From NCBI GenBank assembly GCA_016787285.1, contig JAEUUV010000258.1, positions 1 to 60,854 on the forward strand: a stretch of 60,854 bases of DNA. Reading direction: 5' to 3'. Under the pieces are notes generated by a model, which was given only the letters and a program-made list of their open reading frames with translations, was not told where the DNA came from and did not search any database. This document shows, in pieces, positions 1-60,854 of this stretch. Origin of the DNA: Saprospiraceae bacterium (lineage in GTDB: Bacteria; Bacteroidota; Bacteroidia; Chitinophagales; Saprospiraceae). How positions within the stretch are numbered: position 1 is the first letter of the stretch; each line of letters opens with the position of its first letter. The position numbers and the translations under genes were made by a program.

Positions 1-14
1 AAAAATCGCAAACC

Positions 15-839
15 ATGTTCAATCCAATTGATGCAATCTCCGGCTACCACCCCGCAATGCAGGCATTTTTTGCCACTTTGTTCACCTGGGGCGTCACGGC
101 AGCCGGTGCTGCGCTCGTGTTTTTTTTCAAAACCGTCAGCCAGAAAGTGCTTGATGCCATGATGGGTTTTGCCGCAGGTGTGATGATTGCGGCCAGTTTC
201 TGGTCGCTGCTGGCGCCGGCGATCGAGATGAGCGAGGAGGTGAGCGATTTGCCCCGCTGGGCGCCGGCGCTGATCGGATTTCTGGCGGGCGGCATTTTCC
301 TTTCCCTGGTGGACAAGGTGTTGCCACACCTGCATCCCAGCCTGGCCATCGAACAAGCCGAGGGCATTTCGACCCGTTGGCGGCGCAGCGTGTTGCTGGT
401 ATTGGCCATTACGCTGCACAACATTCCGGAGGGACTGGCGGTAGGCGTCGCATTTGGAGCCGTGGCGTACGGATTACCCAGCGCTACCATCGGCGCAGCG
501 GTGGCGCTGGCCATCGGCATCGGGTTGCAAAATTTCCCGGAGGGCACCGCCGTGTCGGTGCCGCTGCGCCGGGAGGGTATGTCGCGCGGGAAAGCGTTCT
601 GGTATGGCCAGCTGTCGGGAGCGGTGGAGCCTGTTTTCGGGGTGCTGGGCGCTCTGGCCGTGATGTCCGCACAGGCATTTTTGCCCTATGCGCTCGCTTT
701 TGCGGCAGGCGCCATGCTGTTTGTGGTGGTGGAGGAACTGATTCCGGAGTCACAGCGGGCCGGCAATACCGATCTGGCCACGATGGCTACACTGCTGGGT
801 TTCAGTGTGATGATGGTGCTGGATGTGGCGCTGGGATGA
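15..839 (+). CDS. ZIP family divalent metal transporter
   Basis: A 274-residue integral membrane protein of the ZIP (ZupT-like) family, expected to carry zinc or other divalent cations into the cytoplasm across the inner membrane. About eight hydrophobic segments are visible. The two family signatures are present: HNIPEG near residue 136 in TM4 and QNFPEG near residue 173 in TM5; they supply the His, Asn and Glu side chains of the binuclear metal site. A further VVEELIPES stretch near residue 240 is also typical. The central cytoplasmic loop is short and lacks the long His-rich run of some ZIPs. It begins 14 bases from the window edge, so its promoter cannot be seen. It converges on the lipoprotein gene downstream, separated only by a 9-bp tandem repeat. 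Family assignment is firm; metal specificity is not determined. Confidence 0.93.
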
Positions 840-850
840 GGTTGATTGGT

Positions 851-901
851 TCGATTGATTCGATTGATTCGATTGATTCGATTGATTCGATTGATTCGAT
901 T
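851..901. repeat. 9-bp tandem repeat (TCGATTGAT), about 5.6 copies
   Basis: Five full copies of TCGATTGAT plus a partial unit fill the space between the stop of the ZIP transporter gene and the stop codon of the convergent lipoprotein gene (900-902). The same unit forms the spacer between dapF and the NAPRTase-like gene at 30580-30602. Confidence 0.95.
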
Positions 902-1736
902 AAAATTGAGCGATGGCTATGCGTACCTCATTAGCATGAGGGCTTTTTGGAAAACGCCGCAGGTACTCGATGCCAAGCCGTTTTATTTTCGAAATATCCC
1001 GGTCGCTGCGATCCATCTCGGTAGCCAAAATCTGAAACTCCAGTTCGTCGCGCAGATCGGTGTCGGGGTATCGGGTCAGAATCTGTCGAAACTGACGTTC
1101 CATGTCGTGCAATGCCCCGTCGTCATATCCTCCTTCGCCGCAATAGTAATGGGACCAGTACAAGTACCCGGCGTTATCGGCCAGGCGGCTTTGGGGATAA
1201 TTTTCAGTAAATGCGTTCAGCGCTGCTAGTGCTATGGAATAATCGCAGCAACTCTCGTTTATGAAACATGACGTTTGACACACCGTAATCAGAGATGCCG
1301 CCTGGAAAAAAGCCAGGGAATCAGGCGGCAGATTTAATTTTGTCAAACTATCGGTTCGCGACACATGGGTGCGCACGCTGTCGAGCAGGTTGTGGTAGCC
1401 ACTCCAGTCGTCCTGTGGCATTGGAATTCCAGCGCCGTACAGGCTGTCCAAAGCCAGCACCCCGGCGAAATTCTGTTGCCGGAGCCTTTTGCAAACAAGT
1501 GACCGGAGGCAGGCCTGCCGCTCAGAAAGCGGCAACGCGGCATCGCCGAGGCAGGAATCAGAGGCCCGAGTGGGAGTCGTTTGTCGGGCAGCCGTGGTAT
1601 CTGAGACCATATTTTCCGGCTGGACGGTTGCCTCTTGCCGCGATTGGCAGGCGGACGTCCAGCCAAGGGCTACGAACACAAAAAGAAGGTGGAAAAGTAA
1701 CGAAACCCGGCCGGCAAGGAGGTTGATCCGATTCAT
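900..1736 (-). CDS. Putative lipoprotein with TPR/BamD-like repeats
   Basis: A 278-residue protein of unknown function. The N-terminus has a basic and hydrophobic signal with a lipobox-like TSAC ending at Cys30, so it is probably a lipoprotein. The C-terminal half contains phrases such as FTENYPQSRLADNAGYLYW and EYLRRFPKSPHANEVRIAI, which resemble the helical repeats of BamD/YfiO-type TPR proteins ('processing of a sequence of segments by ordered repeats'). Several Cys residues (SCFINESCCDY) in the middle could form disulfides. The stop codon abuts a 9-bp tandem repeat. A large inverted repeat lies about 100 bp upstream of its start. No pathway can be assigned from sequence; the repeat assignment is by pattern only. 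Confidence 0.75.
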   Translation of the reverse strand: MNRINLLAGRVSLLFHLLFVFVALGWTSACQSRQEATVQPENMVSDTTAARQTTPTRASDSCLGDAALPLSERQACLRSLVCKRLRQQNFAGVLALDSLYGAGIPMPQDDWSGYHNLLDSVRTHVSRTDSLTKLNLPPDSLAFFQAASLITVCQTSCFINESCCDYSIALAALNAFTENYPQSRLADNAGYLYWSHYYCGEGGYDDGALHDMERQFRQILTRYPDTDLRDELEFQILATEMDRSDRDISKIKRLGIEYLRRFPKSPHANEVRIAIAQF

Positions 1737-1835
1737 TTCTGTCGCTGTTTTTTTTAGGCAAAAACCTGAACAGGCGGGGTTTTATTGCACACTAACCAAC
1801 CGAAAGGTGCGACGCACCCGAGTCGAACTTTCTCC

Positions 1836-1928
1836 TTTGTCATTTTACAGAAATCCGTCCACTCTACGGGAGGTGCTGCACCTGCTACTCACTCCCGTAA
1901 CGTGGACGGATTTCTGCGAAATGACAAA
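1836..1928. repeat. Large inverted repeat (27-bp arms) upstream of lipoprotein gene
   Basis: Arms 1836-1862 and 1902-1928 are reverse complements with two mismatches, and pairing continues inward through ACGGGAG/CTCCCGT. The outward-reading arm (GACGGATTT...AAATGACAAA) is related to a segment at 48768-48804 just upstream of paaY, so this is a dispersed element rather than a simple terminator. Confidence 0.85.
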
Positions 1929-1934
1929 AACGCG

Positions 1935-1983
1935 ACTCATCACTCATCACTCATCACTCATCGCTCATCGCTCATCGCTCATC
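1935..1983. repeat. 7-bp tandem repeat (ACTCATC), seven copies
   Basis: Seven consecutive heptamers (four ACTCATC then three GCTCATC) lie one base beyond the TAG stop codon of the serpin gene, which is on the minus strand and ends at 1985. Confidence 0.95.
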
Positions 1984-1984
1984 A

Positions 1985-3205
1985 CTACAACGCCGGATCG
2001 GCCACAAAACCCGTGAACAGCATCGTATTCGTGGGAATATGCCGCAGCACAAGCACGAAGGGGCGATCGAACCGGAAGGTGGGCGGCAAGGAGGTAATGC
2101 CGAAACCGATGGACGTTACTGCCGCGCCTTCAGCGCCTTTTTCATCTACTTCCAGCACCGCTTTGTGTTTGATCTGATTGATAAAAATATTCTGTGCGGC
2201 CGTGCCCATGGCGGTAAAATCGGCGTCGCGGTCGGAGAACGCCGCCAGCATGCCGAGGTTTTTCAGGCTATGGATGATGTCGTTGTCGTAGGCGAGTTTC
2301 AGTTTCGGGAAACGCACGTCGGCACGGCTGTACTGGGCATTGGTATACAGGTTTTTCCAGATGTCGGGCGTCAGGTTCAGGTGCCAGTCGGTAGCCGTGT
2401 TGGTCTGGGACGGCTGGATCAAACTGAAACTGAAGGTCGAGTCCTTGAACGGGATGTCTACGAGGTTGTGCTGGGCCGTTTGGGCAAACGTGAAATTGCG
2501 GTCGGCATTCACAAAATCCACCTGGATGACCGATCCGTCGGCTTTTGTGAACGGGGCATTGTCGGTGAGTTCGGTCGAAAACCCTGTGGCCCAATCGGCT
2601 TTGAAATGCAGGGCATTGATGAGGAAGGCGACGTCGTACACCGTGATGCGTTCGAGTATTTTTTCAATTTTCCCTTTGGTGCTGGTCTTCACCCAGCCGT
2701 TGATCTGGTCGAGCGAACCTTGTTCGTTGCTGAAATCCAGGATATCGGAGCCGCTGTCGTAGTAGGTGGACAGTGCGGAAAGAAAGGGCTGTTTGACGTT
2801 GATGCGGTTCTCGTCGTAGAAATAGCGGTTCGATACGGTCACCGAGGGGTGGCCGCTTTGTTTGGTGAGCAGCGTGGTCAGGTCGCGGTGCAGTGTGTTG
2901 AGGTCGGACACGGAGCAGTTGTCGCAGCCCATCACGCCGAGCATTTCGGCCAGCGTCGTGCCCTTGGCGCCGTTGGTGGCCATGGTGAGAGCGGTCTGGA
3001 TGCTGAAGGGCGAGATGAGCACGTTTTGGCCGGGTTTGGCGAGTTGTTCCTGTTTGAACAGGTCCCAGCCAAGTTCCTGATTCATGGAGGCGAGTTTTTC
3101 CACTTTGTCCACCGGAACAGGTTCCTGGGGTGGCGCGGTGTTTTCTTTTTTGCAGGCAGTAAAAAGCAGCAGGGCGAGCGGGATCGAAAGCAGTGATTTG
3201 TTCAT
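1985..3205 (-). CDS. Serpin family lipoprotein (serine protease inhibitor)
   Basis: A 406-residue serpin. The chosen start gives a signal peptide with lipobox LFTAC (Cys18), so the inhibitor should be anchored in the envelope. The serpin core is full length. The conserved asparagine-rich strand region (INALHFKADW) and the C-terminal signature FDRPFVLVLRH...LFTGFV are present. The reactive-centre-loop hinge reads EKGAEGAAVTS, with small residues at P12-P9 as in inhibitory serpins. By counting from P17 the scissile bond falls near Ile-Thr/Ser, so it would not target trypsin-like enzymes (inference). The ORF extends 26 codons further upstream, but those residues lack signal character. The gene stands alone, with a heptamer tandem repeat directly after its stop. 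Confidence 0.93.
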   Translation of the reverse strand: MNKSLLSIPLALLLFTACKKENTAPPQEPVPVDKVEKLASMNQELGWDLFKQEQLAKPGQNVLISPFSIQTALTMATNGAKGTTLAEMLGVMGCDNCSVSDLNTLHRDLTTLLTKQSGHPSVTVSNRYFYDENRINVKQPFLSALSTYYDSGSDILDFSNEQGSLDQINGWVKTSTKGKIEKILERITVYDVAFLINALHFKADWATGFSTELTDNAPFTKADGSVIQVDFVNADRNFTFAQTAQHNLVDIPFKDSTFSFSLIQPSQTNTATDWHLNLTPDIWKNLYTNAQYSRADVRFPKLKLAYDNDIIHSLKNLGMLAAFSDRDADFTAMGTAAQNIFINQIKHKAVLEVDEKGAEGAAVTSIGFGITSLPPTFRFDRPFVLVLRHIPTNTMLFTGFVADPAL

Positions 3206-3307
3206 AGCGTACTGTCGAATTTGGTGAGTTGATATGGGGTAGACGGGTAAAATAGTTGATAGGGTTGGCTGCAAATAATACAATCAGCGCCCAATGCTGA
3301 AATACGT

Positions 3308-3315
3308 TATTTTTG
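3308..3315 (+). promoter_or_regulatory. -7 box (TATTTTTG) of the DUF433/DUF5615 pair
   Basis: A match to the Bacteroidota -7 consensus TAnnTTTG, 33 bases before the ATG at 3349. No clear -33 TTG was found at the usual spacing. Confidence 0.5.
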
Positions 3316-3348
3316 GGGCGCTTTTTCAATAGTCAATCAAACTTAAGT

Positions 3349-3594
3349 ATGGAACGAAATCCGTTGCTGGATCGAATCTCCGTCAATCCGAACATTTGCT
3401 TTGGCAAGCCTTGCATCAAGGGAACACGAATTTGGGTGTCGCTGATACTGGATATGTTAGCAGCCGGGAATTCGGTTGAAGAAATATTGACCTCGTATCC
3501 TCACCTGAAAGAGGACGATATACGAGCGTGTATCGCTTATGGCGCCGCGATGAGCCGGGAAAATTTTGTAGAAATAGATTTCATGGCAGCATGA
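3349..3594 (+). CDS. DUF433 family antitoxin
   Basis: An 81-residue DUF433 protein, a small winged-helix-like antitoxin that typically represses its own promoter and neutralises a PIN-like partner. It carries the family hallmarks NPNICFGKPCIKGTR near the N-terminus and the helix-turn region VEEILTSYPHLKEDDIRACI. The start was placed at MERNP, downstream of a -7 box; an in-frame ATG 12 codons earlier would overlap that box. The stop overlaps the start of the toxin gene (ATGA), the standard arrangement for this module. Local base composition is AT-richer than the flanking genes, in keeping with transfer. Confidence 0.9.
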   Translation: MERNPLLDRISVNPNICFGKPCIKGTRIWVSLILDMLAAGNSVEEILTSYPHLKEDDIRACIAYGAAMSRENFVEIDFMAA

Positions 3595-3989
3595 TCCGCA
3601 AAATTAAATTGGACGAAAATTTCAGTCCCGCCTTGACCATGATTTTCCTGGCCGCCGGATTTGATGCGCACTCAGTTTTTTCAGAAGACTTGTCCGGTGC
3701 TTCCGACGACGTAGTTTTTGATACCATTTGCGCTGAAGAACGCATTCTGGTAACATTCGATACTGATTTCTGCAACATCATTCGGTATCCTCCCGAAGAA
3801 ACCGAGGGGATAATAGTAGTTCGACCAAACAGGCCGGTCAATCTTGAGATCATTCGAAGTTTTGCTGAACAAATACTCGAATTGCTGTTGACACGAGACC
3901 CCAAGGGATGCCTGTGGGTTTTAGAGCCTGGCAAGTTGAGAATCAGAAAGCCTGATGATTTGGGTTTTTTTGACAAAGGGCCTGCTTGA
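3591..3989 (+). CDS. DUF5615 family PIN-like toxin
   Basis: A 132-residue DUF5615 protein with the Mut7-C/PIN-like fold expected to act as a ribonuclease toxin. Acidic residues typical of the fold are visible: KLDEN at residues 6-10, the DLSGASDDVVFD region and TFDTDF. The family phrase ERILVTFDTDFCNI is intact. It is translationally coupled to the DUF433 antitoxin through a 4-base ATGA overlap. Downstream lies the convergent 3' end of the GT39-like gene. Family assignment is firm; RNase activity is inferred from the family. Confidence 0.9.
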   Translation: MIRKIKLDENFSPALTMIFLAAGFDAHSVFSEDLSGASDDVVFDTICAEERILVTFDTDFCNIIRYPPEETEGIIVVRPNRPVNLEIIRSFAEQILELLLTRDPKGCLWVLEPGKLRIRKPDDLGFFDKGPA

Positions 3990-4003
3990 AAACTTTTTTT
4001 GCA

Positions 4004-5689
4004 CTACTCCCGCTCATACACCGAAATCCGCGTTTGCCCCTTTTCCGTGTAACCGGCCAGCGCTTCCCGCCAGACGTACCGCGTCTTTTGCTTGGGCGTA
4101 ATATCCACAATGCCCGCCAGTTTGTACTGCATTTTGTACTGATTAAACCAGGCAAATACTTCTCCGCTGGAGTGCTCCTTGCGCAACCACGACAGTGGCG
4201 AGTTGACATATACCAGGAATTTAGGTTTGCTCTGTTCCACCTCCGCAATCATCTCTTTTTGCATCGCCTGACTGAACGCCTGGTTCTCCATCAGCGGGTA
4301 CATGTAGATGAATCCCGTGGCGGGCAGGCGCCGGCTGTAAAAACAGATTTGTGGCTCGGAGCCGATCACGGCAATTTTATCGGCTTCGGTTGTGTTGGCC
4401 TGCAGGAATTCGGCAATCTTGAGCGATTCCGGGAAAGGGTTGGCCGTGCCGAACATGCGGACGCACAAACGCTCGGGACTGTCTTTGAAAAAGTGTTCCC
4501 GAAACCTGCCTACCGCCGAAAAAAACATGTAGCCGAAAAAAGCATACGGCAATACCGCCAGAAAACCAAGTTTGTATTTGGTCAGCAACTCCTGAACAAA
4601 GTACAGCGCAATACCAACCAGCAGACCCAATGCCGGATACAACACGATGAAATAGTGCGACCGGAAATACAGCCCTGGCACCACGCACAAGGTGGAAAAA
4701 AGCGCGAGCAACAGGATTGTCACGGAATTTTTGCGGGCGGCCTCGGAAAAAAACACGGCTGCCAAACCCGCCGTCCCGACAATCCAGAACAGCACAACGC
4801 CGGTGCTGAAGATGGAAAAGTTCGCGTTCAGGGTTGTCCAGGCTTCGCCCCAGGATTTAATCGTGGCATATTGGCCGGCGTATTCCACCGTCCAGTGCCA
4901 AAAATTGGCGAAACTGCCCGTAAGCACCGATACAAGTATGAGAAACAGGTAGGGTAGGGTAGCGCCGGCGCCAAACGTAGCGAGTGCTGTCGCGCTGCGT
5001 TTCAGGTCGCGCGGGTGGCGTTTCCATTCGTGCAGCGCAAGCACCGTCAACCCGAAAAGCACGAGGAACATGGCGTGCTGTTTCATCACAAACGACAAGC
5101 CGAAACAAAGCCCGCTTGCTCCGAGTCGTTTCCAGGTGGGCTGTTCAAAATAATTCAGGAGCAACAGCAGGCCCCCCAGTGCCGCCACGGCATTGAAATG
5201 CGTGGCATGCGCGGCAACTCCCAGCGAATACGGCGCCAGCGTCAGCAGCGCAAACGAGGCTGCCCCCAGTACCCCAACCGTGTCGTTGACCAATTTTTTC
5301 CCTACGGCAAACAGCAGCACGATGCTCGCCAGATTTACCAGCAACAACCCCGCGTGAATACCCGTGGGGCTTTGTCCGAAAATCAGCATGATCAGGGCGT
5401 AGGCATAGTAGGTTCCGGGCAGTTTCATGTTGTAGGCCATTTCGTAGGGTGGGATGCCCTTCAAAATGAGTTGCCCCATCAGCGCGTACTCACCCTCGTC
5501 GCGTTCGAGTGGAAGTGACAGGAGCCGAAATCGCACAAAAAACACGAGCAGCAGAACAACCGCCAGCGTGCCGTACACGAGAATTTTTTGTAAAGGAAAC
5601 CCGGCTCCTGCAGGTGTTGCCGGAGTGGGCCTTGCAGCAGATTGCCGGGATTTGGGAGTCGGGGCCGGGCGTTTGTTGGAATGTTTCAT
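4004..5689 (-). CDS. GT39-like integral membrane glycosyltransferase
   Basis: A 561-residue polytopic membrane protein resembling the ArnT/PMT (GT39, GT-C fold) glycosyltransferases, which transfer sugars from polyprenyl-phosphate donors on the periplasmic side. After a short basic, proline-rich N-terminus and the first membrane segment there is LERDEGEYALMG, whose Asp-Glu sits where the catalytic acid of the first periplasmic loop is expected. About ten further hydrophobic segments follow, then a soluble C-terminal region from about residue 440 (IAVIGSEPQICFYS...). The start was taken at MKHSNKRP because the longer reading frame upstream has no membrane-protein character. It lies next to a GT4 gene on the same strand, suggesting a surface glycan or lipid-modification role. 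Confidence 0.85.
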   Translation of the reverse strand: MKHSNKRPAPTPKSRQSAARPTPATPAGAGFPLQKILVYGTLAVVLLLVFFVRFRLLSLPLERDEGEYALMGQLILKGIPPYEMAYNMKLPGTYYAYALIMLIFGQSPTGIHAGLLLVNLASIVLLFAVGKKLVNDTVGVLGAASFALLTLAPYSLGVAAHATHFNAVAALGGLLLLLNYFEQPTWKRLGASGLCFGLSFVMKQHAMFLVLFGLTVLALHEWKRHPRDLKRSATALATFGAGATLPYLFLILVSVLTGSFANFWHWTVEYAGQYATIKSWGEAWTTLNANFSIFSTGVVLFWIVGTAGLAAVFFSEAARKNSVTILLLALFSTLCVVPGLYFRSHYFIVLYPALGLLVGIALYFVQELLTKYKLGFLAVLPYAFFGYMFFSAVGRFREHFFKDSPERLCVRMFGTANPFPESLKIAEFLQANTTEADKIAVIGSEPQICFYSRRLPATGFIYMYPLMENQAFSQAMQKEMIAEVEQSKPKFLVYVNSPLSWLRKEHSSGEVFAWFNQYKMQYKLAGIVDITPKQKTRYVWREALAGYTEKGQTRISVYERE

Positions 5690-5771
5690 CGTTTTGTCCG
5701 GACAGGTTGGCTTTGTTTGAAAAAGAGCACAAGATTGGACAAAGTGCCGGACGTGTGCAAGAAAAAGTGTC

Positions 5772-6995
5772 TCAACGCCGGAACAGCGACGCCGGCGCCA
5801 ACAGGTTCCGGTACGCGCCAAGTAACCTGCGTGCAATTTCGAGATTGTCGAAGTTATCGGCACAAAATACCTGTGCGCGTTGGCCGATGCGCACCAGATC
5901 GGCGCCTTGTGCATAACACAAGTTTACGGCGCTGTAAAACGCCTCGGGCGATTCGGCCACCAGGGCTTCCTGCAGGTGCCGGGCGGCAATGCCTTCCATA
6001 CCGATCGGAGTGGAAAGCACGACTTTTCCCAACGCCATGGCTTCCAGGATTTTGGCCCGCATGCCACTCCCGGCCAGCAAAGGCACTACCAACACGGAAT
6101 GCCGGTTGATAAAATCCACTGCATCGGGCACCTCGCCATGCACGTGTACGCGGGGCAGGCGCAAGCGGCGCACCCAAGACGGGGTGTTCCGTCCGGCAAT
6201 GTGGAAGGTCAGTTCCGGAAACGCGGGCGCCAGCAGGGGTTTCCAGACTTTTTCGAGAAACCACTTCAGGCCTTCGACGTTGGGCATCCAGTCCAAAGAG
6301 CCGATAAAAGCCAGGCTGAGCGGGCGTTCGAAACTGGCCGAATCGGCCAGATAATCCCGGCAGTCGAGTCCGATGGGAGTCACTACGGCCGGTTTTTTCA
6401 ACCCGAGTGCCCGGAAGTGTTCTACATCGCGTTCGGTGATGCCCACCAGCAGGTCGCATCGGTTCAGGTTGTCCTGCTCGAATTTTTTCAGGCGGGGGGT
6501 AATGGTTTGCAGGTACCACTTTTTGAGCGGGTTGCTGTTGGCTGCCACACGCTCCCAGATTTCGTGTTCCACGTTGTGTGCCCGCAAGGCCACGATGGCC
6601 GACGAATGTTGCCGGATCAGCGGGATATAGGGCGCCAGGTACAGGGTTTCCAACTGCACCACATCGAACCAATCGTTGTGCAGGATTTCCGTCAATTTAT
6701 CGGCAAAATCCTGGTTTTCAAAACGCTCAACGTGGTATGACCGATCGGAAAACAGGTTGGACAATGCGGCCAGCGGGCGAATCCTGTTGTCCACATCCAC
6801 GGTGTGCACGGCATCGTAATGCCCCAGATCAGGAGGGAGTTTCCCCGCCTCGAACCGGTGTTTGCTGGTGTTCATGGCCAGCAGCGTCGTATTGCAACCC
6901 AGTTCCTGAAATGCACGCGCCATGAACGTCACGGCGATACTCTCGCCGTCCTTGAGCGGGAACGGAAACTTTTTACAAAGCTGTAGAATCTTCAT
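5772..6995 (-). CDS. GT4 family glycosyltransferase
   Basis: A 407-residue GT-B fold glycosyltransferase. The N-terminal acceptor domain begins KILQLCKKFPFPLKDGESIA, typical of GT4 enzymes annotated in polysaccharide clusters. The C-terminal donor domain has the nucleotide-sugar-binding pattern GSGMRAKILEAMALGKVVLSTPIGMEG, with the Glu of the E-x7-E region. It is cytoplasmic or peripheral at the membrane. The start is at MKILQ; the upstream extension is rich in Arg, Pro and Phe and lies in intergenic sequence. It precedes the GT39-like gene by about 80 bases on the same strand, so both may serve the same exopolysaccharide or glycoprotein pathway. Sugar specificity is unknown. Confidence 0.92.
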   Translation of the reverse strand: MKILQLCKKFPFPLKDGESIAVTFMARAFQELGCNTTLLAMNTSKHRFEAGKLPPDLGHYDAVHTVDVDNRIRPLAALSNLFSDRSYHVERFENQDFADKLTEILHNDWFDVVQLETLYLAPYIPLIRQHSSAIVALRAHNVEHEIWERVAANSNPLKKWYLQTITPRLKKFEQDNLNRCDLLVGITERDVEHFRALGLKKPAVVTPIGLDCRDYLADSASFERPLSLAFIGSLDWMPNVEGLKWFLEKVWKPLLAPAFPELTFHIAGRNTPSWVRRLRLPRVHVHGEVPDAVDFINRHSVLVVPLLAGSGMRAKILEAMALGKVVLSTPIGMEGIAARHLQEALVAESPEAFYSAVNLCYAQGADLVRIGQRAQVFCADNFDNLEIARRLLGAYRNLLAPASLFRR

Positions 6996-7110
6996 GACGG
7001 ATGATAGACGGGCCTGCCGCCGCATCGGGAAAATGCGTCGCGAAGGTACGCGGGATTGTACAGGAAGGAAAAAAGCCGGAAAAAAACTTGGGTTGTCTGT
7101 GGAATTCGCT

Positions 7111-7293
7111 TGCGGCAACAATGGCAACGCGGAGTACGCTGATTTTGCGGATAGCCGCGGATTTTACTGCCGAGCGCGGCAATAATGGCAACACAGATGA
7201 CGCGGAATTTTCGGATGGCCGCGGATTTTGAAAATCTGCGAAAATCCGTTTGATCGGCGTGCTCCGCGTTGCCATTATTGCCGCGCGCGGAAA
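7111..7293. repeat. Palindromic intergenic repeat of the CGCGGATTT type (copy A)
   Basis: The stretch between the GT4 start and the rpoD stop is built from GGCAACAATGGCAACGCGG, GCCGCGGATTTT and CGGCAATAATGGCAAC words and their reverse complements, so it can fold into a long hairpin. A second copy lies at 49438-49638. The remainder of the 6996-7294 gap has no gene that I can see. Confidence 0.88.
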
Positions 7294-7294
7294 A

Positions 7295-8164
7295 TTACCC
7301 GAGGTACGAGCGCAGCGAATTGCGGTTGTACGCCTTGCGCAGCCGGCGAATGGCGCGTTCCTTGATCTGCCGCACACGCTCGCGGGTGAGGCCGTACAAC
7401 TCGCCAATTTCCTCCAGGGTCAGCGGTTTGTAGCCGTTTAGTCCGTAGTACGACGCGATCACTTCCATCTCGCGGGGCGACAAAATGGACAGGCCTTGCG
7501 CCACTTCCTCGCGCAGCGACTCGGCCATGAGTTCGAGGTCGGGTTCCTGCGAATCTTCGGGCATGAACACGTCGAGCATGGTGGCTTCGCCCTCTTCGGA
7601 GTTGGACAGCGGTGCATCGAACGACACGTGCCGGATGCCGCTGCGGAGCATGGTTTGCACCTCGCGGGGCGTCATGTCGAGCAGTTCGGCCAGTTCCTCA
7701 TCGGTCGGTTCGCGCTCAAACTCCTGCACGAACGAAATGTACGCCTCGTTCACTTTGTTGTACGAACCCACCTTGTTCAGCGGCATACGCACGATGCGGC
7801 TGTTTTCCACGATAGCCTGCAGAATGCTCTGGCGAATCCACCACACCGCGTAGGAAATAAATTTGAAGCCTCGCGTTTCGTCGAAACGTTTGGCGGCTTT
7901 CATCAGGCCCACGTTGCCCTCGTTGATGAGGTCGGACAAACTAAGGCCCTGGTTTTGGTATTGTTTGGCCACCGACACCACGAAGCGCAGGTTGGAACGC
8001 GTCAGTTTGTCCAACGCTTCCTGATCACCGGTGCGGATGCGGCGGGCCAGTTCGGCTTCGTCTTCGGGGCCGAGCATGGGAATTCGGCCGATCTCGGTGA
8101 GATACTTGTCCAACGCGAGGCTTTCGCGGGTGGTAATTTTATGGGTGATTTTTAACTGGCGCAT
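7295..8164 (-). CDS. rpoD: Primary RNA polymerase sigma factor RpoD/SigA
   Basis: A 289-residue sigma-70 factor. It has region 1.2 ([19 protein letters not shown]), region 2 with the -10 recognition helix ([20 protein letters not shown] and [10 protein letters not shown]), region 3 ([13 protein letters not shown]) and region 4 with the -35 helix-turn-helix ([20 protein letters not shown]). The acidic N-terminal region 1.1 of proteobacterial RpoD is absent, and the total length matches the short housekeeping sigma of Bacteroidota. This factor recognises the TTG / TAnnTTTG promoters seen elsewhere in the window. The stop codon is only two bases from the palindromic repeat, which may act as its 3' end structure. 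Confidence 0.97.
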
Positions 8165-8353
8165 ATTGGACAGGAATTAAGTTGTTACTGTAAACGAATT
8201 TGACGCGAAAGGTTACCTCTTGGTGGCTAATTTTTTGTCAAACGTATTGACTTTTTCTGAAAAAGCCGGTATCAGCGCCGCGTTCGTGCAAGTGATACAA
8301 TTTTGTTGCCAAAATAGTTGCGATTATACACGCCCTGTTTCGTCCTTTGATCC
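8165..8353. other. Divergent intergenic region between rpoD and pbpC
   Basis: This AT-richer spacer must carry promoters for both divergent genes. No strict TAnnTTTG box was found facing rpoD. GTCCTTTG (8343-8350), two mismatches from consensus, lies just before the pbpC ATG. No RNA gene or repeat is evident. Confidence 0.4.
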
Positions 8354-10825
8354 ATGCAGCGCCCTGATCGTTCCCGAATTGCAGGAATATTTCACAACCT
8401 CGCCGATGCCGCCAAACGCGTGTTCGTCATCACCGGTCGGCGCGTTTCGGCATGGGTGCGCCGCTATCCGAAGACGGCTGCCGGGCTGTTTGCGTTGGGC
8501 ATCTGGTGGCTTTTTTGCCTGCCCGAACCGATTTTCGACGACCCGGTGTCCATCGTGCTGGAAGATAATTCGGGCGACCTGCTCGGCGCCCGCATCGCTG
8601 CCGACGGACAGTGGCGCTTTCCGGCGCAAGACACCCTGCCCGACAAGTACGATGCCTGCGTGGTTGCGTTCGAGGATAAACGCTTCCGTTGGCATCCGGG
8701 GGTTGACCCGATCAGTCTGTTGCGGGCGCTGTGGCTCAATATCCGGCAGGGCCGCGTGGCCAGCGGCGGCAGCACCATCACGATGCAGGTGATCCGGCTC
8801 TCGCGCGGCAACCCGCCGCGCACCATTCCGGAAAAACTGTTGGAAATTTTCATGGCTACCCGCCTCGAACTCACCCGCTCAAAACGCGAAATCCTGTCCA
8901 TGTACGCCGCCAATGCACCTTTTGGAGGAAACGTTGTGGGGCTCGAAGCCGCCTGCTGGCGCTACTACGGCAAACGCCCCGGCTCGCTTTCCTGGGCGGA
9001 AATGGCCACCATGGCGGTGCTGCCCAACAGTCCGGCCCTCATCCACCCGGGTCGCAACCGCAACACACTCCTGCAAAAACGCAACCGCTTGCTGGATCAC
9101 CTCGCTGCCGACGGCCAACTGTCCGAATCGGAGTGCGCGCTCGCGAAAGAGGAACCCCTGCCCGACGCCCCCCTTCCACTTCCCCAATTGGCGCCTCACC
9201 TGCTCGACCGGCTGGCCGCCCGCAATGCCAAAACAAATACGAGCCGTTTCCGCACCACCATCAACCGAAACCTGCAACAACGGATAGCGGCCATTCTGTC
9301 CCGCCGACAGGAACTGTACCGCGGAAACGACATCCACAACCTCGCCGCCGTGGTGCTCGATGTGTCCACCGGGCAGGTGCTCGCCTACCTCGGAAACGTA
9401 CCCGGTGCCGGTGCCGAACACGGCGAACAGGTGGACATCATCGCCGCGCCGCGCAGCACGGGCAGCATTCTCAAGCCGTTTCTGTATGCCATGGCCCTGC
9501 AAAACGGCGACATTCTGCCCGGAAGCCTCCTCTACGATGTGCCCACTGCACTCGGGCGCTACAAACCCGAAAATTATTTTGAAACCTACGACGGCGTGGT
9601 GCCCGCCAAACGCGCCCTCGTGCGCTCGCTCAACGTGCCGTTCGTGCTCCTGCTTCAGCAACACGGGCTGGAAAAATTCCACTTCGAACTCAAAAAACTC
9701 GGCATTTCCACCCTGAAAAAACCGCCCGCGCACTACGGCTTGTCGCTCATCCTCGGCGGCGCGGAAGCCAACCTGCTCGACATCACCAACATCTACGCCT
9801 GCATGGCTCGCCGCCTCGGCGCGTTTTATGAACGCGACGGGCGTTACGGCGCCGCCGACTTTCGGCCTCCGGTGTTTTTCCACTCCAACGATGCGGAAGA
9901 ACCCGCCGAAGCAGAGCAACCCACTTCGGACCCCGGCATACTCGGCGCCGCCGCCATCTGGTTTACGTTTGAAGCCATGCAGCAGGTGGAGCGTCCGCTC
10001 AGCGCCGGCGAGTGGCAGTTGTTTCAGGCAAGCCGGCAAATCGCCTGGAAAACGGGCACCAGTTTCGGCTTCCGCGACGCCTGGGCGGCAGGCGTCACCC
10101 CGCGCTATGCGGTAGGAGTTTGGGTGGGAAATGCCGATGGCGAGGGACGGCCCGGACTCATCGGCGTGGATATTGCCGCCCCCGTGCTGTTCGAAATTTT
10201 TGAACAACTGCCATACGCGGGCGCCTGGTTCGATCCACCCTACGACGATATGGTGCAGGCTGCCGTGTGCCGCCAAAGCGGTTTCCGGGCAAATCAGTAT
10301 TGCGAAGCAGATTCCGTCTGGATTCCCAAAAAAGGCCTGAATGCCCGTGCCTGTCCGTACCACCAGTTGTTGCACCTCGACCCCACCGGCGCCTGGCAGG
10401 TACACAGTGCCTGCGAAGCACCCGATGCCATGCAGCACCGCCCCTGGTTTGTGCTTTCTCCCTTGCAGGAGTACTATTTCGTGCGGAAAAATCCGGCATA
10501 CCTGCCGCCGCCGCCGTTTCGGGCTGATTGTATTGCTGCGCAAACAGCACCTGAACAGACGTCCATGCAACTCATTTACCCCAAAGACCCGACCCGAATT
10601 TATGTGCCGGTGGACCTCGACGGGCGCCTCAGCAGCACCGTGTTTCAGGTGGCGCACCGAAAACCGGGCACCGAAATACACTGGCATCTCGACGGTGCGT
10701 ACCTTGGCAGCACCAAAACCTTTCACAGCATGGCGCTACAGCCGCCTGTCGGCAAACATACGCTCGCACTGGTGGATCAGGACGGCAACCGCGTGGAACA
10801 GGCATTTGAAATTATCGGAAAATAA
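8354..10825 (+). CDS. pbpC: Penicillin-binding protein 1C
   Basis: An 823-residue bifunctional class A penicillin-binding protein of the 1C subfamily. It has one N-terminal membrane helix (about 38-55). The GT51 transglycosylase domain follows (EDKRFRWHPGVD with catalytic Glu near 107; GGSTITMQ; RSKREILSMY). The transpeptidase domain has the SxxK serine in SILK (Ser371), SLN (Ser425) and KTGTS (Lys566). The C-terminal 1C-specific domain starts near 730 (YPKDPTRIYVPVDLDG...). All catalytic motifs are intact. It polymerises and cross-links glycan strands in the periplasm. No alpha-2-macroglobulin gene, its common partner, is adjacent. Its stop is 16 bases before the next gene, a small exported protein. 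Confidence 0.95.
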   Translation: MQRPDRSRIAGIFHNLADAAKRVFVITGRRVSAWVRRYPKTAAGLFALGIWWLFCLPEPIFDDPVSIVLEDNSGDLLGARIAADGQWRFPAQDTLPDKYDACVVAFEDKRFRWHPGVDPISLLRALWLNIRQGRVASGGSTITMQVIRLSRGNPPRTIPEKLLEIFMATRLELTRSKREILSMYAANAPFGGNVVGLEAACWRYYGKRPGSLSWAEMATMAVLPNSPALIHPGRNRNTLLQKRNRLLDHLAADGQLSESECALAKEEPLPDAPLPLPQLAPHLLDRLAARNAKTNTSRFRTTINRNLQQRIAAILSRRQELYRGNDIHNLAAVVLDVSTGQVLAYLGNVPGAGAEHGEQVDIIAAPRSTGSILKPFLYAMALQNGDILPGSLLYDVPTALGRYKPENYFETYDGVVPAKRALVRSLNVPFVLLLQQHGLEKFHFELKKLGISTLKKPPAHYGLSLILGGAEANLLDITNIYACMARRLGAFYERDGRYGAADFRPPVFFHSNDAEEPAEAEQPTSDPGILGAAAIWFTFEAMQQVERPLSAGEWQLFQASRQIAWKTGTSFGFRDAWAAGVTPRYAVGVWVGNADGEGRPGLIGVDIAAPVLFEIFEQLPYAGAWFDPPYDDMVQAAVCRQSGFRANQYCEADSVWIPKKGLNARACPYHQLLHLDPTGAWQVHSACEAPDAMQHRPWFVLSPLQEYYFVRKNPAYLPPPPFRADCIAAQTAPEQTSMQLIYPKDPTRIYVPVDLDGRLSSTVFQVAHRKPGTEIHWHLDGAYLGSTKTFHSMALQPPVGKHTLALVDQDGNRVEQAFEIIGK

Positions 10826-10841
10826 AAACAACTCACACAAC

Positions 10842-11327
10842 ATGAACCTGAAACACACCCTTCTCCTCATGCTGTTCCTGCCCGCCATGTTCAGCGCCGC
10901 CGGCCAAACTGCTGCCGACACCATCGAAGTTCGCAAGGCGTTCGGCACCGTGTTCCGCTACAAAGGCAAGAACCAGACGCCAAAACAACTACTTGACCTG
11001 ATGGCGCCTATTCCGGAAGCGTACAAGGAAATGGAAATTGCCCGGAGCAACAACACAGCGGGCACAATCTTTGGCGCCATTGGCGGCTTTATGGTCGGTT
11101 GGCAACTGGGTTCCGCCATCGGTGGTGGCGACCCGAACTGGAGCCTCGCCGCCGTTGGGGCGGGCGTGATCGTCATCTCGATCCCGTTTTCCACGGCATA
11201 CACCCGGCACGCCAAAAACGCCGTTGCGCTGTATAACGGCAGTCAACGGCACTCGGCTCTGGACGGCCCGGAACTCCACCTTGGCATGACCGGAAACGGC
11301 ATGGGACTGCGTTTGTCCTTTCCTTAA
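10842..11327 (+). CDS. Hypothetical exported/membrane protein
   Basis: A 161-residue protein that I do not recognise. A signal peptide (LLLMLFLPAMFSAAGQ) is followed by a short polar region. Two glycine-rich hydrophobic segments then follow, around residues 72-92 (GTIFGAIGGFMVGWQLGS) and 100-120 (LAAVGAGVIVISIPFS), and the C-terminus is polar and ends in a beta-like MGLRLSF. It starts 16 bases after pbpC and ends 15 bases before the next membrane-protein gene, so the three are probably co-transcribed. A role in the envelope is the most that can be inferred. Confidence 0.75.
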   Translation: MNLKHTLLLMLFLPAMFSAAGQTAADTIEVRKAFGTVFRYKGKNQTPKQLLDLMAPIPEAYKEMEIARSNNTAGTIFGAIGGFMVGWQLGSAIGGGDPNWSLAAVGAGVIVISIPFSTAYTRHAKNAVALYNGSQRHSALDGPELHLGMTGNGMGLRLSFP

Positions 11328-11342
11328 CCTGCTGTAAATATC

Positions 11343-12383
11343 ATGTTCGCAAACATCGCGCTCTTCCTGACCTTCGTTGTTTACATCTCCCTCGTCCAGT
11401 TCAGCAAAATAAAGCCACCGGGCGGCGACTACGGTGTGGGGTACGCCTGGTCGTTTATTTTTCTCGGCCTTGGGCTTTTTATCACCAGCCTTTTGGCGAC
11501 CATAGCCATAGGCGCCGGTGGCGGGTTTTCGTGGGCGCCCGGTCAGGGCATCGGCGGTAAACTGCTCATCGGCGTCGGCTGGGCGGTGTTTTGTGTAGCC
11601 ACGCTGGCCTGTGCCAGTTACCGCATGGGGCTGCCGGATGAATTTCCGTTCTGGTTGCGCTGGATTTTCCAGAGCCGGGGAGTAATCTGGTGGCCGTTGC
11701 TGAGCCTTGTGCCGGCAGTCCTGCTCGCCAATCCAAACCTGGCGTCGGCTGGTTTGTCCGACAAAGTGCAACTGCTTATGAAAGTGGTGTTTTGCCTCAA
11801 CGTAGCCTTTTGCCTGTCGCTCTATTGGGGCTACAAGCAAGTGCAAGCCCGCAATCTCGCCGCCCGCATCGAAGCCGACGACCAGCGCCCGGACTGGGAG
11901 GAGCGGAACCGCGTAGCCTGCATTGCCGACACCACTGCTCGGGAACTCTGGTACGCGGGCCACTCCGCAAAAACCGGCGTGCGGCAAAATGCCTTTGTCA
12001 AAGTCACCTCCGGTTCCGAGTGGCAGGCCGATCTGTTGCGCGTACTCTCGGCGGAAGACGACCACTGGGAACTTTACCCCTTCACCGCCGACCACAGCAT
12101 AGACCTGCCCGCCGGCTTCGAGGAAGCCCTCGAGCAGAGCATCCGCCGGTTGGCCAAACAAATCCGGGAGAAAAATGCCGATCGGAGTTTTCAAAAATCG
12201 CTCGAAACGGACGGCCTGAACATCAGCCGGCTCCCGGAAGTGCTCGACCAGTGGTTTTTCGACGCCCAAACGGACTTTCGCCCGGCCATGCGCGAACTTC
12301 AGGCGGCGATGGCGGAAACCCTGCCGGGAGCGTTGCCCAAAGAGCGTGCGGCGGTGGAGGCGTGGCTGAAGGCGCACCCCTGA
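11343..12383 (+). CDS. Hypothetical membrane protein with long cytosolic C-terminal domain
   Basis: A 346-residue protein of unknown function. Four or five hydrophobic segments occupy residues 1-160 (FANIALFLTFVVYISLV, FIFLGLGLFITSLLA, LLIGVGWAVFCVATLAC, WWPLLSLVPAVLL, VVFCLNVAFCLSLYWG). From about residue 170 the protein is charged and helical (ARIEADDQRPDWEERN; ALEQSIRRLAKQIREK). It follows the small exported protein by 15 bases. The 104 bases after its stop hold no feature that I can identify. No family was recognised. Confidence 0.75.
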   Translation: MFANIALFLTFVVYISLVQFSKIKPPGGDYGVGYAWSFIFLGLGLFITSLLATIAIGAGGGFSWAPGQGIGGKLLIGVGWAVFCVATLACASYRMGLPDEFPFWLRWIFQSRGVIWWPLLSLVPAVLLANPNLASAGLSDKVQLLMKVVFCLNVAFCLSLYWGYKQVQARNLAARIEADDQRPDWEERNRVACIADTTARELWYAGHSAKTGVRQNAFVKVTSGSEWQADLLRVLSAEDDHWELYPFTADHSIDLPAGFEEALEQSIRRLAKQIREKNADRSFQKSLETDGLNISRLPEVLDQWFFDAQTDFRPAMRELQAAMAETLPGALPKERAAVEAWLKAHP

Positions 12384-12486
12384 GGCATGGCTCAGAGCAT
12401 GTTGGGGATTTTCTGCCCGTGGTAAAACCCGGAAAGCAACAAATCGGAATCCATGGAAAACTGCGCTGGAAATGCTTTACAAAAAC

Positions 12487-13383
12487 ATGAAAACAATACT
12501 GGTACAGATACTAATTCTGTTAAACTTCCACAACGCTTTCGGCCAAAAGAAAGCCACTATAATAGATAGTGAAACCCGGGAGTACATACCATATGTAAAC
12601 ATTTGGGTAGAAAACGAAAATATTGGAACAACATCCAACGAGCAAGGAGCCTTTGAATTGAATCTGGAAGGGGCCAAAAACATCGTTTTTTCGGCAATTG
12701 GATTTGAAAACATGAGAATCCATTCGGATTCAATCAAGGATTTTGTTGAGTTAAAGCCGCATCCCGTTCAGTTAAACGAAGTCATTGTCAACTCAGAAAG
12801 AAAGGCACAGGAATTAGTCGTTGGTAAATTTAAAAAATCTAAAATCAATACATTTTTTGGGTGTAGTTCAGCAAATCCTTCGATAGTTGCCAGATATTTT
12901 GAGTACAAAGAGATGTACAGCAGGACACCTTATGTCGCCCGGATAAGATTTTTAACCGATAGTGATGTGAAAGATGCCAAATTCAATATTCGGTTATATG
13001 CAGCCAATGAAAAAGGAGAGCCGAAAGATTACCTTTATGATAAAAATATAGTGGTGGTTGCAAAAAAAGGAAAAAAAATAACAGAGGTAGACCTTTCGGA
13101 ACTGAATATTATATTCCCAAAAAATGGATTCTTTTTAGCATTTGAGTGGCTTATTATTGAGGAAAATAAATTCGAGTATAAATATACGATGGAGGGTTCC
13201 AGAAAAAAGATGCATGGAATTTCATACGAACCATCCTTTGGAATTGAACCTCACACTGTTGATACAAACAATTGGATTTTTATTCGTGGCAAATGGGATA
13301 GCGCAGGGAGGTCTTTACGAACAGTGGGGGATAAATACAAAAACATACATTCTATTGCGGTTGAGTTAACTTTGCGGAACTAA
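12487..13383 (+). CDS. Carboxypeptidase-regulatory-like domain protein
   Basis: A 298-residue secreted protein. After a signal peptide (LVQILILLNFHNAFGQ) comes a CarboxypepD_reg-like beta-sandwich of about 75 residues: ETREYIPYVNIWVENENIGT, FSAIGFENMRI and LNEVIVNSER, the pattern found at the N-terminus of TonB-dependent receptors. Here it is not followed by a receptor barrel but by a 200-residue beta-rich domain of unknown role (DVKDAKFNIRLYAANEKGEP...). It may sit in the periplasm or at the cell surface. The gene is markedly AT-richer than its neighbours, suggesting recent transfer. The start was set at MKTILVQ, five codons inside the longest frame, because it opens the signal peptide. Confidence 0.8.
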   Translation: MKTILVQILILLNFHNAFGQKKATIIDSETREYIPYVNIWVENENIGTTSNEQGAFELNLEGAKNIVFSAIGFENMRIHSDSIKDFVELKPHPVQLNEVIVNSERKAQELVVGKFKKSKINTFFGCSSANPSIVARYFEYKEMYSRTPYVARIRFLTDSDVKDAKFNIRLYAANEKGEPKDYLYDKNIVVVAKKGKKITEVDLSELNIIFPKNGFFLAFEWLIIEENKFEYKYTMEGSRKKMHGISYEPSFGIEPHTVDTNNWIFIRGKWDSAGRSLRTVGDKYKNIHSIAVELTLRN

Positions 13384-13492
13384 AAAGCACATGTGGCCAG
13401 CGGGGGGTGAGGGGGGAGCCGACAAAAAGCAGATTTAACGAAAGCCGGCGTCTACTGAAAGACAAGCGTCAATATCTTTTTTAGTTTTGCGA
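13384..13492 (+). promoter_or_regulatory. Spacer with -7 box TAGTTTTG (13482-13489)
   Basis: The -7 consensus TAnnTTTG ends three bases before the ATG at 13493, so the transcript should begin at or very near the start codon. The spacer also carries TGTGGCCAGCGGG, which recurs after the stop of the propeller lipoprotein gene near 16893. Confidence 0.65.
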
Positions 13493-15694
13493 ATGAAAAT
13501 ATCCGCTGCACTATCCGCGCTCCTGTATCTTTTGCCTTTAATGTCTTTTGCCCAACACCTTTATGATGCCAGGCAATCGGTCATCCTCGAAGCGAGTGTG
13601 CAAGAAAATCCGCCCGCAGTGCGGCTGAACTGGGTACCGGATACCGCCAATGGCGGATATACGATCTGGCGCAAGGCCAAGGAAGATGCCGCTTGGGGAG
13701 ATAGCCTGGTTGTCCTCGGGCCTGGGAGCACTTTCTGGGTTGACACCACCGTAGCTGTCGGTATCGGGTATGAATATCAGGTCATTAAAAGTTTGCCCGC
13801 CTTCCCTTACGGCAATGGCACACCGAATTTTGGGGCCGGATATCTTTATTCCGGTATCAAAGTGCTGCCCACCCATCATCGGGGTGCATGTCTGGTGGTG
13901 GTAGACAGCACGTTTAAATATAGCCTTGCTCCGGAGATAGCCCGGCTGCTCTCTGATATCCAGGCAGATGGATGGAATGCCCGGGCGATTTATGTCAATC
14001 GAAATGATGCCGTCACTTCCGTCAAATCTTACATAAAATCCTGGTCGGAAACCCATCCGGACAAGCAACAGGCGGTGTTCCTGTTAGGGCGTATTCCCGT
14101 ACCGTATTCTGGAGAAATAGCCCCCGATGGCCATCACAACGACCACCGGGGCGCATGGCCCAGCGATGGATATTATGCTGAATTAGAGGGTGTTTGGGCC
14201 GATCAGACGGTCAATATCAATTCCCCCGGCTCGAGACAAGACAATGTTCCGGGCGACGGAAAATTCGACAACAATGTGTTTCCCGCGCCCCTGAAACTGC
14301 AACTTGGACGCGTGGACTTTGCGAATATGAGCAAGTTTCCTGAATCCGAGGAACAGTTGTTGCGCCGTTACCTTGATAAAGACCATGCCTGGCGAACCGG
14401 GAAAATGCCCGTGGTGGAACGAGCCCTGGTGGACAATAATTTTCAAGACATTGAGGGGCTTGGACAGACGGGCTGGAAAAACTTTTCCGCTATGTTCGGT
14501 TATGCCAATGTCAAAGACCTCCCATACCGGCCAACCTTGAGCAACCAATCGTACATGTGGTCTTATGGCTGCGGGGGCGGCGGACCTGAAAGCGCATCGG
14601 ATATTTCCAACACCACCAATTTTACTACGGATTCGCTGCAAACGATATTCACGCTCTTGTTCGGCTCCTACTTTGGAGACTGGGACTATCCCAATAATTT
14701 CATGCGTGCTGCCATTGCTTCAAGAAGTTGCCTGGCAAGCACCTGGGCCAACCGGCCAAATTGGGTGTTTCATCACATGGCGTTGGGTGAGCATATTGGC
14801 TATTCCGCTCAAATGACCATGAGTAATGCCGGCCTTTATACGCCTCGTTTTTGGGGTCTTTACGTCCACAACGCGCTCCTGGGCGACCCAACCCTTCGGA
14901 TGCACGTGCTTTCACCTGTAGAAAACCTGAGCGCCGATGAGGCTGGAATTCATGTGAAATTAACCTGGCAAGACCCGGCCAATGCTTTGGGGTACTTTAT
15001 TTACAAAAAAACAGCGAACGACACGGCCTATTTACTACTCAACCAGGTTCCCGTGACCGATACGGTGTATTTCGACGCTTGCCCCGACTCGGGGTTCATT
15101 TCCTACCTGGTGCGCAGTGTGGAACTGCGAACGAGTGCAAGCGGAACGTACTATAATTTGAGCAATGGCATCCCTGTTTCTGTTTTGAATAACCCGCCTG
15201 ATTGGAACCTTGAACCCGTCGTAACGATGTCCAATGCCGGGCAATCCAATGGATCCGTTTCTGTTTCTCCTCAAAATGGCTGCGCTCCTTATCATTATGT
15301 GTGGAATACGGGTGAAACCACCGCTGATATCCAGGGCCTGGATGCTGGTTTATATTGTGTGACGGTCCAAGATTGCCTGGGGTGTTCTGTATCTTATTGC
15401 GCAACCATTGAAGAAGTCAGCAATCTAAGTGGATTACCATCGCTGATGCATTCCAGGATTTTTCCCAACCCCGTTGGCGAAAAACTAATGCTTGAACTCC
15501 ATTTTGATCACCCACAAGATCTTCAATTGGAAATACTGGATGCCCGGGGCAGAAGTATGGGCCGCCGGAAGTGCAGTGGCCAGAACATCCATTTGGAGTG
15601 GGATGTGTCATTCCTGGCAGCAGGGTATTATTGGCTGCGCATTGAAGGCGCGAATTCAGTGGTAACGTACCCTTTTGCAAAAACAAGCAGATAA
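13493..15694 (+). CDS. T9SS-sorted protein with gingipain (C25)-like fold, likely non-catalytic
   Basis: A 733-residue secreted protein. It has a signal peptide (ISAALSALLYLLPLMSFAQ), a fibronectin-like N-terminal region, then a region of about 350 residues resembling the C25 caspase-like fold (CLVVVDSTFKYSLAPEIARL; YVNRNDAV; VFLLGRIPVPY; ending LLGDPTLRMHV). A second fibronectin-like module, a SprB-type repeat (CAPYHYVWNTGETTADI) and a C-terminal T9SS type A sorting domain (IFPNPVGEKLMLEL...) follow. Where C25 peptidases carry the catalytic His in a GHG motif, this protein reads YGCGGGG (Cys360), and no clear catalytic Cys motif follows, so peptidase activity is doubtful. It should be exported by the T9SS and anchored or released at the surface. 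The fold assignment is by pattern. Confidence 0.75.
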   Translation: MKISAALSALLYLLPLMSFAQHLYDARQSVILEASVQENPPAVRLNWVPDTANGGYTIWRKAKEDAAWGDSLVVLGPGSTFWVDTTVAVGIGYEYQVIKSLPAFPYGNGTPNFGAGYLYSGIKVLPTHHRGACLVVVDSTFKYSLAPEIARLLSDIQADGWNARAIYVNRNDAVTSVKSYIKSWSETHPDKQQAVFLLGRIPVPYSGEIAPDGHHNDHRGAWPSDGYYAELEGVWADQTVNINSPGSRQDNVPGDGKFDNNVFPAPLKLQLGRVDFANMSKFPESEEQLLRRYLDKDHAWRTGKMPVVERALVDNNFQDIEGLGQTGWKNFSAMFGYANVKDLPYRPTLSNQSYMWSYGCGGGGPESASDISNTTNFTTDSLQTIFTLLFGSYFGDWDYPNNFMRAAIASRSCLASTWANRPNWVFHHMALGEHIGYSAQMTMSNAGLYTPRFWGLYVHNALLGDPTLRMHVLSPVENLSADEAGIHVKLTWQDPANALGYFIYKKTANDTAYLLLNQVPVTDTVYFDACPDSGFISYLVRSVELRTSASGTYYNLSNGIPVSVLNNPPDWNLEPVVTMSNAGQSNGSVSVSPQNGCAPYHYVWNTGETTADIQGLDAGLYCVTVQDCLGCSVSYCATIEEVSNLSGLPSLMHSRIFPNPVGEKLMLELHFDHPQDLQLEILDARGRSMGRRKCSGQNIHLEWDVSFLAAGYYWLRIEGANSVVTYPFAKTSR

Positions 15695-15806
15695 AGGAGA
15701 ATCTTGTCCCCGCTCGCGCGAGGATGCCACAAATCCCGCGCCCTGCCACACCCAACCAATCAAAGCAGAGAACATTTCTCACCGGTAAAACAAATCCTGT
15801 CCACCT

Positions 15807-16883
15807 ATGCAACTCTTACTTTTCCTCCTCAGTACCATGACTGTGCTGTCTTCTTGCGGGAGGCAAAACATTTCTCCGGAAGCCAACCATGTCATGAACG
15901 GCCCGCTTTCGGCTATTGCCGTGGGGGATACCGTAAACGGAACAGGAAACAATATCATGACTGTCTATCAGGACAAAAAAAATAATTATTGGTTCGGAAG
16001 TTGGCAAGATGGATTGTACAAGTACGATGGGAAAACAATCCTTCATTTTACTACGAAAAATGGCTTGCCGCACCACAGAGTGGAAGATATTCAGGAAGAC
16101 CAGTGGGGAAATTTATACTTCAACACAAGCGAGGGATTATGTACATTCGACGGACAAAATTTCAGGACATTGCACGCGAAAGAGAGTGCCGAATGGAAAC
16201 TGGAGCCGGGCGATTTATGGTTCAAATCCTTGCAATTTGAAGGCAGTGTCTATCGGTATGACGGGAAAGAATTACACCGGTTGCAGCTCCCTGAGTCCCA
16301 ACTTGGCAAAGACTGGATTTCAAAACACCCGGCCTCTGCCAATTCTTACGGGGTATATACCATTTATAAAGACAGTAAAGGAAATATTTGGTTTGGAACT
16401 GCCGCGCTGGGTGCATGCCGTTACAATGGACAATCATTTGACTGGATTTCCGAGGAAGATGTTACGGAACTGCATGATGGTCCATCGAATGGCGTTCGCT
16501 CAATTATAGAAGACAAGGACGGCCGTTTCTGGTTCAATTCCGCATATCGCTACGAAGTTTACGGCAAAAGCAAGGTAAATAAACAAACGTTTTACAACAG
16601 AGAAAAAAGCATCGGCAACCTGGATGGAAGTCCGGACAGCGATTTCTGGGAGTATTTGTCCATCGCCAGAGATAACAACAACGAATTATGGATAGCCACC
16701 TACAGGAATGGCGTTTGGCGATACGATGGAAAAAGAACCACGTATTACCCTGTGCGGGCCGATGGAAAAGACATTACGCTGTTCTATATATACAAAGACA
16801 ACAAGGGCGGCTTATGGCTTGGCACACACGAGAACGGGGCATATACGTTTAATGGAAGGTCTTTTGAGCGATTCAAACCATGA
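15807..16883 (+). CDS. Two-component-regulator-propeller lipoprotein
   Basis: A 358-residue lipoprotein (lipobox LSSC, Cys17) made of about six repeats of the Reg_prop beta-propeller type. Examples are DKKNNYWFGSWQDGLYKYDG, DSKGNIWFGTAALGACRYNG, DNNNELWIATYRNGVWRYDG and DNKGGLWLGTHENGAYTFNG. In hybrid two-component systems such propellers form the periplasmic sensor; here no transmembrane helix, kinase or Y_Y_Y domain follows, so it is a stand-alone propeller. It may bind glycans or a partner protein. It lies 112 bases after the C25-like gene, which has no homologue in its own pathway nearby. Function beyond the fold is unknown. Confidence 0.82.
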   Translation: MQLLLFLLSTMTVLSSCGRQNISPEANHVMNGPLSAIAVGDTVNGTGNNIMTVYQDKKNNYWFGSWQDGLYKYDGKTILHFTTKNGLPHHRVEDIQEDQWGNLYFNTSEGLCTFDGQNFRTLHAKESAEWKLEPGDLWFKSLQFEGSVYRYDGKELHRLQLPESQLGKDWISKHPASANSYGVYTIYKDSKGNIWFGTAALGACRYNGQSFDWISEEDVTELHDGPSNGVRSIIEDKDGRFWFNSAYRYEVYGKSKVNKQTFYNREKSIGNLDGSPDSDFWEYLSIARDNNNELWIATYRNGVWRYDGKRTTYYPVRADGKDITLFYIYKDNKGGLWLGTHENGAYTFNGRSFERFKP

Positions 16884-16976
16884 TACACTTGTGGCCAGCG
16901 GGAGGTGTTTCATAAATTGTGAGCGGCTCCTGTCAAAATCACACTTACGAGGCACCCACGTCTAATGCCCCAAAAC

Positions 16977-16984
16977 TACCTTTG
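16977..16984 (+). promoter_or_regulatory. -7 box TACCTTTG of the haloperoxidase-like gene
   Basis: The TAnnTTTG match ends four bases before the ATG at 16989, implying a nearly leaderless mRNA. It lies inside the alternative N-terminal extension from 16965, which argues against that earlier start. Confidence 0.65.
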
Positions 16985-16988
16985 CGGC

Positions 16989-19142
16989 ATGTTTTACCTG
17001 CTACATCGGCGCGTAGTCGCCCTCATCGTTTTTGCATTTTTTGCCCAAAATCTTGCCGCCCAGTCCAGCATCGCGCGTGAATGGAGTGATGCCGTCCTGC
17101 AAACCATGCAGGAAGACCTTGCCCGCCCTGCCGTGCAGGCGCGCAACCTGTTCCATTTTTCCGTGGCGCTGTACGATGCCTGGGCCGCCTACGATACCGA
17201 AGCCCAACCCTACCTGCTCGGCAAAACCGTGAACGGCTACACCTGTCCCTGCAAAGGCGTGCCCGCACCCAAGGACGTGGAAGCCGCCCGGCGCGAGGCC
17301 ATGAGTTTTGCCGCTTACCGGCTGCTCACCGCCCGGTACTCGCATTCGCCGCAAGGCACAGGCGCCACCTACCGGTTCCGAGAACTGATGCAAAAACACG
17401 GGTATGACTTTCGCGACTACTCCTTCGACTACACTACCGGCTCGCCTGCCGCGCTCGGCAACTACCTCGCCCAATGTATCCTGCAAATGGGCCTGCTCGA
17501 CGGCGCCAATGAGGAACACAACTACCTGAGCTCCGAGTACAAACCCGTGAATGCGCCGCTTGAGGTGGTCGTTCCCGGCCCCGGCAAGGTGCAGGACCCC
17601 AACCACTGGCAACCCGTGAAACTGAAACGCGCCCTCGACCTGGACGGATACCCCATGATGGAATGCCGCTGCGGAGGCAGGCCGCTCGCGTCGTTTATTG
17701 ACACCATTGACCGCAGCGGGCGCCGCATCACCGGTACACAAACCTGCCAGACGCCGACCTGGGGGCAGGTCAAACCTTTTGCCTTGCGTGTGGAGAATTC
17801 AAAAATTTTCCTGCGCGACAGCCACGAATACCGGCTATACAACGACCCCGGCCAAGCGTTTTTTCCGCGTCTCGACATCGCCAAAGGCGTCGGCACCTCG
17901 AAGGATTACCAGTGGAACTTCGCCCTCGTAGCCGCTTGGTCGGCCCTGCTCGATCCCGCCGACACGACGCTGTGGGATATTTCGCCCCGAAGCATGGGAA
18001 ATCTGCAAGGCTACCCCAAAAGCCTGGCGGAACTGGCGGGTTTTTACAACCTGCAAACCGGCCGCGACCCCGGTGCCGGGCACACCCTCAACCCGCGAAC
18101 CGGCCAACCGTATGCGCCCCAAATCGTGCCGCGTGGCGACTTTACCCGCGTGGCCGTCCAGTACTGGGCCGAAGGGCCGGACAAGGAAACGCCGGTAGGA
18201 AACTGGCTGTCGCTGCTCAACTACGTGAGCGACCGCCCCGGCGTGGTGAAAAAGTTCAACGGCAAGGGCCGGCTGCTGAGCGACCTGGAGTGGGACGTGA
18301 AGGCATATTTCGTGCTTGGCAGCGCCCTGCACGACGCGGCCATTTCGGCCTGGGCCGTCAAAGGCCGGTACGACGGCCCGCGCCCGATCACCGCCTTGCG
18401 TTACATGGCCGCGCGCGGACAAAGCACCAATCCCAAACTGCCCTCGTACCACCCGGCAGGCATCCCGCTCATCCCCGGGCGGATTGAATTGGTGAAAAAA
18501 GGTGACCCGCTTGCAGGCGCCAAAAAGGAGCATCTCGGCAAAATCAAGTTTTACGCCTGGAAAGGCCCCTACGCCGTGGCCGATTCAACGCTCGACACGG
18601 CAGGCGCCGGCTGGATTTTGGCCGAAAATTGGTATCCCTACCAGGCAAAATCGTTCATCACGCCACCGTCGCCGGGCTTCGTTTCGGGACACGCTGCCAT
18701 TTCCCACGCAGCAGCAGAGGTGCTGACTCGGCTCACCGGCGACTCGTATTTCCCCGGCGGAATGGGCCAGTACACGGTGCCGGCCAACAGTCCGTTTTTG
18801 CGCATCGAGAAAGGCCCGAGCGTGGACGTCATCCTGCAATGGGCCACCTACCGCGACGCCGCCGATCAGGCGAGCCTGTCCCGCATCTGGTGTGGCGCCA
18901 ACGCACCTTGCGACGACATTCCCGGGCGCCTCATCGGCGTCGAAACCGGCACAGGGGCGTTTCAGTTGGCAAAAAAATATTTTTATCAGGACCGCGACAG
19001 CGACGGGTACCCGAGTTTTGAGGACTGCAACGACAACGACGCATCCGTGTATCCCGGCGCCCCGGAACGCTGCGACGGCGTGGACAACGATTGCAACGGA
19101 AAAACGGACGACGCGCCGCCTTGCGGGGGGGGCGGGCAATAA
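16989..19142 (+). CDS. Vanadium-haloperoxidase/PAP2-like protein with MopE-type C-terminus
   Basis: A 717-residue secreted protein of the vanadium-dependent haloperoxidase superfamily. The three-part active site can be traced. K-x6-RP is at Lys458 (VKGRYDGPRP). PSxGFVSGHAA holds the acid-base His568. The third motif reads SRIWCGANAPCDD. In active enzymes this last motif is SR-x5-H-x3-D and its His binds the vanadate covalently; here that residue is Asn638 (codon AAC at 18900-18902). The C-terminus carries a calcium/metal-binding MopE-like stretch (DRDSDGYPSFEDCNDNDASV; CDGVDNDCNGKTDD). A signal peptide precedes, so it is exported. It may be a phosphatase-like or non-catalytic relative. Confidence 0.85.
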   Translation: MFYLLHRRVVALIVFAFFAQNLAAQSSIAREWSDAVLQTMQEDLARPAVQARNLFHFSVALYDAWAAYDTEAQPYLLGKTVNGYTCPCKGVPAPKDVEAARREAMSFAAYRLLTARYSHSPQGTGATYRFRELMQKHGYDFRDYSFDYTTGSPAALGNYLAQCILQMGLLDGANEEHNYLSSEYKPVNAPLEVVVPGPGKVQDPNHWQPVKLKRALDLDGYPMMECRCGGRPLASFIDTIDRSGRRITGTQTCQTPTWGQVKPFALRVENSKIFLRDSHEYRLYNDPGQAFFPRLDIAKGVGTSKDYQWNFALVAAWSALLDPADTTLWDISPRSMGNLQGYPKSLAELAGFYNLQTGRDPGAGHTLNPRTGQPYAPQIVPRGDFTRVAVQYWAEGPDKETPVGNWLSLLNYVSDRPGVVKKFNGKGRLLSDLEWDVKAYFVLGSALHDAAISAWAVKGRYDGPRPITALRYMAARGQSTNPKLPSYHPAGIPLIPGRIELVKKGDPLAGAKKEHLGKIKFYAWKGPYAVADSTLDTAGAGWILAENWYPYQAKSFITPPSPGFVSGHAAISHAAAEVLTRLTGDSYFPGGMGQYTVPANSPFLRIEKGPSVDVILQWATYRDAADQASLSRIWCGANAPCDDIPGRLIGVETGTGAFQLAKKYFYQDRDSDGYPSFEDCNDNDASVYPGAPERCDGVDNDCNGKTDDAPPCGGGGQ

Positions 19143-19163
19143 TTTTTAGTCACTAAATTTTTA

Positions 19164-19679
19164 TCACTCCTTCCGCTCCATCACCACAAGCACACTTCTA
19201 TCGCTTCCTACGGTGAAAATCACGCCGAGATTGCCTTTTTCCCCACTCACCATACCGCCTTTCGGCGTTTTCATGGTTTGAATTTTAAACCCCTTGCTTT
19301 TCAATGCGGCCCCGTAACTATCCAGGGCCTCGATTCCGAGATTGGAGTAGTGTATGTTCCAGTTTTGACCGTCTTCCGTTTCGCTTGTGGTAGCAGCCAC
19401 GATCTTTCCGGCTTTGATTTCGGGAATGTCGGCAGGCATATTGGTCGGCCATGTGTGTGCTCCGGCATGAATTTGCACCTTGCCGGATTCACTCTCGATG
19501 GTGACATCCTGTCCTTCGATGTCCACATCGGTTTTTTCACCGCTGCTCTGTTCGATGATTTTTTCCATGGACTGTTCTGCCTGTTTTTCCCCGGCTTGCC
19601 TGCATGCAAACACACCCGCTATTAGCCCGGTTATAACCGTCAAAAAGACACCTGTGCGGAAAATTGATACTTGTTTCAT
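19164..19679 (-). CDS. Small lipoprotein of unknown function
   Basis: A 171-residue predicted lipoprotein with lipobox GVFAC (Cys26). An acidic, Ser/Glu-rich segment (EKIIEQSSGEKTDVDIEGQD) is followed by a compact alpha/beta region (PADIPEIKAGKIVAATTSET, LDSYGAALKSKGFKIQTMKT, LGVIFTVGSDRSVLVVMERK). The tail resembles small envelope proteins of Bacteroidota that I cannot name. The start at MKQVSIF was preferred to an upstream extension of 67 codons that reads as intergenic DNA. It is convergent with the haloperoxidase-like gene and divergent from the S9 peptidase gene. Confidence 0.8.
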   Translation of the reverse strand: MKQVSIFRTGVFLTVITGLIAGVFACRQAGEKQAEQSMEKIIEQSSGEKTDVDIEGQDVTIESESGKVQIHAGAHTWPTNMPADIPEIKAGKIVAATTSETEDGQNWNIHYSNLGIEALDSYGAALKSKGFKIQTMKTPKGGMVSGEKGNLGVIFTVGSDRSVLVVMERKE

Positions 19680-19885
19680 AAATAAATTGCCTTTTTTTGT
19701 GTCCCCGGTGCAATCTCGCTGCCGGGCAAGCAATCTCGGTGAGGCGCGGAGTTTATACAATGCCGGACGGCGGTAGTAGTAGTGATTATTGTCAAACTGC
19801 TGTCTATTTGCTCCATGTCTCCTTTGGTTTGGTTGCATTACCGGCAAACCGGTCTTTTTGAACACAATCACTCGTTTCAATCGCT

Positions 19886-22285
19886 ATGCTCAAACACATT
19901 TCCTGCCTGTTTTTTCTCCTGCCGTTTGCGATCCAGGCCCAAAGCACATACAAACAACCGCCCGCCGATGTCGCCTCCATCGTGCTGGCTGCACCCACTC
20001 CGATGACCAGCACCAGCCCGACCAACGAGGCCGTCATGCTCGTGGATTACAACCCAAATCCCGGTATCGCCACTTTGGCGCAGCCTTTTCTGCGCCTGGC
20101 CGGCCTGCGCATCAACCCGACGCTGAACTGCCGCCAAAACATCACCGAGTACACCGGCATTACTATCCGCTGGCTGATGCAGGAAGCGCCGGTAAAAATC
20201 ACCTTGCCGGCAGACGGCGCACTGGCCGGCATGCCCCGCTGGTCGCCCGACGGACGCAAAATCGCGTTCGGCATTCAGAAAACCGAGGGCGTGGAACTCT
20301 GGATGGCCGAAGCCTGGACGGGCGAATCACACCGCGTCGGCAATTTTTACCTCAACGACGTACTCGGCTCGGCTTTCGAGTGGATGCACGACAACGAGCG
20401 CCTGCTCGCCCGCATCGTGCCGCCCTACCGGGGGCCGGCGCCCGTACCTGCCCCTGCGCCTTCCGGCCCGACGGTGGAAGAAACCACCGCCGGCAAACTC
20501 GCGCAGGTGCGCACGTTTCAGGACCTGTTGCAAAATGCCGACGACGAGCGCCTGTTTGAATACTACGCCGCCTGCCAGTTGGTGACCGTATCAAGCAGTA
20601 CCGCCAAGGTGGTGCAACTCTGTGCCGGCGGCCTGTACACCGACGCCGAATGGTCGCCCGACGAAAAATACCTGCTCGTGACCACCCTGAAGCGCCCGTT
20701 TTCGTATAGTGTGCAGTACGATGATTTTTCCCGGAAAACAGAAATCTGGGACCAGAAGGGCAAATTCGTGCGCACCGTTGCCGAATTCCCCGTCACCGAC
20801 GATACCCCCCGGCAGGGTGTGGTGAACGGCCCGCGTGCGTTTCGCTGGCAAGCCCTGCACCCGGCGCGCCTGCTTTGGTCGGAAGCCCTCGACGGCGGCG
20901 ACCCGACGAATAAGGCCGATTTTCGCGACAAACTTCTGCGCCTTGACGCCCCCTTCAGCGCCGACCCCACCGAGGTGCTCAAAACACAACACCGCCTTGC
21001 CGGCATGACCTGGACGGCGGAAAAAGACATCGTGTTGCTCGCCGAATTCGACCGCGACCGCCGCTGGAGCACCACGTACCGCCTCGATTTGAATAATCCT
21101 GCCGGAAAAACCGTGCTGTTCGACCGTAGCCTGCGCGACGATTACAACAATCCCGGCAGTCCCGTCACCACTCTTTTGCCCACCGGCGACCGCGTGCTGC
21201 TGCAAGACGGCGACTGGGCCTGGTTCAGCGCTGCCGGGGCATCGCCGAAAGGAAACTTCCCGCGTTTGGATAAAATCAACCTGAAAACCGGGAAAAAAGA
21301 AACGGTTTTCCAGTGTCCGGCCAATGCCTACGAGGAGTTTGTGATGTTCGACAGCAAAAACCGGGAGCGCATCGTGACGCGCTACCAGAGCAAAACCGAG
21401 CCGCCCAACCTGTTCGTCACCGACCTGAAAACCAAAGCCCGTAAGGCGCTCACGGCGTTTCAGGACCCTGCGCCCCAACTGACCGGGGTGGAAAAACGCC
21501 TGGTGAAATACACCCGCAAAGACGGGGTGCCGCTCTCCGGAACATTGTACCTGCCGCCCGGCTACAAGCCCGGTCAACGCTTGCCGTTGTTCATGTGGGC
21601 CTACCCGCTCGAATATTCCGACGCCGCGACCGCAGGCCAGGTGCGCGGTTCGGAAAATACGTTCACGTACTACCGCAACGACTCGCCGCTGTTTTTCGTC
21701 ACCCAGGGCTATGCGGTGCTGATGGACGCCACCATGCCCATCGTGGGCGATCCGGAGACGATGAACAATACCTTCGTGGAGCAGGCCGTCACGTCGGGTC
21801 GGGCGGCGATTGACTATTTGGACTCGCTCGGCATCATTGACCGCACTCGCGTGGGTGTGGGCGGGCATTCGTACGGGGCGTTTATGACCGCCAATTTGCT
21901 GGCACACTCCGACGATTACGCGTTCGGCATTGCCCGTTCGGGCGCGTACAACCGCACCCTCACGCCCTTTGGTTTTCAGAGCGAGCGCCGTTCGTTCTGG
22001 GAAGCGCCGGAGGTGTACATGAACGTGTCGCCGTTTACCCATGCAAACAAAATCAACGAGCCGCTGCTGCTCATTCACGGCGAGGCCGACAACAACTCCG
22101 GCACTTTCCCGATCCAGTCGGAGCGACTTTTTCAGGCGATCAAGGGCAACGGCGGCAATGCCCGGCTCGTACTGCTGCCACACGAAAGCCACGGATACCG
22201 GGCGCGGGAAAGCGTGCTGCACGTGTTGTCCGAGATGTTTGAATGGGCGGATCGGCATGGGAAAGCAAAAGTGGAACGGCCATGA
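19886..22285 (+). CDS. S9 family prolyl-oligopeptidase-type serine peptidase
   Basis: A 799-residue exported serine peptidase resembling the glutamyl endopeptidase/DPP-type members of family S9. A signal peptide (CLFFLLPFAIQAQ) is followed by a seven-bladed propeller region from about 90 to 510 (MPRWSPDGRKIAFGI; EWSPDEKYLLVTT) and a C-terminal alpha/beta hydrolase domain. The triad is intact: Ser662 in GGHSYGAF, Asp735 in HGEADNN and His769 in PHESHGY. It should cleave peptides in the periplasm or outside. No clear -7 box precedes it. It ends 152 bases before the EAD11-like gene, which has its own promoter. Confidence 0.92.
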   Translation: MLKHISCLFFLLPFAIQAQSTYKQPPADVASIVLAAPTPMTSTSPTNEAVMLVDYNPNPGIATLAQPFLRLAGLRINPTLNCRQNITEYTGITIRWLMQEAPVKITLPADGALAGMPRWSPDGRKIAFGIQKTEGVELWMAEAWTGESHRVGNFYLNDVLGSAFEWMHDNERLLARIVPPYRGPAPVPAPAPSGPTVEETTAGKLAQVRTFQDLLQNADDERLFEYYAACQLVTVSSSTAKVVQLCAGGLYTDAEWSPDEKYLLVTTLKRPFSYSVQYDDFSRKTEIWDQKGKFVRTVAEFPVTDDTPRQGVVNGPRAFRWQALHPARLLWSEALDGGDPTNKADFRDKLLRLDAPFSADPTEVLKTQHRLAGMTWTAEKDIVLLAEFDRDRRWSTTYRLDLNNPAGKTVLFDRSLRDDYNNPGSPVTTLLPTGDRVLLQDGDWAWFSAAGASPKGNFPRLDKINLKTGKKETVFQCPANAYEEFVMFDSKNRERIVTRYQSKTEPPNLFVTDLKTKARKALTAFQDPAPQLTGVEKRLVKYTRKDGVPLSGTLYLPPGYKPGQRLPLFMWAYPLEYSDAATAGQVRGSENTFTYYRNDSPLFFVTQGYAVLMDATMPIVGDPETMNNTFVEQAVTSGRAAIDYLDSLGIIDRTRVGVGGHSYGAFMTANLLAHSDDYAFGIARSGAYNRTLTPFGFQSERRSFWEAPEVYMNVSPFTHANKINEPLLLIHGEADNNSGTFPIQSERLFQAIKGNGGNARLVLLPHESHGYRARESVLHVLSEMFEWADRHGKAKVERP

Positions 22286-22368
22286 TTGCCTTTTTGGACA
22301 AAGCCCGCACGATTGCCCCGGCAGGCTACAACCGCTGGCAGGTGCCGCTCTCGGCCTTGTCCATTCAC

Positions 22369-22396
22369 TTGTGTATCGGGCCTTTTTGTAGGTTTG
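22369..22396 (+). promoter_or_regulatory. Canonical Bacteroidota promoter of the EAD11-like gene
   Basis: TTG at 22369-22371, a 17-base spacer and TAGGTTTG at 22389-22396 fit the TTG-17/23-TAnnTTTG consensus. The ATG follows 41 bases later. Confidence 0.7.
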
Positions 22397-22436
22397 CACA
22401 GGCCCCGGACGATCACGTACCAAATCGAACACATAG

Positions 22437-23324
22437 ATGGATACAAATTCAATCCGCGAACTGTTGGCCCAGGGCCAGACCCGCGAAGCATTGGACGGAC
22501 TGCTGGAATGGGTACAACAAAACCCGCGCTACACAAACAACCTGACGCAAGTTCTGCAGGTGCTGCAAGGCCGGTATGCGCGCACGCGGCAGCAAGAGCA
22601 GAAAGGCATTCTGTCGTTTCAGGAAGCCCAGCGCGAGTACAACAAGATGAACGACACCGTCCTCTCCATTCTGAATGATGTGGAGGCCGGACGTATGCCG
22701 GCTATGGCCGTCCGCGCTCGCTGGATGCCGGTGTTTGCCGGCGTGGGGGTACTTGCTCTGGCGGCTGTAGCGCTCTGGTTTTTATTCGGACGAAATGGGA
22801 CCGTTTGTCCCGACTTTGATGAACAGGATGCCCTGCACGTCCTGGTTTTTCCTTTTGATGCGCTCGACGACAATCAGGCATCCGTGGAAGTGCGTATTCA
22901 GGACGAAATCCGGGCACTTACTACCAAGGCGAAGATTCCGGCAGAAGTGGAAATCGGGACAAAAGGCGAACGGGATAAATCCTCCCTTGGCGCTGCTGAA
23001 GCAAACGGCCAAACCTGCGGGGCCGATCTGGTCATTTTTGGTTCGTACAAAGCCTACGAGGGCGATTCCATCCGGGTGCGATTAGGGTACCGGTTCCTGA
23101 AAAAAGGTGGCCAATCCGGCGACATACCATTCGTAACCTACCGGGATATCACCGAACTGACTGCCGAACGCGGGCTTCAAAACGCGTTGTTTTCCGTTTG
23201 CACGGCGGTGGCTATTAACAAAGGGAACTGGGCGTTTGCCCAACGCTGGATGGGCAAGATCAACGACAGCGACGCCGGCGACAGGCAGTTGGCGCAATGG
23301 ATGGCGAAGGAAATGCCGAAGTGA
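22437..23324 (+). CDS. EAD11-like effector-associated-domain transmembrane protein
   Basis: A 295-residue protein in three parts. Residues 1-82 resemble effector-associated domain 11: TNSIRELLAQGQTREALDGL, then VLQGRYARTRQQEQKGILSF and EAQREYNKMNDTVLSILNDV. A single membrane helix lies at about 97-118 (PVFAGVGVLALAAVALWFLF). The C-terminal domain, about 130-260, recalls TolB/FlgO-type nucleotide-free beta/alpha folds (LHVLVFPFDALDD; GADLVIFGSYKAYEGD). EADs are adaptor domains that pair a sensor or NTPase with an effector carrying the same domain in conflict systems. No partner EAD gene was found in the window. Topology would put the EAD in the cytoplasm. The domain call is by pattern recognition and needs a profile search. 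Confidence 0.7.
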   Translation: MDTNSIRELLAQGQTREALDGLLEWVQQNPRYTNNLTQVLQVLQGRYARTRQQEQKGILSFQEAQREYNKMNDTVLSILNDVEAGRMPAMAVRARWMPVFAGVGVLALAAVALWFLFGRNGTVCPDFDEQDALHVLVFPFDALDDNQASVEVRIQDEIRALTTKAKIPAEVEIGTKGERDKSSLGAAEANGQTCGADLVIFGSYKAYEGDSIRVRLGYRFLKKGGQSGDIPFVTYRDITELTAERGLQNALFSVCTAVAINKGNWAFAQRWMGKINDSDAGDRQLAQWMAKEMPK

Positions 23325-23509
23325 GACATGAATTTGCAGCACCGAACACGCTGCCGGCTGGCTTACGATATAATGCGCCCCAAAAAGCACTGCAAACAAT
23401 TGCCGGTCAGACACTTGGGCGCGTATTGAGTTTTAAAAATATTTCCGGCAATTGCGGGCAATTCGGGTAAAAGGACATCTTGGGGAGCACAAAAACCCAC
23501 TTTCCGCTC

Positions 23510-23517
23510 TACTTTTG
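23510..23517 (+). promoter_or_regulatory. -7 box TACTTTTG of paaZ
   Basis: An exact TAnnTTTG match 64 bases before the paaZ ATG at 23582. Confidence 0.6.
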
Positions 23518-23581
23518 CCCCGCCCTGCAGTGGCCATGCCTGTGGCGGCAAACCCGAAACCTTCCAACCAGCACAACAAGT

Positions 23582-25639
23582 ATGCAACAACTTCAAAACT
23601 ATGTCCTTGGCGCCTGGGTCTCCGGCGAAGGTGACGGAACGCCCCAGTACAATGCCTACACCGGCGAACTCATTTCCACAGCCTCCGATGCCGGACTGGA
23701 CTACGCTGCCATACTCGAATACGGACGCAGCAAAGGCGGCCCTCCGCTGCGGCGCATGACCTTTCCCGAGCGTGGGCGCATGCTCAAGGCGCTGGCATTT
23801 TACCTGCTGGAGCGCAAAGAGAAATACTACGCCGTCAGCCACTGGACCGGCGCCACCAAAGCCGATTCCTGGGTGGACATCGAGGGCGGCATCGGCAACC
23901 TGTTTGCGTACAGCAGCCTGCGCCGCCGTTTCCCCGATGAGCCGTATTTCGTGGAAGGCGAAACCATCCGGCTGTCCAAGGAAAACACCTTCGTCGGGCA
24001 CCATATCCTGACGCCCAGACGCGGCGTGGCAGTACACATCAATGCGTTCAATTTCCCCATCTGGGGCATGCTGGAGAAAATAGCCGTCAACCTGCTCGCG
24101 GGTGTGCCCGCCGTGGTGAAATCCAGCGAACAGACTTCTTTTCTCACCGAAGCGATGGTGCGCGACATCGTCGCGTCCGGCATCCTGCCCGAAGGCGCCC
24201 TGCAACTGCTCGTGGGCCAGGGCCGCGGCGTCCTCGATTTCGCGCAAAGCCAGGACGTAGTCACGTTCACCGGCAGCGCTGAAACCGGCAAAAAACTGCG
24301 CGCACACCCGGCGCTCATCCAGTCCAGCGTGCCGTTCACGATGGAGGCGGACTCACTCAACGCCGCTGTGCTGGGCGAAGACGCCGTGCCCGGCACGCCG
24401 GAGTTTGACTTGTTTGTCAAAGAAGTGCGCCGCGAAATGGTCACCAAAGCCGGACAAAAATGCACCGCCGTGCGCCGCATCATCGTGCCGGAAAACCTGT
24501 TGGAGGATGTGCAGGCCGCGCTCACAAAAGCGCTCGGCCAAACCACCGTAGGCGACCCCTCGGTGGAGGGCGTGCGTATGGGCGCGCTCATCAACCGCAC
24601 CCAACTGGCACGCGTGCGCGAAAAACTGGCCCTGCTGGCCGACAGTACGCCGATTGTGGCGGGCAACATCGAGCAGTTCGACGTGGTGGGCGCCGACCGC
24701 GAGCGCGGCGCCTTCCTGCCGCCCGTACTCCTGCTCAACGCCCAGCCGCTGCGCAAAACCCTCAGCCACGAAACCGAGTGTTTCGGTCCTGTGAGCACGC
24801 TCATGCCCTACAAAACCCTCGAAGAGGCCATCGAAATCGCCCGCATGGGTAAAGGCTCGCTCGTGAGCACCATTTGCACCTACGACCGCCGCATCCAGCG
24901 CGAGTACGTGCTCGAAGCCGCCGCCCACCACGGGCGCATCCTCATGCTCAACCGGGATTCGGCCAAGGAAAGCACGGGACACGGCTCGCCCATGCCGCTG
25001 CTGGTACACGGCGGCCCCGGCCACGCGGGCGGCGGCGAAGAAATGGGCGGTGTGCGCGGAGTGCTGCACTACATGCAGCGCACGGCTATTCAGGGTCACC
25101 CGACCGACATCACCAACGTATCCAGCCAGTACCAGTCCGGCGCCGCGCAGACCGAAACGCCGGTACACCCGTTCAAAAAACACTTCGAGGAGTTGTTCGT
25201 GGGCGAAACGCTCGTCACGGCCAAACACACCGTCAGCGAAGCCGACATCCACAACTTCGCCAACGTGAGTGGCGACAATTTTTACGCCCACATGGACGCT
25301 ACGGCGCTCGAAGGCACGCCCTTCACGGGACGCGTGGCGCACGGTTACTTTGTGTTGTCCAAAGCCGCTGGCTTGTTCGTAGATGCGAAAAAAGGCCCTG
25401 TGTTGCTCAACTACGGCCTCGACGAGTGTCGCTTCACCAAACCCGTGTACCCGGGCATGACCATCGGGGTGAAACTGACGGTGAAGGAAAAAATCGAGCA
25501 GGAGCACGACCCGGCCCGCGAGGGCGTGGGCGCTATTCCGCGCGGCATCGTCAAGTGGCTGGTGGATGTGTACGACGAAACCGGCGAGACGGTGGCCGTG
25601 GCGACGATTTTGACGATGGTGCGGAAGCGCCAAGGCTAA
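23582..25639 (+). CDS. paaZ: Bifunctional oxepin-CoA hydrolase / semialdehyde dehydrogenase PaaZ
   Basis: A 685-residue PaaZ, close to the length of the E. coli enzyme. In aerobic phenylacetate degradation it opens the oxepin-CoA ring through its C-terminal MaoC-like hydratase and oxidises the resulting semialdehyde through its N-terminal aldehyde dehydrogenase. The ALDH domain has its catalytic Cys294 in GQKCTAVRR, the NAD-site phrase FTGSAETGK and the glutamate region TMEADSLNAAV. The hydratase region (ADIHNFANVSGDNFYAHMD) holds the catalytic Asp/His. Both active sites look intact. The other paa genes are not adjacent: paaY lies at 48853 and a hydroxyacyl-CoA dehydrogenase at 38501. The start follows a TACTTTTG -7 box and excludes a spurious 34-codon extension. 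Confidence 0.95.
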   Translation: MQQLQNYVLGAWVSGEGDGTPQYNAYTGELISTASDAGLDYAAILEYGRSKGGPPLRRMTFPERGRMLKALAFYLLERKEKYYAVSHWTGATKADSWVDIEGGIGNLFAYSSLRRRFPDEPYFVEGETIRLSKENTFVGHHILTPRRGVAVHINAFNFPIWGMLEKIAVNLLAGVPAVVKSSEQTSFLTEAMVRDIVASGILPEGALQLLVGQGRGVLDFAQSQDVVTFTGSAETGKKLRAHPALIQSSVPFTMEADSLNAAVLGEDAVPGTPEFDLFVKEVRREMVTKAGQKCTAVRRIIVPENLLEDVQAALTKALGQTTVGDPSVEGVRMGALINRTQLARVREKLALLADSTPIVAGNIEQFDVVGADRERGAFLPPVLLLNAQPLRKTLSHETECFGPVSTLMPYKTLEEAIEIARMGKGSLVSTICTYDRRIQREYVLEAAAHHGRILMLNRDSAKESTGHGSPMPLLVHGGPGHAGGGEEMGGVRGVLHYMQRTAIQGHPTDITNVSSQYQSGAAQTETPVHPFKKHFEELFVGETLVTAKHTVSEADIHNFANVSGDNFYAHMDATALEGTPFTGRVAHGYFVLSKAAGLFVDAKKGPVLLNYGLDECRFTKPVYPGMTIGVKLTVKEKIEQEHDPAREGVGAIPRGIVKWLVDVYDETGETVAVATILTMVRKRQG

Positions 25640-25649
25640 AAAAATCGTG

Positions 25650-25657
25650 TATTTTTG
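25650..25657 (+). promoter_or_regulatory. -7 box TATTTTTG of the UPF0175 gene
   Basis: A TAnnTTTG match 19 bases before the ATG at 25676, in the short gap after paaZ, so this gene has its own start site. Confidence 0.5.
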
Positions 25658-25675
25658 TTGCTCAATCGCGAAATC

Positions 25676-25921
25676 ATGGTCATACACCTTTCTGATGAAT
25701 TGCTAACCCCGCTTAAGATGACGGAGGCAGACATCCGGCTTGAACTTGCCATAGCGCTTTATGCTTCCGGAAAACTGGCTTTCGGGAAAGCCCGTGCATT
25801 GGCTGGCCTGAACTGGATACGGTTTCGGCTTGCTTTGTCCGAACGAAATATCCCAATCCATTACGATCAAACAGATTTTGAAGCAGATTTGGCGGCAGTG
25901 GAGGCGCTTTCCGGGAAATAA
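25676..25921 (+). CDS. UPF0175 family protein (solitary antitoxin-like)
   Basis: An 81-residue UPF0175 protein with a predicted ribbon-helix-helix-like DNA-binding fold. The family phrases LELAIALYASGKLAFGKARA and RFRLALSERNIPIHYD are intact. Members are usually the antitoxin partner of a PIN-domain DUF3368 gene placed directly downstream. Here the next gene is on the other strand and is not a PIN protein, so this is an orphan. It may be a transcription regulator or a degraded module. Confidence 0.88.
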   Translation: MVIHLSDELLTPLKMTEADIRLELAIALYASGKLAFGKARALAGLNWIRFRLALSERNIPIHYDQTDFEADLAAVEALSGK

Positions 25922-25928
25922 TGATGAC

Positions 25929-26405
25929 TTAAATTTTGTACTTAACCGCAAAAAACGCAGCTAAACAAAGTAGGGCGGTGACGACAATCTGAGAAAGAGG
26001 ACTCCAACTTAAAAACGGATATTTCTTCACCCATTTGTTTGAGGCAAGATAGCTCTTTAAAGTAGGGCTAAATTCAGAATCACCCATACTTTGAAGTATT
26101 CTTTCATAATGAAAGGCAATTTCTTTGTCTTTCTGATTTGCTATTGAAAGGTTATGCCTCCAAAAAAAGTAGACAAGAAAGATCGCCATAAAACCTCCTC
26201 CTGCACTGTAAAGTACAGTTTCATCAAATGCGATCTCTTTGCTCGTAAGAATGAAACCTGTAAAAGATGCTAGTGCCGTCCAAATTGCAAGCGAGATTTG
26301 AAATTCATATTTTCTCCGCTCATTAAATTGGTCCCATGCGCCCTTCCAAAGGATTGCTAAAGATTCAAAGCGATTTTTAGTTTTGTCGTCCATCGCAAAC
26401 TTCAT
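25929..26405 (-). CDS. Hypothetical membrane protein (SLATT-like architecture)
   Basis: A 158-residue protein with two closely spaced hydrophobic helices near residues 41-58 (QISLAIWTALASFTGFIL) and 67-87 (VLYSAGGGFMAIFLVYFFW) and a C-terminal hydrophobic helix (IVVTALLCLAAFFAVKY). A basic N-terminal amphipathic segment (LWKGAWDQFNERRKYEF) precedes. This layout recalls small membrane proteins proposed as pore-forming effectors in defence systems, but no profile can be run, so the family is unassigned. The start at MKFAMDD lies downstream of a TACTTTTG -7 box (26442-26449, minus strand); MDDKTK at 26393 is the alternative. The gene is AT-rich and sits among toxin-antitoxin genes. Confidence 0.7.
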   Translation of the reverse strand: MKFAMDDKTKNRFESLAILWKGAWDQFNERRKYEFQISLAIWTALASFTGFILTSKEIAFDETVLYSAGGGFMAIFLVYFFWRHNLSIANQKDKEIAFHYERILQSMGDSEFSPTLKSYLASNKWVKKYPFLSWSPLSQIVVTALLCLAAFFAVKYKI

Positions 26406-26441
26406 GTTATAGAGAATATGACTCAAAAAGTTTTGATTGCT

Positions 26442-26449
26442 CAAAAGTA
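26442..26449 (-). promoter_or_regulatory. -7 box TACTTTTG (minus strand)
   Basis: A consensus -7 box upstream of the hypothetical membrane protein. It excludes the longest possible start at 26465. Confidence 0.55.
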
Positions 26450-26595
26450 AAATAAAAAACTGCATTGCTGATTACGTCTCCGCTATTTTTCATTTTGCAG
26501 TTAGTTGACAATTAAAATACATTTGAAACCAACAAGGATAACAAAGATTAGGATGACGACCGAAAAAAGGCGTAAATCGAATTGCTAATTCCCTT

Positions 26596-26603
26596 TACTT
26601 TTG
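26596..26603 (+). promoter_or_regulatory. -7 box TACTTTTG of the DUF4258/zinc-finger pair
   Basis: An exact TAnnTTTG match ending three bases before the ATG at 26607, predicting an almost leaderless transcript. Confidence 0.65.
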
Positions 26604-26606
26604 AGC

Positions 26607-26930
26607 ATGAACTTTCCATTTGATTCAGACCGGTTTCACCTATCTGTTAGGGTAGGTAGAATTATTTGGCGTAAACACACGTTGGAAAAAATGCTGCTGC
26701 GCAATATCAGCCGTGAAGAAGTAATGGAGGCATTGGTTCATGGTGAACTCATTCAAGTGTACGACTACGATCAACCATTTCCTAGTGTTTTGCTGTTAGG
26801 ATTCTCCGGTGACCGCCCAATTCATGTCGTAGCGGCATTTGATGAAAAAGAAGAGACTGCTTACGTCATTACCACATACGAACCGGATGTAACCATCTTT
26901 GATGCGGACTTTAAAACAAAGAAAAAATGA
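26607..26930 (+). CDS. DUF4258 domain protein (putative toxin)
   Basis: A 107-residue DUF4258 protein, a small alpha/beta domain related to RelE/MqsR-type ribonuclease toxins. The family pattern is seen in KHTLEKMLLRNISREEVMEA, DQPFPSVLLLGFSGDRPIHV and AYVITTYEPDVTIFDADFK. It overlaps the zinc-finger gene by four bases (ATGA), which matches the known DUF4258/YgiT-finger arrangement with the toxin first. The nearest box gives a transcript beginning at the ATG. Confidence 0.87.
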   Translation: MNFPFDSDRFHLSVRVGRIIWRKHTLEKMLLRNISREEVMEALVHGELIQVYDYDQPFPSVLLLGFSGDRPIHVVAAFDEKEETAYVITTYEPDVTIFDADFKTKKK

Positions 26931-27160
26931 ACCACATTCCAACAGTTTGCCCGTTGTGCAATGGCAAAATCAAACCCGGCACCACGACATTCAGCCTTGA
27001 CCTCCAATCGGGTGTGATCGTAGTGCGCAAAGTACCGGCGCACATCTGCCAGCAATGTGGCGAAGAATGGCTCGATGACGAACAGGCTGCCAACTTAGAG
27101 AAAATCGTTGCCAGGGCACGGCAACAAAATGTTCAGTTGGAAATGGTTTCGATGGGCTGA
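26927..27160 (+). CDS. YgiT/MqsA-type zinc-finger antitoxin
   Basis: A 77-residue zinc-ribbon protein with two CxxC pairs (CPLCNGK and CQQCGEE), as in the N-terminal zinc domain of MqsA. Between them is a beta region (TTTFSLDLQSGVIVVRKVPA), and the C-terminus is a short helix. The helix-turn-helix DNA-binding domain of full-length MqsA is absent, as in many YgiT-finger antitoxins. It is translationally coupled to the DUF4258 gene and is expected to neutralise it by direct binding. Confidence 0.87.
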   Translation: MNHIPTVCPLCNGKIKPGTTTFSLDLQSGVIVVRKVPAHICQQCGEEWLDDEQAANLEKIVARARQQNVQLEMVSMG

Positions 27161-27248
27161 GCATACAGGGTATGTCCAGAAACGAGCCTATTTCTCACTC
27201 CTCTTTGTGAACTCTTGCCCGTTCGGGATTGGAGGGTCGCCAGAAAGT

Positions 27249-27381
27249 GAGGCTGTCTCATAAGTTGTTTTTCTACCACTAAAAGCACTAAAAAACACTA
27301 AACCACACTAAATTTTAGTGAAAATTTAGTGTGGTTTAGTGGCCTTAGTAGTGAGTTTTGACTTATGAGACAGACAGCCTC
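27249..27381. mobile_element. MITE-like palindromic element
   Basis: The ends GAGGCTGTCTCATAAGT (27249-27265) and its complement (27361-27381, with a 4-base TCTG insertion) form terminal inverted repeats about 133 bp apart. Inside is a second inverted repeat, AAACCACACTAAATTTT with its complement, plus several ACTAAA words. No coding capacity or transposase is present. No target-site duplication was recognised. It lies between the antitoxin gene and the lipid methyltransferase gene. Confidence 0.6.
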
Positions 27382-27401
27382 ATTGTATCTTTTCAAATCC
27401 A

Positions 27402-28586
27402 TTAGCCCGCAGCCATTGCCGCTTTTGCTTCGGCTTTGGTTTCGGTTTCCCCGAGGTTGGTGGTGCCGATGAAGCGATTGCGGTCGGCGGTATTCAGGTT
27501 CTTACGGCAAACAATTTGATACGCAGTTGAACTGCCCTGCCTGGCAATATAAACAGACCAGGCGAGGAAGAGCGCGTAGATGCGGAAGGTTCTCTCTCCG
27601 TACTTCTCCAGGACTTTTTCTTTGTTGCTGATCCAGTTGTTGTACCAATAGTGGATGGTCTTACCGTAGTGGATGCCAATGTTTTCCACACTGTGCACTT
27701 CGAATCCGACTTTTTCGATTCGTTGCAAGTCCCAATTCAGCGGCATACTCGCATCGGCGCCGGAGAAGATGTTTTCGCTCATAAAAAGGCCCCAGACGAG
27801 GTCCTGGCGGTTGTGCTCCTGAAAAAGGTGTTTTCGCTCACGTATCCCGGCAATTTGCAAATAGAAAAGTCCATCGTCTTCCAGCAAATCATAAATCTGT
27901 TTCATGAATTTTTTGAAATACTTGATACCGACATGCTCGGCCATTTCGAGGCAGGTGATTTTATCGTATTTTTTATTCGTGGGGATGTCCCGGTAGTCCA
28001 TGCGCCAGATGCGGGCCTTATCAGGCGACACACCGTATTCTTCGATTTGCCTCGTGCCCCAATCGGCTCCGGCCTGTGCGATGGTAACGCCGGTCGCGTC
28101 CACACCATAGTGTTTGGCCATGTGTGCCACGAGTGTACCCCAACCACAGCCGATATCCAGTAACGACTCGCCGGGCTTGAGCTGCATCTTGCGGGCGATG
28201 AGGTTCATCTTGTTGTCCTGCGCAGCCTCCAACGACTCGTTTTGATTGTGGAAATAGCAGCTGGTGTAGATCATGCGCGGGCCAAGAAACCAGTTGAACA
28301 GGTCGTTCTTATTGTCATAATGGCTGCGCACGATGCGTTCATCCTGCTTCTTGGAGTGTATTACCACTTCGGGAATAAGCCGGGTCAAGAAAAACTTATA
28401 ATGATGCCAGATATATTCATAGGTGAACAGATCATCCTTGTGCCGAAGCATTTCGAACAAATCAGTTTTAATGTCAATCCTCTCGTGAATGTAATCCTGC
28501 ACGAAATGCCCCATCGCCGCTTTTTCATTGCGGTAATGCGCGCCGGCCCTGGGGTTTTTTACTTCAATAAAGTCGGATAATTTCAT
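27402..28586 (-). CDS. Cyclopropane-fatty-acid-synthase-family lipid methyltransferase
   Basis: A 394-residue SAM-dependent methyltransferase of the CFA synthase family. The SAM site GESLLDIGCGWGTLVAHMAK (motif I) is near residue 142, and the family features HYDNKNDLFNWFLG, YTSCYF and CLEMAEHVG are present. The long N-terminal helical region (HFVQDYIHERIDIKTDLFEM) and the C-terminal aromatic-rich part (HYWYNNWISNKEKVLEKYGE) resemble the sphingolipid/fatty-acid-modifying members more than CfaA itself. It follows a desaturase gene by nine bases, so both probably act on the same lipid acyl or long-chain-base substrate. Confidence 0.88.
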   Translation of the reverse strand: MKLSDFIEVKNPRAGAHYRNEKAAMGHFVQDYIHERIDIKTDLFEMLRHKDDLFTYEYIWHHYKFFLTRLIPEVVIHSKKQDERIVRSHYDNKNDLFNWFLGPRMIYTSCYFHNQNESLEAAQDNKMNLIARKMQLKPGESLLDIGCGWGTLVAHMAKHYGVDATGVTIAQAGADWGTRQIEEYGVSPDKARIWRMDYRDIPTNKKYDKITCLEMAEHVGIKYFKKFMKQIYDLLEDDGLFYLQIAGIRERKHLFQEHNRQDLVWGLFMSENIFSGADASMPLNWDLQRIEKVGFEVHSVENIGIHYGKTIHYWYNNWISNKEKVLEKYGERTFRIYALFLAWSVYIARQGSSTAYQIVCRKNLNTADRNRFIGTTNLGETETKAEAKAAMAAG

Positions 28587-28595
28587 GGTCGTGTT

Positions 28596-29492
28596 TTAAT
28601 TGCTGCTCGTTGATGATAGATTTTGCTTGCGTTCCATGCGCATATTTTCCGTTTGAAAGGAATGGCTAAACAATCCCAAAATATACACCCGAAACAAATA
28701 CCAGGCAAAATTCTCTTCATTCAACCTGGGATCAATTTTATGAGCAATCTTGTCGTGTTTTTCTCTTAATTTACTCCAGTGAACACCGGGCGAAAGATGG
28801 TGTACCGTATGCAAGCCATTGTTTAGCAACAAAAAATTCAGCACCTTCCCTGTGATATTCCGGGAATGATTAAACTCTGATTCTTCGTCGGCATGAATAT
28901 GTTGGATATAATTAAACACAAGGACAGTAAACAGCGACAATTGCTGCGGGATGATCACATAAACGACAGCTTTTTTCCAGTCAACAACCAAAGCAATGAC
29001 GATCCAGGCAATCAGGCTGATTATTTGCAATAAATGCGTGTAAAATTTTCGTCGGTCATCATTGTATAAACCAAGGAGGTATTTCCCAACTGCTCCTTGC
29101 TGTTTCATTCCACTAATTGAAGGATAAGTCAACAAAGTCAGGAGATTGTTTTTCTCGGAAACCATGTAGGTTTTTGTGTAATCAGGCTCCTTATTGACAT
29201 GTACATGGTGATTGGAGTTGTGCGTCGGTATCCAGGCGAATACCGGAAAACCATAAAAAACAGTAAGGAAATTATCGGTAAAAATATTCAGCCACTTCAC
29301 CGTCCACATGGGGAGGTGTTGGTGGTTGTGTACTATCGTGGAAACAATAACCGCCATGAGCAATTGTACGGCATAACAAAAAATCCAAAGCGGGGTAGAC
29401 ATATTGTTGCCGTATTGCCACAGTAAAACCAGTGAACCGGCAGTAATAAACATGAATACCAAAGAGCGGATGTCTGCTTTATATCTAAGCAT
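28596..29492 (-). CDS. Membrane fatty-acid desaturase
   Basis: A 298-residue diiron membrane desaturase. All three histidine boxes are present: HNHQH near residue 55, HNSNHH near 91 and HTVHH near 229. Four to five hydrophobic segments surround them. The enzyme should introduce a double bond or hydroxyl group into a lipid chain in the inner membrane. It is the first gene of a two-gene unit with the CFA-family methyltransferase. Base composition is AT-richer than the flanks. Confidence 0.9.
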   Translation of the reverse strand: MLRYKADIRSLVFMFITAGSLVLLWQYGNNMSTPLWIFCYAVQLLMAVIVSTIVHNHQHLPMWTVKWLNIFTDNFLTVFYGFPVFAWIPTHNSNHHVHVNKEPDYTKTYMVSEKNNLLTLLTYPSISGMKQQGAVGKYLLGLYNDDRRKFYTHLLQIISLIAWIVIALVVDWKKAVVYVIIPQQLSLFTVLVFNYIQHIHADEESEFNHSRNITGKVLNFLLLNNGLHTVHHLSPGVHWSKLREKHDKIAHKIDPRLNEENFAWYLFRVYILGLFSHSFQTENMRMERKQNLSSTSSN

Positions 29493-29640
29493 AAGGATGA
29501 AGGTGCTGTTTAACTTGTGTATTGAAATCCGCCATGCTGGTAATGGTGAACGAACAGGCGAGCGGGCACAAGGTAACTCCGAAAGCCGGTTGGAAAAACA
29601 TCAGACCACATTTTTTCATTCCGGCGCGGAACTGCGCACC

Positions 29641-30579
29641 TCAATCCCACCACCCATGCGGATACTCGCTCAGCGGCGCAAAGTGAAATGCCTCCAATTG
29701 CTTGAGCGTCCGCTGCCGCAGATACCCGGCCCGGGTATTGGCCAAAACGGGGTGCCCTTTGGCCAGGAGTGGCTGGTACAGGTTCTGAAAACGTGTGAAT
29801 TTCAGCGTCTTGTGACGGTGTGTTCGAGCATCCACAATACCGGCGGACGTTTTGCTCACGCTGGCCCTTTCCTCTTGTTCCTGGGTCAGCCAGATGTCAC
29901 CAAGGGCGTGATTGCCGCGGTACACCCGTCGGATTTGTACCAGGGGCTTGTGTTTGTCCGATTCGCCGCTATGCTTGCGCCAAACTGCCACGAGACCCTC
30001 CCCCTCTACCGGTTCCCGTGTTGTATCGGCATTTTTTCCAACATCACTTCCGCCGATATATTGAGCGCGGGCTTTCCAGCCACTGGCGTCGAACGTCGTA
30101 ACGGGCGCAGGCGGCGTATCCTCTTCCGCCCAACTGTGGTTTTCCCAGCGCTGTAGTGCCGCGCGGGTAGTCCATTGAGTGGGATGCCAGAGCAGCCAAC
30201 TCAAGGCCGACTCCAGCAACAAGATTTGAGCATACGGCCCTCGAAGCACCGCCAACGGCTCGCCGGGCAACAACAGCATACCCTCCGGCGGCGCCCAGAC
30301 ATCCACACGCAACCGCATCCGCTGGAGGTGGTTGAGAAAACTCTCCGTGAACACAGCCTGTCCGCGGTCGTCGGTCATTTGCCCCATGCGTAAAATTACT
30401 GCCGGTGAAAACCGGAAATGTCGCACGTGCTCGGCCAGCAAGCCCGCTCCGCAGGAAATGGCGAACGGCCCGTCGGGGCGATACACGAGGTGAAACAAAC
30501 TCGGTTCGTCATACGAGCCGTCGTGCCAGGCAGTTTGCGCAGCAAGAGCAGGAGATCGGTCGGAAAGCCAGTCGAACAT
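29641..30579 (-). CDS. NAPRTase-like protein, shortened
   Basis: A 312-residue protein that resembles nicotinate phosphoribosyltransferase at both ends. The N-terminal part (FAISCGAGLLAEHVRHFRFS; GEPLAVLRGPYAQILLLESA; LLWHPTQWTTRAAL) matches the family's first domain, and KPLVQIRRVYR...DIWLTQEQEE...LYQPLLAKGHPVL matches its last region. Full-length enzymes have about 390-500 residues. The middle barrel segment, with its phosphate-binding Gly/Thr loop, is mostly missing here, the link being TTFDASGWKARAQYIGGSDV. The reading frame is open, so it may be a non-catalytic derivative. Start 30579 lies directly after the tandem-repeat spacer downstream of dapF. Confidence 0.6.
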   Translation of the reverse strand: MFDWLSDRSPALAAQTAWHDGSYDEPSLFHLVYRPDGPFAISCGAGLLAEHVRHFRFSPAVILRMGQMTDDRGQAVFTESFLNHLQRMRLRVDVWAPPEGMLLLPGEPLAVLRGPYAQILLLESALSWLLWHPTQWTTRAALQRWENHSWAEEDTPPAPVTTFDASGWKARAQYIGGSDVGKNADTTREPVEGEGLVAVWRKHSGESDKHKPLVQIRRVYRGNHALGDIWLTQEQEERASVSKTSAGIVDARTHRHKTLKFTRFQNLYQPLLAKGHPVLANTRAGYLRQRTLKQLEAFHFAPLSEYPHGWWD

Positions 30580-30602
30580 GATTGATTCGATTGATTCGAT
30601 TT
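30580..30602. repeat. 9-bp tandem repeat filling the dapF/NAPRTase-like spacer
   Basis: The entire 23-base gap between the dapF stop and the next ATG consists of about 2.5 units of the same 9-mer (ATTGATTCG register) found at 851-901. Confidence 0.92.
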
Positions 30603-31424
30603 TCAACCCGCGGATTCATCCGTGGGAACAATGGTGCCGGAAAATACTTCTGTAGCGGGGCCGCAGAGCCAGATATTGGAAAAAGAGCCGTCGGCGTTGG
30701 CCTGAAAACGCACCCGCAGGTGTCCGCCTGCCGCCTGCACCGCCGTCTCATGCTCGCCGGGAGACAAGTGTTGTCGAGCATGATTGGCCAGTGCCGCCGC
30801 CGTCACGCCGGTGCCGCAGGCGAGCGTTTCGTCCTCCACACCGCGTTCGTAGGTGCGTATACGCAAGTTTTCCGTGGTTTCCTGTACCAGGTTTACATTG
30901 ATACCCGCTGCCCGGAACCGGTCGGAATACCGTACGGCGCGACCTTCCTGCACCATATCGAGGTTATCAAGCGCCGGTACGAAGCGGACGTAGTGCGGCG
31001 AGCCGGTGTTGAGCACGAATGCTTCAAGCGCATCGGTTGTTTCGATTTTGGGCACATCGCTCATGTGCAATTCGACCCAGGCTTCAGGGCCTTTCGCTGC
31101 CGTGATAACCGCCTCGTGCGGGCCGTCTATCGCCAGAAAACGGTAGTGCTCCCGCTCGATTCCAACCTGCCGGGCAAAAGCCACGATGCAGCGTCCGCCG
31201 TTTCCGCACATACTGCTTTCGCGTCCGTCGGCGTTGAAGTACACCATTTCAAAATCGTAGTCGGGGTGCTCTCGCAACAGAATAAGTCCGTCGGCGCCGA
31301 TGCCGAAATGGCGGTCGCAAAGGCGCGCGATTTGTGCGGTATTTTCGCGGCCCAACCATTGCCGGTTGCGTTGATCCACCAGGATAAAATCGTTGCCGGC
31401 GCCTTGATACTTCCAAAAGTGCAT
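30603..31424 (-). CDS. dapF: Diaminopimelate epimerase
   Basis: A 273-residue DapF, which interconverts LL- and meso-diaminopimelate in lysine and peptidoglycan synthesis. Both active-site cysteine motifs are present: SSMCGNGGRC in the N-terminal half and LACGTGVTAAAL in the C-terminal half. The substrate-binding phrase MHFWKYQGAGNDFI opens the protein, so the start at MHFW was chosen over an upstream extension of 22 residues. Length matches the family. It is the promoter-proximal gene of a unit with the NAPRTase-like gene. Confidence 0.96.
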   Translation of the reverse strand: MHFWKYQGAGNDFILVDQRNRQWLGRENTAQIARLCDRHFGIGADGLILLREHPDYDFEMVYFNADGRESSMCGNGGRCIVAFARQVGIEREHYRFLAIDGPHEAVITAAKGPEAWVELHMSDVPKIETTDALEAFVLNTGSPHYVRFVPALDNLDMVQEGRAVRYSDRFRAAGINVNLVQETTENLRIRTYERGVEDETLACGTGVTAAALANHARQHLSPGEHETAVQAAGGHLRVRFQANADGSFSNIWLCGPATEVFSGTIVPTDESAG

Positions 31425-31518
31425 TTTCGTGTTGCCAATTTTGGTGCGAAAATGCGAAAGAGTTTGGGTTGCCTGTGAACATTGCTGCATACGGCATGAT
31501 TTTTATCGCTACGCATCC

Positions 31519-31600
31519 GATTCGTCTGACGACTGCAAGTCGTCTGACGAATCTTCTTGAAACACCTATTCGTCAGACGGCTTGCAGCCGTCTGACGAAT
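31519..31600. repeat. Pair of REP-like palindromes
   Basis: Two related hairpins sit between the divergent dapF and HtrA genes: 31519-31553 (16-bp arms, one mismatch, GCA loop) and 31568-31600 (15-bp perfect arms, TGC loop). Their arms share the words ATTCGTC and GTCTGACGAAT. The rest of the 31425-31667 gap shows no gene. Confidence 0.88.
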
Positions 31601-31667
31601 TTTACCCGAAGTCATTTGTCAACCATTTGCTCCGGAAATTGTCCTTTCTGCTCAACGTTACTGCGTT

Positions 31668-33113
31668 ATGAACAAAAACACACTGCAACTTTTCGCTGTT
31701 GCGCTGCTGAGCGCACTCTTGTCCGTATTGCTCTACCGGCAGTTTGAGGACCCGGAAAAAGTATACTGGAACTCGAACGGAGACGGCGAGGCACGTTACG
31801 TCAAATTGGTGGATAAACTGTTTGACACCCGTTCGACGGAAGGATTTGTGTCGTCGGCGCCGACCGACTTCATTACCGCCGCCGAAGTGGCTGCGCCGGC
31901 AGTAGTCAACATTCGCGCCCCCATCCAAAAGGAAGGCGGCGTTTGGCGCAGCCAGGGGCCAACGGTTTCCTCCGGATCCGGCGTGATCCTTTCGCCCGAC
32001 GGCTTCATCGTGACTAACCACCATGTGGTGGAAAACAGCATCGAAATCAAGGTCACCCTGTCCGACAAACGGACGTACGAAGCCAAATTGGTCGGTACCG
32101 ACCCGTCCACCGACATTGCGCTGCTGAAAATTGATGCCGACGACCTGCCTTTTCTCGTGTTTGGAAACAGCGATTCCATCCGCGTGGGCGAGTGGGTATT
32201 GGCGGTGGGTTATCCCTTCAGCCTCGAAAGCACCGTCACTGCCGGTATCGTGAGCGCCAAAAGCCGGAACATAAACATCCTCGGCGGCGTCACCAGCATC
32301 GAGTCGTTCATCCAGACCGACGCGGCCGTCAACCCCGGTAACAGCGGCGGCGCCTTGGTGAACACCTTCGGCGAACTGATCGGCATCAACACCGCGATCT
32401 ATGCAAAATCGGAAAGTTACGAGGGCTATTCCTTCGCGGTGCCTTCCAACCTGGCCCAAAAAGTGATTCGTGATCTTCGGGAATTCGGCGAGGTACACCG
32501 GGCATTTCTCGGAGTCAAAATCGAGGATTTGGACAGCGAAATGGCCCTCGACATGGGCCTGCCCAACGCCGACGGCATCCGGGTGACCCGTGTGAACTCC
32601 AACAGCGCCGCCGCAGATGCCGGCCTTCAGGTCGGCGACGTGATTCTTCGCCTCAACGACGCGCCGGTGCGCCGCACGCCCGAGTTGCAGGAGTTTGTCG
32701 GACGCTTTCGGCCCGGCGAACGCATCTCGGTCGAGTTCTGGCGCAACGGTATCCGGCGCAAATCCACGATGGTGCTCAAGGATCAAAATAACTCCACCGC
32801 CTCCATTCCGCGCGCCAGTGGTACGGAACTCAGCCAGGAACTCGGCATCGAACTGCGCGATCTGTCGCGGGAAGAAAAAAACCGCATGCGGCTCAAAGGC
32901 GCTGTGGTATCCAGCGTACGCAAAGGCAGCATCGTGTACGACACCAACATGGCGCCCGGTTTTGTCGTCACAAGCGTCAATGGAAACCGGGCCGCCAACA
33001 TGGCCGAGGTGGTGGACCTGATCCGCAGCGCCTACAACCTCGTGGTGCTCGACGGCTACTACGAGGGCGAGCCGGATCGGTACGAGTATCGGTTTCGGAA
33101 AGAGGTTAGGTAA
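31668..33113 (+). CDS. HtrA/DegQ-family periplasmic serine protease
   Basis: A 481-residue HtrA protease with an N-terminal signal/anchor (QLFAVALLSALLSVLLYR). The trypsin-like domain has the triad His119 (TNHHVV), Asp149 (STDIALLK) and Ser226 (NPGNSGGAL). Two PDZ domains follow, near 275-370 (FLGVKIEDLDSEMALDMGLP) and 390-480 (ELGIELRDLSREEKNRMRLK). It should degrade or refold damaged envelope proteins. The region upstream contains two REP-like palindromes. All catalytic residues are intact. Confidence 0.95.
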   Translation: MNKNTLQLFAVALLSALLSVLLYRQFEDPEKVYWNSNGDGEARYVKLVDKLFDTRSTEGFVSSAPTDFITAAEVAAPAVVNIRAPIQKEGGVWRSQGPTVSSGSGVILSPDGFIVTNHHVVENSIEIKVTLSDKRTYEAKLVGTDPSTDIALLKIDADDLPFLVFGNSDSIRVGEWVLAVGYPFSLESTVTAGIVSAKSRNINILGGVTSIESFIQTDAAVNPGNSGGALVNTFGELIGINTAIYAKSESYEGYSFAVPSNLAQKVIRDLREFGEVHRAFLGVKIEDLDSEMALDMGLPNADGIRVTRVNSNSAAADAGLQVGDVILRLNDAPVRRTPELQEFVGRFRPGERISVEFWRNGIRRKSTMVLKDQNNSTASIPRASGTELSQELGIELRDLSREEKNRMRLKGAVVSSVRKGSIVYDTNMAPGFVVTSVNGNRAANMAEVVDLIRSAYNLVVLDGYYEGEPDRYEYRFRKEVR

Positions 33114-33141
33114 TACTTTTTCCTGGCGCCAAATCCTTTGA

Positions 33142-33172
33142 TTGTTTTTACGCTTGTTACGGATTACTTTTG
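33142..33172 (+). promoter_or_regulatory. Promoter of the ParE-type toxin-antitoxin pair
   Basis: TTG at 33142-33144, a 20-base spacer and TACTTTTG at 33165-33172 match the Bacteroidota consensus. The ATG of the antitoxin follows at 33194. Confidence 0.7.
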
Positions 33173-33193
33173 CAAATCTTAACGGTAAGAACC

Positions 33194-33460
33194 ATGACTG
33201 ATACAGACATCCGGGCAGAAAAACTTGCCTTAATTCACGAGATTCTGGAAGTAGAGGATAAGAAAATACTGATACTAATCAGACGGTTGCTCGAGAGTGC
33301 CCTGAAATCCGAGTCAGGCATTCCAGCGAATGATTTTTGGTCGGAACTATCTGAAAAACAAAAGAATGATATTCTGGAATCTATCCGTGAGATTGAAACG
33401 GGAGAATCAATAGCGCATTCGCATGTAATGACTGAACTCAGGCAGCGATTTGCAAAATGA
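33194..33460 (+). CDS. Antitoxin-like protein upstream of ParE
   Basis: An 88-residue acidic, helical protein. It resembles the small antitoxins of Bacteroidota that precede a RelE/ParE toxin: EKLALIHEILEVEDKKILIL at the N-terminus, then FWSELSEKQKNDILESIREI and a C-terminal AHSHVMTELRQRFAK. No ribbon-helix-helix motif is obvious. It overlaps the toxin gene by four bases. The N-terminal MTDTDIRAEK start follows the promoter by 21 bases, excluding an eight-codon extension. Confidence 0.8.
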   Translation: MTDTDIRAEKLALIHEILEVEDKKILILIRRLLESALKSESGIPANDFWSELSEKQKNDILESIREIETGESIAHSHVMTELRQRFAK

Positions 33461-33753
33461 AAATATGCCCCATCTTTTGGTCTGCTAAAGCCAAAGCGGA
33501 ATTCGTTGACATTCTGACCTTTCTGGAAATTCAGTTTGGTTCAGAAGTTGCTGCGAACTGTGTTTTACTTGTAGACGCAGCGTTGGAAAAAATCGCAGTT
33601 TTTCCTGAAATGTGCCCTGAGTCAGGACCGCATGGGATTCGCAAGTCCGTAGTTCAAAAAAATCTCAGCATTTTCTACCGATACCACCGGGGTCAAATTG
33701 ATGTCCTTAAAATTTGGGACAACCGGCAAGACCCGGACAACCTACTGCTTTGA
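33457..33753 (+). CDS. RelE/ParE family toxin
   Basis: A 98-residue RelE/ParE-superfamily protein: WSAKAKAEFVDILTFLEIQF in the first helix pair, FPEMCPESGPHGIRKSVVQK, then the beta strands SIFYRYHRGQIDVLKIWDNR that end nearly every member. It should inhibit gyrase (ParE) or cleave ribosome-bound mRNA (RelE); the family cannot be separated by eye. It is coupled to the upstream antitoxin by an ATGA overlap. Confidence 0.9.
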   Translation: MKICPIFWSAKAKAEFVDILTFLEIQFGSEVAANCVLLVDAALEKIAVFPEMCPESGPHGIRKSVVQKNLSIFYRYHRGQIDVLKIWDNRQDPDNLLL

Positions 33754-33781
33754 CACATCTTTGTGCGTGAACGGCAAAACT

Positions 33782-35002
33782 TCACTCCTTCCCAAACCGC
33801 CGCTTCATTTCCCGCTCAATCAACACCAACTCCCGTCCGGCATCGCCGGTCACGGAGGTGTTTTCCTGCGCCCGGCGGATGAGGTACGGGATCACGTCGC
33901 GCACTTGTCCGTAAGGCACATATTTGCCAACTCGGAACCCGGCACGGGCAAGGTTGAAGGTCACGTTGTCGCTCATGCCGTATAGTTGGCAAAACAATGC
34001 GTGCGGATGATTTCGGGCTATACCCTTTTTCTCCATGAGTTCGGCCTGAAGCAGGGCACTGTCGGCGTTGTGGCTGGCGTTGCACAGGGCAATGTGCTCA
34101 ATATGGTCGAGGCAAAACCGCACGCCGGTGTTGTAGTGGTCGTCGGTGGTGTTTTTGTCAGGATTGATGGGATCGGGGTAGCCCATTTCGGCGGCGCGAA
34201 GGCGTTCCTTGTCCATGTAGGCTCCACGCACGAGTTTGGCGCCGAGCAAAAAACCGGCCTCGCGGGAGCGGTCGTAACTCTCCATCAGGAAACGCAGGCG
34301 GTCGGTGCGGTACATCTGAAAGGTGTTGTACACCACCACACGCCCGCGGTTGTACCGTCGCATCATCAGCCACACGAGGTGGTCAATGGTGTCCTGAATC
34401 CAGCTGTCTTCGGCATCAATGAACACGGAAACGCCCTTTTGCGCGGCGTGGTAGCAAATGGCGTCTATGCGTTTGAGCACATTCCGGTACTCGTTCAGTT
34501 CGTCGCGGGTCAGGGTTTTGGCACTTTGGATACGCTCCAGAAGGCCAAAACGCGCCAGGCCGGTGACTTTGGTGCTCACCACGGGAATATGTTTGGAACG
34601 GGAGGCAAAGTCTACAGCCCGGAGGTTTTCGTTCATGGTGTAGTTGAAGTCAGTCTCCGACTCCTTGCCTTCGGCGCCGTAGTCGAGGATAGTCAGCACA
34701 TTTTGGGCGGCTAAGCGCTCGCTGTTGGGCTGACTGTCGAGCAAGGTAGCGCCGCCGACAAAGTGTTCAAAAACGGTATTCCGGACGATCCGCTCCACGA
34801 AAGGCAGGTTGTTTTCCACCGCCCAGAGGGTTGGGCCGGAGCCGAATTTCACCAACCAGGGTTTGCTCATCAGTCGAAAAAGCCAGGCGGTTTTTCGCAA
34901 TTCCTGATCGGAAAGGTGGGAAAATGCGACTTCGGTGTTGTTAAAATCCAGCAGGGCGGTACTCGGGGTGGTGGTCGGGTTGCTTTGGTCTGTGTGCATC
35001 AT
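33782..35002 (-). CDS. Proline dehydrogenase
   Basis: A 406-residue stand-alone proline dehydrogenase, the FAD enzyme oxidising proline to pyrroline-5-carboxylate. The TIM-barrel signatures are intact: KVTGLARFGLLERI, FIDAEDSWIQDTID, AKLVRGAYMDKERLRA, and the substrate loop RAGFRVGKYVPYGQVRDVIPYLIRRAQENT. The P5C dehydrogenase domain of bifunctional PutA is absent. Its first four bases overlap the aroE stop, so it is translationally coupled in the porQ-aroE unit. A proteins-to-shikimate link is not implied by pathway. Confidence 0.94.
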   Translation of the reverse strand: MMHTDQSNPTTTPSTALLDFNNTEVAFSHLSDQELRKTAWLFRLMSKPWLVKFGSGPTLWAVENNLPFVERIVRNTVFEHFVGGATLLDSQPNSERLAAQNVLTILDYGAEGKESETDFNYTMNENLRAVDFASRSKHIPVVSTKVTGLARFGLLERIQSAKTLTRDELNEYRNVLKRIDAICYHAAQKGVSVFIDAEDSWIQDTIDHLVWLMMRRYNRGRVVVYNTFQMYRTDRLRFLMESYDRSREAGFLLGAKLVRGAYMDKERLRAAEMGYPDPINPDKNTTDDHYNTGVRFCLDHIEHIALCNASHNADSALLQAELMEKKGIARNHPHALFCQLYGMSDNVTFNLARAGFRVGKYVPYGQVRDVIPYLIRRAQENTSVTGDAGRELVLIEREMKRRFGKE

Positions 35003-35766
35003 GTTCGGTTGAACTGGTTAGGTCGTTCCTGCCAGATATTCCAGGCGGCTTCGGCCTGTAAGTGCAGCATTTCCAGTCCGTTTTTCACCGAAGCCCCTGT
35101 CGTGCCGGCATGCCGCAAAAGTACGGTTTCAGCAGGATTGTAAACCAAATCATATACCAAATGTCGCGCATCAAAAATGCCGAACGGAACAGGCGGGCAG
35201 GCATCCACTTCCGGGTACATACCGAGCGGAGTAGTGTTCACGATCAGGTCAAAATCGGCAGCGGAAAGTGCGTTCAGGGCCTCGTAGGAAATTTGATTTT
35301 CCCCTGCCGGCTGCCGGGATACGAACACATACCCAACCTGCATTTTTCGCAACACATACGCCACCGCTCCGGCAGCGCCGCCGGTACCGAGGATACAGGC
35401 CCTTGCCGGTTTGCAGCGCCGAAAAGCCGGCCAGTTGGCAAGCGATTGCTCAAAACCAGTCACGTCGGTGTTAAATCCGGTGAGCCGTCCGTCCCGAATC
35501 CGAATGGTGTTCACGGCTCCGACTGCCCGGGTGGTTTCATCAAGTTTGTGCAAAAAACGCATGACGGTCTGTTTATGCGGAATGGTGACGTTCAAGCCGC
35601 ACAAGTCGGGATATTCCGCGATCAGCTCGGGCAACCGCCGGATATCGGGCAGCGGGAACAAGTCGTACCGGGCGTCGGCTATGCCTTCGCGGGCGAATTT
35701 TTCTTCAAAAAAACGCTTCGAAAACGAATGTCCGAGCGGGTAGCCGATCAGCCCGTACCGGCGCAT
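34999..35766 (-). CDS. aroE: Shikimate dehydrogenase
   Basis: A 255-residue AroE, the NADPH enzyme reducing 3-dehydroshikimate in aromatic amino-acid synthesis. It has the substrate-binding SKRFFEEKF region, LNVTIPHKQTVM with the catalytic Lys, FNTDVTGFEQS with the catalytic Asp, and the Rossmann loop LGTGGAAGAVAYVLRK. The C-terminal NGLEMLHLQAEAAWNIW helix is complete. It overlaps porQ by one base upstream and proline dehydrogenase by four bases downstream. Confidence 0.95.
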   Translation of the reverse strand: MRRYGLIGYPLGHSFSKRFFEEKFAREGIADARYDLFPLPDIRRLPELIAEYPDLCGLNVTIPHKQTVMRFLHKLDETTRAVGAVNTIRIRDGRLTGFNTDVTGFEQSLANWPAFRRCKPARACILGTGGAAGAVAYVLRKMQVGYVFVSRQPAGENQISYEALNALSAADFDLIVNTTPLGMYPEVDACPPVPFGIFDARHLVYDLVYNPAETVLLRHAGTTGASVKNGLEMLHLQAEAAWNIWQERPNQFNRT

Positions 35767-36860
35767 CAGAAAAACTCCTTGAGATTGGTGCTCACCCCGA
35801 AATGCAGCACACCGCCGGCCAGGTGGTAGGCCGCATAGCCCATGTCTACCCGGAACCGGCTGACCCGCAGGCCCACACCCATCGAGAAACCGGCCAGACT
35901 TCGGTAATCACGCACACTGAGTTCTTTTTTGCGCAGGTGGTTGTAGCCAATGCGGAGGCGGAATGCTTCGTTGCGCCCCAGCAAAAACTCGCCGTTGAAA
36001 ACGAAATGCCGGAAAAAGTTGTCAATGCCCGGGCTGCCGCTCGCCTCCTCTTCGCCGCCACCGAACAGCAAATTCGTCCCGGTTTGCAGGCGCGGGTCGT
36101 CGTGCCGGATGTCCCACTGGTGCAGGTGGTGGGCAATGACTGTGAGCCGGAACGGCAGGTAGCGCAGGCGTTTGCTGAAACCGATTTGCAGGTCGAAGGG
36201 CAGGTTTTCCCGTACGTCGTTGTAGTTGGCGATCTGGGTGCCGGCATTGCGCAGCACGGCGGCTATCGAAAACAAGTGGGCGGTGTCCACATACAGCACG
36301 CCGGCGTCGGCGGCGAGGGCGGTGGACTGGTACACATCGAGCGTGGACACGGCAAAGCGCACATTCAGGCCGATGGACAGCCGCGGCCCCAACTGTCGGG
36401 CGCCGCCGAGTGTGAAGGCCGTTTCACCGGCACTGATTGACCCGAGTTTATTGCCGAATTCGTCGGTCATCGGAATGTCGCCGTACTTCATGTACTGCAG
36501 GCCGCCATGCACCGTGAATCCCAATTTGGGTAAATGCGTGGCATACGCAGCGTAGCCGTGCTCCACATCGGCCAGAAAAAAGTTGTGGTTGAACGCGATC
36601 TGGCCGTCCATCAGCGGGTTGAGCGCCGCCGGGTTGGCTGCCGCGAAGGCCACATCGTCGTCGCGGACGGCAATCTGCATGCCGCCCAAGCCGGTGATAC
36701 GCGCCGAGGGCGACAGGGTCATAAACCGGAACACGTGTTGCCCGCCGGTGATCTGGGCGTGCGCACCTGGAGAAAACAAGAAGAAAGCGAGCAAAAAAAG
36801 CGCGGCGCCAAAACGAGCGGGTCGTTCCGCCGGGCAGCAAATTCGTACGGTTGGATTCAT
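35766..36860 (-). CDS. porQ: Type IX secretion system protein PorQ
   Basis: A 364-residue outer-membrane beta-barrel protein of the PorQ family. It has a signal peptide (ALFLLAFFLFSPGAHAQ). The PorV/PorQ-like opening GQHVFRFMTLSPSARITGLG is followed by AANPAALNPLMDGQIAFNHN and a series of alternating beta strands ending in LHFGVSTNLKEFF. PorQ takes part in attaching or processing T9SS cargo at the surface, consistent with the three T9SS-sorted proteins in this window. The start was placed at MNPTVRI, excluding a 27-codon extension. It leads a coupled unit with aroE and proline dehydrogenase. Confidence 0.9.
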   Translation of the reverse strand: MNPTVRICCPAERPARFGAALFLLAFFLFSPGAHAQITGGQHVFRFMTLSPSARITGLGGMQIAVRDDDVAFAAANPAALNPLMDGQIAFNHNFFLADVEHGYAAYATHLPKLGFTVHGGLQYMKYGDIPMTDEFGNKLGSISAGETAFTLGGARQLGPRLSIGLNVRFAVSTLDVYQSTALAADAGVLYVDTAHLFSIAAVLRNAGTQIANYNDVRENLPFDLQIGFSKRLRYLPFRLTVIAHHLHQWDIRHDDPRLQTGTNLLFGGGEEEASGSPGIDNFFRHFVFNGEFLLGRNEAFRLRIGYNHLRKKELSVRDYRSLAGFSMGVGLRVSRFRVDMGYAAYHLAGGVLHFGVSTNLKEFF

Positions 36861-36898
36861 GTTAGCCGGATTGATCGCAAATTTGGAGCAGGCGCCGG

Positions 36899-37498
36899 TT
36901 ACTCGCGTTTCCAGATTGTCCTGCATGCCCCACTTTGGCACAGCATCCGGCGTTCGAGTTGCCCAAGGGTGTCGTATAATTTTAGCGTATCCTGCTCATT
37001 GTCGCCTTCGAGGTAAAAACCCTCGGCTTTCAGGTTGCCGTTTTCATGCCACTCGGTGAACGGGCCGTTCTCTTCGTTGTCGCGCATGGTCACCTTTTCC
37101 ATCATCTTCCCGGACTTGTACCACTTGGTGCTCAGCCCCCGCAAAACGCCCTGCACATACTCCTGCTCCAGTTGCTTTTGGCCGTTTTCGTAGTACAGCG
37201 TTACCGGCCCGTGGAGCACCCCGTGTTGGTAGGTTTCCTCGCGTTCCCGTTTGCCGTTGGGAAAAAACGTGGCGCGTATGCCGTGCAGGGAATCGTTGGC
37301 GTACTGCGCCTCTTCGAGCAGGTAACCCGTTTGGTGATATCGCTGGTAAAGCCCTTCTTTGGCAAAATCCTTTGTGCGGCGCTGGTAGCGCTCTTTTTGG
37401 TCAAATTCGTTTTTCACCTCCACTGTTTCCACTTTGGGGCCGCAGGCGGAAACAAGAACAAAGAGCAGCAAAATAGTCGGGAATCGGAGTGTAGCCAT
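36899..37498 (-). CDS. YwqK/MORN-repeat lipoprotein
   Basis: A 199-residue lipoprotein (lipobox VSAC, Cys19) containing MORN-like repeats of the YwqK family: GLYQRYHQTGYLLEEAQYAN, GIRATFFPNGKREREETYQH, GPVTLYYENGQKQLEQEYVQ, GLSTKWYKSGKMMEKVTM and GPFTEWHENGNLKAEGFYLE. The family name derives from a Bacillus antitoxin annotation; in Bacteroidota such proteins are usually envelope lipoproteins of unknown role. It lies upstream of porQ on the same strand, with 38 bases between. The start is at the ATG that opens the signal peptide. Confidence 0.88.
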   Translation of the reverse strand: MATLRFPTILLLFVLVSACGPKVETVEVKNEFDQKERYQRRTKDFAKEGLYQRYHQTGYLLEEAQYANDSLHGIRATFFPNGKREREETYQHGVLHGPVTLYYENGQKQLEQEYVQGVLRGLSTKWYKSGKMMEKVTMRDNEENGPFTEWHENGNLKAEGFYLEGDNEQDTLKLYDTLGQLERRMLCQSGACRTIWKRE

Positions 37499-37587
37499 AA
37501 CGTCAGGTTTTGTTTGCCCTGAAACAAACCAACGGCCCATGTTAGTATGCCACCTACAACATTTCCCGTCCATCAAGTCCGAAATCA

Positions 37588-37629
37588 ACTCAAAACTCAA
37601 AACTCAAAACTCAAAACTCAAAACTCAAA
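37588..37629. repeat. 7-bp tandem repeat (ACTCAAA), six copies
   Basis: Six exact heptamers begin four bases after the TAA stop of the DUF4261-like gene. The same unit occurs after the TPR protein stop at 52382-52411. Confidence 0.95.
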
Positions 37630-37633
37630 ACTG

Positions 37634-38455
37634 TTAATATGCCATCCGCAACATTTCCCGTCCGTCGAGGTAAGGCGATTTGGCTAATGTCAGCGTGTAC
37701 TTCTGCTTTTCGAGCGTTTCGATGACGGTGCCTTCCTGCAACAAGCGGTTGTTCTGGAGCGCATCCTTGGCGGCATCGTACAACACGGCATGGGCCTCCT
37801 GCATGGTGTGGCTGGATTTGACAATTTCCAGGTCGTTCATGCCGAATTCGGTCAGTCCGTAGGTATAGGCACAGGTTTGGCCGCCGTCTTCGAACATGCC
37901 GAAGTACACCCAGCAATACAGCGGCAGGGTGTTCTGGTCGAGGTTGCGGGCGGCTTGCAGGAAAAACGCCTTCGACTGGAGCAGGTACTGCGTCGGCAAA
38001 TAAACGCCGCAGGAGCGCGAGTTATCCAGTACGGCAGCGGCGGCACGGGTGTACAATTTGTACAACTGTACGGCTTTGCCTGCGGCGCCCACCACGGTCA
38101 CCATCATCTGCGCCTGGTGTTTGGTGGCCTCACTCCGGGCAGCGGGCCACATCCACGCACCTTCGGCAGCCGACTGGATTTCGACGGGCGAAGCCGGGTA
38201 GTCCTGATACGTCAGCATGACCGTGGCGCCGCTGGTGTACAGGACGAGGTTTTTGCCGGTTTGACTGGACGAGTCCAGCCGAACGCCCCAGTCTTTTTTC
38301 AGAGATTCGGTCAACGCGCTGAAATTAACCGGTGTTTTTTCGTTGAGCAACACAATGCCGGAAACGGCTTTGTTGTCGGTGGCGGCGGGCTTTTGTGCGC
38401 CGAGGGTTGAGTAGAAAAACGCAGTTAGCGTTGCGAGAACAAGCAGTTTTTGCAT
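37634..38455 (-). CDS. DUF4261-like secreted protein
   Basis: A 273-residue protein with a signal peptide (LLVLATLTAFFYSTLGAQ). The body resembles DUF4261: VSGIVLLNEKTPVNFSALTE, WMWPAARSEATKHQAQMMVT, SCGVYLPTQYLLQSKAFFLQ and GLTEFGMNDLEIVKS. The function of this domain is unknown. It ends four bases before the ACTCAAA tandem repeat. The unit continues to the YwqK-like gene. The domain assignment is by pattern only. Confidence 0.72.
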   Translation of the reverse strand: MQKLLVLATLTAFFYSTLGAQKPAATDNKAVSGIVLLNEKTPVNFSALTESLKKDWGVRLDSSSQTGKNLVLYTSGATVMLTYQDYPASPVEIQSAAEGAWMWPAARSEATKHQAQMMVTVVGAAGKAVQLYKLYTRAAAAVLDNSRSCGVYLPTQYLLQSKAFFLQAARNLDQNTLPLYCWVYFGMFEDGGQTCAYTYGLTEFGMNDLEIVKSSHTMQEAHAVLYDAAKDALQNNRLLQEGTVIETLEKQKYTLTLAKSPYLDGREMLRMAY

Positions 38456-38500
38456 GTGTGAATCGGTTTTTGTTCGGATATGCTTACCCGGATTTGGTGT

Positions 38501-39658
38501 TCAATAAAACGTTCTTTTTTCGCGGGCCATGATGCGCAGCAGGCGGCAGCAGCGATAACGATCGTCGCAGTATTCTGCGTGCAGCCAGTCTAATTGCGAC
38601 ACGATATTTTCGATCCCGATTTCGTCGGCCCAGGCCAGCAAGCCCTTGGGATAGTTGACGCCCTGGGTCATGGCGAGGTCAATATCGTCGCGGTTGGCGA
38701 CGCTCAGGTAGAGTGCGTCGGCAGCTTCGTTGACGAGCATGGCCACGACCCGCGTCACGATCTGGCGGCCCAGCGCTTCGTCGCGCAAGGGTTCGGGCGT
38801 CGCGGCGCCGGGGCGGTAGTCGTAAAACCCGCGGCCGGTTTTTTTCCCAAGGTAGTTGGCGTTGACAAGCAGTTTTTGAGTAAACGAGGGTTTGTAGCGC
38901 GGGTCGAAGTAGAACGAGCGGAAAACGGTTTCCGTGACGGTGTAGTTGATGTCGTTTCCGATAAAATCCATCAGTTCGAAAGGCCCCATCCGGAAGCCGC
39001 CGAGTTCGCGCATGGCCCAGTCAATGGTAGGCACATCGGCGATACCTTCCTCCAGGATGCGCAGCGATTCGCCGTAGTAGGGCCGGGCTACGCGGTTGAC
39101 AATAAACCCGGGCGTATCCTTGGCGAGCACGGTGGTTTTGCCCCAACTGTCAATCAGGGTGCGGGCGCGTTCGATAATTGGAGGAGCGGTTTGCAGGGCA
39201 GGAATAATTTCCACCAGCCGCATCAGGGGCGCCGGATTGAAAAAGTGAATGCCGAGAATGCGCTCCGGATGTTTGAGTTGGGCGCCCATAGCCGACACCG
39301 ACAGCGAGGAAGTGTTGCTGCCGATGATCGTGTCGCCCGACACCATTGCTTCCACGCCCTTGAACGCGATACGTTTGAGTTCGATATCCTCCACAATGGC
39401 TTCGATGACTACCGAGCAGTCGCGAAAATCACTCATGTGATCGGTGTACTGGATTTTGCCGAAGAGCGCGTCCGATTCCGCGTTTGTCATTTTTCCTTTA
39501 TCCACCAGCGTAGCCAGCGCCGCCTGAAGGTTTTTGCCCGATTTTTTCAGGGCCGGCGTCAGGTTGTCGCACACCACAACCTGGTGCCCGCGCGAGGCTG
39601 CTACCTGGGCAATGCCGCTGCCCATAGCGCCGGCGCCGAGTATTCCGATGATTTCCAT
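38501..39658 (-). CDS. 3-hydroxyacyl-CoA dehydrogenase (PaaH/Hbd-type)
   Basis: A 385-residue NAD-dependent 3-hydroxyacyl-CoA dehydrogenase. The Rossmann loop GILGAGAMGSGIAQVAASRG is at the N-terminus. The catalytic His-Glu region (GIHFFNPAPLMRLVEIIPAL) and two C-terminal helical domains (GFIVNRVARPYYGESLRILE; FELMDFIGNDINYTVTETVF) follow. The duplicated C-terminal domain makes it longer than the 280-residue Hbd and similar to PaaH/PaaC. With paaZ and paaY elsewhere in the window it could serve phenylacetate degradation. A TACTTTTG -7 box lies at 39688-39695 on the minus strand. Confidence 0.93.
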   Translation of the reverse strand: MEIIGILGAGAMGSGIAQVAASRGHQVVVCDNLTPALKKSGKNLQAALATLVDKGKMTNAESDALFGKIQYTDHMSDFRDCSVVIEAIVEDIELKRIAFKGVEAMVSGDTIIGSNTSSLSVSAMGAQLKHPERILGIHFFNPAPLMRLVEIIPALQTAPPIIERARTLIDSWGKTTVLAKDTPGFIVNRVARPYYGESLRILEEGIADVPTIDWAMRELGGFRMGPFELMDFIGNDINYTVTETVFRSFYFDPRYKPSFTQKLLVNANYLGKKTGRGFYDYRPGAATPEPLRDEALGRQIVTRVVAMLVNEAADALYLSVANRDDIDLAMTQGVNYPKGLLAWADEIGIENIVSQLDWLHAEYCDDRYRCCRLLRIMAREKRTFY

Positions 39659-39687
39659 ACGAATAAGATGCGTTTAAAAAAGCGGCG

Positions 39688-39695
39688 CAAAAGTA
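39688..39695 (-). promoter_or_regulatory. -7 box TACTTTTG of the hydroxyacyl-CoA dehydrogenase gene
   Basis: Exact TAnnTTTG on the minus strand, 29 bases before the ATG at 39658. Confidence 0.6.
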
Positions 39696-39718
39696 GGGAA
39701 TACCTGCATGAGCGGGGA

Positions 39719-40312
39719 CTAAACGTCGTACGTAGCCACCAAACTTTTTAGTTCTTCCAGATATTGCCGTTTTACCGGCTCCCGCAGGGTTTTGTTGGTG
39801 TGGGTGTGGAAATGGTGCGCCGTCAAAAAATTGACCTGGAGACGGTTCCAGGATTGTTCGCCATGCAGCAGGTTGTACGCCGACAGTTCCTGAAACAAGG
39901 TGGTACCGATGGTATAAAAATCCTCGCGACCGAGGTAGTCGAGATCGGCATCGCAGATGATTTCTTCCAGCAGGTTGGTGGGCGATTGCGGAATTTTGGT
40001 GGCCATAATCATCCCGCAAATGGTTTCGATATCCTCGCCGGAATATCCGAAGCCGGGAAGTACTGCACGGGCCATGAGGCAGCCTTCGTACTCGTGGCCG
40101 GCGTGTTTGTTGTGTACAAAACCGGCATCGTGGAACAGCGCAGCGGTTTTAACCAACGTACGGGAATGGCCCCGCACCCCCTCGCTGTCGCAAAGTGCTT
40201 TGGCGGCCTGGAGCACATCCAGTGTGTGGTGCAGCCCATGATAAAGCAGTTGAGCGGACAGCTCGGTGCGCAGTCTGGCAAGAATATAGATTTTGGCGGC
40301 GCGGTAATCCAT
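39719..40312 (-). CDS. HD-domain phosphohydrolase
   Basis: A 197-residue HD-domain protein: HGLHHTLDVLQAAKAL supplies the first His, ALFHDAGFVHN the HD pair, and ICDADLDYLGREDFY the final Asp. Fold and size fit the stand-alone hydrolases that act on nucleotides or cyclic dinucleotides; the substrate is unknown. The longest frame begins 12 codons upstream, but MDYRAAK opens a regular helix and is preferred. It is divergent from the DUF937 gene. Confidence 0.87.
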   Translation of the reverse strand: MDYRAAKIYILARLRTELSAQLLYHGLHHTLDVLQAAKALCDSEGVRGHSRTLVKTAALFHDAGFVHNKHAGHEYEGCLMARAVLPGFGYSGEDIETICGMIMATKIPQSPTNLLEEIICDADLDYLGREDFYTIGTTLFQELSAYNLLHGEQSWNRLQVNFLTAHHFHTHTNKTLREPVKRQYLEELKSLVATYDV

Positions 40313-40488
40313 TGGTACTGTTAGGTGTCTTGCTGAACGCTGCTCCAATAAGTTTGTTGGCCAAGGGAAAGCGTAAAAGTGGTGCTTTTCTTAAAATTAA
40401 CCCCAACGTGCAGAAATATTTTCCATGAAGAACCAAATTTGTGCCGCGTTCGCGCCTTTTCTTTTTTCAACCAAAAACTTTTTCCACC

Positions 40489-41115
40489 ATGGATTTAATG
40501 AGCCTGCTCCAAAACCAACTCTCCGACGACGTGCTCGACCAACTCAGCCAACAGATCGGGGCGCCCAAAGAACAAACCGCCTCGGCCGCCAACGGCATCT
40601 TCGCCACGCTGGTCGGCGGCCTGGCCAACAACGCCACAAACGAGGGGGGCTTGTCCTCACTCATGTCCGCTCTTGACCGCGACCACGACGGCAGTATTCT
40701 GGATGACCTTGCCGGCATGATCGGAAATATGTCCCAGGGAAATACCGGCAACAACGCCCTCAACGGCGCCGGCATCCTCGGCCACATCCTCGGCGACCGC
40801 CAGGAAACAGCCGTGCAGCAGGTGAGCCAAAATACAGGCCTGAACATGGACCAGATCATGAAACTGATGCCGATCCTCGCGCCGATCGTCATGGGGGTAT
40901 TGGGCCGCACCAAAAACTCCCAGGGCCTCGACCTCGGCGGCCTCGCTCAAATCCTGATGGGTTCGGCGCAAAACGCCCAGTCGGGCGGTTTCGGCGACCT
41001 GATCGGTTCGGTGCTCGGCGGCGTGCTTGGCGGCGGGCAGCAGCAGGGCGGCCAACAGCAGCAGGGCGGCGGCCTGTTCGGACAAATCCTCGGGGGGATA
41101 CTGGGGAAGCGGTAA
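40489..41115 (+). CDS. DUF937 domain protein
   Basis: A 208-residue protein with the DUF937 fold: LMSLLQNQLSDDVLDQLSQQ, ANGIFATLVGGLANNATNEG, then acidic calcium-like stretches (RDHDGSILDDLAGM) and a glycine/glutamine-rich C-terminus (GGGQQQGGQQQQGGGLFGQI). The function of the family is unknown; members are abundant cytoplasmic proteins. The start at ATG 40489 was chosen over an upstream extension of 16 codons. The low-complexity tail has many GGC/CAG codons that may slip. Confidence 0.9.
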   Translation: MDLMSLLQNQLSDDVLDQLSQQIGAPKEQTASAANGIFATLVGGLANNATNEGGLSSLMSALDRDHDGSILDDLAGMIGNMSQGNTGNNALNGAGILGHILGDRQETAVQQVSQNTGLNMDQIMKLMPILAPIVMGVLGRTKNSQGLDLGGLAQILMGSAQNAQSGGFGDLIGSVLGGVLGGGQQQGGQQQQGGGLFGQILGGILGKR

Positions 41116-41216
41116 GCGCCGTATGGCGAATAATAATCGTGAAACCATGTCTCCCCCAAGCAGACGCATGGAAGACCAGCGATTTTGGCAAAAGGCTTAA
41201 ATTGTTGAAGGTCAAT

Positions 41217-41359
41217 TTGATTACATGATTGCAGATTACATGATTGTTGATTGTTGAAGTGCGTAGAGTTGACCGCGATGCCTTTGGCCAAACCGATGTG
41301 GTGTACGCTACGGATACTTCAACAATCAACAATCATGTAATCTGCAATCATGTAATCAA
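41217..41359. repeat. 143-bp hairpin element, copy 1
   Basis: Arms 41217-41260 and 41316-41359 are perfect 44-base reverse complements around a 55-base core (GCGTAGAGTTGACCGCGATG...). The element is nearly identical to copy 2 at 41847-41989. Three 16-bp units (AATCAAAAAGTCATGT) extend its right arm to 41401. Confidence 0.95.
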
Positions 41360-41401
41360 AAAGTCATGTAATCAAAAAGTCATGTAATCAAAAAGTCATG
41401 T
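41354..41401. repeat. 16-bp tandem repeat, three copies
   Basis: AATCAAAAAGTCATGT is repeated three times at the right end of hairpin copy 1 and is followed by TACGCTAC, a word that also occurs in the hairpin core. It suggests slippage or rearrangement at the hairpin edge. Confidence 0.92.
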
Positions 41402-41426
41402 ACGCTACAAGGGCTTAATCATGCCG

Positions 41427-41798
41427 TCACTTTTTACCTGTGGCGGATTTGACACTTGCGACAAAGATCGAAACAAGTTCGTTGTTCTCTGAAAGCAGCG
41501 CGCTCAGTTTGCTCTCGGCAAACCAGGAACGCCGGGAAATCAATTTCAGGCAAACCAGCGTTTCCCGCAACTCCTTGAGGCAAACTTTCATCTTATGTAC
41601 AAAGTCGTCGCGCGATTCAGCGGCTTGCGCTTCGCCGTAGTTCAGCGCCGGCGACGTACCCGAGCGCAACACCTGACCGCCAAGATGTTTTGCCGTCGGT
41701 GTTTTTGGCAACATCTCTACCATATCAATGATTCGGGATGCAAACTCTATTAGGCGTTCCTCCAGTTCGGAAGGGGTCATTTTTTTCAGGTCAGACAT
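41427..41798 (-). CDS. Four-helix-bundle protein (S23/IVS-type)
   Basis: A 123-residue protein of the four-helix-bundle family that includes the 23S rRNA intervening-sequence protein and Avd of diversity-generating retroelements. The core pattern is present: ELEERLIEFASRIIDMVEML, KHLGGQVLRSGTSPALNYGE, AQAAESRDDFVHKMKVCLKE and LRETLVCLKLISRRSWF. The start was placed at MSDLKKM; a longer frame runs into hairpin copy 2. The gene lies exactly between the two 143-bp hairpins. No reverse transcriptase or variable repeat is nearby, so a DGR is unlikely. The cellular role of these proteins is unknown. Confidence 0.9.
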   Translation of the reverse strand: MSDLKKMTPSELEERLIEFASRIIDMVEMLPKTPTAKHLGGQVLRSGTSPALNYGEAQAAESRDDFVHKMKVCLKELRETLVCLKLISRRSWFAESKLSALLSENNELVSIFVASVKSATGKK

Positions 41799-41846
41799 GG
41801 CTGCTATATTTTGGAAAGCGACAAAGAAAGCGATTCTTTGTTTTTT

Positions 41847-41989
41847 TTGATTACATGATTGCAGCGTACATGATTGTTGATTTTTGAAGTGCGTAGAGTT
41901 GACCGCGATGCCTTTGGCCAAACCGATGTGGTGTACGCTACGAATACTTCAACAATCAACAATCATGTACTCTGCAATCATGTAATCAA
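41847..41989. repeat. 143-bp hairpin element, copy 2
   Basis: Arms 41847-41890 and 41946-41989 pair with a few mismatches. The 55-base core differs from copy 1 at about one base. Copy 2 is located immediately upstream of the four-helix-bundle start. Confidence 0.95.
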
Positions 41990-42045
41990 AAAATAGAGGT
42001 CGATCCTTCTCTGGTCGCCAAGAATCTCACGATGCCAACGCAGCC

Positions 42046-42735
42046 TCACGTCCGCATCTCCGCTACCAGCCCGTCCATATCCCGCACCAGCAATCGCGAG
42101 CGATTGAACGTGATCAGTTTTTTGTAACGCAGGTCGTTGAGCGTGGTGGTGACGGTTTGGCGGCTGGTGGCGGTCATGTTGGCGATTTCCTGGTGCGTGA
42201 CGGGTTTGCGGATGACCCATTCGTAGCCGACACGTTCGCCCTTTTGGCGGGTGAGTTCCACCAGAAACTCCACAATGCGGCTTCGGCTGTCGCGAAATAC
42301 CAGCGACTCCAGGCGGCGCTCCAGTTCCAATTGACGGGCGCCGAAAATTCGCATGAAAAACAGGTTCAGTTCGCTGCGTTCGCGCATGAGGCTGCGCATT
42401 TCGTCCAATGTGACCACGCAGGCGACGGTTTTTTCGAGCGCGATGGCCCAATCGCGCCGGCGTTGTTCACCCACGAGCGCCAGTTCGCCGAACACCTCGC
42501 CCTTACCCAGAATGACCTTGGTAATTTCCTTGCCCTCTTCGTTCATGGTGGAAATTTTCACCCGACCTTCCGTGATGAAGAAAATGCGGTCGGACAGGTC
42601 GTCCGGCACAAAAAACTGTTCGCCTTTGGCAAAGGTGCGTTGTGCGTGGTGGGACATCCGCTCGGTATCGCCAAGTTTGTTCGGACAAAGCAGGTGGGTG
42701 AGGTCTATGTTTTCGAGATGCCAGAGCGCCTGCAT
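42046..42735 (-). CDS. Crp/Fnr family transcriptional regulator
   Basis: A 229-residue Crp/Fnr regulator with an N-terminal cyclic-nucleotide-binding-type domain (FAKGEQFFVPDDLSDRIFFI; GKGEVFGELALVGEQRRRDW), a long dimerisation helix (ARQLELERRLESLVFRDSRS) and a C-terminal winged helix-turn-helix (VTHQEIANMTATSRQTVTTT). The Arg of the cAMP phosphate-binding cassette is replaced in the GELAL motif, so the ligand may differ. It begins 15 bases after the dnaX stop and is probably co-transcribed with it. Confidence 0.93.
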   Translation of the reverse strand: MQALWHLENIDLTHLLCPNKLGDTERMSHHAQRTFAKGEQFFVPDDLSDRIFFITEGRVKISTMNEEGKEITKVILGKGEVFGELALVGEQRRRDWAIALEKTVACVVTLDEMRSLMRERSELNLFFMRIFGARQLELERRLESLVFRDSRSRIVEFLVELTRQKGERVGYEWVIRKPVTHQEIANMTATSRQTVTTTLNDLRYKKLITFNRSRLLVRDMDGLVAEMRT

Positions 42736-42750
42736 GGGGAGGGAGAGCGG

Positions 42751-44568
42751 TTATTCGTCCAACTTAAGATCGAAGCGGTTTAACAGATCGGCAACCAAAG
42801 GGTTCACTTCCCGCATTTTGTCCAATTTCTCCTTCGTGGTCAGCGGGCGCTTGGGCTGGGCGGCCGCCTGTGCTTCAGCCATTTTGGCTTCGTCCAGTTC
42901 CACCCGGATTTTTATCGCCGGGTCGTGCAGGTGGGTGCGGAGGGTATCGAGCAGGTGCGTCAGCTCCTCCAGGATCAGCGCGCGGTGCACGGTCAGGCCT
43001 ACGGTGACCACCACGGTTTTGTCGTCGAGGCGCAGCGATGCGCCCGTCATGGCCTGCCGGAGTGTGGGCGAGGGCGTTGTTTCGGCAAAGGCCCGCCATT
43101 CCGATGCGGCATTGTCGAGCGAGAGGCGGCTCTCCCGGCCGGCCCGTTCGATTTCTTCCACGGCAACGGCCTCTTCAAAATCTTCCAGGCGCAGGGATAC
43201 TTTTTCCGCGCGTTTAAGCCCCAGACGCAGGTCGCTCTTGAGTGCGGTCATCGCTTCGGCGTTCAATTCGTGCGCCGTGGAGGGCGGATGTACGATGGGC
43301 GGCGCGTGCTGCACGGTAACCGGGGCGCGGTTGGTAACCGGGACGGACTGTGCCGGGGCTGCTATGGATTCGTGGGCATTGCTTTTCCCAGGATTCCCGC
43401 CCTGAGCCTGCTGTCGGTGGGCTTCCGTTACGTCAGGAGTTTTTTTTTCCAGGGTTTCTGCGGCGGCTACGGCGCGGTTGATGTAGCACATTTTCAACAG
43501 GGCCATTTCCACGTGCAGGCGTTTGTGGCGGGCCATTTTCAGGTTTACGTCGCAGTCATTGGCAAACTGGAGTGCGGAGAGCAGGAAAGCGGTCGGCGCC
43601 AGTTCGGCCTGCCGGCGGTAGCGTTCGCTGAGGGATTCGCCCACTTCGAGCAGGTCGAGCGTGGCGGGGACTTTGCACACCAGCACGTTGCGCAGGTGTT
43701 CGGCTAAGCCGACGAGGAATACTTCCGGCTCGAAGCCCTTGCGCAGAATTTGATCGAACAGGTGGAGTATGGAGGCCGAATCTTCGGCCATGAGCGCGTC
43801 GGTGATCTGGAAATAGTAGTCGTAGTCAAGTACGTTGAGGTTCTCGATCACGTCTTCGTACCGGATTTTTTTGCCGGCGGAGGCGCTGGTAATGCGGTCG
43901 AAGATGGACAGGGCATCGCGCAGGGCGCCGTCGGCTTTCTGGGCGATGATGTGCAGGGCGCCCTCGTCGGCGTCAATCCCTTCCTGTGCGCAGATGTTTT
44001 GCAGGTGCGCCACCATGTCGGCCACGCCGATGCGGCGGAAGTCAAATATCTGGCAGCGCGACAGGATGGTGGGGATGATCTTGTGTTTCTCGGTGGTGGC
44101 CAGTATAAAAATGGCGTAGGGCGGCGGCTCTTCCAGCGTTTTCAGAAACGCGTTGAACGCGCCCTGCGAGAGCATATGCACCTCGTCAATGATGTACACT
44201 TTGTACTTGCCGCGTTGTGGCGGAACGCGCACCTGATCCACGAGTGCGCGGATGTGATCCACCCCGTTGTTGGAGGCGGCGTCCAGTTCAAAAATATTCC
44301 AGGAGGCATCTTCCTGAAAAGCCTTGCAGGAAGAGCACGTGTTGCAGGCTTCGTATTCGGGCGAGAGGTTTTCGCAGTTCAGGATTTTGGCCAGGATGCG
44401 TGCGCAGGTGGTTTTGCCTACGCCGCGCGGCCCGCAAAACAGAAAAGCATGCGCCACGTGGTCGGTGGCAAGGGCATTTTTCAGGGTCTGGGCGACGTGC
44501 TGCTGGCCCACCACGTCTTCGAAACGCCGGGGACGGTACTTGCGGGCAGAAACGACGAAGTTGCTCAT
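42751..44568 (-). CDS. dnaX: DNA polymerase III subunit gamma/tau
   Basis: A 605-residue DnaX, the clamp-loader ATPase. Walker A is GPRGVGKTT, the zinc site has four Cys (CENLSPEYEACNTCSSCKAF), Walker B is IIDEVHMLS, sensor 1 is ATTEKHKI, and the SRC motif is LSRCQIFDF. Domain III ends near residue 370; the C-terminal tau region is divergent. A run of nine A lies at codons 374-377 (GAA AAA AAA ACT, 43440-43448); a shift to -1 would give AAC TCC TGA and a 378-residue gamma-like product. The -7 box TACTTTTG ends six bases before the start. The longer TTG start at 44577 overlaps that box. Confidence 0.96.
   Translation of the reverse strand: MSNFVVSARKYRPRRFEDVVGQQHVAQTLKNALATDHVAHAFLFCGPRGVGKTTCARILAKILNCENLSPEYEACNTCSSCKAFQEDASWNIFELDAASNNGVDHIRALVDQVRVPPQRGKYKVYIIDEVHMLSQGAFNAFLKTLEEPPPYAIFILATTEKHKIIPTILSRCQIFDFRRIGVADMVAHLQNICAQEGIDADEGALHIIAQKADGALRDALSIFDRITSASAGKKIRYEDVIENLNVLDYDYYFQITDALMAEDSASILHLFDQILRKGFEPEVFLVGLAEHLRNVLVCKVPATLDLLEVGESLSERYRRQAELAPTAFLLSALQFANDCDVNLKMARHKRLHVEMALLKMCYINRAVAAAETLEKKTPDVTEAHRQQAQGGNPGKSNAHESIAAPAQSVPVTNRAPVTVQHAPPIVHPPSTAHELNAEAMTALKSDLRLGLKRAEKVSLRLEDFEEAVAVEEIERAGRESRLSLDNAASEWRAFAETTPSPTLRQAMTGASLRLDDKTVVVTVGLTVHRALILEELTHLLDTLRTHLHDPAIKIRVELDEAKMAEAQAAAQPKRPLTTKEKLDKMREVNPLVADLLNRFDLKLDE
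43440..43448 (-). promoter_or_regulatory. A9 slippery run in dnaX (candidate frameshift/slippage site)
   Basis: Nine consecutive A on the coding strand are followed by CTCCTGACG. In the -1 frame the next codons are AAC TCC TGA, so slippage would end the protein just after domain III, as known for gamma in E. coli (ribosomal) and Thermus (transcriptional, also on A9). Confidence 0.65.
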
Positions 44569-44574
44569 GTCGTG

Positions 44575-44582
44575 CAAAAGTA
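44575..44582 (-). promoter_or_regulatory. -7 box TACTTTTG of dnaX
   Basis: Exact TAnnTTTG on the minus strand; six bases separate it from the ATG at 44568, predicting a nearly leaderless mRNA. Confidence 0.7.
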
Positions 44583-44769
44583 CGGTACCCGGTTGGAGAA
44601 CTCCACCGCGTTTTTGAGGAAATTACCAACACCCCGAAAACCTTTCGCAGAAAGATGTGGCCAACCATGAGCGGAAGCACCCAGCGCGAAATGAAATTTG
44701 TCGGGCGAAATTCAGACCTTGCGAGGCGTAACACATTTCCTCACGTACCAGTCCGCCTGTACCAACACC

Positions 44770-45351
44770 ATGTTGTTTTTTTTCTCCAAACCGACCCCGG
44801 AGCGCATGCGCCGTTTCCTCGAAACTGAATGCGACCGCCCGTTAACCTACCCGGAGGTGGGCCGGACATGCAGCACCGACCCGGTGCCCGGCTATGACAA
44901 CGACCTGAACCGCATCGAACTTGGCCGGGGTGATGCCGTCTGGGCCGCCGCTAAAGCGGCCGTCCGGCAATGGCACATGTTCCCGGGTGGCTGGGCGTTT
45001 GTGTTCCCGGATGCACAACCGATCCGGGAGGGTATAGTCGTGGCGATGGCGGCACGGGTGCTGGGCATTTGGTGGCTCAACTCCTGCCGCATCGTGTACA
45101 CCCTGGACGAGCCAAACCGCTTCGGCTTTGCCTACGGTACCTTGCCCGGCCATATCGAGTGCGGCGAAGAACTTTTCCTGGTGGAAAAAACCGACGACGG
45201 GCGGGTGTGGTATACCTTGCGGGCCTTCTCGCGTCCGCGGTTTTGGGCAGCCCGTGCAGGCTATCCGCTGGCCCGGCGCTATCAGCGTAAATTCGTGCGG
45301 GAATCCCTGCAGTCCATGCTCGGACATGTGCACAAAAGTTTGCCGAGATGA
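44770..45351 (+). CDS. DUF1990 family protein
   Basis: A 193-residue DUF1990 protein. Family phrases are RPLTYPEVGRTC, GYDNDLNRIELGRGDAVWAA, RQWHMFPGGWAFVFPDAQPI, YGTLPGHIECGEELFLVEKT and AFSRPRFWAARAGYPLARRY. The domain is SRPBCC-like in predicted fold and its ligand is unknown. It overlaps the YndJ-like gene by four bases; in Bacillus the equivalents yndH and yndJ are also neighbours, which supports a functional pair. The start follows an A/C-rich leader without a clear -7 box. Confidence 0.88.
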   Translation: MLFFFSKPTPERMRRFLETECDRPLTYPEVGRTCSTDPVPGYDNDLNRIELGRGDAVWAAAKAAVRQWHMFPGGWAFVFPDAQPIREGIVVAMAARVLGIWWLNSCRIVYTLDEPNRFGFAYGTLPGHIECGEELFLVEKTDDGRVWYTLRAFSRPRFWAARAGYPLARRYQRKFVRESLQSMLGHVHKSLPR

Positions 45352-46286
45352 AGTACTTATCGCCCATTATTATCTGGATGCTGTATCTGTTGCTGACCAT
45401 GGAGCCGATCATGCAGCACCACTTTGAAGCCGGCCTCGTGGTGTTTTCGGTTATGATGGTGATACCACGGGGACTGGCCTTGATGGGCTACCACCAAGGC
45501 TGGCCGTATCAGTTTATGATATTTTTCGTGATGTACGCCTATGCCATCTGGCCTGATCCGGAAGCGGTTTGGTGGGTGCTGCCGTACGTCTTGTGGGCAT
45601 CGTGGCTGGCGATCTGGGAATTTGTGAACACGGCTGTTTCCAAAGAATTTCACCTGAGCAACCTGCTGCGGATAGCAGCGCTCGGCTACTGGGCAACGGG
45701 CGCCGTCTGGGTACTTTTTTTTCTGGGCGACATACACCCGCTGGGATTCAGTTCGCTGATGGTCGGGCTGACGTCGGCGCATTTTCACGTAGCCGGTTTT
45801 GCGTTGGCCGTAGCGGTATACTGCCTGTATCAGCACACCCCCGGCAAAACCAACCGCAAATTGGGCTACGGAATTCTGGCCGGCATGCCGGCTGTGGCCA
45901 CCGGGATCACCCTGACGCACCTGGGGTTTTCACATATTCCGGAGTGGCTGGCAGCCACGGGGTTTATCGTGCTCGCATACTCGATCGTGTGGCAGCATGT
46001 TAAACTGGCTCTGCAGCAGCCGTATTACACCACGCAGCGCGAAACCTGGCTCTGGGCCTCGGCCTGCCTGGGCATAGGCGCCGCCATGGCGCTGGTGTAC
46101 GCCATGCGTTTTATTTATCCGATCAAATGGTTCGACATATCGAATATGCGCTTTTACCACGGCACCCTGAATACCGTAGGTTTCGGATGGCTGATCCTCC
46201 GCGGGTGGCTGGCGTACGAAGACCGGGACAGGTACAAACCCTGGGACGGTACCCTGCCCAGGAAGTCGCCCTTTTGGTGGACGTGA
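45348..46286 (+). CDS. YndJ-like integral membrane protein
   Basis: A 312-residue membrane protein with eight to nine hydrophobic segments. Conserved-looking polar residues lie within membranes: LTSAHFHVAGFALAVAVYCL, THLGFSHIPEW and RFYHGTLNTVGFGWLILRGW. The His-rich positions resemble the YndJ family. Function is unknown; a small-molecule or heme-related role is only speculation. It is coupled by ATGA overlap to the DUF1990 gene and converges on a T9SS gene 14 bases away. Confidence 0.85.
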   Translation: MKYLSPIIIWMLYLLLTMEPIMQHHFEAGLVVFSVMMVIPRGLALMGYHQGWPYQFMIFFVMYAYAIWPDPEAVWWVLPYVLWASWLAIWEFVNTAVSKEFHLSNLLRIAALGYWATGAVWVLFFLGDIHPLGFSSLMVGLTSAHFHVAGFALAVAVYCLYQHTPGKTNRKLGYGILAGMPAVATGITLTHLGFSHIPEWLAATGFIVLAYSIVWQHVKLALQQPYYTTQRETWLWASACLGIGAAMALVYAMRFIYPIKWFDISNMRFYHGTLNTVGFGWLILRGWLAYEDRDRYKPWDGTLPRKSPFWWT

Positions 46287-46300
46287 GGTGTTAACCACAC

Positions 46301-48601
46301 TCAAATTTTACTCAACACCCCTCTCCCCGCAAGCCGGCCCTCGCTCCGCAGTTCCACGAAGTACAGCCCCGGCGCATAGCCGCCGAGCAGGATACGGAAC
46401 GCGCCGCCGGGCGCTTCGCCCCGGGCTACAACCCGCCCGAGCAGGTTGTACACCTGCCAGTCCACGGGCCGGTTGTGCGGCCACTCCACGCGCGCTTCGG
46501 TGCGGGCGGGGTTGGGGCTGATGCGGATGTCGGACACTCCGGCATCTCCGGCGGAAGTAGTGCTTGTCGTGCAATCCACCAGTACGGTTTTGTACACCGT
46601 GAGTCCGCCGCGCAGGTTGCCGGCCACCATTTCGAGGATGCCGTCGCCGTCGAGGTCGCCGAATGTGACGCTACTGCGCTCGCCGTCGTCCACGTTGCCC
46701 CAGGTTTTGGAAATCAGGGAAAACGGCGTTTCCGTGGTGCCGACGTTGGTATACGCCTCGATGTTTCCGGTTTGTGTGCCCACGATGAGCAGGCGCTCGC
46801 CGTTGGGCTGTTCGATGAATGCCGGAGCGCTGAAGCCCACGTCGGATTGCGGAGCGCGGGTGTCAATGCTGCCGAGTTTGTTGGTCACCGGCTGCGCCGA
46901 AAACACCGGATTGTCGGGTGCGCCGGTGTTTTTGAAAAAGTTGAGGTTGCCGTTGCGCTCGCCCATCACAATGTCTTTGACGCCGTCGTAATCGAGGTCA
47001 ACAATGGCGGGCGTGGAGTAACTGCCGATGTCCATAGTCGCCCAGATGATGTTGAAATTTTGCTGAAATTGCATGGGGTTGCCAGCGCCGGCGGTATTGC
47101 GGAAGTAGTACAGGGCGCCGAAATTGCTGCCCACGAGCAGGTCCTGGTCGCCGTCGTTGTCGAGGTCGCCAAAAGCAGGGAAGAAGTCGTAGTCGTTGGG
47201 CGTGAATGCCGAAAGCCCGAGCCAGTCGGAGTTTGTCAGGGTAAACTGCGGCTGGGTAGCCGTGCCGGTGTTCAGGAAGAGGTACAAACTGGCATTTTGA
47301 GCGTTTCCGGGAGCGTAGTAGCCGTAGTTGCCCACCACGAGATCGAGCAGGCCGTCGGCATTCACGTCCACCAGCACGGGGTGGGTGGCGGTGCCCACGT
47401 CCACCATTTCACCTACGAGGAAACGTTTGGTTTCCAGGTCGAAAAAGTGCCCGTTGGCGGCGGTGTTGACGTACAGCCAAGAGCCGTTCCGGTCGTCGTT
47501 GACGAACTTGCTGTTGGGCGCCACCACCATGTCGCCGTGGCCGTCGTTGTTCACATCGAGGTAATAAGCCGCCGGGAACTGGGGCAGTTCGACGGGGGTG
47601 CTGTACGAAGGGAAATTCACGTCCTGCTCGTTCATCCAGGCTTCCTGCGGGGTGCCGTAGTTGGTCATCATATTCATGCAGGTGAACGACACGTCGCCGG
47701 TCACCAACTCCAGGTCGCCGTCGCCGTCGTTGTCGAACAGCATAAGCGTGGAGCCGGGGTGGCGGGGTTCTTCGCCGCTGCGGTCTTCCACGACCGGTTG
47801 TCCGGCGAAAAACTCCACGCAGGTATCGGGCCGGGGGCTGAGGTTGTTTACGCAAAAGTTCAGGCCGGTTTCGTAAAAGCGCCCCCAACAGCGGTCGGTG
47901 ACCTCGAAGCGCAGGCTGTCCACTCCGAAACCTTTTTCCACCGACGTGTTTTTCACCAACCAGATATGCCCACCCGCCGAGCCGTCGAAGGTCAGGATAT
48001 CGAGGTCGCCGTCGCCGTCCACATCAGCCACGCCGGGCACATCGGTGTCGGCAATGATCAGGTTGTTCCAGACGCCGGGGATGGTGGATGGATAGTAAAT
48101 AAAGCGGTTATCGCAGTTGGAACACCCCGGGTATGAAAACAGGAAAGGCTTGAATTTGAGGACATTGTTTTCAAAATACCCCTGAAAAACCTGTACTTCC
48201 TGCGTGCTGAAGGGCGGTGGAAGCGATGCGCAAAAGATGTCGGAGGCGCCGTCCTGATTGAAATCCCGCAAAATCGCATAATCCTGCAAGGGCGGAAAAT
48301 GGCAGGCGTATTCCGGCGCATAGCGGTAACTGATCGCATTGGGCGTGCCGGTGTTGATGAAGGTCAGGAACGCATCGCCGGCCCGGTCGAACACGACGAG
48401 GTCAAGAATCTGGTCGTTGTTCAGGTCGGCTGCAGAGTATTGCCCGGCATTCAGCCCGCCGGCGAAGGGGTATTGCAGCGTTTTTCCGTTCTGGATGACC
48501 GGAAAAGTCATGGCCTGGAACATTTGCTCCTGTGCGGAGAGACTTAAGGCCGGTAAAAGGCATAAAAGAGTCGGGAATAGTCGTACCAACATTTGTAGCA
48601 T
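46301..48601 (-). CDS. T9SS-sorted FG-GAP/VCBS-repeat protein
   Basis: A 766-residue secreted protein with a signal peptide (FPTLLCLLPALSLSAQ) and about ten FG-GAP/VCBS propeller repeats, each with a calcium-like loop: DLNNDQILDLVV, DFNQDGASDIF, DVDGDGDLDILTF, DNDGDGDLELV, DVNADGLLDLVVG, DLDNDGDQDLLVG, DLDYDGVKDIVMG and DLDGDGILEMVAG. A T9SS type A sorting domain closes it (RISPNPARTEARVEWPHNRP...). It is expected at the cell surface as an adhesin-like or glycan-binding protein. A second start nine bases inside (48592) is equally possible. A possible -7 box TAGTTTTG lies at 48669-48676 on the minus strand. Confidence 0.92.
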   Translation of the reverse strand: MLQMLVRLFPTLLCLLPALSLSAQEQMFQAMTFPVIQNGKTLQYPFAGGLNAGQYSAADLNNDQILDLVVFDRAGDAFLTFINTGTPNAISYRYAPEYACHFPPLQDYAILRDFNQDGASDIFCASLPPPFSTQEVQVFQGYFENNVLKFKPFLFSYPGCSNCDNRFIYYPSTIPGVWNNLIIADTDVPGVADVDGDGDLDILTFDGSAGGHIWLVKNTSVEKGFGVDSLRFEVTDRCWGRFYETGLNFCVNNLSPRPDTCVEFFAGQPVVEDRSGEEPRHPGSTLMLFDNDGDGDLELVTGDVSFTCMNMMTNYGTPQEAWMNEQDVNFPSYSTPVELPQFPAAYYLDVNNDGHGDMVVAPNSKFVNDDRNGSWLYVNTAANGHFFDLETKRFLVGEMVDVGTATHPVLVDVNADGLLDLVVGNYGYYAPGNAQNASLYLFLNTGTATQPQFTLTNSDWLGLSAFTPNDYDFFPAFGDLDNDGDQDLLVGSNFGALYYFRNTAGAGNPMQFQQNFNIIWATMDIGSYSTPAIVDLDYDGVKDIVMGERNGNLNFFKNTGAPDNPVFSAQPVTNKLGSIDTRAPQSDVGFSAPAFIEQPNGERLLIVGTQTGNIEAYTNVGTTETPFSLISKTWGNVDDGERSSVTFGDLDGDGILEMVAGNLRGGLTVYKTVLVDCTTSTTSAGDAGVSDIRISPNPARTEARVEWPHNRPVDWQVYNLLGRVVARGEAPGGAFRILLGGYAPGLYFVELRSEGRLAGRGVLSKI

Positions 48602-48852
48602 ATTTTTGCGCCGTTGCAGCGTCGGGTGCAGGTTGAAAAAGTCAAAAACAGAAGAGTTTTTCTGCCGGCAAAACTACATGGTTTTACTGCCCGGAAAAGT
48701 ACCAAAGCGCTGCACCGCAAATCGCAGACAAAGTCTGTTCGCGGGCATGCATGTAGTCTATCATCTGCCCGTGTAGAGCGGACAGATTTTTACGAAATGA
48801 CAAAGGAAACCCAGTCAACCAGTCAACCAGTCAACCAATCATCCAGTCAACC
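48602..48852. other. Divergent intergenic region upstream of paaY
   Basis: It holds a minus-strand TAGTTTTG (48669-48676), a plus-strand TATTTTTG (48601-48608), and a segment 48768-48804 related to the arms of the inverted repeat at 1836-1928. A tandem octamer follows. No RNA gene was recognised. Confidence 0.5.
48812..48851. repeat. 8-bp tandem repeat (CAGTCAAC), five units
   Basis: Three exact CAGTCAAC, one CAATCATC variant and one further exact unit end one base before the paaY ATG (48853), so the repeat forms the ribosome-binding region. Confidence 0.92.
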
Positions 48853-49437
48853 ATGATCTACGAATTCAACGGTATCCGCCCGATCATACACGAGAGTGCA
48901 TTTGTGCATCCGCAAGCCGCCGTCACCGGCAACGTCGTTATCGGGCGCGACGTGTACATCGGCCCGGGCGCGGCCATTCGCGGCGACTGGGGGCGCATCC
49001 TCATCGCCGACGGCTGCAATGTGCAGGAAAACTGTACGATCCACATGTTCCCGGGCGTCACGGTGCATTTGCACGAATCGGCGCACATCGGGCACGGGGC
49101 CATAATCCATGGGGCAACAGTGGGACGCAACTGCCTTGTGGGCATGAACGCCGTGCTGATGGACGAAGTGGAACTCGGCGAGGAGTGCATCGTGGGGGCG
49201 CTATGCTTCATCAAGGCCGGCGAAAAAATTCCGCGCCGCAGCCTCGTGGTGGGCAATCCGGCCAAAATCGTGCGGGAAGTCTCCGACGACATGATCGCCT
49301 GGAAAACCGAGGGCACCGGCCTGTACCAGCAATTGCCGCGGCAATGCTACGACACCTTGCGGCCTTGCGAGCCGCTGCGGGAAGTGCCGGAGGATTTACC
49401 GGATATAGAGGGCGGGTACCGGCCCTGGAAAAAGTAG
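48853..49437 (+). CDS. paaY: PaaY-type gamma-carbonic-anhydrase-fold thioesterase
   Basis: A 194-residue left-handed beta-helix protein of the gamma-class carbonic anhydrase family, subgroup PaaY/CaiE. The hexapeptide turns are visible (VTGNVVIGRDVYIGPGAAIR; LVGMNAVLMDEVELGEECIV). Metal-binding His residues lie in CTIHMFPG, SAHIGHGAIIHG. PaaY hydrolyses dead-end CoA esters in phenylacetate catabolism. The C-terminal tail (LYQQLPRQCYDTLRPCEPLR) is typical for the PaaY subgroup. It stands apart from paaZ. The 8-bp repeat directly ahead of its ATG may set translation efficiency. Confidence 0.9.
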   Translation: MIYEFNGIRPIIHESAFVHPQAAVTGNVVIGRDVYIGPGAAIRGDWGRILIADGCNVQENCTIHMFPGVTVHLHESAHIGHGAIIHGATVGRNCLVGMNAVLMDEVELGEECIVGALCFIKAGEKIPRRSLVVGNPAKIVREVSDDMIAWKTEGTGLYQQLPRQCYDTLRPCEPLREVPEDLPDIEGGYRPWKK

Positions 49438-49638
49438 CCGCGGATTTTTTTTCCGAGTGCGGCAACAATGGCAACGCGGAGGACGCGGATTTTGCGGATT
49501 GCCGCGGATTTTTATATATCCGTGGTAATCCGTTTGATCTGTGTAATCCGCGTTGCCATTGACTCGCAAGCGGCAGCAAAATCCGCGGTAATCCGAAAAA
49601 TCCGCGTCATCTGCGTTCCCATTATTGCCGCGCTCGGC
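49438..49638. repeat. Palindromic intergenic repeat of the CGCGGATTT type (copy B)
   Basis: It begins right after the paaY stop and contains GGCAACAATGGCAACGCGG, GCCGCGGATTTTT and their complements. Its right end (CGAGCGCGGCAATAATGG on the minus strand) supplies the last codons and the TAA stop of the O-antigen ligase-like gene. Copy A is at 7111-7293. Confidence 0.9.
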
Positions 49639-51079
49639 GGTGCGAATTGAGGTCGCAATTCACCAAAACAGCCGCGCACACAAAAAACAGCGAGCCGATT
49701 TTGTCCGTCTCTACAAAATCATTCATCAGCATAAGCAGGGCGATCAGCATGAAACTGAGCAGGGCCGACACGAGGATGCGCCGCCGACCGGGGGCGGGCG
49801 TGCGGTGGTAAATCTGCTGGCCCATGAACATCACGGTGAAGCAAAACCCAAGGAAAAAAAGCAGTCCGGGAATGCCCTGTTCCACCGTCACCATGAGGTA
49901 ATAGTTGTGAATACCGGAGCGCTCGGGATTGTCGCTCACGTAGGTTTTGAAACTGGATACCGTGTATTTTTTGTAGTTGAAATAAAACGTGCCGGGACCG
50001 AAGCCGGTCAGCGGGCGATCCTGAATCATGTATGCCGCCGCCACCCAGCGGTACACCCGTTCCATGATGGAAATGTCCTCCAGTTTTGTGGTGGCTTCCA
50101 GCAGGTTGTCGAAACTGGTGTGCGACACGGCACGCTCGTAGTTGGGGGCGAAGGCCAGCCAGTTGTCGCGTTTGGTGACCGTCAGCACCAGTCCGGCGAA
50201 GGCTACGCAAAACACCAGCAGTGCCACTTTGATCAGTTTGCGGCGTACGAGCCAGTAGATACCGACTGCGGCTACCAGCGCCACGTATGCGGCGCGGGTG
50301 TACGCGAAATTGATACCGACGATCAGTAGTCCGATACCCAGCACCAGAAACCACCAGGCGCCGGAGTAGCGCCGGTACCAGTAGGTTCCATACCACACGA
50401 ACGGCAGGAAAATAGCCAGCAGGCAGGCGTACATCACGTGGTTCCGGTAAAACGGCCCCATGACGTAATTCACCTCCTGGAACGAAAATCCATGCGGTGC
50501 ATGGCGGATCAGGATGATGCTCACGGTCAGTACCAGCGGCACAAAAAACCACCAGAGCAGGCTTTTGTAGTCGCGCTCTTCCTTCAGAACGTGTGCGGCC
50601 AGAAAGTAAAAAACGATCAGGTACCAGCCTTTGGCCAGCAGGAATTTGAACGAAACCAGAAAGTCGGAAGCACTGATAACCGCCACCGTTGTCCAGGCCA
50701 GGTGCAGAAGCAGGGCCAGCGAAATCGGGTGGCGGATAAAGCGCGCGTCTACCGAGCGCCAGTGGCGAAAAAACCAGGCTACAGCCACGAGCGTAAGCAC
50801 CCACATCAGCGGTTCGGAAGGCAGGTCGGTGCCGAGGCCACCGGGCAATTCCATCTCGATAGAGATCGGGATGCAGGCAAGCATCAGAAAAAAAACTTTT
50901 CTAAAATCCACTACCGCCAGCCAAAGTATCAAAACCGCCAGGGGTATGCCGGCTATCCACCAGGCATCGAGGGCTGCTGCGGCGCACACACAAACAGTGC
51001 TTAGCAGCCCAACTGCCCAAACAAACCACCGCTGTGGACCGGCACCTGCTTTTCCTGTGGCCAATTCATCATTCATCAT
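49622..51079 (-). CDS. O-antigen ligase/polymerase (Wzy/WaaL-like) membrane protein
   Basis: A 485-residue protein with about eleven hydrophobic helices and a large periplasmic loop (about 315-400) in which ...SIMERVYRWVAAAYMIQDRP and LTGFGPGTFYFNYKKYTVSS match the O-antigen ligase/Wzy_C pattern (G-x-G...). It should polymerise or transfer polysaccharide repeat units on the periplasmic face. It overlaps the chain-length-determinant gene by four bases inside a heptamer tandem repeat (51064-51084) that contains several possible ATGs; the first is used here. The last few residues (RRARQ) are encoded by the palindromic repeat. Confidence 0.88.
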   Translation of the reverse strand: MMNDELATGKAGAGPQRWFVWAVGLLSTVCVCAAAALDAWWIAGIPLAVLILWLAVVDFRKVFFLMLACIPISIEMELPGGLGTDLPSEPLMWVLTLVAVAWFFRHWRSVDARFIRHPISLALLLHLAWTTVAVISASDFLVSFKFLLAKGWYLIVFYFLAAHVLKEERDYKSLLWWFFVPLVLTVSIILIRHAPHGFSFQEVNYVMGPFYRNHVMYACLLAIFLPFVWYGTYWYRRYSGAWWFLVLGIGLLIVGINFAYTRAAYVALVAAVGIYWLVRRKLIKVALLVFCVAFAGLVLTVTKRDNWLAFAPNYERAVSHTSFDNLLEATTKLEDISIMERVYRWVAAAYMIQDRPLTGFGPGTFYFNYKKYTVSSFKTYVSDNPERSGIHNYYLMVTVEQGIPGLLFFLGFCFTVMFMGQQIYHRTPAPGRRRILVSALLSFMLIALLMLMNDFVETDKIGSLFFVCAAVLVNCDLNSHRRARQ

Positions 51080-51084
51080 TCATC
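51064..51084. repeat. 7-bp tandem repeat at the Wzz/Wzy gene junction
   Basis: Three ATTCATC units (GATGAAT on the coding strand) span the stop codon of the chain-length protein gene (51076-51078) and the start of the ligase gene (51079). A change in unit number would shift the coupling and the C-terminal frame. Confidence 0.92.
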
Positions 51085-52206
51085 ATTCTTGATGACATCC
51101 CGCCAACGTACATCGCGGTAAGCATCGGCAATGAGTGCAGCCAGCACGGTGAATAAAAATGCCGCCACAAGCGCTCCGATGACGATAAGGCTGCGTTTGG
51201 GCCGGCTTTTGTCGAGGGGCACTTCGGCGGCTTCCACCACGAGCAGGGCTGGAATATCGGTGTTGTAGGTGGCCAGAATCTGGTTGTAGCGCTCCAGATC
51301 GTAACTGAGTTGTTTGCGCGCCTGAAAGTGCAGGTCCTGCAGGATGGCAATTTGCGGCATGCCTTCGCTGAAGCGCTTGAGCGTCATGTTTTCGCTGGTG
51401 GGGGCCTGCGACATGAGTTGCCGGCGCTGTTGCTCGGAGGCATTAAGATCGGCACGGATGTAGGCGATGGTGTCGCGCGGGATCAGCGGATTTTTTTCCA
51501 GAATATCCAGTTTGGCGCGGTTGCGGACAATCTCAGACTCGGCGATGGATAACTGTTCGGAAATCTGGTCGCCCTGAATACCGGCGTTGAAGATATTGTA
51601 CTTGCTTTGGATACGCTGCAGGCTGTCACCGAGCAGTTCCAGTTCAGCTGTTTTGCGTTTGATGTTGGCTTCGAAGGCGGCCAGCAGTTTGCTTTGGCTC
51701 TCTTTGGTCAGTCGCTGACCGATTTCGTTGATCTTGTTTCGGGCGGCATTGGCCATATCGGCGGCCAACTGTGGATCCGTGTCTTCGATACCGAGTTCGA
51801 TAGCGTCGTTTTTATTCTTCTGGGCGTTGAACAGGGAACGGAAGCGTTCGCGCACTTTGAAGCGGCCTTTTTTTGCCGTAGAGTCTATGTCGTAGTGCGC
51901 GTACAGGTTGAAGCGATGCACCATGTAGTCTTCCACTTCCTTGCCGGAGGCGATTTCGGCCAAGCGGTCGAGGTCGCGGTCGGAGCCATAGTATTCCGTT
52001 ACATGACCGGTGTTACCGAACATGAGTTCCGGATTGGCCAACTGCGGACTTGCCGGGTAAAAAATGGTTTTGGCCTCGTAGTAGTTGTCCAGTAAAAGCG
52101 AAACGCCGATGCTGCCCGCCAGCGTCAGCAGGCACACGTTTCGGATGGTTTTTCGCCAGAGGTAAATGGTTCGGAAGACACCTAACAGGTTGTCGTGGTT
52201 TTCCAT
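51076..52206 (-). CDS. Wzz-type polysaccharide chain-length determinant
   Basis: A 376-residue inner-membrane protein of the Wzz/PCP family. It has a first membrane helix near 20-40 (NVCLLTLAGSIGVSLLLDNY), a long periplasmic coiled-coil region (KLLAAFEANIKRKTAELELL; LSIAESEIVRNRAKLDILEK) and a second membrane helix near the C-terminus (LIVIGALVAAFLFTVLAALI) preceded by a Pro-rich EVPLDKSRPKRS. It regulates glycan chain length with the Wzy-like protein encoded next. A TACTTTTG box at 52244-52251 on the minus strand provides the promoter. The start excludes a 59-codon extension. Confidence 0.9.
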   Translation of the reverse strand: MENHDNLLGVFRTIYLWRKTIRNVCLLTLAGSIGVSLLLDNYYEAKTIFYPASPQLANPELMFGNTGHVTEYYGSDRDLDRLAEIASGKEVEDYMVHRFNLYAHYDIDSTAKKGRFKVRERFRSLFNAQKNKNDAIELGIEDTDPQLAADMANAARNKINEIGQRLTKESQSKLLAAFEANIKRKTAELELLGDSLQRIQSKYNIFNAGIQGDQISEQLSIAESEIVRNRAKLDILEKNPLIPRDTIAYIRADLNASEQQRRQLMSQAPTSENMTLKRFSEGMPQIAILQDLHFQARKQLSYDLERYNQILATYNTDIPALLVVEAAEVPLDKSRPKRSLIVIGALVAAFLFTVLAALIADAYRDVRWRDVIKNDE

Positions 52207-52243
52207 GCTGTTTGTGCGGATGGGTAAAATGCGGATTGGGCCG

Positions 52244-52251
52244 CAAAAGTA
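52244..52251 (-). promoter_or_regulatory. -7 box TACTTTTG of the Wzz/Wzy unit
   Basis: Exact TAnnTTTG on the minus strand, 37 bases before the ATG at 52206. Confidence 0.6.
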
Positions 52252-52300
52252 TAAAAAATGCCGACGGCGGAAGGTTTGCCGCCATTGGTACCTAAACAAT

Positions 52301-52333
52301 TCGCCCGGTGTGTGATCGTCACGCACCGGGCGA
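52301..52333 (-). terminator. Hairpin, probable terminator of the TPR gene
   Basis: Arms TCGCCCGGTGTGTG and CACGCACCGGGCGA pair with one G-U around a 5-base loop. It lies 83 bases beyond the TPR stop and ahead of the Wzz promoter. The following sequence is only weakly T-rich. Confidence 0.5.
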
Positions 52334-52381
52334 TGTTGTCCGGTTCTCACCGAAACGTAATTATTTCTGAAAATGCTGCCC

Positions 52382-52411
52382 ACTCAAAACTCAAAACCCA
52401 AAACTCAAAAC
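52382..52411. repeat. 7-bp tandem repeat (ACTCAAA, four units, one variant)
   Basis: It begins four bases after the TPR stop codon and uses the same unit as the repeat at 37588-37629. Confidence 0.9.
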
Positions 52412-52415
52412 TGAT

Positions 52416-53471
52416 TCAGGCTTGCCATTCTTCCAGCAGGCGCGCGGCTTCCTCGGAACCCATTTTGGCGGCGGCTTCGAGGTCGCTGGTATAGCCGGGT
52501 TTGCCCACGCGGTGTTTGGCGATGGCACGATGCAACAGACCCTCGGCTTCCGGGGCCAGTTCAATGCCAACCGGGATTGCCAATGTTTGATCGAAGGCTT
52601 CGAGTGCTGCCGGTGCATCGTTCAGGGCCAACAGCGCTTTGCCCAAAAGGTATGTGGCGCGGCGGCGGCGGTTGTAGTTCGGGTCGGTTTCGTCGAATGC
52701 GCGCTTCAGGTACAGGCGCAGTTCGTACACTGCCTCGGTGTATTTTTTTGCACGAAACAGGCACTCGCCTTTGCGCATGCGGGCCAGCCAGTGCAGGGGT
52801 TGAAGGGCGAGGGAGTGCTTCACGGCCTGGTCGAAATCCTGCGCCGCGCTTTCCCATTCGTTTTTCAACATTTTCACCTTGCCGCTGCCGTAGTAAGCGT
52901 CGGGGTGGTAGGGGTTGGAGCGGATGCTTTTGGAGAAATCCCGCAGGGCATCGTTGAAGTTGCGCAGTTTGTAGTTGACGTAGCCGCGGCGTTCGTACGC
53001 CAGCGCATGCCGTTCAAATTTTTCAATCGCGCGGCTCAGGGCCTCGGTAGCCTCCAGTTCCTTGCCTTCCTGCCCAACGAGGCTGCGGCCCCGGCGGTAT
53101 TCCTGCACGGCAACTTTGTCGGAGTCCGGCTCGATATTCATTTTTTCCAGCAGGCCGCCTTCGCCGATACACCAGGCCCAGATGTTGCCGGCCACGGCGT
53201 ATTGCGCCATTTCGCTAAAAAGGGATACCGTGTTGCGCCACGACTTTTCCGACAGCGCCGTCAACTTTTGTTGCGGCACCGTGAGGGCAAAGTCGGTATC
53301 CGACATCACATCCTCCGCTTTGAACAGGACATCCGATTTGAAGTAAATCTCCACCCGGTTTTGCCAGTGTTGCAAAGCCTTCTCAAAGGTGCGTTGGCTG
53401 CCGAATTCCAGCCGGCCCTTGAAGATCAATTTGAACGATTGCGTTTGCATCCTTTCCTGCTGTTTTATCAT
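52416..53471 (-). CDS. Tetratricopeptide-repeat protein
   Basis: A 351-residue TPR protein. The N-terminal 130 residues (FKLIFKGRLEFGSQRTFEKA; LQHWQNRVEIYFKSDVLFKA) form a distinct alpha/beta domain that I do not recognise. From about 137 on there are five to six TPRs (ALSRAIEKFERHALAYERRG; ALRDFSKSIRSNPYHPDAYY; AAQDFDQAVKHSLALQPLHW; AVYELRLYLKRAFDETDPNY; ALEAFDQTLAIPVGIELAPE), and the C-terminus resembles Sel1-like LEAAAKMGSEEAARLLEEW. No signal peptide is present, so it is cytoplasmic. Starts at 53471 or 53450 are both possible. Confidence 0.85.
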   Translation of the reverse strand: MIKQQERMQTQSFKLIFKGRLEFGSQRTFEKALQHWQNRVEIYFKSDVLFKAEDVMSDTDFALTVPQQKLTALSEKSWRNTVSLFSEMAQYAVAGNIWAWCIGEGGLLEKMNIEPDSDKVAVQEYRRGRSLVGQEGKELEATEALSRAIEKFERHALAYERRGYVNYKLRNFNDALRDFSKSIRSNPYHPDAYYGSGKVKMLKNEWESAAQDFDQAVKHSLALQPLHWLARMRKGECLFRAKKYTEAVYELRLYLKRAFDETDPNYNRRRRATYLLGKALLALNDAPAALEAFDQTLAIPVGIELAPEAEGLLHRAIAKHRVGKPGYTSDLEAAAKMGSEEAARLLEEWQA

Positions 53472-53890
53472 AACTACAAGGCTGATAGGGTAGAAATTAG
53501 TTGGTGCATACCTGAGAGAGAAGCGAGACAAACCCCGGCACGGCAGGTTCGGTTGCCCGCCGTGACTTGCATTTCCATGAAATCGTTTGTTCTTAAGCCT
53601 TTTCGAAGGGATTATTGGTCGTGGCAAACAGAGACCAAAAGAAAAGGCCCACTTTCCCCAAAGAGGAACAAATGTCCAAAATTATCTCTTGTCCGACAAA
53701 TTTAGGGCGCACATTTTTTGAAAAAATTATTTGTCTGGAATCGTAAAAGGCTTGTTTTGTTCCATGACCTGCGCCGGCTTTCCGGTTATTTCCAAATAAA
53801 AACCCGGCACTGCCGAAACGCCAAAAAATACCGTAACGGAAATGCCAATCTTTACGCATTTTCGCCGCTCAACCAACGCACCTGTTTCCG
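53472..53890. other. Divergent intergenic region, 419 bp
   Basis: Between the TPR gene and the acyl-CoA ligase gene. A minus-strand open frame at 53593-53859 has no credible protein features. No repeat, RNA gene or consensus -7 box was recognised. Confidence 0.5.
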
Positions 53891-55717
53891 ATGGCAGAAA
53901 AACGACTTTTTGACTACCTCTACGACCAAATGGAGCAGTACCCCCTGGAAAAAGCATTCGGGCACAAAGTCAACGGCGTGTGGGAATACTTCTCTACCGT
54001 CGAAATGGTGCGAAGGGTCAACCAGACCAGTTGCGGCCTGCTGGAACTTGGCCTCAAACCCGGCGACAAGGTGGCCACAGTCGTGTACCAAACCAGCCCG
54101 GCCTGGGTAGTGCTCGAATTCGCCATGGCCCAAATCGGCATTCTGAACGTACCGATGTACCCTACCATCAGCGCCCGCGAGTACGAGTACATCCTGCGCG
54201 AATCGGAGGCCCGCTTCTGTTTCGTCGGCGACAAAGACCTGTACGACAAGGTACACACCGCTCAGGCCAACCTGCCGGGATTGCAGGAAATCATCGCCTT
54301 CGGCGAACATCTGTCCGCGCGAAACTGGGAGTTTTTGTTGCAGGGAGACCCGTCGCGGCAAGCAGAGGTGGACCGGATCAAGTCCGGCATCCGCGCCGAC
54401 GAGGTGATGACCCTCGTGTACACCTCCGGCACCACGGGCAACCCCAAAGGCGTCATGCTGACCCACACCAACATCGTGTTCAATATCGAAGCCATGCGCC
54501 GCTTACTCCGGTTTCAGCCCGGCGACCGCGTGTTGAGTTTTTTGCCCGTCAGCCACATCTTCGAGCGGGTAGCCGTGTACGCCTTCACGGCTATGTGCGG
54601 TAGCGTAACATTCACCGGCACCGAAAACCTCGGCGGCGAAACGGGTGATTTGCGCGCCATACGTCCACACTTTTTCACCACCGTGCCGCGCCTGCTGGAA
54701 AAAGTGTATGAAAAAATTGTGTCCAAAGGCCTCGAACTCAAGGGCATCAAACGCTTTCTGTTTTTTTGGGCGCTCAACCTGACCGACCACTGGCATTTCG
54801 ACCACCGCCCCTCCGGGTTCATGGCGCTGAAATGGTGGCTTGCCGACAGGCTCATTTTCAGCAAATGGCGGGAAGCCCTCGGCGGCTGCGTCAAAACGAT
54901 TGTGACCGGTGCCAGTGCCTGCCCGGTACGGGTGATGCGCACGTTCAATGCCGCCGGTATTCCGGTGCGCGAAGGTTATGGTATGACCGAGGCGGCGCCC
55001 GCCCTGAGTTTCAGCCGGGTGGAGCCGGAAGGCGCCATGCTGGGTACGGTTGGCCCGCTGCTTGACGGGGTGGAAGTACGCCTCGAGCCCGATCCCGACT
55101 TCCGGCCCGGCGAAGGCGAAATTCTGGCAAAAAGCCCCGGGGTAATGGTCGGCTACTACCAACAACCCGACAAAACGGCCGAGGTCATCCGGGAAATCAA
55201 CGGCGAACGCTGGTTGGCCACAGGTGATGTAGGCGCCTGGGTGGAAGGCCCGACAGGCCTCAAATTTCTCAAAATAACCGACCGAAAAAAGGAACTGCTC
55301 AAAACCAGCCAGGGCAAATATGTGGCGCCTGCCCCCATCGAATCGGCACTCAAGGAGCATTTCCTCATCGAGCAGGCGATGGTCGTGGGCGACGACCGGA
55401 AATTCGTCACAGCCTTGCTCGTGCCTTCGCAGGACGGGCTGCGCGACTGGTGTCAGCGGCACCAGATTCCCTGGACGTCACTGGCTGAAATGGTGCACAA
55501 ACCCGAAGTGCTGCGCCGCTACGAGATGCTGCTGGAACGGATCAACCCGGCGTTTGCCCGCCACGAGCAGATCAAAAAATTTGTCCTGCTGCCGCAACCC
55601 TGGGAACCGGTAAAGTCCGACGGCTCGGACGCCGAACTGACCCCCACGCTAAAATTGAAACGCCGGGTGATCTTGCAGAAGTTTGAGCGGGAAATTGAGG
55701 GGATGTATGCGGAATGA
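53891..55717 (+). CDS. Long-chain fatty-acid CoA ligase
   Basis: A 608-residue AMP-forming acyl-CoA synthetase of the FadD15/FAA type. The AMP-binding P-loop TLVYTSGTTGNPKGVMLTHT (about residue 178), the A5 motif GYGMTEAAPAL, the A7/A8 region ATGDVGAW and TDRKKELLKTSQGKYVAPAP with its hinge, and the long-chain subfamily phrase FLPVSHIFERV are all intact. It activates fatty acids at the membrane for lipid synthesis or beta-oxidation, in line with the nearby hydroxyacyl-CoA dehydrogenase. Confidence 0.95.
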   Translation: MAEKRLFDYLYDQMEQYPLEKAFGHKVNGVWEYFSTVEMVRRVNQTSCGLLELGLKPGDKVATVVYQTSPAWVVLEFAMAQIGILNVPMYPTISAREYEYILRESEARFCFVGDKDLYDKVHTAQANLPGLQEIIAFGEHLSARNWEFLLQGDPSRQAEVDRIKSGIRADEVMTLVYTSGTTGNPKGVMLTHTNIVFNIEAMRRLLRFQPGDRVLSFLPVSHIFERVAVYAFTAMCGSVTFTGTENLGGETGDLRAIRPHFFTTVPRLLEKVYEKIVSKGLELKGIKRFLFFWALNLTDHWHFDHRPSGFMALKWWLADRLIFSKWREALGGCVKTIVTGASACPVRVMRTFNAAGIPVREGYGMTEAAPALSFSRVEPEGAMLGTVGPLLDGVEVRLEPDPDFRPGEGEILAKSPGVMVGYYQQPDKTAEVIREINGERWLATGDVGAWVEGPTGLKFLKITDRKKELLKTSQGKYVAPAPIESALKEHFLIEQAMVVGDDRKFVTALLVPSQDGLRDWCQRHQIPWTSLAEMVHKPEVLRRYEMLLERINPAFARHEQIKKFVLLPQPWEPVKSDGSDAELTPTLKLKRRVILQKFEREIEGMYAE

Positions 55718-55731
55718 CGGAAAACCAGTGC

Positions 55732-56151
55732 TTAAACTTCATCGCTCTCGCCTCGTTGAAGGGAAATCCAATCTCTCAGGGCTTCAATAAAAACTTTCAT
55801 TTCCTCAATCAGAGCTTCGATATCAGCATCGGAAGGGGTTTGATCCATTTCATAATCGGCATCCATACGAGCATCAAAAGCCCTTTTGACGATGGTGGTG
55901 AAATGTTTTGGGAAAACGCCTGTATGCACGAAATTCCTGTTGAACCAACCAATGAGTTGTTGGTGTTTTGAAGTTTTAAAACCCTGAATCAGGCTTAGTG
56001 CCAGCATGGCGTAGTACATTCCATAATAGATCCGATTGGCCGCTATGCCGTTTCTATGGCCTTCAAAACAAAAAACAGCGTCGGCAATGCTATCCTCTGC
56101 CTGCCTGATTCTTTGTAGTGCCAACGCCATTTTGTCATTGTGGTCATTCAT
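55732..56151 (-). CDS. HEPN domain protein
   Basis: A 139-residue HEPN-domain protein of the COG1895 type: ALQRIRQAEDSIADAVFCFE, RIYYGMYYAMLALSLIQGFK, KHQQLIGWFNRNFVHTGVFP and KVFIEALRDWISLQR. The canonical R-x4-6-H RNase motif is not evident; the nearest is RNFVH. With the overlapping nucleotidyltransferase gene it forms the classical MNT/HEPN toxin-antitoxin pair, in which the transferase modifies the HEPN protein. The genes overlap by four bases. Confidence 0.9.
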   Translation of the reverse strand: MNDHNDKMALALQRIRQAEDSIADAVFCFEGHRNGIAANRIYYGMYYAMLALSLIQGFKTSKHQQLIGWFNRNFVHTGVFPKHFTTIVKRAFDARMDADYEMDQTPSDADIEALIEEMKVFIEALRDWISLQRGESDEV

Positions 56152-56471
56152 GCGTAAATGCCGTTTTGCGTGGCATCGGTAAACAGCGGCTGTTTGCCTC
56201 GAAGGGAGTGCAACAACTCTTCCTCTGAAATTACCAGTGTTTGTGTGAAAACATCAAAATCCAGATCCAGATAAGCCATCACATCTCGAATACCACGCAC
56301 CACTCGCCAGTCATAATCACCGCGAACAACCACAACGAAATCCCAGTCAGACCAAGGCTTTGGTCTGCCCCATGCTCTTGAGCCGAAGAGAATCACATCC
56401 TTGACTTTGTCTCCGAAGGCTGTTTGCAGACGAGTTCGGGCTTCTCGAAGTACCTTGTCACGTTTTTTCAT
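56148..56471 (-). CDS. Minimal nucleotidyltransferase (MNT)
   Basis: A 107-residue nucleotidyltransferase of the polymerase-beta superfamily. The catalytic motif GSRAWGRPKPWSDWDF carries the GS and D-x-D pair, and a third acidic residue is likely in YLDLDFDVF. It is expected to AMPylate the HEPN partner. The start at MKKRDKV was chosen because it lies downstream of a TATTTTTG box; a TTG start at 56498 overlaps that box. Confidence 0.92.
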   Translation of the reverse strand: MKKRDKVLREARTRLQTAFGDKVKDVILFGSRAWGRPKPWSDWDFVVVVRGDYDWRVVRGIRDVMAYLDLDFDVFTQTLVISEEELLHSLRGKQPLFTDATQNGIYA

Positions 56472-56495
56472 AATAGGTTTAACCTGAATTATTCG

Positions 56496-56527
56496 CAAAA
56501 ATAGACTTTTACTACTTGAAATTTCAA
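56496..56527 (-). promoter_or_regulatory. Promoter of the MNT/HEPN pair
   Basis: On the minus strand, TTG at 56525-56527, a 21-base spacer and TATTTTTG at 56496-56503 fit the consensus. The ATG follows 24 bases later. Confidence 0.65.
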
Positions 56528-56548
56528 GTCAATAAAATTCCGATCCCA

Positions 56549-57523
56549 TCAATTATCTCGCTCTAAAAGGTTTTCCACAGTTTTTTTCAAAACGGCCTTG
56601 CGCGTCTCCGGCACCTGCACCGATTGCAGGTGCGCAAAGGCTTCGTTCTGGAAACGCTGTTTTTCTGCCAACACCAGTTCCGGGATGCCGTTCCGGTCAA
56701 AAATCGCGCGCACGGCCTCGACTTTGCCGGGCTCGTCCGGCCCGGTATGCATCCAGCGCCCGAGTTCCGCCCGATCGGCGTTTGAGGCAATTTCGAGCGT
56801 TTTCAGGACGAGCCAGGTTTTTTTGTTTTGCAGGATATCGCCACCCACCTGCTTGCCGAATTTGGCCGGGTCGCCGTAGGTATCCAGCAGGTCGTCCTGT
56901 ATCTGGAAGGCAATACCGGCAAGGCGACCAAACTGGTACAGGTGCTCGCAGTCGGCGCCGGCGGCGCCGGCACAGCGGGCGCCCATTTCGAGCGCGCCAC
57001 CGAGCAGAACGGCGGTTTTCAGTTCAATCATGCGCATGTATTCGGCTAATTGTACGTCCTGCCGCGTCTCAAAATTCATGTCGTACTGCTGGCCTTCGCA
57101 CACCTCCACGGCGACGCGGTTAAAAATTTGCACCAGATCGGCCACCAGGTCGGCGGGGCCGGTGGCGGCCAGGTGCCGGTAGGCGTGGATGAGCATGACG
57201 TCGCCGCTGAGGATGCCGGTGGTAATGTTCCAGCGGGTATGTACGGTGGGTTTGCCGCGGCGCAGGGGCGCAGCGTCCATAATGTCGTCGTGCAGGAGGG
57301 TAAAATTGTGGAACAACTCCACGGCCCAAGCCGCCGGAAGGGCCTGCTTCGGATCGTCGGAAAACAATTCGTACGCCATTAGCAAAAGGGCCGGGCGCAG
57401 GCGTTTGCCGCCGAGGGTGAGCATGTAGTCGCAGGGTTCGTACAACTCGCGCGGGGTACCGGGAAAGGGGTTCCGTGCGGCGTACGCAGCGATACGGTCG
57501 AGCAGATCAGGTAGTTGGTGCAT
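56549..57523 (-). CDS. Polyprenyl diphosphate synthase
   Basis: A 324-residue trans-prenyltransferase. The first Asp-rich motif (LLHDDIMDAAPLRRG) and the second (FQIQDDLLDTYGDPAKFGKQ) are intact, and GGKRLRPALLLMAYELF is the substrate region. It makes farnesyl, geranylgeranyl or longer diphosphates for quinones, carotenoids or undecaprenyl carriers; chain length cannot be read from sequence with confidence. It follows the DUF2064 glycosyltransferase gene by 35 bases. Confidence 0.93.
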   Translation of the reverse strand: MHQLPDLLDRIAAYAARNPFPGTPRELYEPCDYMLTLGGKRLRPALLLMAYELFSDDPKQALPAAWAVELFHNFTLLHDDIMDAAPLRRGKPTVHTRWNITTGILSGDVMLIHAYRHLAATGPADLVADLVQIFNRVAVEVCEGQQYDMNFETRQDVQLAEYMRMIELKTAVLLGGALEMGARCAGAAGADCEHLYQFGRLAGIAFQIQDDLLDTYGDPAKFGKQVGGDILQNKKTWLVLKTLEIASNADRAELGRWMHTGPDEPGKVEAVRAIFDRNGIPELVLAEKQRFQNEAFAHLQSVQVPETRKAVLKKTVENLLERDN

Positions 57524-57558
57524 GGTGTGGATGAACGGCGGCGAAGGTACTCCAAAGT

Positions 57559-58152
57559 TCAAAATCCGGCTTCAAACTTCCGCCAGTCGGCCTCCGTGTC
57601 CACATCCGAACGTTCGGGTAGCAGGGCGCAGGTTTTTCCCAGGCCGCCGATTTTTTCCAGTGTGGCCGCGCGCACAGACTCGGTGCTCCAGGCAATTCCC
57701 TCGAATACGGACGGCTCGAACGCGCGCATGCCGAGCAGGTAGTAGCCGCCGTCGGGTGTGGGGCCGAGCACAAAGTCGTGGCGTTCCAGCAGGGAAAAGG
57801 CCTCGTTCAGCAGCACACCGTCGAGTTCCGGGCAGTCGCTGCCGATGATGACGGCCCGGTCGGCGCCGTCGGCAAAGGATTGCCGGAAAGCGCCGGCCAT
57901 CCGGGCGCCGAGGTCGGGGCCGTGTTGCATGTATTTTTTGAAATCGGCGCCGGCCCAGACATCTCCGGCTTCGATTCGGTCGGAGTAATAAAGCCGGCGT
58001 TCCGCCCGGGCGCCCAGCGCCGCCAGTCGTGTTTTTTCCAGCAAAAGAAGGTAGATGCGCAGGGCTTCTGCATCGCCGACCGTCCGGGCAAGACGGGTTT
58101 TAACCTTGCCCAAAACCGGGTTTTTGATAAAGATTAGCAATACCGAGGGCAT
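57559..58152 (-). CDS. DUF2064/TIGR04282 family glycosyltransferase
   Basis: A 197-residue GT-A-like protein: LLIFIKNPVLGKVKTRLART at the N-terminus, AVIIGSDCPELDG with the DxD-like acidic cluster, and LGPTPDGGYYLLGM. The family is annotated as arsenosugar biosynthesis glycosyltransferase (TIGR04282), though most members have no tested substrate. It is paired with the polyprenyl synthase gene. The start at MPSVLL was preferred to 58185 or earlier, which lack domain character. It is divergent from the lipoprotein gene at 58241. Confidence 0.88.
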   Translation of the reverse strand: MPSVLLIFIKNPVLGKVKTRLARTVGDAEALRIYLLLLEKTRLAALGARAERRLYYSDRIEAGDVWAGADFKKYMQHGPDLGARMAGAFRQSFADGADRAVIIGSDCPELDGVLLNEAFSLLERHDFVLGPTPDGGYYLLGMRAFEPSVFEGIAWSTESVRAATLEKIGGLGKTCALLPERSDVDTEADWRKFEAGF

Positions 58153-58240
58153 GAATTGCAAGGGTGTACGTTCAGGTAAAATCATCTTTGCCGCATGGCG
58201 CGGCAATATCGCCGTCCGAAGAGCACCCTTGTTGTCAATT

Positions 58241-58648
58241 ATGAAAAAATACCTGGTATTTCTGCTTCCCATTCTTGGTTTGTTCGGCCTGACCGTGATC
58301 AGCGCCTGCTCAAAAGACGACCACAACCATGGCAACGACGCCACCATCACCATTGCGTCCCCTACTGCCGGACAAATGTTCCACAGCAGCGAGGCGGTGC
58401 CCATCAAAGCCACACTCACCGGGGAGGAGTCGCTACACGGCTGGAAAGTCGAGATTCGAAAAAAATCGGACGGAATGGTGCTGTTCACCGCAGACGCGCA
58501 TGTCCATGCGGTTACCCTGACCATTGACGAAGTCTGGGTGAATAACCTGACCGAGCACACCGATCTGGTGCTGGAGGTTTTTGCCCGAATTGATCACGAC
58601 GGCGCCGAGGTGTCAGAAACGGTGAATTTCCACGCGCACCCGATGTAA
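58241..58648 (+). CDS. Small lipoprotein
   Basis: A 135-residue lipoprotein (lipobox ISAC, Cys23). After a His/Asp-rich linker (SKDDHNHGNDATI) comes an immunoglobulin-like beta domain (ASPTAGQMFHSSEAVPIKAT; GWKVEIRKKSDGMVLFTADA; VLEVFARIDHDGAEVSETVN), closing in FHAHPM. The His residues could bind metal. It resembles small Bacteroidota DUF4625-like lipoproteins, but the family is not certain. The region after its stop is palindromic and holds no gene. Confidence 0.82.
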   Translation: MKKYLVFLLPILGLFGLTVISACSKDDHNHGNDATITIASPTAGQMFHSSEAVPIKATLTGEESLHGWKVEIRKKSDGMVLFTADAHVHAVTLTIDEVWVNNLTEHTDLVLEVFARIDHDGAEVSETVNFHAHPM

Positions 58649-58737
58649 GGGAGGGGAACAGGGCAAACACATCAAACAAGATAACGACCTCGGAGAGGTC
58701 AAACATTGGTAGAAAACGGCCATTCTTGTCGTTTACA

Positions 58738-58970
58738 CGACCTCGGTACCGGCGCGTTTTGATTAGTTATAATTTTCAAGCCAAGCCCTGAAAGGGCTAT
58801 ATGTTTATAGCATGGAAATGTGGCACATTCGAGAACCCCAAAGGGGTTTTATGTCCAACTAACGTTCTGACATACAACCCCTTCAGGGTTGATGCCCGAA
58901 TAATTCCTTTTCTATAAACATATAACCCCTTCGGGGCTATAAGCAATTAACGCACACCGGTACCGAGGTC
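58738..58970. repeat. Nested palindromic repeat, about 233 bp
   Basis: Outer arms GACCTCGGTACCGG (58739-58752) and its complement (58957-58970) enclose a second pair (58785-58810 with 58912-58937) and an inner pair of AACCCC...GGGGTT modules. The 58649-59013 gap has no other feature. Confidence 0.85.
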
Positions 58971-59013
58971 ACGCCTGATTTTGATGCGTTTGCCCTGGGG
59001 AGGGGAGGCGGGT

Positions 59014-59241
59014 TCAGAAAAACAGCCCAAAGCCTACATCGAACACCAAGCCGCTGTAAGTGGAAATTTGTTCAACGGTCGCCCCCGTCGGGAATAACTC
59101 CAATTCGTTTTTAGCCATCAATACGCTATACCCAAGTCCGAGGTTAATGGCGAAATGTACGTTGGGGAAAAACGAAAGGCCTGCTCCGCCGCCAAACTCG
59201 GTCAGTATAGTCACTGCCCGCACATTGTACCTGTATGATTT
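59014..59241 (-). pseudogene. Beta-barrel outer-membrane protein C-terminal fragment
   Basis: The frame ends TEFGGGAGLSFFPNVHFAIN, YSVLMAKNELELF and TYSGLVFDVGFGLFF, an amphipathic beta pattern with a terminal Phe as in porin-like barrels. Only about 75 plausible residues remain, and the upstream part of the open frame runs through the terminator of the next gene, so it is probably a truncated remnant. A small intact protein cannot be excluded. Confidence 0.4.
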
Positions 59242-59264
59242 AACCCCACCCAATAAACACCATA

Positions 59265-59298
59265 CAAAATTGGCCCGTGCCGGACGGCACGGGCCAAT
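59265..59298 (-). terminator. Intrinsic terminator of the phytase-like T9SS gene
   Basis: A perfect 13-bp stem (ATTGGCCCGTGCC and its complement, 4-base loop) followed on the minus strand by ATTTTGT, 37 bases beyond the stop at 59336. Confidence 0.8.
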
Positions 59299-59335
59299 CT
59301 GTAACATTATCGCTTCAACAAAATCTATTTTCCGG

Positions 59336-60854
59336 TTACTCCACCACTACCCGCCGCACCGCAGCGCCTTTGCCATCCGTCACGCGCACGAAGTATGCGC
59401 CGGACGGCAGGGCGCTCAGGTCGAGCGGATGCACAGCCGTACCTGAGGGCAGGTCGAGTCGCTGCTGCACCTGTACCCGGCCCAGCAGATCATGCACCGC
59501 TACGGTGTATGCGCCCGACCGGAAATCCTCAAAACGCAGGCTCGTCCAGCCGGTGGTCGGGTTGGGGAACAGCGTCAGATTGCCTGCCAAAGTTTGCTCG
59601 CCGGTGCCGGAGGTGATGAACACCTGCACGGTATCCGTGCTCTCGCAGCCGTTGGCATTGATCACCGTCACGGCGTAGGTGCCCGACTGCGTAACCGTAA
59701 TCGTTTGCGTGACGGCGCCGGTGCTCCACAGGTAAATGTAGCCCTGGCCCGCACCGGCGTCGAGTACGTAACTGGCCGGAGCCGTCAGCACGGTGTCGTT
59801 GCCGAGATGAACCAGCGGCGCCGGGAAAGCAAATGCCGTATAGGTTACTACCGAGTCGCAGCCGAAAATATTTGTGAACGCAAATGTGGCAGACTGGCCC
59901 GCCGTCAGCGTCGTCCCGTTGACCACTACCTGCTCATCGGGGCAAACACCCACCGTCAGGCTGTCGGACGAGGAAGGCAGGTACGAGACGGTCACCTCGT
60001 CGCCGGCCTGGCAACCCACCGCATTCGTTACGGTCACCATGTACGTGCCGGCAGCCGTCGCGTTCAGCGTTTGACCGGTGGAGCCGTCGCTCCAGAGGTA
60101 CGCGCTGTATCCGGCGCCGGCGTCGAGCAGGACATCCGTGCCTTCGCAAGTCGAGACGCCGGTTTGCGCCAGATTGAACGTGCAGTACGGCGACACATAG
60201 CCTAATTTTTGCGGCAAGCCGAAAATGTACAGCCGGGTTGTTTTTCCCGTGATCTGAATGGAACCATTGCCGGCCGGGCTGGCAATACCGAAGTCGTTGT
60301 CGTTCACCACGGCAATGGTGCTGTCGTTGAGAATCGTCAGGCCCTCGGGTTTGTCGTGCGAACGATCCCAGCCGGCTTCGAGCAGGTCGAGCACCTGGGT
60401 TTTGGGAATTACCGTCACGCCGAAAGCGGCGAGATTGGCCGCCGTACCCACCTGTTCGAGCGTCTGGCCGCTGTAGTCTTCCGTGCTCAGCGGCGTAGCG
60501 CCGGAGAGGTCAATTTTGTACACAAACTTCTCGTTCCAGCCGTTGCGTTCGGCGTGTTCGATGAGCAAAAATTCGGTGTTATTCACCGCCACGAGGTCGC
60601 CGATCTTCCAGTCGCGCGTACGGATTTGGCCGCGCACCGGATTGATTTCGTAGGCAAACTGCCGCACGGCATCCGTTTTCGGGTCAATCTCAACCATACG
60701 AATCAGGCGGCTCGAATTGCCCACGGCCACGGACGGGTTGTCGGCAGGGCTTTGCACAAAGGCGTAAATTTTGCCGTTGGGCGTGTAGGCCACCCCTTCG
60801 AAACCGCGGTTGGGACGGCGCTTGCCGATAGCGGTGGGCAGGGGCGCATCCTGC
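59336..60854 (-). CDS. Esterase-like phytase domain, T9SS-sorted protein (5' end outside window)
   Basis: At least 505 residues of a secreted protein cut by the window edge. The frame stays open through 60854, reading ...PNRGFEGVAYTPNGKIYAFV, so the apparent start at 60793 (a GTG) is internal. The visible N-terminal part matches the phytase-like esterase domain (SRLIRMVEIDPKTDAVRQFA; DKPEGLTILNDSTIAVVND). Two SprB/PKD-like modules (YSAYLWSDGSTGQTLNATAA; YIYLWSTGAVTQTITVTQSG) and a T9SS type A sorting domain (LFPNPTTGWTSLRFEDFRSG) follow. Predicted to be surface-exposed. Confidence 0.88.
   Translation of the reverse strand, partial: QDAPLPTAIGKRRPNRGFEGVAYTPNGKIYAFVQSPADNPSVAVGNSSRLIRMVEIDPKTDAVRQFAYEINPVRGQIRTRDWKIGDLVAVNNTEFLLIEHAERNGWNEKFVYKIDLSGATPLSTEDYSGQTLEQVGTAANLAAFGVTVIPKTQVLDLLEAGWDRSHDKPEGLTILNDSTIAVVNDNDFGIASPAGNGSIQITGKTTRLYIFGLPQKLGYVSPYCTFNLAQTGVSTCEGTDVLLDAGAGYSAYLWSDGSTGQTLNATAAGTYMVTVTNAVGCQAGDEVTVSYLPSSSDSLTVGVCPDEQVVVNGTTLTAGQSATFAFTNIFGCDSVVTYTAFAFPAPLVHLGNDTVLTAPASYVLDAGAGQGYIYLWSTGAVTQTITVTQSGTYAVTVINANGCESTDTVQVFITSGTGEQTLAGNLTLFPNPTTGWTSLRFEDFRSGAYTVAVHDLLGRVQVQQRLDLPSGTAVHPLDLSALPSGAYFVRVTDGKGAAVRRVVVE

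Follow-up and report, generated by a model that had tools for sequence, protein, structure and literature searches.

Does the dnaX gene of this Saprospiraceae bacterium encode one form of its clamp-loader subunit or two? The question is raised by nine consecutive A's within the reading frame, at a place where slippage would release a short, gamma-like protein next to the long tau form. The stretch of DNA analysed here (the window) comprises 60,854 nucleotides and is contig C176 of a draft genome of 5.56 Mb in 345 contigs.

The dnaX gene and its predicted products

The product of the gene scores 704.5 bits against the NCBIfam equivalog NF011531 (cutoff 685), which identifies the gene as dnaX. 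Pfam places PF13177 at residues 21-179, PF22608 at 186-224 and PF12169 at 239-370, so that the protein has the make-up of a clamp-loader AAA+ ATPase with domain III. The features of the locus are the following.

42751..44568, minus strand: dnaX, DNA polymerase III subunit gamma/tau, tau form, 605 aa and stop (ORF, translation, NCBIfam NF011531)
43459..44568, minus strand: domains I-III (AAA+ ATPase, lid, domain III), residues 1-370, common to tau and the short form (Pfam)
43440..43448, minus strand: putative A9 slippage run, codons 374-377 GAA AAA AAA ACT (sequence; kept in relatives)
43433..43435, minus strand: TGA ending the -1 frame, reached if the mRNA gains one A or the ribosome shifts by -1; predicted gamma-like product of 378 aa (sequence)
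43428..43430, minus strand: TAA ending the +1 frame, reached if the mRNA lacks one A or gains two; predicted gamma-like product of 379-380 aa (sequence)
42754..43439, minus strand: linker and tau C-terminal region, tau only (ORF, translation, tau-tail profile)

With residue 370 as the last of domain III (PF12169), the run starts directly behind this domain, as a first-pass annotation of the sequence had stated. Its reading of nine A's at 43440-43448, in codons 374-377 of a 605-aa dnaX frame, is exact on the minus strand, and its -1 frame of AAC TCC TGA with a product of 378 residues is right as well. With one extra A the product would end in EKKNS and have a predicted mass of 42.4 kDa. The short gamma-like product that this annotation expected from slippage is supported by the conservation described below, but the stop in the +1 frame had been overlooked: with one A fewer, the predicted product has 379 aa, ends in EKKLLT and has a mass of 42.5 kDa. 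The two off-frame stops lie 2 and 3 codons from the run. Tau (605 aa, predicted mass 67.3 kDa) is encoded in a single frame of the window gene, whereas in 38 relatives it can only be made by a frameshift.

Frequency of A-runs in the window and the genome

The run at 43440-43448 is the sole A9 of the window, both strands counted. Since 84 of 100 shuffles of the window hold at least one A9, its presence alone is not unusual, and with 77 A9 words on the forward and 46 on the reverse strand (overlapping words counted) A9 alone is not rare across the organism's own genome either. The window-wide shuffle thus gives no significance by itself and was dropped as support for the run; the case rests on conservation. 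That all lysine codons within the run are AAA was likewise set aside as evidence, being true by definition. Elsewhere in the same genome, 38 consecutive A's (G000:C54:5362-5399) form a stretch of overlapping A9 words.

Conservation of the run among relatives

The comparison comprises 270 distinct dnaX loci. For the genus, 42 genomes were searched and all 40 loci were taken; the rest of the family is represented by 86 loci of other genera among the matches listed, mostly the better-scoring ones and about one per genus (274 of 298 genomes had a match). The order contributes 23 loci (58 of 60 genomes with a match), and 18 loci from other orders of the class were combined with 28 from the phylum's other classes (a match in 196 of 198 genomes). 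These loci of order, class and phylum are mostly one per family, some of them picked for a short-looking open frame. A named sample of 80 loci adds 75 new ones. Left out before counting were L002-L006, which are weaker matches elsewhere in the organism's own genome, and five duplicates (L201, L202, L203, L205 and L240), of which L202 and L203 duplicate the family loci L054 and L077. The anchor was extrapolated in L186, L194 and L200.

Within 70 codons after query residue 350, a run of nine or more A's is found in 226 of 268 loci, two of the 270 being too short for this count. The upstream windows hold none (0/270, 0/270, 0/270 and 0/269 in the four full windows, 0/16 in the last) and the next two downstream windows one each (1/263 and 1/261). 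The first-pass annotation had argued from its place behind domain III that the run does not lie there by chance, and the count at the site against 0/269-270 in the four full upstream windows bears this out: judged from these sequences, neither the position nor the retention of the run is due to chance.

The run is present in 39/40 loci of the genus, 79/86 of the rest of the family, 23/23 of the order and 18/18 of the other orders of the class, and in 55/75 loci of the named set and 13/28 from other classes of the phylum. In the 39 genus loci it measures A9 or A10 while the flanks drift. In the 36 genus genes with exactly nine A's, no variation is seen in these nine, the preceding G, the following C or the T and the A of the TGA that ends the -1 frame, and the G of this TGA has a frequency of 0.97, whereas the major base of most surrounding linker positions reaches 0.3-0.8. 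The run and the -1 TGA are thus kept while the linker codons vary, which is the pattern that the earlier annotation had named as its check. It had also named interruption by synonymous AAG codons in close relatives as a result that would speak against it; one of 40 genus loci (L065) has such an interruption, and its frame is broken too.

Counted within 45 codons, the run at the site has seven A's in 4 loci and 9-13 in 226; runs of eight were not found at the site in this sample. As in Thermus, whose run has nine A's, it is thus a sense-strand run of about nine or more, A9 in the window and A9-A13 in relatives. Runs of nine or more lie in phase 0 in 19 loci, in phase 1 in 165 and in phase 2 in 43, and at least 28 phase changes are needed on a FastTree phylogeny of domains I-III.

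Off-frame stops in genes with tau in frame 0

As in the window, tau is encoded in frame 0 in 189 run-bearing genes, here called type A; four of them end at contig ends, which leaves 185 complete ones. Examples from cultured relatives are Pedobacter, Dyadobacter and Chitinophaga, with A10 in L215, L212 and L214. A stop follows within 9 codons in the -1 frame in 188/189, in the +1 frame in 179/189 and in both in 178/189, compared with 43-47% (-1) and 36-37% (+1) at random positions of the same genes (20 positions per gene and region). Nearby stops in both non-zero frames, as known from Thermus, are therefore a property of the window gene and of nearly all type A relatives, including 67 of the 74 outside the family.

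The excess is also seen at the level of single codons. Where the codon pair permits a -1 stop, the third base T that it needs is present in 38/38 cases in the genus, 55/56 in the rest of the family and 25/27 outside, where the usage of the genes themselves predicts 5.5, 14.9 and 7.3. The corresponding test of the +1 stop (23/23 against 15.8 expected, 30/31 against 19.9, and 7/8 against 5.4) points in the same direction, although more weakly and with a modest excess.

Of the 185 complete type A genes, 182 have the C-terminal region in frame 0 according to a tau-tail profile and one (L251) has it in the -1 frame, while two (L185 and L188) give no match; the profile was trained on every third type A gene and on none of type B, so that type A matches are partly self-matches. 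L251 was scored as type A because frame 0 stays open for 157 codons behind the run, and with its tau profile in the -1 frame it perhaps contains a second frame break.

Genes in which tau needs a shift

In 38 genes with A9 or longer (type B), the run is where frame 0 closes and tau is encoded in a different frame, which means that tau needs a shift. An example is L256 from Chryseobacterium. The tau frame is -1 in 35 of them and +1 in three (L148, L153 and L159). Frame 0 stops within 9 codons in 38/38 and the remaining third frame in 36/38. The tau-tail profile matches in the predicted frame in all three genes of the +1 kind and in 33 of the 35 of the -1 kind; the sequences of the two misses (L270 and L272) break off 107 and 262 bases after the anchor. 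Since the sampling was not random, the ratio of type A to type B genes is not a frequency. On the FastTree phylogeny of domains I-III (269 rows), a quick tree used without a shuffled-label control and in which L065 was entered as type B and as run-bearing, at least 21 changes between types A and B and at least 17 between presence and absence of the run are required. Simple ORF calling would make type B genes look truncated, although their tau part is intact in another frame.

Homopolymer errors of sequencing or assembly could create apparent two-ORF relatives around a run that is itself neutral. Many of the genomes are indeed drafts or metagenome assemblies, and L065 and L251 look odd. In genus g160, however, the short open frame (363-376 aa) is present in 9 of 9 genomes, with the run read in three of them (L161, L162 and L164), and the evidence from type A genes is independent of type B. 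We therefore regard errors as a highly improbable explanation.

A second possibility is that a conserved lysine patch follows domain III and the run simply results from it, without any frameshift. Every frame through the run encodes lysine, EKKT is the commonest reading (88/227), and Lys-Lys pairs upstream in the genus are written AAA AAA in 16/21 cases, so that codon preference explains part of the run there. Across all loci, however, only 84/172 upstream Lys-Lys pairs are AAA AAA, and the four full upstream windows are devoid of A9. Such a patch would also leave no reason for both off-frame stops to be kept, and it would make tau impossible in the 38 two-ORF genes. Mainly on account of these stops and two-ORF relatives we rejected a neutral lysine patch and give it hardly any credence.

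Transcriptional or ribosomal slippage

We propose that the A9 is a programmed site of RNA polymerase slippage through which dnaX yields two proteins, and the comparison makes this likely. RNA polymerase would slip on the nine A's and produce mRNAs with nine A's (or 9 +/- 3) as well as mRNAs with other numbers. Translation of the former would yield tau of 605 aa, whereas translation of the latter would terminate at the TGA or TAA close behind the run and leave a clamp-loader ATPase of about 378-380 aa with domains I-III only, that is, a gamma subunit without the tau tail. That slippage occurs in this organism, that it is transcriptional and not ribosomal, the ratio between the two proteins and the function of the short one are what we infer from the pattern of conservation.

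The main competitor is a programmed -1 shift of the ribosome on A_AAA_AAA or A_AAA_AAG, which would give the short form as in E. coli without involvement of RNA polymerase. Of the off-frame stops, that of the -1 frame shows the strictest retention (188/189 within 9 codons), any run of nine or more contains the heptamer A_AAA_AAA whatever its phase, and 35 of the 38 type B genes need -1. Moreover, A_AAA_AAG stands in frame in 17/35 type B genes of the -1 kind and in 22/185 complete type A genes, and SD-like motifs are slightly in excess upstream of the run (13/227 against 5 at a control place). On the other side, ribosomal shifting predicts neither the +1-frame stops nor the +1 type B genes. 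Nor does it predict the lack of 8-A runs in this sample, because seven A's in phase 2 and eight in phase 1 would be enough for A_AAA_AAA.

Tests restricted to simple motifs and MFE gave no consistent sign of stimulators of ribosomal frameshifting, be it RNA structure downstream or an SD-like motif upstream, and the E. coli-type combination of an SD-like motif upstream and a stem-loop downstream was not found by them. The mean fold z of the 55 nt behind the run is -0.26 in 39 genus genes, 0.09 in 50/79 genes of the rest of the family and -0.37 in 60/109 outside, compared with -0.11, 0.00 and 0.14 at the control place. In the window the fold z downstream of the run is -0.02, and in the genus an SD-like motif is present in 1/39 loci. 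As a C directly follows the run of the window, only A_AAA_AAA is available there and the A_AAA_AAG of the E. coli type is absent.

The termination of both off-frames favours transcriptional slippage over ribosomal shifting by -1 alone, and in excerpts of Antonov et al. 2013 (PMC3711429) orthologues that shift in opposite directions are regarded as diagnostic of transcriptional realignment. It counts against slippage that only three genes with A9 or longer need +1. Nine A's are no strict minimum, since the excerpted text of the same survey includes Chlorobium two-ORF genes with 8 and 7 A's (PMC3711429). Altogether we consider a purely ribosomal origin of the short form unlikely, while type B genes with A_AAA_AAG in frame (17/35 of the -1 genes) may use either mechanism or both.

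Loci without the run

The run is missing in 8/126 loci of the family, 20/75 of the named set and 15/28 from other classes of the phylum, so that formation of gamma via a slippage run is not universal. L262, which ends shortly behind the anchor, was scored as lacking it. In the family, two of the eight loci (L118 and L130) have A7 at the site and five (L057, L058, L083, L119 and L121) have the site without a run. The eighth is L065 (genome G023), the sole genus locus with an interrupted run (A7-G, AAAAAAAGAA); its frame 0 closes after 376 aa, tau is encoded in the +1 frame, and the interrupted run and broken frame are possibly an assembly error. Of the 20 named loci without the run, 18 are, judged from their record titles, Bacteroidales or members of families and genera that we take to belong to this order (Prevotella, Bacteroides and others), and other named Bacteroidales loci do carry it.

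Nine run-less dnaX genes of Prevotella, Bacteroides and kin (L239, L243, L254, L260, L261, L264, L265, L273 and L276) share a similar short peptide of the type SGR-PK..KP.F, about 20-30 codons after query residue 350, where the run would be. In several of them it is encoded as a GC-rich inverted repeat, e.g. GGGCGTAGCCC or GGGCTTTGCCC. Does this site represent another route to gamma, or is it a mere peptide motif? In L255, from an uncultured member of the Bacteroidales, an in-frame TAG stands directly behind domain III and the tau region continues in the same frame, which could reflect readthrough, recoding or an error. L257 has no A-run; its frame 0 ends at 383 codons and the tau profile is found in the +1 frame.

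Known systems and earlier work

The closest parallel is dnaX of Thermus thermophilus, for which transcriptional slippage on A9 was reported (Larsen et al. 2000, as cited in excerpts of PMC1088944 and PMC5009743). Both genes have nine A's on the sense strand and tau in one ORF, and, to the extent that these excerpts describe it, the Thermus gene likewise has stops nearby in both non-zero frames and a short product without the C-terminal part. Thermus belongs to another phylum, and slippage has been demonstrated there whereas it is predicted here. In E. coli, too, one gene gives tau and a truncated gamma that ends just after an A-rich slip site. The E. coli signal consists of A_AAA_AAG, stimulated by an SD-like motif upstream and a stem-loop downstream, in contrast to the genes compared here, which have no consistent sign of either stimulator.

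The GeneTack survey of Antonov et al. 2013 listed, as its excerpted text has it, 17 two-ORF dnaX genes from 12 genera, 12 of the 17 with poly-A, proposed PTR for them, named three Chlorobi and pointed to species with A10 in its Supplementary Figure S3 (PMC3711429). Like our type B relatives, these genes have poly-A where the gamma ORF gives way to the tau ORF. In contrast to the present set, in that text all of them are of the -1 kind; the window gene is type A, and +1 cases and swaps of arrangement occur among its relatives. The first-pass annotation knew of no such description for this lineage. In the literature searched, to which subscription papers mostly did not belong, we found no description of a conserved A-run in dnaX of Bacteroidota, which is no proof of absence, nor the wide conservation, the stops in both frames or the repeated swaps between tau and gamma by slippage; the two-ORF genes of the survey, three Chlorobi included, qualify the statement of the first-pass annotation (PMC3711429, in excerpt).

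As far as excerpts of their paper go, Baranov et al. considered truncating slippage hard to judge by comparison, since it creates no new coding sequence (PMC1088944). The conserved stops in both off-frames together with the swaps of arrangement supply comparative evidence of the kind that they found hard to obtain. A 2012 review, again in its excerpted part, states that signatures of frameshifting have not been kept in the dnaX of most other bacteria, which may make no gamma (PMC3290774).

Conclusion

The kept run, the stops in both off-frames and the natural swaps of frame suggest, at the level of sequence comparison, that selection maintains two DnaX forms across many families. We consider it likely that poly-A slippage after domain III is an ancient and probably ancestral route to both forms in Bacteroidia and Chlorobi-like lineages. 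The frame around the run would have been nearly free to drift, because RNA polymerase would supply all three frames anyway. Production of gamma by slippage and production of tau by slippage would thus have replaced each other repeatedly, with either direction of shift and with gamma under selection, and the run would have been lost in some Bacteroidales among others. If this ancestral route is real, gamma production would be selected in a large phylum in which it has hardly been considered. Relatives that share the run and differ in which product would depend on slippage offer natural experiments.
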